Below, piece after piece: positions 1-27,526 of a DNA stretch of 27,526 nucleotides. Origin of the DNA: a virus; the IMG/VR virus record IMGVR_UViG_3300045957_000046, positions 1-27,526 of that record; one strand, 5' to 3'. Numbering within the stretch: position 1 is the first letter of the stretch; every line of letters begins with the position of its first letter. The position numbers were made by a program, and so were the translations under genes. The notes beneath the pieces are model-generated. The model made no database searches, had not been told where the DNA came from, and worked only from the letters and a program-made list of their open reading frames with translations.

Positions 1-12
1 TGGCCGGCGTAC

Positions 13-28
13 CCCTGCGAACGCAGGG
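13..28 (-). other. small hairpin after the PEP-CTERM-like gene
   Basis: Read on the minus strand, CCCTGC GTTC GCAGGG forms a 6-bp perfect stem with a 4-nt loop, 2 nt downstream of the TAA stop of the 31-429 gene. There is no T-run after it within the window, so it is not a textbook intrinsic terminator. It may be a weak terminator or an mRNA 3'-end stabiliser. The sequence ends 12 nt later, so its context cannot be judged. Confidence 0.35.
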
Positions 29-30
29 AG

Positions 31-429
31 TTAAATCTTACGTCTGCGAGTGAAGGCATACATCAGCGCCCCCGCCAGTAAGAGGGTGGTGGTCGCAGGA
101 TTTGGCACGGCGGTAAGTCCGTCTGTGGACAAGACCGTGATATCCCCATGAACGTAATCCTTTCTGACACCGATGCGGCCCTCCCCATACCAGCGGAACG
201 CATCGAACCCGGGGATTGAATACCCCTGGTTGAGTGCTGGGTCGCTATAGACGATCTGACCATCCGGCAGCTCCGCCCATAGTACGAACGGGGCCCCCGG
301 TCCGGTCGGCGTAAAATCCAGATCAGAAGGATCGCCAGGATCAGCGAAACCAACATTAAGGCCGTGGCTATTAAGACGAACTGCTGGATTCCCCCAAGCG
401 ATACGAAATAGCGAATCATCAACCATCAT
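31..429 (-). CDS. small late protein with C-terminal PEP-CTERM-like sorting signal
   Basis: 132 aa. The C-terminus (about residues 107-132) reads VPNPAT, then a hydrophobic stretch TTLLLAGALMYAF, then TRRRKI. This is the three-part plan of PEP-CTERM signals (VPEP-like box, one membrane helix, Arg-rich end) recognised by exosortase in Gram-negative bacteria, except that the usual Glu is Asn. I see no N-terminal signal peptide, which host PEP-CTERM proteins normally have. The rest is rich in Gly, Asp and aromatics and I do not recognise it. The start (one of two adjacent Met codons at 429 and 426) has GAGG about 10 nt upstream. It is in the same frame as the upstream gene, separated only by its TGA stop and eight sense codons. 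As the last of the small genes after capsid it may be a virion surface or host-interaction protein; that is inference. Confidence 0.7.
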   Translation of the reverse strand: MMVDDSLFRIAWGNPAVRLNSHGLNVGFADPGDPSDLDFTPTGPGAPFVLWAELPDGQIVYSDPALNQGYSIPGFDAFRWYGEGRIGVRKDYVHGDITVLSTDGLTAVPNPATTTLLLAGALMYAFTRRRKI

Positions 430-453
430 TGGCAGAAACCTCGCGCCCCCCTG

Positions 454-846
454 TCATTTGGACTCCTCTAGCCAGCGTTCCAGTAGGCTTTTAAACGTCC
501 GATCCAGAAAATGGCTGCGACCACCGGTATAAGCTTCCGCGCCGATGTGTAACCTTAGCTCTTGGGCGGTTGGTGTGCCATTAACGTCCATATCGGGAAC
601 ACCACCGCCAATTGGCATGTGGACCACCGCCGGGGTACCAGATAGGTCGTGCAAATTTTCCTTGGCAAATCGCAGCAATTGACGGAAGCCGCCGACAATG
701 GATTGTGTGAGCTGCGGATCTATGTTGTTCCCCGCCCAGATCGATACATCAGAGCCAGTGGTCCCCGGCCCGGCAGTGCCGACAATAGCATCTTTTTTTG
801 GGTCGTGGATATTGAGTTTAATCGATGTATTCGGTGCGATAGGCAT
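454..846 (-). CDS. hypothetical late protein, 130 aa
   Basis: 130 aa, not recognised. The start is set by a strong GGGAGGAAA ribosome site 5-8 nt upstream and by TGATG overlap with the stop of the preceding 45-aa gene, so it is translationally coupled. The N-terminal half is Gly/Thr/Asp-rich (IVGTAGPGTTGSDVSIWAG) and the C-terminal half ends in a probable amphipathic helix (FLDRTFKSLLERWLEESK). No membrane segment or signal peptide is seen. Its place downstream of the capsid gene suggests a head decoration or head-completion role, but nothing in the sequence proves it. Confidence 0.75.
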   Translation of the reverse strand: MPIAPNTSIKLNIHDPKKDAIVGTAGPGTTGSDVSIWAGNNIDPQLTQSIVGGFRQLLRFAKENLHDLSGTPAVVHMPIGGGVPDMDVNGTPTAQELRLHIGAEAYTGGRSHFLDRTFKSLLERWLEESK

Positions 847-983
847 CAGTGTTTCCTCCCCACTGGCTTGCTTCCGGGCTTGCGATTAGAATTGTAGATT
901 CGAGCAGCCTTTTTCTTAGCCGCTTTATCACTCATTCCTTTTTTCTTGAATGAGTCACGCATCTTCTCGTAAGCCCTTGGCAT
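846..983 (-). CDS. small basic phage protein, 45 aa
   Basis: 45 aa, MPRAYEKMRDSF... ending GSKPVGRKH. It is very Lys/Arg-rich, with a DKAAKKKAARIYN segment of a kind I have seen in short conserved proteins of tailed phages near capsid genes. Its ATG overlaps the TAA of the upstream gene by one base (TAATG), and its TGA overlaps the next ATG (TGATG). Such tight stitching supports it as real despite its size. Function is unknown; the charge suggests nucleic acid or capsid-surface contact. Confidence 0.7.
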   Translation of the reverse strand: MPRAYEKMRDSFKKKGMSDKAAKKKAARIYNSNRKPGSKPVGRKH

Positions 984-1159
984 TAAAATTTCACCGACTT
1001 ATCCGTAGTTTCAGATTTAGGGGCCTTTACAGGTTCATATGACTTGACACATTCCAGTGGGACACCCAACGTATCAGATATCTGACTGGCTGTCATACCC
1101 TTGTTAAAACCGTCAAGAATCCGGTTAACATCTATAAAATTAGCCCCCATTTTCCTCAT
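983..1159 (-). CDS. small HTH-like protein, 58 aa
   Basis: 58 aa, starting MRKMGANFIDVNRIL. Residues about 13-40 (ILDGFNKGMTASQIS then DTLGVPLECV) have the spacing of a helix-turn-helix of the kind that recurs in small phage proteins: a short helix, then Thr-Ala-Ser-Gln-Ile-Ser, then a recognition-like helix after Gly-Val-Pro. The tail is Lys-rich. The 1159 start has TAGGAT about 10 nt upstream; an in-frame ATG three codons later (1150) is possible. It starts 12 nt after the capsid stop and runs into the next gene by TAATG. Possibly a late regulator; unproven. Confidence 0.65.
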   Translation of the reverse strand: MRKMGANFIDVNRILDGFNKGMTASQISDTLGVPLECVKSYEPVKAPKSETTDKSVKF

Positions 1160-1171
1160 ACAGTAAACATC

Positions 1172-2035
1172 CTATACGGTATCAGCCAGAATAGCATGAA
1201 CAATGTGCTCATCTTCCACACGGACTGCGCCGAAGGTAGAAGCACAGTAAATACGCCATGCATACGAAATTGAAGGATCTTCGGTAATACGTGACCAAAT
1301 ATCCTTGTTCATTTGCATCCCGATGGCTTTTCTGGTGAAAATAAGATTCCCCACTTGACCTGCTGACGGCGCAAGGAGCCGAGTAGAACAGATCCAACGG
1401 AAGCCCATCCAACTGTCGATGTAGCCTTTGGAAGCCAGGGGGCGAACGGTATTATAGTCGCCGGAAGTGGCCTCGGTCAACTGCAGCAATTTGCGGGCGT
1501 TAGCAGGATCAACTACCCAGATTTTATCTTCATCGGGGTCGATGTCATTGGCCATGAACATTTCAGCGACCTCAGTAACAAGATCAAATGAAATGGTGGT
1601 AGACCCGTCTCCGATCTCTTGCCCGGCAGGAAATGAGATTGCGTTCCCATCACCGTCCAGGGCATCGCCGGTTGCCGCACGAATAATTTCATCATCGTGA
1701 GCACGACGCATGGCCATGCCTTGCGCCTGGGCATAATTGCTGTTGGGGTCGATAATCATCTGAACTACATCTTCCTGTTCAGTGACATCACCGGTGTGAT
1801 AGGTAACCGGAATCGATTTCCTACGGAACCACTCTGTTTCTTGATCGGGAGTCGAGGTTTTGCGAGTGGTCTTTTGGATGGCTGCAGTAGATGCAATCCT
1901 CTCCCAATTGTGGGCTTCAGATTGCACAGACTTTTCCATCACGTACGGGCGAAGACGGGTTACACCTTGCTGCGCCCAGTGGCGTACGTTAGTTTCATAG
2001 GTGTTAACGTACACCCTATCGATTGTAGCTGACAT
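1172..2035 (-). CDS. major capsid (coat) protein
   Basis: 287 aa. The N-terminal region (about 1-75: long tyrosine- and arginine-rich opening, then TSTPDQETEWFRRKSIPVTYHTGDVTEQ read in pieces) and the following segment (VVQMIIDPNSNYAQAQ, AMRRAHDDEIIRAATGDA) match the coat protein family of podoviruses that use a head-to-tail connector of the kind found upstream here. The length fits. TAGGAGC lies 5-10 nt before the ATG. Its position after portal, Bbp19-like and scaffold genes is the standard head-module order. It has its own consensus promoter just upstream, which explains how a coat protein needed in hundreds of copies can exceed the rest of the operon. Confidence 0.88.
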   Translation of the reverse strand: MSATIDRVYVNTYETNVRHWAQQGVTRLRPYVMEKSVQSEAHNWERIASTAAIQKTTRKTSTPDQETEWFRRKSIPVTYHTGDVTEQEDVVQMIIDPNSNYAQAQGMAMRRAHDDEIIRAATGDALDGDGNAISFPAGQEIGDGSTTISFDLVTEVAEMFMANDIDPDEDKIWVVDPANARKLLQLTEATSGDYNTVRPLASKGYIDSWMGFRWICSTRLLAPSAGQVGNLIFTRKAIGMQMNKDIWSRITEDPSISYAWRIYCASTFGAVRVEDEHIVHAILADTV

Positions 2036-2162
2036 GGTAGCTCCTAAACAGTGTGTTTAAAATCTCGCTGCTTGTCAGCCCGGTAACCGGAACCCTCAGC
2101 TATATTTCTATGTTACGGACCTATCTGGCACCCCGATCCAATGGGACTTTTTCCCTACTAAA

Positions 2163-2191
2163 AGTATAGCACATCGAAGTACGCCTGTCAA
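2163..2191 (-). promoter_or_regulatory. sigma70 promoter of the capsid gene
   Basis: On the minus strand TTGACA (2186-2191), a 17-nt spacer, then TATACT (2163-2168). This is consensus in the -35 and 5/6 in the -10. It lies in the 165-nt gap between the scaffold stop (2201) and the capsid start (2035), with about 120 nt of untranslated leader. No T7-type phage promoter is seen. Confidence 0.85.
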
Positions 2192-2200
2192 TTTTTGATA

Positions 2201-3073
2201 TCATTCCGGGTTCGCCGCCCTCTGGTATTCCAGCATTTTGTTTATGGCATCGCTGTGTCGAGGGTCAGATGAATTCCAATAAGGGTGGCTTGAATTGTTC
2301 ATCACCTCTTGAATCCTATTCCTAGCCTCCACTGGCGTCAACAGTGCCTGTTGTTCTGTTCGTTGAGCGGCCAGCTCCACTGGGGCTTTTGTCTGGTTGG
2401 CGATTGAGTGAATCCATTTGATTTCACGAGGAGACATTGCCTTCTCAGAAAACATCTCCACGATCCCCTCGGGAGCATCAGACAACAACAGGAAGTTTTT
2501 CACAGATGACATATTCTGATCATATGCCTCACCCCACTCACTTTTCAAAGCAGCCATTTCCGTGTTGTGTTCGGCGGTGTCTATTTCATTCTGCTCTTTG
2601 GTCTGTGAGATAATATCCTCTAGCACCCCACGGAATTGATCCTGAGTCAACCCATGCTTGAACGCCGTTTGAGAAAATAGCTCGAAATCATTGGGGAGTT
2701 CTTCTGTATCGATAATATATTTGTCCGGTGATTCTGGCCTGCCCAATGAACTATAGAACGCGTCCATGTCGTCTGGGTTTGGCTTCAACATCAATTCCGG
2801 GATTTTTTCAATCACTCTGGAACGAAATCTGGCCTTGTCCTCATCCGACGAATCCTCACTGGGGATTCTGAGTGAATTCCCCATGTGTGCTGCCGCATTT
2901 TTTATTTGCTGCAGAGCATCAGCCTCATTCTTAGCCGCCTTTATAAATGGTGCCGATCTCAATGACTCAGGCATTGAGTCCAGCCAGCTCCCGGCAGACG
3001 TCTGCTGGGAGACAGATTCCAATGGGGGCGAAGACTCATTCTGCGTAACAGCGGCTTCACTAGTATCACTCAT
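2201..3073 (-). CDS. capsid assembly scaffold protein
   Basis: 290 aa, acidic and Gln/Glu/Ser-rich, with low-complexity N-terminal linker (about 1-35), central helical segments and a basic C-terminus (NKMLEYQRAANPE). This is the profile of T7 gp9-type scaffolds, which coassemble with coat protein and leave the prohead. Start chosen at the Met of MSDTSEAA (3073): GGAG is 9 nt upstream and the ATG overlaps the TGA of the previous gene by 8 nt. An in-frame ATG at 3097 is possible but less favoured. Sequence divergence of scaffolds makes this call rest partly on position between portal and coat genes. It contains the 24-bp dyad at 2988-3011. Confidence 0.78.
   Translation of the reverse strand: MSDTSEAAVTQNESSPPLESVSQQTSAGSWLDSMPESLRSAPFIKAAKNEADALQQIKNAAAHMGNSLRIPSEDSSDEDKARFRSRVIEKIPELMLKPNPDDMDAFYSSLGRPESPDKYIIDTEELPNDFELFSQTAFKHGLTQDQFRGVLEDIISQTKEQNEIDTAEHNTEMAALKSEWGEAYDQNMSSVKNFLLLSDAPEGIVEMFSEKAMSPREIKWIHSIANQTKAPVELAAQRTEQQALLTPVEARNRIQEVMNNSSHPYWNSSDPRHSDAINKMLEYQRAANPE
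2988..3011. repeat. 24-bp dyad, copy 1 (inside the scaffold gene)
   Basis: CTCCCGGCAGAC followed by GTCTGCTGGGAG, an inverted repeat with one mismatched position. It matches the perfect dyad at 14059-14082 in 23 of 24 positions, although here it is inside coding sequence. A degenerate third copy is at 25164-25187. Confidence 0.6.
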
Positions 3074-3311
3074 GATTTGATTCTCCAATGTCTGCATTCA
3101 TCATCCCTTGTATGTATAACACCACATCCCTTTTCCCGAGGTTGTACGCGGTCTGTTGAGGATCTCTACTAAACACATCCTCTCCATTGAATTCTTCGTG
3201 CATTTGGCTCAATACTTTAGCTCCATCAATCGTGCCAAACACGGATTGATATAACCTAACCCGTTTTTTCAGGTCATTTTTCAGCTTTTCAAGTGCGACG
3301 TTTTTCTTCAT
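3066..3311 (-). CDS. Bbp19-like phage head protein, 81 aa
   Basis: 81 aa. The pattern of an early LYQSVFGTIDGAKVLSQM segment, then Phe-Ser-Arg-Asp-Pro, then TAYNLGKRDVVLYIQGMM matches small phage proteins of the Bbp19 type (named from Bordetella phage BPP-1), which sit between portal and scaffold genes in podoviruses. Its exact role is not established. Its ATG overlaps the portal stop (ATGA), and its 3' end overlaps the scaffold start by 8 nt. Confidence 0.75.
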   Translation of the reverse strand: MKKNVALEKLKNDLKKRVRLYQSVFGTIDGAKVLSQMHEEFNGEDVFSRDPQQTAYNLGKRDVVLYIQGMMNADIGESNHE

Positions 3312-4942
3312 ACTCCCCTCATTAATTGTTCACCTTTACCGATTGATTCCATCGCCTGCCCTTCAGCACCAGCGATTTCAGCCTCTTGCATTCTGCGAGC
3401 TTGCTCTTCCGCCTGTTTTTGTTCTTTTTTCATGGTAGCTTCTGACTTCAGAACTCGTGGTTCTACTCCAGTGTATTCTGCGAGCATAACCACCGCTTGA
3501 TTCCAGTCCACTCTGGCTCCCATGGGTGGTGCTACTTCCATCATCTGGGCCACTGACCCAAGGAATGTAGTCAATGACTGTGCCTGATCCTGTTTCTGAG
3601 CGCGTGCCATGGGGCCAGTGTATTCGATGTTTAACACCGGGTTTTTATGTTCGGACACCTGAGCAGGCATAGGCGGAAGCCGCTTGTATCTCATTAAATC
3701 AGCAAATGCCGACGATACCAGTGGGTCAAGGAAGTCGCTTTCCAGTCTTCCCAGAGTTGGTCCCAATAGTCTTTGCATTAACTCATATCTTACATTAACT
3801 TCAGTCGCCGTCATTGCGGGGGCTTCTTTTAATTCCAATTGATCCACATAGAAGATGGACCGAATTGACGCCTGCAGCTTTTCCCTGTTCAATTCTGCCA
3901 CATCAAATCTTGCTCTACTCTCAAACGCCTCCATGTCTTCTAAAGACCTCAACACGTTGACACCCGCCGGCCCAAGATTCAGGTCCGACAACAGCCCTCT
4001 CTCCGTAACTTTTATTGCGGGGTCCACAACTTTTTCGAGGGAATCCAATATTAACTCCACCAGTTGGTTGAGAGTTACAATATCGGGCATGGCAATCATG
4101 GCGGGGCTGTTACCCCACACGGAATTCGATGTTTTCCTCCACCTCATTGCCAGTGCTGGCATGGAGTAGTAACCTCCTTCATCACCAAGCTGCGTAGAGT
4201 CTTCATAGAGGAAATACTTGTACCCGTATGGTCTTCTTTCAGGTGATGCCACCATTGATGCTTCGGCTACACTACCTTCTCTTTTGTATACGGCGAACAC
4301 CACGGTTATGTCTTGATCAGTAGCATTATTTTGTGCTTTTTCCTTGATCACATCTGGGGTATTGTCCCCAAATTTGGACAGGATTTGCACCGCTGACCAT
4401 TTCATTTTTCTGTATACGTTTTGTATTCTTCCACGGTAATCCTGTTCAAAGAATACTTCTTCCAGTGGGATAGATTGGAACAGAAAGTCTTCAAACCCGC
4501 CGGCCCCATCTTCCAATATTTCCTTCGTGATAAATGCTGACCCGAACGATGTCAGGTCCAGGTAGCATTCATTTGCTTGGAGATTGAAATTGCTGTCCCT
4601 CAGCGTTTCAAATACTATCTGGCCACATTCGTGAAGCCACTGGGCAGCCTCCGTGTGGTCGGATAGTTTATCATCCCTGAACCTGAACTGAAACCACTGA
4701 GTAGAAGGGTTGGTTACAGCCCCGTGGATAGACGAGGCCAGTATGTTATTGGCATTGATCGCCGTCGAATCAAACACTCGCCGGTTCTCCTGCCAGTTAA
4801 CTGATGATTCCATGACTCCTTCCTGTAGGAAGTTGCCTCTGTAGGGTACTACATATTCCCTCACCAGATTCCATTGTTGTTCTACAACTTTTCTTGACGA
4901 CTGGAGCGTGTCCAGCCGCTTTCTGAGCATTTTACAATCCAT
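3308..4942 (-). CDS. portal (head-to-tail connector) protein
   Basis: 544 aa. The opening (RKRLDTLQSSRKVVEQQWNL, EYVVPYRGNF, then FDSTAINANNILASSIHG, NPSTQWFQFRF) and the middle (YGNSPAMIAMP-like WGNSPAMIAMPDIVTLNQL, LLGPTLGRLESDFL) are typical of the podoviral head-to-tail connecting protein family, which forms the dodecameric portal ring for DNA packaging and ejection. The C-terminal 70 residues are Gln/Glu/Met-rich and helical. Start 4942 (MDCKML) is favoured because AGAGG lies 8 nt upstream; it overlaps the terminase stop by 11 nt. The Met codons at 4951 and 4930 are alternatives. Confidence 0.92.
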   Translation of the reverse strand: MDCKMLRKRLDTLQSSRKVVEQQWNLVREYVVPYRGNFLQEGVMESSVNWQENRRVFDSTAINANNILASSIHGAVTNPSTQWFQFRFRDDKLSDHTEAAQWLHECGQIVFETLRDSNFNLQANECYLDLTSFGSAFITKEILEDGAGGFEDFLFQSIPLEEVFFEQDYRGRIQNVYRKMKWSAVQILSKFGDNTPDVIKEKAQNNATDQDITVVFAVYKREGSVAEASMVASPERRPYGYKYFLYEDSTQLGDEGGYYSMPALAMRWRKTSNSVWGNSPAMIAMPDIVTLNQLVELILDSLEKVVDPAIKVTERGLLSDLNLGPAGVNVLRSLEDMEAFESRARFDVAELNREKLQASIRSIFYVDQLELKEAPAMTATEVNVRYELMQRLLGPTLGRLESDFLDPLVSSAFADLMRYKRLPPMPAQVSEHKNPVLNIEYTGPMARAQKQDQAQSLTTFLGSVAQMMEVAPPMGARVDWNQAVVMLAEYTGVEPRVLKSEATMKKEQKQAEEQARRMQEAEIAGAEGQAMESIGKGEQLMRGV

Positions 4943-6311
4943 TACCCACACCTCTGAAACGAACGTGACCTTTGTATGCCCTATTCACCTTAACATTCGG
5001 AATGTACTTTCCGTCTTCTCCTCTCACCAGTATTCTGCCCGTGCGTGACTGGCTCCATCCCACAGATAGATAACGGAAAGCGTCGGCGTCATGAGATGAG
5101 TGATCGTGATTAGGTTTATCTTTGAATACTTGTCTTTTAGAGTCCCACTCTCTATGGTAATATCCCAAATTGTCCCTTAGACTCTGGGTCTTGTCCTTAT
5201 CCCACTTGGCTTTTCTGATCATAGATCTTGCGGCGTCTATCCCATCTTGCACCGGGACTTTATCCACAATATCAAAGTGTATCCCATGTTGCCTTGCTAT
5301 CTCTTGCCTTGTAACTGAGCTTCCCCATTCCCTTGTATCCAGATCGTGGGGACCATAATGGTCTGAGTAATTGTAAGGGTATGAGCGTATCTCCCTAGCC
5401 CAATCAGCCACGCCCAGATTTCTTTTTGACACGTGATCAATAATAATCGGGTTTCCGTCGGGTCCTTCCTGCGTGAATATAACGGATGTGTTGTCCCGGA
5501 TTCCAATATCCCACCAGGTTTGAACCGGCTTGTCCGGATCCCAGGGATAGCTGCCAATAAGGTTATTCCGTTCGGCGTAGGCTAGCTCTTCGGTGTAGTA
5601 TGACCCTTCCATTCCCACATCGAAGCTGCAGTAGAATTCCTGCATTGCCTTTTCGCGTGACATCCCCTGATTAATTTCTTCTTCAACGTCCTCCCTGCTC
5701 AGAATCCCAGTGTCTTCCACAGTTAGTATTGATGAAAACCAATTCTCGTGTTTGGTTGACATTTCATATAATGAATAACCGTGTGTTTTTCCACGGGGGG
5801 TATAGATGAATATGGCAAAGCCGTCGTTTTCCAATAGGATCGGCCTGAAGTATTCCCATGCCAGTGGGTTCGCGATTGAGTACTCGGAGAAGACTATGCC
5901 AATAGGGTTAGATCCCACTAATGAATCGAAGTTATCAGACCCTACTACCTGCCACACGGAACCGTTTGACAGTTCCATCTTCATATCTGAATTATTTGGC
6001 TTTCCTGCCCTCATCGGTGCCGGGAAAGCTTGATCTATCATTCTCCTGCCAATTTTATCTCTTGCTTCCCATACTACACGTCTCCCTTGCTGTAGGGTAG
6101 GCAGCATATGCCAATAGGTTCCTATCCTCATCTGGGAGGCCACAGCGCATATCTGCAGAGAACATGAATCCTTGCCAGCCCTCCTATGCCACACACATGC
6201 CGCTCGTTTGTGATCCATTGACCCTCCGCTCACCATATATTCCATAAGCGGGGATTGGTAATGCCTTGCAGTCCAGTTATAAGGGAGAGATATCGATGAT
6301 GTCTCCGTCAT
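4932..6311 (-). CDS. terminase large subunit (packaging ATPase-nuclease)
   Basis: 459 aa. ATPase half: Walker A-like HRRAGKDS at about residues 42-49 and a Walker B-like IGIVFSEYS, a variant common in phage terminases. Then FIYTPRGKTHGYSLYE. Nuclease half: WWDIGIRDNTSVIF with the first acidic residue, and HSSHDADAFRYLSVG near the C-terminus with the last. Start set at MTETSS (6311): GAGGAGG at 6321-6327 is 9 nt upstream, whereas the ATG at 6317 would be only 3 nt from it. It overlaps the small terminase gene by 35 nt. Cleaves concatemers and pumps DNA through the portal; it must act on Z-substituted DNA if this phage makes it. Confidence 0.93.
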   Translation of the reverse strand: MTETSSISLPYNWTARHYQSPLMEYMVSGGSMDHKRAACVWHRRAGKDSCSLQICAVASQMRIGTYWHMLPTLQQGRRVVWEARDKIGRRMIDQAFPAPMRAGKPNNSDMKMELSNGSVWQVVGSDNFDSLVGSNPIGIVFSEYSIANPLAWEYFRPILLENDGFAIFIYTPRGKTHGYSLYEMSTKHENWFSSILTVEDTGILSREDVEEEINQGMSREKAMQEFYCSFDVGMEGSYYTEELAYAERNNLIGSYPWDPDKPVQTWWDIGIRDNTSVIFTQEGPDGNPIIIDHVSKRNLGVADWAREIRSYPYNYSDHYGPHDLDTREWGSSVTRQEIARQHGIHFDIVDKVPVQDGIDAARSMIRKAKWDKDKTQSLRDNLGYYHREWDSKRQVFKDKPNHDHSSHDADAFRYLSVGWSQSRTGRILVRGEDGKYIPNVKVNRAYKGHVRFRGVGNGL

Positions 6312-6858
6312 CTTCATCGTCCTCCTCAACAGTCCGGCCCACAAATGAATCCAAATTGATGTTTACTGTAACCCCCTTCGATTCAGGGCGCTTTCCAATA
6401 TCAATCATTGAGCCCATTTCTTTGAGGACCCCAAGTGCCACTTGGCCATTCCAGCGGGGGGCCATAATGACATCCCCATTCCTGTCCACTATAGGAATGT
6501 CAATATTGCCATTCGCCTTCTCGTATTGTTCCAATAAGGACAGCTCAACGAATTGCCGGGTCAATAATGATCGTGACGATAACTCCTCTTGAATATAGCC
6601 AATATACGCAGAAATGAGGGGGTCCCTAACCCACATAACGGCTTTTGCAGTGCTCACCTTCGAAGCCTTGCAGGCCCGAGACAAAATTCCAATATGAGCG
6701 AACTCTCTTGAAAACAACTTCTGCTGTGGCGTTACATCGGGCCAGCCATTAGCCTTGTTGTAATCAAGTAAGCTTTTCGAGACCCTTCTTGGCTCTATCC
6801 TCGTTGATTCGGCCAACAATTTGTTGTCGCCGTTCAATGAGGACTCTTTGCTGTTCAT
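6277..6858 (-). CDS. terminase small subunit
   Basis: 193 aa. The N-terminal half has a helix-turn-helix-like DNA-recognition segment (TPQQKLFSREFAHIG, then ILSRACKASKVSTAKAVMW), followed by a helical oligomerisation region (RQFVELSLLEQYEKANG) and a Gly/Met region (WNGQVALGVLKEMGSMIDIG) usual for small terminase subunits. The C-terminus is strongly acidic (VEEDDEDDGDIIDI). GAGG lies about 10 nt before the ATG. The first 95 nt overlap the preceding 66-aa gene in another frame. The product recognises the packaging site and stimulates TerL. Confidence 0.85.
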   Translation of the reverse strand: MNSKESSLNGDNKLLAESTRIEPRRVSKSLLDYNKANGWPDVTPQQKLFSREFAHIGILSRACKASKVSTAKAVMWVRDPLISAYIGYIQEELSSRSLLTRQFVELSLLEQYEKANGNIDIPIVDRNGDVIMAPRWNGQVALGVLKEMGSMIDIGKRPESKGVTVNINLDSFVGRTVEEDDEDDGDIIDISPL

Positions 6859-6964
6859 TTCTATATTGCCTCATCAATTCCTGGTTTAGCTCCCACTCAC
6901 GAATCTCCATTTCAATTAGAGCCAGATCGTCTTCATTTTCCACAAACCAATCGTTAACATTCAT
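6764..6964 (-). CDS. small first gene of the packaging operon, 66 aa
   Basis: 66 aa, mostly one predicted charged helix or coiled coil (LALIEMEIREWELNQELMRQ, then RNEQQRVLIERRQQIVGRI). The ribosome site GGAGGAGGAG ending 2-3 nt before TT-ATG is the strongest in the window, and it is the first ATG after the consensus promoter at 7024-7052. It overlaps the terminase small subunit by 95 nt. Not recognised; may be an accessory to packaging or a translational lead-in for TerS. Confidence 0.7.
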   Translation of the reverse strand: MNVNDWFVENEDDLALIEMEIREWELNQELMRQYRNEQQRVLIERRQQIVGRINEDRAKKGLEKLT

Positions 6965-6987
6965 AACTCCTCCTCCATATATTCAAA

Positions 6988-7017
6988 AGTCCACCGGAGG
7001 AAATTCAAATATGGACT
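6988..7017 (-). promoter_or_regulatory. inverted repeat at the late transcription start
   Basis: AGTCCA at 6988-6993 pairs with TGGACT at 7012-7017. The latter is where transcription from the 7024-7052 promoter should begin (about 7 nt after the -10). Placed to act as an operator or a leader hairpin. A comparable arm arrangement is seen at the other early promoters. Confidence 0.4.
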
Positions 7018-7023
7018 CCATGT

Positions 7024-7052
7024 ATTATATCACATGTAAAATCTTCTGTCAA
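7024..7052 (-). promoter_or_regulatory. consensus sigma70 promoter of the packaging/head operon
   Basis: TTGACA (7047-7052), 17-nt spacer, TATAAT (7024-7029), with TGA directly before the -10 (extended -10). Every position is consensus. Drives the 66-aa gene, terS, terL, portal and onward. Its perfection suggests that the host RNA polymerase must be recruited strongly, or that a phage repressor holds it off early in infection. Confidence 0.92.
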
Positions 7053-7117
7053 GTGAAAAAAGAAAAGAAATGCCAATAAGGGCACGCACAATTCCCACTT
7101 CCAAAAAAGGAAAAAGA

Positions 7118-7299
7118 ATATGCTCAGGGCCATCCTGGTTCCAGGACGAGAACGGGAACGGGGACGAGACCAATGGAAAAGGAAAAAACGGGGATATGCT
7201 CAGGGCCCGAGACCAATAAAAAAGGAAAAAACGGGGACCCGAGACCAGGGCGGGATATGCTCAGGGCCCCGAGACCAGGGCGGGGATATGCTCAGGGCC
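7118..7299. repeat. tandem ATATGCTCAGGGCC / GAGACCA repeat
   Basis: ATATGCTCAGGGCC occurs exactly at 7118, 7194, 7255 and 7286, with a degenerate copy at 7414. GAGACCA occurs at 7166, 7209, 7241 and 7271, alternating with it, separated by A- and G-rich filler (GGAAAAAACGGGG twice). No coding frame with a ribosome site is present. Lies between divergent promoters; iteron-like, so an origin or regulator-binding array is possible. Confidence 0.75.
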
Positions 7300-7420
7300 G
7301 TTGAAGCAAGTGCGCTCGGCATGTGGAGCATATGATGAGCCAACGCCGGGGACCCGACGTTTTTTGGCTATATATAAGGTCAAAATCAAAATCTCAAAAG
7401 CTTAGGGGACCCAATATGCT

Positions 7421-7490
7421 CGGGGATACCCCGAACCCCACGGGGCGTCCCCCGAACCCCTACATGCGGGGGTGAAACCCCCGAACCCCC
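7421..7490. repeat. three consecutive CGGGG/CCCCG hairpins each followed by AACCCC
   Basis: Unit 1: CGGGG ATA CCCCG AACCCC (7421-7439). Unit 2: CGGGG CGT CCCCCG AACCCC (7441-7460). Unit 3: CGGGGG TGAAA CCCCCG AACCCCC (7467-7490). The stems are 5-6 bp, all G-C. The shared word CCCCGAACCCC is at 7429, 7450 and 7479. They lie upstream of the 7554 promoter, so that promoter does not transcribe them. This is a DNA-structure or protein-binding array rather than an RNA of the downstream gene. Confidence 0.75.
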
Positions 7491-7553
7491 AAAATCCGGT
7501 TGAATAGGAGGAGGGGGCTGTTCCTCGTTCCTGAAAAAAGATACGTTAAATAC

Positions 7554-7582
7554 TTGACGGATTGGACGCGCTATCATACAAT
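7554..7582 (+). promoter_or_regulatory. sigma70 promoter, first early unit
   Basis: TTGACG (7554-7559), 17-nt spacer, TACAAT (7577-7582). The 9-mer GCGCTATCA (7568-7576) occupies the spacer right up to the -10, a position where a bound protein would block or alter the promoter. It precedes the 7629 gene by about 40 nt of leader. Confidence 0.75.
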
Positions 7583-7590
7583 ATTCATTC

Positions 7591-7610
7591 AATTGGCAAT
7601 TACGCCAATT
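7591..7610 (+). promoter_or_regulatory. inverted repeat at the early transcription start
   Basis: AATTGGC (7591-7597), loop AATTAC, GCCAATT (7604-7610): a perfect 7-bp dyad beginning about where transcription from the 7554 promoter starts. Likely operator or leader hairpin. Confidence 0.5.
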
Positions 7611-7628
7611 GGTACTAGGACTGATACT

Positions 7629-8138
7629 ATGAACGACGTTAAAACCGCTGTTAAAACTAAGGCTCCTGCCAGGCGCAAGGCTCCTGCCAAGGCTAAGGCT
7701 CCTGCCAAGGCTAAGGTTCCTGTTAAAGCTGATGCTCCTGTTGCCAAGCGCAAGGCTAAGGCTCCTGCCAAGGTTAAGCCTGTTCCAAGCCCCGTGGTTG
7801 AGGAACAGGGAGATGAGGAGGAGGAGTTAACCGCTGGTCAAAAGATGAGCCAGCAGTTGAAGAAATATCGAATAAAAAATAATTACAAAGCTTGTACCAG
7901 TGCCTCTGGTTCATCGTCTGCCAGTTGCGCGGATGACTTGGCAGAATATTTGGGGACATTAACTATTCCGCAGATTCTGTCACTGGCTGATAAAGTTTGT
8001 GGCACTGATTCCGGGTTCCATGCATCCAAGTATGCGAAGTTGAATCCCGGGCAACAACGGATGAATGCTGGTAACAAGTTGCGATCAAGGTTGAAGAACG
8101 GAGAGTGGGAAATTCCTGCCAAGGGAGAGAAGAAATGA
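7629..8138 (+). CDS. Lys/Ala/Pro-tailed protein with LNxGQQRM domain (paralogue of 10487-10981)
   Basis: 169 aa. Residues about 5-55 are repeats of Ala-Pro-Ala-Lys-Ala-Lys, like histone-H1-type or AlgP-type basic tails that bind DNA non-specifically. An acidic patch (GDEEEEL) follows at about 60-68. The C-terminal domain (about 75-160) ends in YAKLNPGQQRMNAGNKLRSR, which matches YSHLNRGQQRMAIGNRIRG in the 10487-10981 protein, so the two are paralogues with opposite-charge tails. Start chosen because the promoter -10 ends at 7582, making the longer frame from 7500 impossible, and TAGGA lies 8-12 nt upstream. Possibly a DNA-coating or transcription-control protein; not recognised beyond this. 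Confidence 0.8.
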   Translation: MNDVKTAVKTKAPARRKAPAKAKAPAKAKVPVKADAPVAKRKAKAPAKVKPVPSPVVEEQGDEEEELTAGQKMSQQLKKYRIKNNYKACTSASGSSSASCADDLAEYLGTLTIPQILSLADKVCGTDSGFHASKYAKLNPGQQRMNAGNKLRSRLKNGEWEIPAKGEKK

Positions 8139-8350
8139 AAAAGTTGATGGTAACGGTTGAGTATACCCACACGGTTGAAATTGAAGTCAAAGACGATTTC
8201 AATATGGAGAATGAGGATTTGACCCCAATTGTGGATACGTACGACAAACAGCTCCTGCCCGCCCTAGATCAATTGCTACGATCAGGGGAAATTGATTGGA
8301 CAAGCGTTAGGATATACGATCCTGAAACCGAGCACGAGGTTAATTGGTAA
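8135..8350 (+). CDS. hypothetical early protein, 71 aa
   Basis: 71 aa, MKKLMVTVEYTHTVEIEVKD..., acidic, alternating beta-strand-like opening then a helix (QLLPALDQLLRSGEIDW). Its ATG overlaps the previous TGA (ATGA) with GGGAGAG 7-12 nt upstream, so it is coupled to the 7629 gene. Not recognised. A GTG at 8105 in the same frame is rejected because it has no ribosome site and would lengthen the overlap. Confidence 0.7.
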   Translation: MKKLMVTVEYTHTVEIEVKDDFNMENEDLTPIVDTYDKQLLPALDQLLRSGEIDWTSVRIYDPETEHEVNW

Positions 8351-8360
8351 GCGCTATCAT

Positions 8361-8392
8361 GGCTGGCCTGTTTCTAGGCCAGCCTGTTTCTC
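8361..8392 (+). terminator. probable terminator of the first early unit
   Basis: GGCTGGCC (8361-8368), loop TGTTTCTA, GGCCAGCC (8377-8384): perfect 8-bp GC stem, followed by TGTTTCTC. It starts 10 nt after the stop of the 71-aa gene. The T-tract is interrupted, so strength is uncertain. GCGCTATCA (8351-8359) sits directly before the stem. Confidence 0.6.
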
Positions 8393-8407
8393 TAGGCCGG
8401 TTTAAAA

Positions 8408-8498
8408 GCCTTCTTAAAAAGAAGCAATTATTAAAATCAAAATCAAAATCAAAATGCCTTCTTAAAAAGAAGCAATTATTAAAATCAAAGTCAAAATC
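8408..8498 (+). repeat. 48-bp tandem repeat with internal hairpins
   Basis: Two near-identical units begin at 8408 and 8456. Each has CTTCTT AAA AAGAAG (6-bp stem, 3-nt loop), then GCAATTATTA, then two or three AAAATC steps. The same AAAATC words occur at 7381-7393. The frames through it give only Lys/Ser low complexity, and there is no ribosome site. AT-rich, so it could ease strand opening. Confidence 0.75.
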
Positions 8499-8666
8499 CT
8501 TTTTAAATGCTGCGACAAGTCGCGCTATCACTGCCCCGGTTGCGGAACTCCCGTTGCGAGACACATGTCATTGAGCAATAGATACCGGGGCCCCGAGCGT
8601 TGCACAAGGATCAAGGTTGAGGAACACAGGAATAGTACAGATACCAGTGGGGCTCTCGCCTGGGTT

Positions 8667-8755
8667 CCGGGTTCCGGTTGTATGCCAGTGGGTCTTGGCC
8701 GGGTTCCACGTGGAACATCCGGGTTCCGGTTGTATGCCAGTGGGTTCTTGGCCGG
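8667..8755. repeat. direct repeat preceding each parS-like site
   Basis: About 36 bp starting CCGGGTTCCGGTTGTATGCC at 8667 and again at 8719, differing by one inserted T. A related pair, GGAACTCCCGCC then CG(A/G)TCGTGGTT, begins at 8755 and 8815. The first unit abuts the first parS-like palindrome directly and the second precedes the other by 18 nt. This is a repeat family built around the palindromes. Confidence 0.7.
8702..8717. promoter_or_regulatory. parS-like palindrome, copy 1
   Basis: GGTTCCACGTGGAACA. The 14-bp core GTTCCACGTGGAAC is a perfect palindrome and is the core of chromosomal centromere sites parS bound by ParB in Proteobacteria (reverse complement TGTTCCACGTGGAACC, as reported for Pseudomonas). 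No ParA or ParB gene is in this window, so the binder would be host ParB, a phage protein encoded elsewhere, or an unrelated factor. Confidence 0.6.
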
Positions 8756-8773
8756 AACTCCCGCCTCGGTCGT

Positions 8774-8789
8774 GGTTCCACGTGGAACA
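8774..8789. promoter_or_regulatory. parS-like palindrome, copy 2
   Basis: The same 16 bp as copy 1, starting 72 bp further on. A degenerate third element GGGAACCGTGGAACA follows at 8793-8807, keeping one half-site intact. An exact repeat of a 14-bp palindrome at this spacing argues against chance. Confidence 0.6.
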
Positions 8790-9085
8790 AACGGGAACCG
8801 TGGAACAGGGTCGCGGAACTCCCGCCCCGATCGTGGTTTCGGATATCGGCCAGGGGGCTTTCTGGGCCGGTTTCGGGGGTTCAGGGGTCCCCCCATGCGC
8901 GCGCGGGGGGGGGATATATGAACATATTCAGATATATCTCCGGCTTTTTCCCCGGCCGTCCGTCGGCCGTTTCGGAAATGTACCGTCCGGGGTTTGGAAA
9001 GACGCAGACGCGCCCGGAGAGCCGGAGAAAAAGCCGGAGACACCTTTTCGGGGCCGACTATGGAACAACGGCACCCCCCCCGGGG

Positions 9086-9107
9086 GCGCGCTCGGACGCG
9101 CTTTTTT
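9086..9107 (+). terminator. terminator-like hairpin in the GC-rich region
   Basis: GCGCG (9086-9090), loop CTCGGA, CGCGC (9097-9101), followed by six T. Short GC-only stem with a U-tract, as in intrinsic terminators. Confidence 0.5.
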
Positions 9108-9178
9108 CTCCGGAAAAAAAAGGGTAGGTGGCGCGCACGTGGGCGGGCGTCGGCGACTCGGACGGACGGAAAAGCGGC

Positions 9179-9234
9179 GTGCGCGCGTTCGTACGTTCTT
9201 TTTCGGCGCGCGCGCACCTATCTTTTTTTTTTTT
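9179..9234 (+). terminator. intrinsic terminator with 12-T tract
   Basis: GTGCGCGCG (9179-9187) pairs with CGCGCGCAC (9209-9217), 9 bp all but one G-C, followed by TATC and twelve T (9223-9234). The T12 is itself mirrored by A12 (9237-9248). Would stop transcription entering the next early unit from upstream. Confidence 0.55.
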
Positions 9235-9322
9235 CTAAAAAAAAAAAAGTATATAAGGGGGGGGTAGCCGAAAAAAACGAAAACAAGAACAAAAAAAGAA
9301 CGAAAACAAAAGCCAAACGTTT

Positions 9323-9419
9323 GCGCGCGCCAGTCTGGTCCAAGCCGGCTTTCCCTTTATGCTCATTTCCTGTCCGGCTCTCTGTTCCATGCGCGCGCCA
9401 GTCTGGTCCAAGCCGGCTT
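9323..9419. repeat. 29-bp perfect direct repeat upstream of the 9441 promoter
   Basis: GCGCGCGCCAGTCTGGTCC continuing AAGCCGGCTT at 9323-9351 and again identically at 9391-9419, 68 bp apart. The second copy ends 21 nt before the -35. Each contains CCAG/CTGG half arms. A pair of regulator sites is the simplest reading. Confidence 0.75.
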
Positions 9420-9440
9420 GTTTCTTTGTGTGAATATATC

Positions 9441-9469
9441 TTGTGTCCACATGCTCACTATGGTATAAT
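9441..9469 (+). promoter_or_regulatory. sigma70 promoter, second early unit
   Basis: TTGTGT (9441-9446), 17-nt spacer, TATAAT (9464-9469) with TGG before it (extended -10). The spacer word ATGCTC recurs in the spacer of the 10413 promoter. Confidence 0.82.
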
Positions 9470-9506
9470 GTACGTGCTGGATATAGGGCCAGCTACATTC
9501 ACGTAC
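9470..9506 (+). promoter_or_regulatory. nested inverted repeat over the transcription start
   Basis: GTACGTG (9470-9476) pairs with CACGTAC (9500-9506); inside it CTGG (9477-9480) pairs with CCAG (9489-9492). It starts one base after the -10, covering the likely start site, and ends just before the TAGGA ribosome site. Operator or 5' leader hairpin that could also hide the ribosome site. Confidence 0.5.
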
Positions 9507-9518
9507 TAGGACATCATT

Positions 9519-10253
9519 ATGAAAGTCAAGGTTAGTTTGAGTACCATTGAAGATCTGCTCCGCAACGAAGTGAAAGAAGCCATTCATTCTGCGGTTACCC
9601 ATAAATTGAACATAGGACGTCTGCTTAATCAGGCCCGCGAAAAGTTTCCCGGAGATGCTGAATTCGGCAAGTGGAGAGCTGAATTTGCGCGTGAGGTTTT
9701 CCCTGGAGTAGCACCCCGAACCCTCAATTCTTATATGCAACTATCAAAAAAGTATAATGGTGCGTCAGACATTGTGGAGTATTTAGGTTTTTCGTTATCC
9801 ATGGAGCTTATTAATGCCCCGCAATCCACAATGAATAAAGTTTATAATATGATTGAGGATGGAGAAAAGCCCACTGTTAAACAGGTCCGGCAGATGAATA
9901 AGGCCGAGAACGCACCAGTTGAGCCGGTGCGTGTCCCTATTGGTCTAGAACCTTCAAAGAGCGCTATCACGCCTCAGCCTAAGCCTTCAAAGACCCGATC
10001 TTTGGATGAGTTATTGGAGGATGTAAGGAAGGAGAAAGATTTTCACATCCGCAGAGAATTATTGGATGAGATATCGTGTCCGACTTTGCTGAAGGCGTGG
10101 GCTTTTTTTGGTCTATTGGCCCCCAATATTTCAGAAAGTTATGGGATCGAGATGGTGGAATATGTCAAGGCGCACCCGGCTCTGAATGATGTGGACTTGC
10201 ATTCGTATGCTTCTGACATGAGGGATGAAGTATTGGATGTATTAGAGGCATGA
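9519..10253 (+). CDS. DUF3102-like early protein, putative DNA-binding
   Basis: 244 aa. Residues about 27-75 (THKLNIGRLLNQAREKFPG, then FGKWRAEFAREVFPGVAPRTLNSYM) have the pattern of DUF3102-type phage and plasmid proteins: an IGR-LLxAKE helix, GEFGxW, then a serine/threonine-initiated HTH-like helix. The middle (about 120-170) is a Pro/Lys linker. The C-terminal 75 residues are helical and unrecognised. The TAGGAC ribosome site lies 5-10 nt upstream. It is the first gene after the parS-like/repeat region, so it is a candidate to bind those repeats; that is inference. GCGCTATCA occurs in its coding sequence at 9961. Confidence 0.75.
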   Translation: MKVKVSLSTIEDLLRNEVKEAIHSAVTHKLNIGRLLNQAREKFPGDAEFGKWRAEFAREVFPGVAPRTLNSYMQLSKKYNGASDIVEYLGFSLSMELINAPQSTMNKVYNMIEDGEKPTVKQVRQMNKAENAPVEPVRVPIGLEPSKSAITPQPKPSKTRSLDELLEDVRKEKDFHIRRELLDEISCPTLLKAWAFFGLLAPNISESYGIEMVEYVKAHPALNDVDLHSYASDMRDEVLDVLEA

Positions 10254-10390
10254 GCACACCTGTCGAGAAGCTGAATTTGTGCGTGCCCCTATTGGCATTT
10301 TTACGGGATATTTCGATGTTGAAGTTTTTTTATATTTTATTTACTTTACACTACCTAGCTTTGTTTTACATCTTTATAAAATATTACTAA
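10250..10390 (+). CDS. possible small membrane peptide, 46 aa
   Basis: ATG overlaps the TGA of the previous gene (ATGA). Product starts MSTPVEKLNLCVPLLAFLRD and continues with a hydrophobic, aromatic-rich stretch (FFYILFTLHYLALFYIFI) that could be one membrane helix, ending KYY. Only a weak AGAGG 1-2 nt before the ATG, and the DNA is very AT-rich, so this could be non-coding. Short toxic membrane peptides are common in early phage regions, but no function can be claimed. Confidence 0.25.
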   Translation: MSTPVEKLNLCVPLLAFLRDISMLKFFYILFTLHYLALFYIFIKYY

Positions 10391-10412
10391 TATTTCATGC
10401 TTTAAATAGCTC

Positions 10413-10441
10413 TTGACAAGGCATGCTCTATGTGGTATAAT
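10413..10441 (+). promoter_or_regulatory. consensus sigma70 promoter, third early unit
   Basis: TTGACA (10413-10418), 17-nt spacer, TATAAT (10436-10441), TGG before the -10. All hexamer positions are consensus. The following leader (10442-10486) has GTCG GGGCA CGAC and ends in GAGGACATATT before the ATG, resembling the leader of the 9519 gene. Confidence 0.92.
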
Positions 10442-10486
10442 GATCATTCTCGTCGGGGCACGACCCTGCCAATTTGAGGACATATT

Positions 10487-10981
10487 ATGATCAGACGTAG
10501 AAAGTTAGCAGTTGAACCGGAAGTTGAACCTGAAGTTGAAGTCGAACCAGAAACCGGATCTGAGCGTAAAGCTCCCATTATTCGACCGGACATCAGTAAT
10601 TATGTGGTAGAACGGACTGCTTCCGGAGGAAAGGCTCACAACAACGGTGACGAAGTGGCGCAGGCGCTATCTGGCTGCACTACTGACGAGGTGGCGGAAG
10701 TATTGGTCGCTATCGATCCCGAGTTGGGAACGGCGCGTGACATTATTGGCCGCTACAGCCATCTTAACCGGGGACAACAACGAATGGCGATCGGTAATCG
10801 AATCCGTGGCGTCGTCAAGAAGTTGAATCTCAGCACTGAAGAAGGAACTGCAGGCTCCATCCGGTTGAAGGAAGTCAGTGGGGATATTCGCAAGTCTGTC
10901 GATGCTCGTCTGGCCGAATTTGAACAGGCGAGGGAAGAAAAGAACGCGAACGCGAAGGAGCAAGCCCTATTGGACGAGTGA
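10487..10981 (+). CDS. acidic-tailed LNxGQQRM-domain protein (paralogue of 7629-8138)
   Basis: 164 aa. Residues about 8-25 are an acidic Val-Glu-Pro repeat, the opposite of the basic tail of its paralogue. Residues about 38-115 align with the C-terminal domain of the 7629 product; the clearest block is YSHLNRGQQRMAIGNRIRG (about 90-108), against YAKLNPGQQRMNAGNKLRSR. The last 50 residues are a charged helix (DARLAEFEQAREEKNANAKE) absent from the paralogue. GAGGA lies 6-10 nt upstream. It has the strongest early promoter and is followed by a tandem terminator, so it is probably expressed as a single gene at high level. Function unknown. Confidence 0.8.
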   Translation: MIRRRKLAVEPEVEPEVEVEPETGSERKAPIIRPDISNYVVERTASGGKAHNNGDEVAQALSGCTTDEVAEVLVAIDPELGTARDIIGRYSHLNRGQQRMAIGNRIRGVVKKLNLSTEEGTAGSIRLKEVSGDIRKSVDARLAEFEQAREEKNANAKEQALLDE

Positions 10982-10986
10982 TGCCC

Positions 10987-11058
10987 AGCCACTATTGGGA
11001 TCCAAAGCAAAACTGGTCTATGTCTCCACCAGTTAGGATCTAGCCATAGTGGCTTTTT
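10987..11058 (+). terminator. long bulged hairpin terminator
   Basis: Three nested stems: AGCCACTAT (10987-10995) with ATAGTGGCT (11046-11054); GATCC (10999-11003) with GGATC (11036-11040); AACTGGT (11011-11017) with ACCAGTT (11028-11034). The outer stem ends in CTTTTTG. It begins 6 nt after the stop of the 164-aa gene. The stacked stems are more elaborate than a simple terminator needs, so a regulatory RNA fold is possible. Confidence 0.7.
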
Positions 11059-11059
11059 G

Positions 11060-11100
11060 CCCGGTTCCGGTCCCCCTTATTGGGAACCGGGTCTTTTTTT
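11060..11100 (+). terminator. strong intrinsic terminator
   Basis: CCCGGTTCC (11060-11068) pairs with GGAACCGGG (11083-11091), 14-nt loop, followed by TCTTTTTTT (11092-11100). Second of a tandem pair. It separates the early regulators from the replication operon. Confidence 0.88.
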
Positions 11101-11154
11101 AACTTTTTAGCTTTTTTTAACTTTTTAGCTTTATTTAACTTTTTAGCTTTATTT
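11101..11154. repeat. three 18-bp AT-rich tandem repeats
   Basis: AACTTTTTAGCTTTATTT at 11119 and 11137 and with one change at 11101. It ends 16 nt before the ATG of the 79-aa gene. I see no good -35/-10 pair in it. It could be an upstream activator element, a regulator array or an easily melted segment. Confidence 0.75.
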
Positions 11155-11170
11155 ACATTAGGAATTAATC

Positions 11171-11410
11171 ATGAACAAGCCCTCAGATTCAACCCCCAAC
11201 ACTCATCGTGAAGTTATAAAGCACGAATATTGCTTTAAATGTGACGAGTGCACTAATATCCGTATAGCAGACGTCGGCCGTAAGCAAGAGGTATGGGGAG
11301 CTATGATTCACGTTCCCGAGAATGTGCCATGCTGTGACAGGTGTGGCTCATCTGATGTGGGCGATGCCTGGGTTTATGAGGACACGTGGGAATTTGTGGC
11401 AGAGGCTTAA
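11171..11410 (+). CDS. zinc-ribbon-like protein, 79 aa
   Basis: 79 aa with Cys21-x2-Cys24-x2-Cys27 and Cys54-Cys55-x2-Cys58, the two paired-cysteine knuckles of a zinc ribbon (CFKCDEC ... CCDRCGSSD). Many phage early zinc ribbons bind nucleic acid or RNA polymerase, but no specific family is recognised. TAGGAATTAATC precedes the ATG. It is first in the replication operon and is followed 2 nt after its stop by the helicase gene. Confidence 0.75.
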   Translation: MNKPSDSTPNTHREVIKHEYCFKCDECTNIRIADVGRKQEVWGAMIHVPENVPCCDRCGSSDVGDAWVYEDTWEFVAEA

Positions 11411-11412
11411 TA

Positions 11413-12855
11413 ATGGACAAGCACTCATTCATATCTCCTCCCATGAATCATCAGCTAATTGGTCTGAGAAAGGCATGGAAGAAGAAGGAGTACGCATTAT
11501 TCTGGGAGATGGGAACGGGAAAAACGTTCACTGCCATCAATCTGGCAGCGGCTAGATTCAACGCAGACCAGATCGATTCTCTATTGGTCGTATGTCCGAC
11601 TCCCATCAAGTCTGTTTGGAAGAGTGAGATACTCAAGTGGAGTCCAATCCCAGCCTCAGTGGACGTTATTGAGGCTGGAAGAAAAGCGCTATCACTGGGC
11701 GAGCCCTCAAAATTGGAAGTGTTGGTGGTCGGGGTAGAGTCATTATCTAATGGAAAGGCGTCCAAATTGGCCAGTGAATTTGTGGCCACACGGAATCCAA
11801 TGATTGTGTGTGACGAGTCCTCAAAGCTCAAGAACCCGAACGCGACCAGAACGAAGAAAGCGGTGCAACTGGCCAACCAGTGTGAGTATAAAATAATCAT
11901 GACCGGCACACCAATAACCCAAGGAATGGAGGACTTATACTCCCAATTCCTATTCTTGGACCGGAACATAATTGGCGTCAAGAACTACTTCATGTTCAAG
12001 AGGACGTACTGCATTATGGGAGGATTTGAGGGTAGAAAAATCCTGGGCTATATGAATGAAGATGAACTGCTAGCCCGACTGGCTCCTTTTACTGATGTGG
12101 TGAAAAAGGCTGATGTATTGGACTTGCCCGAGAAAGTGTACGAGCGAGTCTCTGTGGAACCAACAAAGGAGCAATTGGCCCTGATCAAGGCTTTGAAGGA
12201 GAAATTTGAGGCTGAGCAGGGAGGCGAAGTTCTGTCGGTACGCACAATATTGGAGCGATTAACCAGATTTCAACAGATCCTCGGTGGCAACTTTCCCTAT
12301 GCCGAATTAGATTCACGAGGAGAACGAGTATACCGAACATCCCCAGTGGAAGGCAAAAACCCCAAGCTGGAAGCCCTCATGGATTTGATTCAGGGAATCT
12401 CGCACGAAACCAAAGTTATCATCTGGGCCAGGTTTGTGCCTGAAATTGAAGCCATCAAAGAACAATTGGACAGTTACGCGCCGGGAAAAGTCCGAACCTT
12501 TTATGGGAAAGACACCGCTGATGAAAGAAATCAGACGACTGAAGACTTCCAGAACGGGGAGGTGCGCTTTATTGTGGCTAATCCCTCAGTGGGCGGAATG
12601 GGTCAAACGTGGACAGCAGCCACACTGGTCATATACTTTTCGAATTCATTCAGTTATGAGAACAGGATGCAAAGTGAGGATAGAGTCCACAGGAAAGGAC
12701 AATATAAGTCCGTTACATATGTGGACATTGAAATGGCTCACGAGTACGATTCAATGGTGTTAAGTGCTATTAAGCATAAAGGAGGTGTGGCAAAATATAT
12801 AGACTCGAATATGGGATCACCGGAAAAACCGGGTAAATTTTATAATTCATTTTAA
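11413..12855 (+). CDS. SNF2-family DEAD-like helicase/ATPase
   Basis: 480 aa. Walker A MGTGKT at about 33-38, DEAD-box-like DESS at about 134-137, motif III MTGTPI near 165, motif V with NPSVGGMGQTW, and motif VI QSEDRVHRKGQ at about 420-430, which is the SNF2-type QxxDRxxRxGQ signature. Single polypeptide with only the helicase core, as in many phages where it sits beside DNA polymerase. Start 11413 is chosen over 11386 because AGAGG lies 7 nt upstream and it follows the previous stop. Probably remodels or unwinds DNA during replication or recombination. Contains GCGCTATCA at 11686. Confidence 0.92.
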   Translation: MDKHSFISPPMNHQLIGLRKAWKKKEYALFWEMGTGKTFTAINLAAARFNADQIDSLLVVCPTPIKSVWKSEILKWSPIPASVDVIEAGRKALSLGEPSKLEVLVVGVESLSNGKASKLASEFVATRNPMIVCDESSKLKNPNATRTKKAVQLANQCEYKIIMTGTPITQGMEDLYSQFLFLDRNIIGVKNYFMFKRTYCIMGGFEGRKILGYMNEDELLARLAPFTDVVKKADVLDLPEKVYERVSVEPTKEQLALIKALKEKFEAEQGGEVLSVRTILERLTRFQQILGGNFPYAELDSRGERVYRTSPVEGKNPKLEALMDLIQGISHETKVIIWARFVPEIEAIKEQLDSYAPGKVRTFYGKDTADERNQTTEDFQNGEVRFIVANPSVGGMGQTWTAATLVIYFSNSFSYENRMQSEDRVHRKGQYKSVTYVDIEMAHEYDSMVLSAIKHKGGVAKYIDSNMGSPEKPGKFYNSF

Positions 12856-12859
12856 GGAA

Positions 12860-13297
12860 ATGAACGTGAATAGACACGATGAATATGAAGCAATATATAG
12901 TAGCTGGTCTCTGCCCCAATTGGCCCGACACATTTCGGGGTTACGGGAAGAGTTGGACAGACTGACTGCGGAAAGAGCCGCTCTATCAAAACTGTACGAT
13001 TGGTTTACGATTAATCTTGTGCCGGAGAAAATGGCTGAACAGGACATCCAATCGATGAAAATAGAAAACGTCGGTAGGCTACAGCTTCGTCCCGACGCAT
13101 GGGTTAGAACGGTGGACAAAGACGCCCTATTTGAATGGGTGAGAAAGAACAAATTTGATTCCGTTATCACAGAGACAATCAACGCTGGTACTCTGAAGGC
13201 TCTTATCAAGTCTCAGATCAATGATTGTGATGACATCCCACCCGAGGATGCTGTTACATATACGCCCTATGTCAGGGCAATTGTAGTTAAATCTTAA
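12860..13297 (+). CDS. conserved-type replication-operon protein, 145 aa
   Basis: N-terminal 50 residues form a likely coiled coil (GLREELDRLTAERAALSKLY). The C-terminal part (MKIENVGRLQLRPDAWVRTV, then ALFEWVRKNKFDSVITETIN, AGTLKALIKSQ, and a final aromatic beta-like segment) resembles uncharacterised phage proteins that sit between SNF2 helicase and polymerase genes. No catalytic motif is seen. The start may be the GTG at 12866 (143 aa), because AAGGA is only 2-3 nt from the ATG at 12860 but 8 nt from the GTG. Confidence 0.75.
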   Translation: MNVNRHDEYEAIYSSWSLPQLARHISGLREELDRLTAERAALSKLYDWFTINLVPEKMAEQDIQSMKIENVGRLQLRPDAWVRTVDKDALFEWVRKNKFDSVITETINAGTLKALIKSQINDCDDIPPEDAVTYTPYVRAIVVKS

Positions 13298-13309
13298 GGA
13301 GATATTGGA

Positions 13310-14044
13310 ATGACTACCAAAGAAATCGCAAACAACACAGTACGCCCCAAGTGGATGAGGGTTGTGGGAGAGACTATGCCCCGTGGAAATGAGGGGGTCA
13401 AGTCGGACGATCTGGTTATACCCCGACTCTCAATCATTCAGGATTTGTCGCCTCAACACAAGAAATCCAAAGCCGAGTACATTGAGGGTGCCGAGCCGAA
13501 GATGATATTTAACACGGCCACAAATGAACTGTACGGCAACAAGGTGTTTGTGGTACCTGTCTACTACGTGAAGGAGTGGATCATCTGGAAGGACATCAAC
13601 AAAGGCGGTGGCTTCAAAGGAGCATACCAGACGAGGGAAGAAGCGCTATCAGAAATCCGTCAAGACCCTGACAGTGCAAATCTCGATATAGTTGACACCG
13701 GCCAGCACTACTGCCTGGTCTTCCATGCGAAGACCCCAGTGGCCACTATGGACCAATTCGCGGATCGTGCCGTTATCTCGATGTCAAAGTCGCAGATGAA
13801 AATCTCCCGCCAGTTCAATACCCTCATTCAATCGGCAGGCGGCGATCGTTGGGAGCGTATCTACGAACTTTCTGTGGTAGATGACAACAACGCTGCCGGG
13901 CAGGGGTTTTACAATTGGCGCGTACGCCAACTGGGCTATGTGGATGAAGATATCTTCAAGATGGCCGAGAAAATGTACGAACAGGTGAAAACCGGAGCGG
14001 CGAGGCCGAATAGGGAATCGGTGTCGGATACTGGGGACTTCTAG
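13310..14044 (+). CDS. phage replication protein of SSB-associated type, 244 aa
   Basis: Pattern DDLVIPRLSIIQDLSP near residue 33, then a Lys-rich segment, TATNELYGNKVFVVPVYYVKEWIIW (in two blocks) and a Ser-Gln-Met-Lys basic region in the middle. This resembles a phage family I know from replication modules with family A polymerases, without a firm biochemical role. The C-terminus ends SVSDTGDF: an acidic then terminal Phe tip, weakly like single-stranded DNA-binding protein tails. AAGGAGATATTGGA precedes the ATG. Contains GCGCTATCA at 13643. A role in binding ssDNA is inference. Confidence 0.7.
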   Translation: MTTKEIANNTVRPKWMRVVGETMPRGNEGVKSDDLVIPRLSIIQDLSPQHKKSKAEYIEGAEPKMIFNTATNELYGNKVFVVPVYYVKEWIIWKDINKGGGFKGAYQTREEALSEIRQDPDSANLDIVDTGQHYCLVFHAKTPVATMDQFADRAVISMSKSQMKISRQFNTLIQSAGGDRWERIYELSVVDDNNAAGQGFYNWRVRQLGYVDEDIFKMAEKMYEQVKTGAARPNRESVSDTGDF

Positions 14045-14058
14045 GAGTAACCATTGTA

Positions 14059-14082
14059 CTCCCGGCAGACGTCTGCCGGGAG
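14059..14082. repeat. 24-bp perfect palindrome, copy 2
   Basis: CTCCCGGCAGAC followed by its exact reverse complement GTCTGCCGGGAG, 14 nt after the stop of the 244-aa gene. As RNA it is a 10-12 bp stem, but there is no T-run after it, so it is not a standard terminator. Near-identical to 2988-3011. Could be a recombination, packaging or operator site, or an mRNA processing hairpin. Confidence 0.7.
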
Positions 14083-14112
14083 AACTAATTAAATTGAATA
14101 GGATAGAACGAT

Positions 14113-14385
14113 ATGGACCACAATATGAATGGGAACAAGTGGGATAACGTGAATAAGGGCGCGATGTTCAAGAACGACCGGAAGGTCACCGCCCAACATC
14201 CAGACAGGAGAGGTCAAGCCATTGTGGTATGCCCACACTGCAAAAACAGGGTGGAATTCTGGCTGGCTGGTTGGCTCATGAAAGGAAAGGCGTCCGGCAA
14301 AACTTTTCTTTCATTGGCATTCACAGCCAAAGAGGAACCGAGAGCCCAAGTATCAGATGAGGATGACGAAGACATCCCATTTTAG
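14113..14385 (+). CDS. small ssDNA-binding-like protein with SSB tail, 90 aa
   Basis: The core (NKGAMFKNDRKVTAQHPDRRG, read with the following IVVCPHCKNRVEFWLAGWL and KTFLSLAFTAKE) is of a small OB-like type common in phage replication operons, here with a CPHC pair at 40-43. The C-terminus is DEDDEDIPF, the acidic-plus-Asp-Ile-Pro-Phe tip by which bacterial SSBs recruit partner proteins. ATAGGATAG lies upstream of the ATG. Together with its 244-aa neighbour it likely coats single strands or recruits host replication proteins; this is inference from the tail. Confidence 0.75.
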   Translation: MDHNMNGNKWDNVNKGAMFKNDRKVTAQHPDRRGQAIVVCPHCKNRVEFWLAGWLMKGKASGKTFLSLAFTAKEEPRAQVSDEDDEDIPF

Positions 14386-14394
14386 AATAAACAC

Positions 14395-14414
14395 GGGGAG
14401 GGGCTACCCTCCCC
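14395..14414 (+). promoter_or_regulatory. GC hairpin before the polymerase gene
   Basis: GGGGAGGG (14395-14402), loop GCTA, CCCTCCCC (14407-14414): perfect 8-bp stem in the 64-nt gap between the SSB-like gene and the polymerase ribosome site. No T-run follows, so a translational control or processing hairpin is more likely than a terminator. Confidence 0.5.
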
Positions 14415-14449
14415 TCATTAACTTCCTGGGCAAAATTAGGACTATAAAC

Positions 14450-16312
14450 ATGTACAACTTAGAACACCACGATAGAATAGCTATAGATACTGAGACTACA
14501 GGTCTCAGTTTCATCGATGACGCCATATTTGGAATATCAATAGCTACCCCGACAAACGCATGGTACATTGACACCAGACATCAACCAGAAGAAGTTGAAA
14601 AACTAAGGAAGGAACTGTCATCCTACACTGGGACGGTGGCCATGTTCAACGCCAAGTTTGACTGGAAATTCCTTTACACCATTGGGATTAAGATCCCATT
14701 CGATAATATAGTCGATGTGGCAATCCAAGCCTGCATTATCGACGAGAATCTCGGCAGGAACGCATACACACTGGACGCATTAGCCAGTCGATATCTGGGC
14801 GAAAGGAAAGTGTCTGATATCTACGAAGAACTAGCCAGTGTGTTCGGCGGTAAGGCCACCAGGAATCAGCAGATGCCGAACTTACATCTGGCCGATCCCC
14901 AATTGGTAGCCCCCTACGCGATCCGGGACGCTGAATTGACCTTGAAACTGTTCGAAGTACAGCACCGAATCATCAACCATGAACAGCGACATAAAGCCCT
15001 GTGGAAGATAGCCGGTCTGGAACAATCCCTCATTCAGCATGTGGTACACCAGGAAATGACGGGCGTCAGAGTCGACCTGGATTATGCGGAACAGGCCAGA
15101 ACTAAACTTCATACGACGATCAACGATCTGAAGAAGCAATTGGATCAGGCCATGGGGAAACCATTCAATCCCAACTCATCGCCGCAAGTCATAAAATACT
15201 TTAACCCGAAGAAGAATGGCAATGGAGAATACGTTCTTTCCTGTGGGGTTAAGTGCAAGACGACGGAGAAAGGTAACCCATCAATTGATAATGAAGTGCT
15301 GCTCAGGATAGCAGAAAAAGACCCTATAGCAGACAAAATCATTGAAATAAGAAGGATGATCAAGACAGCCGACACGTTTCTCGGCAAGCATGTATTGGGA
15401 CATGCCAAGTGGAAAGGTGGAAGTTGGCGTGTGCATCCCAATATCAACCAGACGGCATCTTCCGAAGGAGGGACAAAGACCGGGAGGTTCAGTTATACAG
15501 ACCCAGCACTGCAGCAGATCCCCAACAGGAACAGGGCGGTTGCCTCGATTGTGAAGCCATGCTTTTTACCTGATGAAGGCCATATGTGGGTTGAAGGTGA
15601 CTTAAACAGTTTCGAGGTTAGGGTCTTTGCCAGTTTGGTGGGAAGGTTCAACCGCGAGCTGATAGATGTATACACCAGAAATCCCGATACTGACTTTCAC
15701 GGATGGGTTGCCGATCTAATGTCAGTACCACGCAACCCAAGGCCCGATGGTGGGCCAAACGCCAAGCAGTTGAACCTGTCCATGATCTTCAACTCTGGGA
15801 AGGGGAGCATCGCTAAGCAATTGGGATACTCAACAACCCAAGAGTCATTCGTTACGGACGAGGGTGAAGTAGTGGTATATGACAAGCCATGCGCGGAAGC
15901 CGAACAGATCATCAATTTATATTACAATAAAGTCATTGGTGTGAGAGAGCTTGCGGCCAGGTGTAAGAACACCATCATGCACAGGGGATGGATTCGAACT
16001 GAGTTCGGCAGGGTGATTAATATACCGAACAAACGTTTTGCGTATAAAGCGTCTGGATTATTGATTCAGGCCACATCAGCTGACATCAACAAGCACAATT
16101 GGCTCAGAATAATAAACGCCCTGGGCGACGATGGTAGACTGATACTTAATACGCACGACAGTTATAGTATGTCAATCAGAGAAGATAAAGTAAAGGAGGT
16201 GTGGAACAGAGTAAAAGATACTGTAGAGCAACCTATCATCAACGTGCCAATAACACTCGACTACAAAGGTTCGGGTGTAAATTGGTGGGCATCCATTAAA
16301 GGAGATAAGTAA
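14450..16312 (+). CDS. dpoZ: family A DNA polymerase with 3'-5' exonuclease, candidate DpoZ
   Basis: 620 aa. Exonuclease domain: IDTETTG with Asp13/Glu15, FNAKFDWKFL, and YAIRDAE. Polymerase domain: GTKTGRFSYTDP-QQIPNRN; motif A with Asp384 in GDLNSFEVR (canonical DYSQIELR); motif B around Lys439 (NAKQLNLSMIF); motif C with Asp570 in THDSYSM (canonical HDE, so Glu is Ser). The catalytic aspartates are kept but the flanking residues are unusual. Family A polymerases next to purZ-type genes in Z-genome phages were shown to favour dZTP over dATP; that property is assigned here by neighbourhood only. Start set at 14450 because TTAGGA lies upstream and the longer frame overlaps the previous gene. 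Its stop overlaps the next ATG (TAATG). Confidence 0.9.
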   Translation: MYNLEHHDRIAIDTETTGLSFIDDAIFGISIATPTNAWYIDTRHQPEEVEKLRKELSSYTGTVAMFNAKFDWKFLYTIGIKIPFDNIVDVAIQACIIDENLGRNAYTLDALASRYLGERKVSDIYEELASVFGGKATRNQQMPNLHLADPQLVAPYAIRDAELTLKLFEVQHRIINHEQRHKALWKIAGLEQSLIQHVVHQEMTGVRVDLDYAEQARTKLHTTINDLKKQLDQAMGKPFNPNSSPQVIKYFNPKKNGNGEYVLSCGVKCKTTEKGNPSIDNEVLLRIAEKDPIADKIIEIRRMIKTADTFLGKHVLGHAKWKGGSWRVHPNINQTASSEGGTKTGRFSYTDPALQQIPNRNRAVASIVKPCFLPDEGHMWVEGDLNSFEVRVFASLVGRFNRELIDVYTRNPDTDFHGWVADLMSVPRNPRPDGGPNAKQLNLSMIFNSGKGSIAKQLGYSTTQESFVTDEGEVVVYDKPCAEAEQIINLYYNKVIGVRELAARCKNTIMHRGWIRTEFGRVINIPNKRFAYKASGLLIQATSADINKHNWLRIINALGDDGRLILNTHDSYSMSIREDKVKEVWNRVKDTVEQPIINVPITLDYKGSGVNWWASIKGDK

Positions 16313-18690
16313 TGGCTAGTATAGACATCAAGAAAATCGCTGAGATTAACGAAATCGTATCATTTGACCAGAAAATATATGAAGCTGCACTATATTATGT
16401 GGAAAACGGCTTTCGTATAATACCACTGGAGCCGAACAGCAAAAAGCTACCGGGCAAACGACACAATATCAATTATAGTCATGCGACCACAAAGGTTGAA
16501 ATGGTGAAAAAGTGGTTTGGTCCTGAAGGTAGATTCAGAGGATGGAACATCGGCATCGCCACCGGATGTGAAAAGGGTGTATTTGCCCTTGACATTGATA
16601 CGCACGGCGAAGTCAATGGTTTCGCCTCAATGGAGAAGATTGTACCGGAAGGATATGAATACGATGGCCCAGTCCAGATTACACCATCTGGCGGCAATCA
16701 TCTGCTGTTCAATTGGCAGGAGAACGCGACATCATCAACCAATAAAGTTGGCCTCGGGATTGACACCAGAGGCGGCGATTGGAAGACTTGTCGCGGTCAT
16801 GTCGTAGCATGGCCATCCATCGTTGATAATGTCCAGTACCAGTGGAATCATGGTGGTGAAACGCCCGACATACCATTCTGGATATTAGACAGGCTAGGCA
16901 AATCTTGGCAGGGTGGTCCTCCTCCGGCTGAGAACAGGGGCAACGAGCAAATGTCCGAATCGGACATGGAGGATAAATTCTCTGAAGACACACTTGAGAA
17001 TATGCTCAAACATATTAACCCAGACGAGCTGTCGTATGACGATTGGATTCAGATTGGTATGGCCATCCATACTCAAATAGAAGGCCCCAGTGGGCTAAAA
17101 ATTTGGGACGATTGGAGCAAACAGGGCGAACGGTATAAGCAAGGAGAGTGCGCAGATCGTTGGAGCGGATTCACATCCGGTGGTCCCGTTAGAATTGGCA
17201 CCCTGATTCATTACGCCAGGCTCGGTGGCTTCAGGATGAATAACCCACAACGGAGCGAGGACCAAAACGAGATAGACGCTATCATAGACGATCTCAACGG
17301 GAACCACGCCGTTGTGCCAATAGGCGGCGACGTTATGATACTGGAGGAAATCAAAGTACCGAAGGAAATGAAAAACATCCAGCCACCGTACAGACTGCTG
17401 AAACGGGCGGCATTCAAATCGCTGCATGAAAATGAGCCAGTTATTTTCGTGAGTAATGCGAACAAGGTTATAAAGACCACACGCACGGATATTTGGCTGA
17501 GTCACCCCAACAGGAGAACATACCCTTCTGGCATAGGGATGTTCCCAGGCAAACCCAAGGGATACCACGGATATTATAACCTGTGGCCGGGGTTTGCATA
17601 TGAACCTGTACCGGGCGATTGGAGTAAATTCGACGCCCACATTCGCGACATAGTGTGCGACGAGAATGAAGAACTGTATAATTGGGTTCTAGATTGGATG
17701 GCTGATGCTGTTCAAGATCCTGCTAACCCAAAAGGGTGCGCAATCATTCTTCACGGGATTGAGGGGTGCGGCAAGGGAACGTTCGCCCAGATGTTTGGGG
17801 CACTGTTTGGGGCTGCATTCAAGCACTTGACATCGGTAGAGCATCTCACTGGCAGATTCAGCGGTCACTTGGCAGACGCCGTGTTTGTCTTCGCTGATGA
17901 AGTCACGTATGGCGGTGATCGCAAGGTAGCCGGCAAGCTCAAAGCCATGGTTTCGGAGAGGGTCATAACTTCGGAAAGGAAGGGCGTTGATGCCATTCAG
18001 CAGTACAACTGCGCCCACATGGTCATAGCATCCAATGAGGACTGGTTTATCCCGGCTGGTCCCCAATCAAGGCGATGGCTAATCTTGGAAGTGAGCGGTA
18101 GAATGGCCGGTGATGATTCATATTTTGAAGCTATTCACGACCAGATGGAAAAGAAAGGAGGATTCGAAGCTATGCTTCATGATTTAATGAACCGGAAAAT
18201 CACCAGTAGGCTGAATCGGGCTCCCGTCACCGAAGCGCTTAAAGGTCAACGATCACAATATACTCAGTCCAGTCAAACCAAAGGATCAATTGCCGCATGG
18301 CTGGCAAGAGCAATTGACACCGAAAGCCTTGGAGCGCCTCCTATGCCACGACCTAAAACCCCCTGGGCCGATGAGATAGAAGAAGATCCTCTTTGGCCGA
18401 ATAAAGTTAGGCCACTGGACATATATGCTGCCTATGAAGGATGGGCTGAGCACAAAATGAGAAGGCCAGTGGCGACTCATATATTTTTTACAACGCTGAA
18501 GGAGTTAGGATTCGTCAGAAAAGTAATTGAACGCGGAGGGAAGCGTATGAACTGTTACGAGGTACCATGTAAGGAAGACCTCGCAAAGGTAATTACCGAG
18601 CAGCATGGTATTGCACTTAAGGTGTTTGAAGATACGTTAGAAGAAGAGTTAGAAGAAGGGTATGAAGAGGAGCAAAGCGATGAAATTTGA
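16312..18690 (+). CDS. PrimPol-SF3 helicase fusion (replicative primase-helicase)
   Basis: 792 aa. N-terminal bifunctional primase-polymerase domain with FALDIDTHG (Asp94, Asp96 metal ligands) and GGNHLLFNW. Then a PriCT-like region (about 225-300, DDWIQIGMAIHTQ, KIWDDWSKQ). Then a D5-type helicase: Walker A HGIEGCGKGT at about 481-490, Walker B FVFADE at about 525-530, and HMVIASNEDWFIPAG with the sensor asparagine. A C-terminal domain (about 700-770) with WAEHKMRRP may be a winged-helix substrate-binding module. Synthesises primers and unwinds the fork. GGAGATAA precedes the ATG. A PrimPol plus a separate family A polymerase in one Z-phage is worth noting, since the cyanophage S-2L is reported to rely on a PrimPol alone. 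Confidence 0.92.
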   Translation: MASIDIKKIAEINEIVSFDQKIYEAALYYVENGFRIIPLEPNSKKLPGKRHNINYSHATTKVEMVKKWFGPEGRFRGWNIGIATGCEKGVFALDIDTHGEVNGFASMEKIVPEGYEYDGPVQITPSGGNHLLFNWQENATSSTNKVGLGIDTRGGDWKTCRGHVVAWPSIVDNVQYQWNHGGETPDIPFWILDRLGKSWQGGPPPAENRGNEQMSESDMEDKFSEDTLENMLKHINPDELSYDDWIQIGMAIHTQIEGPSGLKIWDDWSKQGERYKQGECADRWSGFTSGGPVRIGTLIHYARLGGFRMNNPQRSEDQNEIDAIIDDLNGNHAVVPIGGDVMILEEIKVPKEMKNIQPPYRLLKRAAFKSLHENEPVIFVSNANKVIKTTRTDIWLSHPNRRTYPSGIGMFPGKPKGYHGYYNLWPGFAYEPVPGDWSKFDAHIRDIVCDENEELYNWVLDWMADAVQDPANPKGCAIILHGIEGCGKGTFAQMFGALFGAAFKHLTSVEHLTGRFSGHLADAVFVFADEVTYGGDRKVAGKLKAMVSERVITSERKGVDAIQQYNCAHMVIASNEDWFIPAGPQSRRWLILEVSGRMAGDDSYFEAIHDQMEKKGGFEAMLHDLMNRKITSRLNRAPVTEALKGQRSQYTQSSQTKGSIAAWLARAIDTESLGAPPMPRPKTPWADEIEEDPLWPNKVRPLDIYAAYEGWAEHKMRRPVATHIFFTTLKELGFVRKVIERGGKRMNCYEVPCKEDLAKVITEQHGIALKVFEDTLEEELEEGYEEEQSDEI

Positions 18691-19717
18691 ATCAACCCCA
18701 AGAATCGACATGATTATTGACCTGCAGTATGGGTCTACAGGCAAGGGATTATTGGCCGGGTTATTGGCCGAGACATACGAGCATGATGTGGTTGTAACAT
18801 GTAACATGCCCAATGCCGGGCATACATACATTGACTCCCGTGAACGGAAGATGATCCATAAAGTGCTTCCCAATGGGATCGTATCCCCCAACCTCAAGTA
18901 TGTGCTCATTGGTCCGGGGTCGGTATTCAGCATCTCACGGCTGATGGAAGAAAAATTGGCAGCCCAATCGATCGGCTATCTCAACAATGTCGAAATTCTC
19001 GTACATGAAAATGCTACCATACTGCGAAAACGCCACAGCGATGAGGAAAATAAATCTCAGGGCACCAAATCCATCGCCTCTACCAAACAAGGGGCCATGG
19101 CCGCCACTGTGGAGAAAATGTACCGGGATAGTGCCCAGCCCATCGTGGTGAAACAGTACGCCGATCTATTCCCCGATTTCAGGATGGTCGGTCCAGACGA
19201 ATGGATACATATAATATCTAATGCCAAGAGGGTATTGGCAGAGGGGTCCCAAGGTTTCAGCCTCGGGATAAACCAGCGGTTTTACCCTTACTGTACTAGC
19301 CGGGAATGCACACCCTATCGAATGGCAAGTGACATGGGTCTGCCCAATGTGCCCCTCAACACGTGGGGCACACTCAGGACGTATCCAATCAGGGTCGGCA
19401 ACACTGCACATGGCCACAGCGGAGGTTGTTATGATGATCAACATGAAGTCTCGTGGGATGAATTAGGCATACAACCAGAGTTCACCACAGTAACTGGTCG
19501 AGAGCGCAGGGTATTCACGTTCTCGATGGCCCAATTGGAAGAGGCCCTGTGGCATTGCCGACCCAAAAGGCTATTCTTGAATTTCTGTAACTACATGGAT
19601 GAGCCTTGCCTAGGCAGACTCGTTGAAAGAATTGAGGGGATTAGCCGCAAATACGGATGCCAAATTGATCTGTTCGGCTATGGCCCAACATACCACGACG
19701 TAAGGAGAGCAAAATGA
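18680..19717 (+). CDS. purZ: PurZ, N6-succino-2-amino-2'-deoxyadenylate synthetase
   Basis: 345 aa, a short homologue of adenylosuccinate synthetase PurA. P-loop QYGSTGKG at about 16-23: the catalytic Asp of PurA (GDEGKG) is Ser, the hallmark of PurZ, which condenses dGMP with aspartate to make the precursor that host PurB turns into dZMP. NAGHT (about 45-49) keeps the catalytic His; EGSQGF, YPYCTSRECTP and WGTLRTYPIRVG match the remaining PurA landmarks. Start 18680 (MKFEST) is favoured: AGGAG lies 7 nt upstream. The frame from 18662 lies inside the primase gene without a ribosome site. Overlaps the primase stop by 11 nt and datZ by 4 nt (ATGA). Confidence 0.93.
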   Translation: MKFESTPRIDMIIDLQYGSTGKGLLAGLLAETYEHDVVVTCNMPNAGHTYIDSRERKMIHKVLPNGIVSPNLKYVLIGPGSVFSISRLMEEKLAAQSIGYLNNVEILVHENATILRKRHSDEENKSQGTKSIASTKQGAMAATVEKMYRDSAQPIVVKQYADLFPDFRMVGPDEWIHIISNAKRVLAEGSQGFSLGINQRFYPYCTSRECTPYRMASDMGLPNVPLNTWGTLRTYPIRVGNTAHGHSGGCYDDQHEVSWDELGIQPEFTTVTGRERRVFTFSMAQLEEALWHCRPKRLFLNFCNYMDEPCLGRLVERIEGISRKYGCQIDLFGYGPTYHDVRRAK

Positions 19718-20184
19718 ATATACAAGACAAAATGCGGGCATCATCTGTCAAGAGGTGGCACGTTGTGAAAACGAGTCACCCCCAGACAGTGGCAGAGCAC
19801 TCATTTAATGTGGCGATTATAGCAGCGGAACTGATGGAAAAGATGTACAATAAAGTACCGCCGGCGATTGAATTGAGAGTAATGAAATTGGCTTTGCTCC
19901 ACGACATACATGAAGTTCACAGTGGCGATATACCAATGACGGCAAAGCCTCCCAAGCATTATGTGTTTGAGGATGAATTGACCCCAGAGGAGATTGTAAA
20001 GGTAGCCGATCTGATTGATAATTATTGTTTCATCAGAGAATACCATGTGGATCGCCATGGTAAGGAGGTTGCCCACTCAGTGTACAAAGAAATGATGCGG
20101 ATGAGAGATGGACTTCCCAGCAAGTGGGTTACAGCCTTCAATACCGTAGTGAGCAGGATCGTTGGGGGAGCATTACACCTATGA
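19714..20184 (+). CDS. datZ: DatZ, HD-domain dATP triphosphohydrolase
   Basis: 156 aa, YfbR-like HD phosphohydrolase fold. RWHVVKTSHPQTVAEHS at about 14-30 gives the first metal His (29); LLHDIHEVHSGDIP at about 61-74 gives the His63-Asp64 pair, Glu67 and Asp72; VADLID at about 97-102 gives the last Asp. In Z-genome phages this enzyme removes dATP, so that the polymerase sees dZTP instead. The assignment as DatZ rather than a general 5'-nucleotidase rests on its place directly after purZ and on size. ATG overlaps the purZ stop. Confidence 0.88.
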   Translation: MNIQDKMRASSVKRWHVVKTSHPQTVAEHSFNVAIIAAELMEKMYNKVPPAIELRVMKLALLHDIHEVHSGDIPMTAKPPKHYVFEDELTPEEIVKVADLIDNYCFIREYHVDRHGKEVAHSVYKEMMRMRDGLPSKWVTAFNTVVSRIVGGALHL

Positions 20185-20588
20185 GGGGGGAAGCGGCATT
20201 ATGGAAAGATATCCGTCCTATGCTTAGCATGTGGGGCGACGTGGACAGAATCGAGTCCCACAGTGTATCCATTGGAAGACCAGATGTGAACCTGTGCCTC
20301 TCTGGTGGCAAAGTTTGGGATATTGAACTTAAATACACTAAATCAAACAGAGTAGTTCTCCGCCCAGCCCAATACGCATGGGTTCGTCGCAGGGTGCATG
20401 TGGGAGGCAACGTACTCATTATTATCAGATCAGATAATGGTAAATTGCGCCGCCACCTGGCAGTTCTGGGAGGCGATATGCCCGATGTAAAGCACAACCG
20501 GACATTAAGCGCTTGGGAGCTTCAAGCTTCAGCTATTTGGATAGGCAAAATTGATCGTGATGATCTGAGGAGTATGCTCAATGGATAG
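20181..20588 (+). CDS. PD-(D/E)XK nuclease-like protein (VRR-NUC/resolvase type)
   Basis: 135 aa. GRPDVNLCLSGGKVWDIELKY (read as GRPD, an 11-residue gap, then WDIELK) is the Pro-Asp ... Glu-x-Lys catalytic pattern. VVLRPAQYAWVRRRVHVGG followed by NVLIIIRSD matches the Gln-containing helix and final strand of VRR-NUC and small Holliday-junction resolvase-like nucleases. Lies between datZ and mazZ, overlapping both (ATGA at its start, 8 nt at its end), so it is co-translated with the Z enzymes. Possible jobs: resolving replication intermediates, or cutting A-containing host DNA. The second is speculation. Start 20181 is chosen over 20124 because of the coupling overlap. Confidence 0.75.
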   Translation: MRGEAALWKDIRPMLSMWGDVDRIESHSVSIGRPDVNLCLSGGKVWDIELKYTKSNRVVLRPAQYAWVRRRVHVGGNVLIIIRSDNGKLRRHLAVLGGDMPDVKHNRTLSAWELQASAIWIGKIDRDDLRSMLNG

Positions 20589-20889
20589 GAAAAACAAAGG
20601 CAAGACTAAGCTGACTAAGGCAATGCTTTTTCCACAGGCCCTGGAGGCTTTGGTTCAAGTGGTGGAATATGGTGAGGAAAAATACTCAGATGCTCAAGAA
20701 AAAGCATGGCTGAGTTACGAGCCAGTGGAAGTGATAGATTCAATGCTCCGACATATATTGGCTTTAACCAATGGAGAAATAATCGACCCTGAGTCGGGTC
20801 TTCATCACGCGAAGCACATCATGTTTAACGCCGCTGCATTGAACGAAATCAACTACGGTTGTTCTTTGTTAGATTTCTACGACGGGTAA
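20581..20889 (+). CDS. mazZ: MazZ, MazG-like dGTP/GTP pyrophosphohydrolase
   Basis: 102 aa, all-helical NTP pyrophosphatase. The metal motif is Glu29-x2-Glu32/Glu33 (VVEYGEEKY) followed by Glu50-x2-Asp53 (PVEVIDSMLRHI), and HHAKHIMFNAAALNE forms a further helix. It resembles the phage dATP/dGTP diphosphohydrolase family. In the Z pathway MazZ converts (d)GTP to (d)GMP, feeding dGMP to PurZ. GAGGAG lies 8 nt before the ATG. Its 3' end overlaps the convergent HNH gene by 41 nt. Confidence 0.88.
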   Translation: MDRKNKGKTKLTKAMLFPQALEALVQVVEYGEEKYSDAQEKAWLSYEPVEVIDSMLRHILALTNGEIIDPESGLHHAKHIMFNAAALNEINYGCSLLDFYDG

Positions 20890-21130
20890 CAGCCCTAAGG
20901 TTAGATCTATTATTAGATCCACCTTTACTGAGAGAGGTTTTATGGTCAACGTGCTTACCATCGCCTTTGCGGACTTTACCCTCTCTCATCAACCGCGCCC
21001 TCGCATTATTACGCTGGGCGCGTCTTTTCTTTTGCGTGGCAGAAGCTTGGTATGTTCTGCCATGCTTTCTCATCTGTTCCAAAGTTCTATGAGCAGTTTT
21101 GCTCCTGATTCCACTTTTGGTTTTCGGCAT
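20849..21130 (-). CDS. HNH endonuclease-like protein, 93 aa
   Basis: Very basic N-terminal half (TQKKRRAQRNNARARLMREG), then GKHVDHKTSLSKGGSNNRSN, the Asp-His ... Asn pattern of an HNH beta-beta-alpha-metal nuclease (Asp62-His63, Asn74/Asn77), ending LRAVTRRRNLTKNN. The short size is typical of small phage HNH proteins, which assist terminase or are homing-type. Starts by TGATG overlap with the 967-aa gene and ends inside the 3' end of mazZ on the other strand. Confidence 0.85.
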   Translation of the reverse strand: MPKTKSGIRSKTAHRTLEQMRKHGRTYQASATQKKRRAQRNNARARLMREGKVRKGDGKHVDHKTSLSKGGSNNRSNLRAVTRRRNLTKNNRS

Positions 21131-24033
21131 CAGTCTGTAATCCCCAATCTTTCTTTCCCGGCCTCTTCAGCCGCATCAAATATTTTACGGATATAAAACA
21201 GATTGTTGTAAGGCAACACCCGTCTTAAAGCTTCCACATCGCCTGCATTGGGCTCATCTCTCGTAAAAACCCTGGCACCCCGAAATATGTCGGACGCCAA
21301 CCCCGCTGATGGCCCGGCAATGCTGCCCATCAGACCCTGCCTGGCCCAACGGAAATTTCCGTCACCCTTATATATGCCGGCAGCGTTGGCCATTCCAGTC
21401 CCGAAACTAACAAGTTCTGATCCAAATCCTATTACCCCACTATATTCGATTCCTTTAATCAACAATTCTTCGGGGGAAACAGAGGACGAATCAAATTGCG
21501 GATCCCTCATATGAGCCTTCAACATCCACAGCATAGCTCCAAGTGTAATTACCGACAGTGATCCCTGTACCACCATGGCATCAAAATTATGGACACCAGA
21601 CAAAAACTGTTTGTTGGTGGCTGCAAAGGCGAACGATTTAAACTGGCCTATAACTTTGCCTATTTCACTCGATGTCCAAAGGGGCTTGTCCATTATTCCG
21701 GGCGTGACGATGGTGGCATCCACTTCCTTGATCAAGGCTTGTTCAAATGCGTCAGCTGCAGCGTGGTCAGACCATTTGTCTGAATTCCCCAGCCTCAAAC
21801 CACCATCTTCAGTTCCGTGCTCTTTCCATTGGGCTTTGATGCGTTTAGCCATTTCATCATTTATACCATGTACTCTCAGCTTTTTAGCATGTTTTATATT
21901 TTCATCCAAATGCCTGAGGAGTCCGTCTTGTGCCATGGTAAATGTGAGCATTTTCATGGACGAGTTCCACGGGGTCATTAATGATAAACGCCCGAAATCA
22001 AGCCCTGCGCCTCCGCGTCCAATGACCATCTTTTCTAAGCCGTACTCAATATTATTCATGATTCCTCCCTTACCTAAAGCAGGGAGATAATCAAGTTCAC
22101 TGATGGCCGTTAACCGTTGATTCAAGACCATTTCCAAGGCAATGCCCATTCTTGAGGCGTCGGCTCTTGCCATTTTGCGGAAATCGGCGCTAGATGACAA
22201 CTTGTGTAAAGCTTTCGCATACGTGCCAAAGCCCCTATGGTATAATGGCCTAGCAATATCAGGTAAAGCAGATAATGTCATTCCCCCGAGTGAGCGCAAA
22301 ACATTAAGATTTCTAGCCATTCTGCCGGCCCTAACCCATGTGGAAGTGGGGTTGTCTGGCAGAGCGTACCTGTTAAGCAGACGATCTCTCAAAGCGTGAA
22401 TAAGTTGAAGATCCCTATGCTTTCGTTTTTCCAGCTTCAGTGCTTTGGCAGCGTTGGTTTTACTGGCATTTGCGATTATATCATCCCATTCAATTTCAAC
22501 TTCTTTAATAAGACCTTTTAAATCTGAATCCCCGAACATCCTGGTCATTTCAGTCTGAGTGGCCATGTTATGAGTCCATGCCCGGAGAACGTATTCAGGG
22601 TCATTGATTAGCCATTTTTCAAGAGAGTTGTCTGGGATTGAGATTTCCCTGTTCTTGAGAGCACTGACTTTGAATGCATCGATAGACGTCAAGCTATTCT
22701 GGCCATAATAGTCATGGCGAATTTTGGCGGCTATTTCGTCCGTAGCCTGTTTAATGACGCCTTCATGGGCCTCGTCCCCAAATGATGCCCTAAGCCATGT
22801 GGATATATCGGTTTTAAATTCGTCCAACTTGGCCGTTATATGTTCAAAGTTATACATGCGAGGGAAATATGACTTAGCAAATCTGGCTATATTCTCGTCG
22901 GACGGGTAAATCCCTACATCCCTCGCCTTATTTCTGACTTTATCTAACGTCTCTCTTCTTATTATCCTAGCTGTATCGGCTATCTCCTGAATGGTGTGCT
23001 CGTCGCCGTTCCTTAAAGCCCTAGATACTTCCACTTTAAATTTTTCATACGGCATCCTGTCCCCAGTGCGCTTCCTATAAATGCGGAAGTTATCGATCAT
23101 GCGGGACAAACCTAACCCCAAATGAGAGTCATATGATTTGATTGCAGTTTCTACCGCCGCACGTTGAGTGCCGACAACGGTTTGTTCGCCTAATAAAGAA
23201 CCTAGTGCCCGAGCTTTACTGGATTGAGAGGCCAATATATCAATGGGCGTCAATTTGGCCGCCCATCTCCATTTTTTGTTTATTCGTTCGACCTCAATAT
23301 CGTCAAGATCGGTTATCTTGTTCGACGTGTCTACTGGGCGATGGGGTGAGGGGCCAGCCAACTCTTTTTTCAAGTTGTCATTTATTAGTTTAAGTTCATC
23401 CGGCGTGAGCATGTTTTTGCTCAGTGCCCCGCCCAGGATACCGCCCACAATGGAACCAGCCGCTATATTGAATATTGATTCAGCCGAAGTACGGGTATGG
23501 TCCAAATCTAGCCCATGGTATGTGAGTTCAGTAGCCGCTTCGCCCATTCCAGCGTTCAACGCAGACTTGGTATATTTAAATTGCTGACCCACTCGGAGAT
23601 AAGGGAAAATATACAGTGGATTCATGGCCCCTGCCGCGATGGAAGAAGCCACACTTTCTATTGGTGAAGATTCATGGACTCTACTGAAATAATTATCCCT
23701 GTCATACTCCATTTTGATTCGGGTAGTTTCATGAGGGGAGTCAGAATGAATAAAAAGCTCCATTGGATAACCCGCGACTTCTTTAAGGTCATCGTAGGGG
23801 GAATAACCGGGAACGTCGTTCTCTTCCGACCGGAGCCAATTGAAAGCTTTATGGCTCCCCGACACAATAGGATTATATTTGAATTGTCCTGCCAGAAATT
23901 TCTCGCCGGCTGAAAATTCGGGCTCCTCAGCCTGAGGTTTGGTTCCAGATATGACTGGGATACGATTATACGCTTCAACCTCTTGAAATCGCAGGTCGCT
24001 CGTGGCTTGAGGAGTGAACGTTACTTCTTTCAT
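21130..24033 (-). CDS. large internal virion (ejection) protein, gp16-like in position
   Basis: 967 aa. N-terminal region with PLYIFPYLRVGQQF, then a glycine-rich hydrophobic segment IAAGSIVGGILGGALS near residues 190-205, then long helical segments (VEIEWDDIIANASK...ALKLEKRKHRDL) and C-terminal hydrophobic stretches (VQGSLSVITLGAMLWMLKAH, GFGSELVSFGTGMANAAG). This mix of helices and membrane-interacting segments suits a core protein ejected to form a DNA conduit through the host envelope. No lysozyme or transglycosylase motif is obvious. Linked by ATGA overlap to the 753-aa gene. Assigned by size, order and composition. Confidence 0.78.
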   Translation of the reverse strand: MKEVTFTPQATSDLRFQEVEAYNRIPVISGTKPQAEEPEFSAGEKFLAGQFKYNPIVSGSHKAFNWLRSEENDVPGYSPYDDLKEVAGYPMELFIHSDSPHETTRIKMEYDRDNYFSRVHESSPIESVASSIAAGAMNPLYIFPYLRVGQQFKYTKSALNAGMGEAATELTYHGLDLDHTRTSAESIFNIAAGSIVGGILGGALSKNMLTPDELKLINDNLKKELAGPSPHRPVDTSNKITDLDDIEVERINKKWRWAAKLTPIDILASQSSKARALGSLLGEQTVVGTQRAAVETAIKSYDSHLGLGLSRMIDNFRIYRKRTGDRMPYEKFKVEVSRALRNGDEHTIQEIADTARIIRRETLDKVRNKARDVGIYPSDENIARFAKSYFPRMYNFEHITAKLDEFKTDISTWLRASFGDEAHEGVIKQATDEIAAKIRHDYYGQNSLTSIDAFKVSALKNREISIPDNSLEKWLINDPEYVLRAWTHNMATQTEMTRMFGDSDLKGLIKEVEIEWDDIIANASKTNAAKALKLEKRKHRDLQLIHALRDRLLNRYALPDNPTSTWVRAGRMARNLNVLRSLGGMTLSALPDIARPLYHRGFGTYAKALHKLSSSADFRKMARADASRMGIALEMVLNQRLTAISELDYLPALGKGGIMNNIEYGLEKMVIGRGGAGLDFGRLSLMTPWNSSMKMLTFTMAQDGLLRHLDENIKHAKKLRVHGINDEMAKRIKAQWKEHGTEDGGLRLGNSDKWSDHAAADAFEQALIKEVDATIVTPGIMDKPLWTSSEIGKVIGQFKSFAFAATNKQFLSGVHNFDAMVVQGSLSVITLGAMLWMLKAHMRDPQFDSSSVSPEELLIKGIEYSGVIGFGSELVSFGTGMANAAGIYKGDGNFRWARQGLMGSIAGPSAGLASDIFRGARVFTRDEPNAGDVEALRRVLPYNNLFYIRKIFDAAEEAGKERLGITD

Positions 24034-26291
24034 TCGTTTGACATGTCCTCTAATATCTGCCGCTCGGAGGATATTTCTCTAGCACGTTCATCTACAACGT
24101 TTCTACGTGAAGACAATACTTTTTCTTTTTCTTCAAGCTTGCGCTCCATCTTCTCTACTCTTCTGGCCTCATACCTAAGCTTTCTTTCATCAAAGCTCTT
24201 GGGGATGTTACCGTATAGTTTGGTCGCGCCTTGATATCCCGCCTCAGACAGTGCCCTCTTGGCTTTAGCCGATTTGATGTCTTGGCCAAGAGAGCGTTCA
24301 CGCATTCGTTTCGTGTTAGGCTTATAACGTAGATATCCCACGGCAGGATCCATGACCATTTGTATTTCGCCGGTTTCAGGGTCTTTGTAATATATCTGAT
24401 AATCACCAGTGGAGGCTGTTCTGACGTCTGGATACATATAATAATCTTTAGGATTACCTTCAAACCCCATTATAGACTCTTGAAGATATGAGTGGAAATC
24501 AGTCCTGATATCCTCAGACGGCATACCAGTAGTGATTTCTGGTGAGTGACGCATGAATTGCGGAGACCCGTTGACATTGGACGGCTGATGATTATTACTC
24601 CAGTCTTCCCATGCCAACCCCATGGCTTGGTCCGGAGGAGAGCCATTGAGCATATAGTGACGAGTCAACATGGAAAAGTCGGTGAACGAAGTATCAGATA
24701 TGGCTCCAGTGGCATCCTTACCGAACCAATCCATGATGAAATTAGGAACTACGGAAGACCAGCCTTCGATTTTGTTCTCAAGATACTTATCTATAGGACG
24801 TTTTTGGTCCTGATACATACTGTTGAACTCCCGCTCCCTTGCATTCAATGTATTCTCATCGGTGTCCCGGTATCTTTGTTGAATGTTGGCCACAGTGTCC
24901 ACGTCAATTTTCCCGGCCATTGATAACGAGTAAACCTCGGCAGCAGTTTGCCTGACATTATCAGGTAGTTCGCTCAGTAAAGAGGGATTCTTACTGGACA
25001 AATAATTATAATATTTAGATGCCTCTATGGCGTCTTCAGTGGACACATTCGGTAGGTTAAGGTCCATAATGGCGTTTCGGTAATGAGAAGGGATATAGCC
25101 ACTTCTACTAGAAGCCTCCAACAATCTCATGTTAGTATACTCCATGGCCTGATTGCCACCGGCCTCCCGGTCGACGTCTGCCGCCAGGCTTAATTCAGCC
25201 TCAACCACTTTATCCGCAGCGGCTTTATGTTCCCGGTCAGTAACATCAAAGTTTGAATAATCGCCCATTAGGAAAGCCATGCCGACGTCTTGGTCTTGCG
25301 ACCGGTTCACCTCTGCTTTAGCTAGTTTTCCCCATTCAGACGCGAAATAAGACTTACTAACATAGTCCATATTTCCAGTGCGATCCAAATAGTGGTACAT
25401 TTCAGATAGTAACGACCACGCCTCCGGGGCTTCAGTGTCCCTTGCTACTGTATATTGGGTTCGCAATTGGTCGAACTGCCTGATCCTCGAAGCTTCCTGC
25501 TTATCAATAAGTCTTTGTGCTGATGATTTCAACAGATTAATAGCCGCTGTCTGTTGGACTTCATTGAAGGGACCTTTATATTCAGGATCCGAGAGTTGGT
25601 CGGCGTACGCCAACATGTCTTTGATATTTTCGCTTTGAACGGTATTGTGAACCCCCGCTGTTTCTTCTTGAAAGTCAATGTCCAGTAGTTTGTCTTCTCT
25701 TGAAGCCACATCCGGGTGACTGGAGGCCAATGAACGTGCCAATGAGAAATCACCGGCCTGCACCGCAGCATTAATAGATCGGTCCTGCTTGACAATGCTC
25801 TCCTTAAAGAACTCTTGTCGTTGGGATGCGATTAATTTGTCGTACACTTCCTGCCCGGCGATGGTTTTGTCGTTGACCCATCTCTGGCGTGAACCATAAC
25901 CGGAAATGTTTTTGCCGTATTTATCTATTAGCTCGGTGTATTTCTTTTTAGCAGCTTCTGGTAAAACCTCCCACAGAGGAATTTCGGTCCTGTCCTCCTG
26001 ATTGGCGTCGAGTAAAGAGGGGTTATCGACCCCCAGCTCTCTGGCCCTATCGGCATCAATATACTCAGATGATGTGGCGTCGTTCCACCATTGGGATAGC
26101 TCCAGTGACATATCTGTGTCAGTCTGGTCCTGTTCCAATTGTTGGAGAGGCTTAACAGACATCCCAGCCAAATCTGACACCGAGTCCCACACGGCTCTCT
26201 TTTGGCTTTCCCTGCGCCCGACCTGTTCAGGGGTGCTGCCAGACATTAACCGTTGTGGCTGCGTGGGGCTTAATTTTATCTGGGCTACCAT
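24030..26291 (-). CDS. internal virion (ejection) protein, gp15-like in position
   Basis: 753 aa, almost wholly helical and charged, with no membrane segment. It opens with IKLSPTQPQRLMSGSTPEQVG and ends in a strong coiled coil (EARRVEKMERKLEEKEKVLSS) followed by DERAREISSERQILEDM. Order (gp14-like, this, then the 967-aa protein) mirrors T7 genes 14-15-16. Its ATG is 6 nt downstream of the gp14-like stop, and its end overlaps the next gene. Carries the degenerate third copy of the 24-bp dyad at 25164-25187. Confidence 0.78.
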   Translation of the reverse strand: MVAQIKLSPTQPQRLMSGSTPEQVGRRESQKRAVWDSVSDLAGMSVKPLQQLEQDQTDTDMSLELSQWWNDATSSEYIDADRARELGVDNPSLLDANQEDRTEIPLWEVLPEAAKKKYTELIDKYGKNISGYGSRQRWVNDKTIAGQEVYDKLIASQRQEFFKESIVKQDRSINAAVQAGDFSLARSLASSHPDVASREDKLLDIDFQEETAGVHNTVQSENIKDMLAYADQLSDPEYKGPFNEVQQTAAINLLKSSAQRLIDKQEASRIRQFDQLRTQYTVARDTEAPEAWSLLSEMYHYLDRTGNMDYVSKSYFASEWGKLAKAEVNRSQDQDVGMAFLMGDYSNFDVTDREHKAAADKVVEAELSLAADVDREAGGNQAMEYTNMRLLEASSRSGYIPSHYRNAIMDLNLPNVSTEDAIEASKYYNYLSSKNPSLLSELPDNVRQTAAEVYSLSMAGKIDVDTVANIQQRYRDTDENTLNAREREFNSMYQDQKRPIDKYLENKIEGWSSVVPNFIMDWFGKDATGAISDTSFTDFSMLTRHYMLNGSPPDQAMGLAWEDWSNNHQPSNVNGSPQFMRHSPEITTGMPSEDIRTDFHSYLQESIMGFEGNPKDYYMYPDVRTASTGDYQIYYKDPETGEIQMVMDPAVGYLRYKPNTKRMRERSLGQDIKSAKAKRALSEAGYQGATKLYGNIPKSFDERKLRYEARRVEKMERKLEEKEKVLSSRRNVVDERAREISSERQILEDMSNE
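25164..25187. repeat. 24-bp dyad, degenerate copy 3
   Basis: CTCCCGGTCGACGTCTGCCG then CCAG: 20 of 24 positions match the palindrome at 14059-14082. It is within coding sequence and its dyad is broken in the outer arms, so it may be chance resemblance. Spacing to copy 2 is 11105 bp, against 11071 bp between copies 1 and 2. Confidence 0.3.
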
Positions 26292-26296
26292 ATCTT

Positions 26297-26701
26297 CTAA
26301 CCGTGATAATTGAGGAGAGCATTACCAATATTACCAATACCGGAGGCAACAATAGCTGTACTATTGTTAGTTGGTGCTCCCTTTCGTATTGATCGTCTTT
26401 CCTTGCGAGCGGCTTCCTGTCTCCAATATATATCCCGAGCAAATTTAGATTGAATATCCTGCAGATGTTTCTTGGCAGAACCGGAGAATTGAATATTAGA
26501 GGCTCCAATTGCTGCGCGGTTATAACCATACGTGCCTTTGAACTCCTCTTCAAGTCTCCGGATTTCCTCCATGCGAGTGGCATACGTCGCCCTAGCCTGT
26601 CTACGAGCGGCAGCTCGCATTTTGCTATTACCAGATAACGAAGACGCCGTGCCTAATATAGTGGACCCTATTTGAAGCCCTGCGGCAATTGCGGGTAACA
26701 T
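26297..26701 (-). CDS. internal virion protein, T7 gp14-like
   Basis: 134 aa. N-terminal Ala/Gly-rich hydrophobic stretch (AAGLQIGSTILGTASSLSG) that could insert in membrane, then a charged helix (RRQARATYATRMEEIRRLEE) and a second Ala/Gly-rich hydrophobic tail (STAIVASGIGNIGNALL). This plan is typical of gp14-type core proteins, which are ejected first and make the outer-membrane pore. Its ATG abuts the stop of the tail tubular gene (overlap of one base), and the next gene starts 6 nt beyond its end. Confidence 0.82.
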   Translation of the reverse strand: MLPAIAAGLQIGSTILGTASSLSGNSKMRAAARRQARATYATRMEEIRRLEEEFKGTYGYNRAAIGASNIQFSGSAKKHLQDIQSKFARDIYWRQEAARKERRSIRKGAPTNNSTAIVASGIGNIGNALLNYHG

Positions 26702-27294
26702 TAAAGCCTACCTCTAGTGGTCAACCGCCCATGATTAATAACTTCTCTAGCCCCCTGCTGACCGTCCCTAGATGCTGTATCCTTCAGCAGACTTTGGTAC
26801 TTGATCCACAGGGTTTGCATCAACCCCGGATTACCAGTCAGGGCGGTACTAGCCTCGGCTGCAATACGAGTCGCCAACAATTGCACGAACATAGGAGGGA
26901 ATTTACCAGTATCATTGACCCTTTGGGTACTAATAACGTATATCGTTGGCTCTACAGTGATGATATTATTGCCCTCGATAGTCCAATCATTGACTACTCT
27001 ATTGGCATATGGTGTACAAAAAACACGATGTACATGTAAACAGCCCGGAGGAATCGGATGAACGTACGCGTGGTCCCAATTGTCAAAATCAGCAGATTCA
27101 GACGACCATCTGAAAATAGCGAAAGCCCACATGCGCTCTTGTATTACGGCATCTCGCAGGAATGGATAGTTGTTCCGGCACCACTCTGACGCCTTGCTCT
27201 GGTCTGCGAAACTGGTGATCGGTTCGTGCCCCAGTATAGACAATGCCTGATTGCATATGCTGACCTCGGACACCATAGGTTTCTGAGCGGTCAT
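26701..27294 (-). CDS. tail tubular protein A, T7 gp11-like (adaptor/gatekeeper)
   Basis: 197 aa. The opening EVSICNQALSILGHEPITSF, then SEWCRNNYPFLRDAVIQERMWAFA, is highly typical of gp11-family tail tubular proteins that join the portal to the nozzle. The C-terminal part (FPPMFVQLLATRIAAEASTALTG, LWIKYQSLLKDTASRDGQQG) fits too. Its ATG overlaps the stop of the upstream partial gene (ATGA). Essential for tail assembly in T7-like virions. Confidence 0.92.
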   Translation of the reverse strand: MTAQKPMVSEVSICNQALSILGHEPITSFADQSKASEWCRNNYPFLRDAVIQERMWAFAIFRWSSESADFDNWDHAYVHPIPPGCLHVHRVFCTPYANRVVNDWTIEGNNIITVEPTIYVISTQRVNDTGKFPPMFVQLLATRIAAEASTALTGNPGLMQTLWIKYQSLLKDTASRDGQQGAREVINHGRLTTRGRL

Positions 27295-27526
27295 CGGTAC
27301 GCCTCCATCAGACAGCGGATTTGCTCACGCTTGTCGGGTTCCGGGTCGAGGATATCCACAAGCCGGGTCATAAACTCTTGCATGGTAGATGCCGCCATCG
27401 GATTGGCCACACCGAACTTGCCGCCCACATAGTGCAGGGTTGCGTCGAGTCGGCCCTCGTGGCATATCTCCTGCCCATTGAACTGGAACAACTCCCCCTT
27501 TGAGGAAATCGCGAAGCTGGACGAAT
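27291..27526 (-). CDS. partial late gene, 5' end beyond the window
   Basis: The reading frame stays open from the stop at 27291 to the window edge (SSSFAISSKGELFQFNGQE... and ending REQIRCLMEAYR), so at least 78 aa are present and the start is outside. A TTG at 27491 is the only start-like codon near, has no convincing ribosome site, and is not taken as the start. Residues such as NGQEICHEGRLDATLHYVGGKFG look globular. The C-terminal tail (LVDILDPEPDKREQIRCLM) is helical. Not recognised; its place before a gp11-like gene suggests a virion component. Confidence 0.65.
   Translation of the reverse strand, partial: SSSFAISSKGELFQFNGQEICHEGRLDATLHYVGGKFGVANPMAASTMQEFMTRLVDILDPEPDKREQIRCLMEAYR

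Follow-up and report, generated by a model that had tools for sequence, protein, structure and literature searches.

Some known phages have 2-aminoadenine (Z) genomes, and the Z system as such is already known. Here we ask how a phage with a likely Z genome could obtain dGMP when its Z operon holds no recognisable MazZ, the usual source. The window, that is, the whole stretch of DNA analysed, is an IMG/VR virus fragment of 27,526 bases (27.5 kb); its relatives are ~38–40 kb long. The original prediction had placed all four phage-encoded roles of Z synthesis in one operon of this fragment, filled by PurZ, DatZ, MazZ and a family A polymerase. Its interpretation as a Z-genome phage stands for PurZ, DatZ and the polymerase. 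For the fourth role the fragment shows no MazZ, and the protein so named belongs to DUF5664 and may do the same job.

Results

The operon occupies the plus strand. It opens with a DpoZ-type family A DNA polymerase with a 3′–5′ exonuclease (14450–16312, 620 aa) and a P4-type primase-polymerase/helicase with Prim-Pol, PriCT_2 and DUF5906 domains (16312–18690, 792 aa). These are followed by PurZ, a 2-amino-adenylosuccinate synthetase (dGMP + Asp; 18680–19717, with an alternative ATG start at 18662), DatZ, an HD-domain dATP triphosphohydrolase (19714–20184, 156 aa), a PD-(D/E)xK/VRR-type nuclease (20181–20588; phrog_2165, E 1.1e-13) and a stand-alone DUF5664 (PF18909) protein (20581–20889, 102 aa). 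With the gene starts chosen, which mostly come with a Shine-Dalgarno-like sequence, the genes from the polymerase to the DUF5664 gene overlap in turn by 1, 11, 4, 4 and 8 nt, confirming the tight operon, with overlaps of 1 to 11 nt, that had been predicted. The predicted gene list made no mention of the primase-helicase and the nuclease, yet both sit between genes that it named. Upstream lie genes for an SNF2-type helicase (11386–12855), a DUF7307 protein (12860–13297) and a Pam3 gp34-like protein (13310–14044). A small HNH-type ORF on the minus strand (20849–21130; PF01844 barely over cut-off) overlaps the end of the DUF5664 gene, and the opposite strand on both flanks of the operon encodes a major head protein, head–tail adaptor, internal virion protein and tail protein.

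No phage record matched the operon by Megablast. In layout, the window is similar to phiVC8, ZP6 and BUCT555, where the primase-helicase likewise stands between the polymerase and purZ. The Vibrio phage phiVC8 (Enhodamvirus; PurZ, DatZ, MazZ-2, DpoZ) is 49% identical to the window in PurZ and 46% in DpoZ, and the two share the order helicase, two small conserved genes, DpoZ, primase-helicase, PurZ, DatZ, nuclease and small protein, with structural genes coming next on the opposite strand. Of the two, phiVC8 alone carries MazZ-2 (p26) between purZ and datZ; its nuclease is followed by a DUF6378-like protein, whereas the window has no MazZ and has DUF5664 after its nuclease. Homologues of the nuclease are phiVC8 p23 and the ZP6 ‘nuclease’; this type of nuclease follows datZ in most surveyed PurZ phages and is present in purZ-less contigs too. 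It is a conserved datZ neighbour and is not Z-specific.

PurZ scored 320.6 bits on the NCBIfam PurZ model NF038379 (cut-off 300, E 8.9e-96) and 100.6 bits on the purA model TIGR00184 (cut-off 395.55), and it falls below the cut-off of every PurA model. In its GSTGKG P-loop, Ser25 replaces the catalytic Asp13 of PurA. The dGMP, ATP and Asp pocket residues, of which those for dGMP and ATP are listed for S-2L PurZ in PMC8342488, are kept and are conserved over 89 PurZ. In a quick tree with long outgroup branches, the window sequence falls inside the PurZ clade (SH-aLRT 97), with Wayne PurZ0 and E. coli PurA outside. The predicted assignment to PurZ is thus upheld by the profile score, Ser25 and the pocket residues, and the phylogeny sets the protein apart from both E. 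coli PurA and PurZ0.

DatZ matches phrog_7076 (E 6.5e-24) and the Pfam YfbR-like family (7.8e-13). Compared with S-2L DatZ at the metal ligands and adenine-pocket residues, the ligands and phosphate lysines being given in PMC8065100, it keeps R19, W20, H34, H66, D67, E70, G74, K81, K116 and D119, and it departs at I22 (V) and P79 (T), two changes that also occur in other DatZ. The phrog_7076 match and this catalytic residue set agree with the HD motifs noted earlier, and the PurZ and DatZ catalytic residues are the same as those of the datZ-mazZ-purZ triad of cyanophage S-2L. About 14 residues found after K78 in phiVC8 DatZ are absent from the window protein. We rejected a truncated DatZ, because all catalytic residues are kept and the shortening is limited to the segment after K78. 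The DatZ of contig L012 is also short, at 157 aa.

The polymerase scored 693.7 bits on the DpoZ_1 model (NF038380; cut-off 500, E 2e-208) and is 46–50% identical to the phiVC8 and 69E27.1 polymerases. It carries the motif-B Phe steric gate (F447) and the conserved exonuclease residues D13, E15 and D71; the Tyr-to-Phe gate and exonuclease residues of DpoZ are described in PMC8599892. The family A polymerase of the prediction is accordingly of the DpoZ type. Six other contigs (L132, L136, L140, L141, L142 and L144) hold a DpoZ-type polymerase ~39–44% identical to that of the window together with a nuclease homologue, and purZ was not found in their fetched DNA. These polymerases could be used with ordinary DNA, as a DpoZ-like enzyme reportedly is in phiJL001.

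On established knowledge of these enzymes, a set of PurZ, DatZ and DpoZ implies Z-DNA. All three are borne out by their profile scores and active-site residues and by synteny with phiVC8 and its relatives, so the phage DNA likely carries Z in place of adenine. The reading as a Z-genome phage is well supported by the PurZ serine and clade, the DatZ catalytic set and the DpoZ_1 match with its Phe gate. Such DNA may also resist restriction.

We then turn to MazZ, which has been described as always lying between purZ and datZ (PMC8342488). It does so in 13 of 13 cultured PurZ phages examined: the slot holds MazZ-2 in phiVC8, 69E27.1, ZP6 and OH, and MazZ-1, in several cases fused to DUF5664, in BUCT555, Bm1, S-2L, SH-Ab, JeffCo, K21lambda1, PSA28, PMBT28 and Kokobel2. 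At the purZ/datZ junction of the window (19714–19717, plus strand), the site of mazZ in relatives, the genes overlap by 4 nt (ATGA). The window also differs from S-2L, which has MazZ-1 and PrimPol as its sole polymerase (PMC8065100), in having DpoZ and no MazZ. Profiles of MazZ-1, MazZ-2 and PF03819 (MazG) gave zero matches in the window and in contigs from 13 relatives that likewise lack MazZ, several of these contigs being 36–38.5 kb long; the positive controls L014, L022 and L028 matched their fitting profiles. With no MazG-type MazZ-1 or MazZ-2 in the window or these relatives, the claim that known enzymes fill all four roles is not supported.

In two contigs, L060 and L061, both DUF5664 and a recognised MazZ are missing, and another gene fills the purZ-datZ slot (L060:9041-9361 and its equivalent in L061). 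This gene is not MazZ-1, MazZ-2 or DUF5664; it has no significant Pfam match and is MazG-like by eye only. It is possibly a third MazZ type.

The gene at 20581–20889 had been called MazZ for an ExxE...ExxD pattern. Its product matches PF18909 with 75 bits (cut-off 27, E 4.7e-21). The pattern, searched as E..E(8-30)E..D, turns up seven times among the window's stop-free frames, twice in this ORF, and its glutamates are unconserved in the DUF5664 family alignment, where G31, K34, Y35, H58, D69 and H76 are conserved. Profile comparison of DUF5664 with MazZ-1, MazZ-2 and DUF6378 detected no relation, while MazZ-1 and MazZ-2 matched each other weakly in the same kind of comparison, and the window protein gave no MazG profile match. 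By family and sequence, we therefore assign the protein to DUF5664 and withdraw the name MazZ.

When compared with the relatives' small proteins, the window protein finds a single match, the MazZ of Acinetobacter phage SH-Ab 15497, via its PF18909 domain. This 385-aa MazZ is a DUF5664–DUF550 fusion with PF18909 as its N-terminal and PF04447 (DUF550) as its C-terminal domain, and only the C-terminal part matches the S-2L MazZ structure 7ody. The window protein has the family and fold of the N-terminal domain and no counterpart of the MazG-type C-terminal domain, the one matching S-2L MazZ. Its AlphaFold2 model (pLDDT 89.2) matched PF18909 proteins in BFVD (TM ~0.7–0.78), those of SH-Ab and PMBT28 among them. 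A fold search in the PDB gave no significant match, with MazZ 7ody, HisE 1y6x and DCTPP1 at E > 6 (~6–7) and TM ~0.4, and a PDB sequence search with the protein yielded nothing meaningful. Judged from the model, a remote relation of DUF5664 to the all-alpha NTP-PPases is possible. Pfam calls PF18909 ‘dATP/dGTP diphosphohydrolase, N-terminal’, a database name that masks a family distinct from MazG-type MazZ.

DUF5664 is common among ordinary phages, with matches in 650 of 50,697 records. Two of these ordinary-phage proteins are misleadingly recorded, LUZ24 gp38 (L169:270-773) as an endolysin that inhibits RNA polymerase and KF-1 gp27 (L170:174-782) as a dCMP deaminase; in the DUF5664 tree they lie close to the copies carried by the Z phages L053/L133 and L028. 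The position that follows the nuclease (20581–20889 in the window; L004:14458-14754) is taken by DUF6378 or DUF5664 in the surveyed loci and, in MazZ-bearing phages, often by DUF6378. To the eye the two families resemble each other (KYG/YGD start, G..D motif), with no relation in the profile comparison.

A characterised member of the family is the stand-alone DUF5664 protein of Arthrobacter phage Wayne (ALY10775.1), which converts dATP, dUTP and dGTP to dNMP with kcat values of ~0.48, 0.22 and 0.053 per second, respectively, about tenfold higher on dATP than on dGTP (PMC12884076). Like the window, Wayne has DUF5664 without DUF550 beside a PurZ-family gene, and core residues are kept in both proteins. 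Unlike the window, it belongs to the PurZ0 lineage and carries a DmtZ–DutZ fusion, and the two DUF5664 proteins are 25% identical. From this analogy we infer the activity of the window protein, and we propose it as a dGTP/dATP pyrophosphohydrolase replacing MazZ.

A first survey covered 88 PurZ loci plus the window, and a second set added 29 new contigs identified via the polymerase. The arrangement purZ-datZ-nuclease-DUF5664 without MazZ recurs in L003, L011, L012, L013, L032, L033, L037, L038, L040 and L079, as in the window. In L077, L080, L086 and L087, a stand-alone DUF5664 gene lies exactly in the mazZ slot, giving purZ-DUF5664-datZ; L038 and L040 share identical PurZ and DUF5664, as do L086 and L087. 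Among scorable rows of the first survey, DUF5664 was present in 15 of 15 MazZ-less contigs and in 17 of 68 MazZ-bearing ones, whether fused or separate; in the second set the counts were 1 of 1 (L112) and 3 of 28. Over both sets, stand-alone DUF5664 accompanies 16 of 16 MazZ-less contigs of this arrangement, the window and L112 included, and DUF5664, fused or separate, is held by 20 of 96 MazZ-bearing PurZ contigs. The co-occurrence has a Fisher p of ~3e-8, which ignores relatedness among the survey rows and scores L060 and L061 as MazZ-bearing, and hence we do not rely on it. An independent-pairs test on the PurZ tree had too few supported pairs.

The trees bear on how often the change occurred. 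In the best PurZ tree the MazZ-less state arises through five changes, only one of them forced by well supported branches. For the DUF5664 proteins encoded downstream in MazZ-less loci, the supported branches of their tree call for three or more changes. Because the DUF5664 tree requires at least three changes but the PurZ tree forces only one, repeated recruitment of DUF5664 is likely rather than proven. The window and L011, L012 and L013 form a supported DUF5664 clade that does not fall within the one holding most fused MazZ domains; it sits in a larger group with weaker support, which also includes proteins of phages that gave no purZ match.

Discussion

Our preferred reading is that the window derives from a phiVC8-like podovirus with PurZ of the PurZ and not the PurZ0 lineage, that its DNA most likely contains Z, and that DUF5664 replaced a lost MazZ as the source of dGMP. 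We put the probability of this reading at roughly 0.65. The main rival also has Z-DNA being made, with the host's pool or enzymes supplying dGMP, DUF5664 serving as a general pool enzyme that removes dATP and dUTP, and MazZ dispensable. Such an arrangement would suit a family so widespread in phages at large, whose frequency in ordinary phages means that its presence by itself says little on Z, and whose Wayne member is more active towards dATP and dUTP than towards dGTP (PMC12884076). Many PurZ phages, moreover, hold both DUF5664 and MazZ (~20 MazZ-bearing contigs), so DUF5664 is not only a MazZ replacement. Also weighing on the DUF5664 replacement are the 25% identity to a Wayne enzyme that favours dATP, the relatedness of the survey rows with a single forced MazZ-less origin, the existence of L060 and L061 with neither gene, and the fragmentary state of the window. 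Against host supply, and for the replacement, DUF5664 is present in every MazZ-less contig of this arrangement and takes the exact mazZ slot in four of them, and the Wayne biochemistry includes dGTP among the substrates. On balance we regard supply by the host as unlikely, though the most serious competitor.

The remaining alternatives are far less probable. A MazG-type MazZ could lie in a part of the genome outside the fragment, given that the window (27.5 kb) is shorter than its relatives (~38–40 kb); the closest relatives, L011 and L012 (38.1 and 38.5 kb), have the same arrangement and no MazZ anywhere in their contigs, and every surveyed locus with mazZ has it adjacent or close to purZ, which makes a distant copy very improbable. 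Ordinary A-containing DNA, with the Z genes inactive or otherwise used, is similarly hard to credit: direct evidence of base composition does not come from sequence alone, but the reading frames are all intact, active-site residues are kept and the whole set is syntenic with phiVC8-type phages. We give least credence of all to the 102-aa protein being a MazG-type MazZ with an ExxE...ExxD site. Its letters fit the pattern and the Pfam name of PF18909 is suggestive, yet the SH-Ab part homologous to the crystallised S-2L MazZ is the C-terminal and not the PF18909 domain, the pattern is unconserved, profile similarity to MazZ-1 and MazZ-2 is lacking, and the fold matches to MazZ and HisE are insignificant.

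Under the preferred reading, in which DUF5664 stands in for MazZ, the MazG-fold MazZ that usually supplies dGMP from between purZ and datZ would have been lost. The DUF5664 protein encoded two genes downstream would most likely convert dGTP to dGMP and probably also aid dATP removal. PurZ would join dGMP to aspartate and host enzymes would complete dZTP, while DatZ would destroy dATP and DpoZ would prefer dZTP over dATP. More broadly, we lean, a little less firmly, towards a view in which MazZ is not obligatory in a Z cluster: stand-alone DUF5664, repeatedly taken up from ordinary phages, would have displaced the unrelated MazZ in several PurZ lineages and may share dATP removal with DatZ.

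In the literature examined, supplements aside, we found no description of PurZ, DatZ and DpoZ with a stand-alone DUF5664 and without MazZ. The rule that mazZ lies between purZ and datZ is broken in the same manner by the window and 15 further contigs. If the replacement is real, DUF5664 would offer a small alternative part for laboratory Z-DNA production. It would also be another enzyme able to supply dGMP when Z-DNA is made by the PurZ route, and would help account for the frequent fusion of DUF5664 to MazZ.
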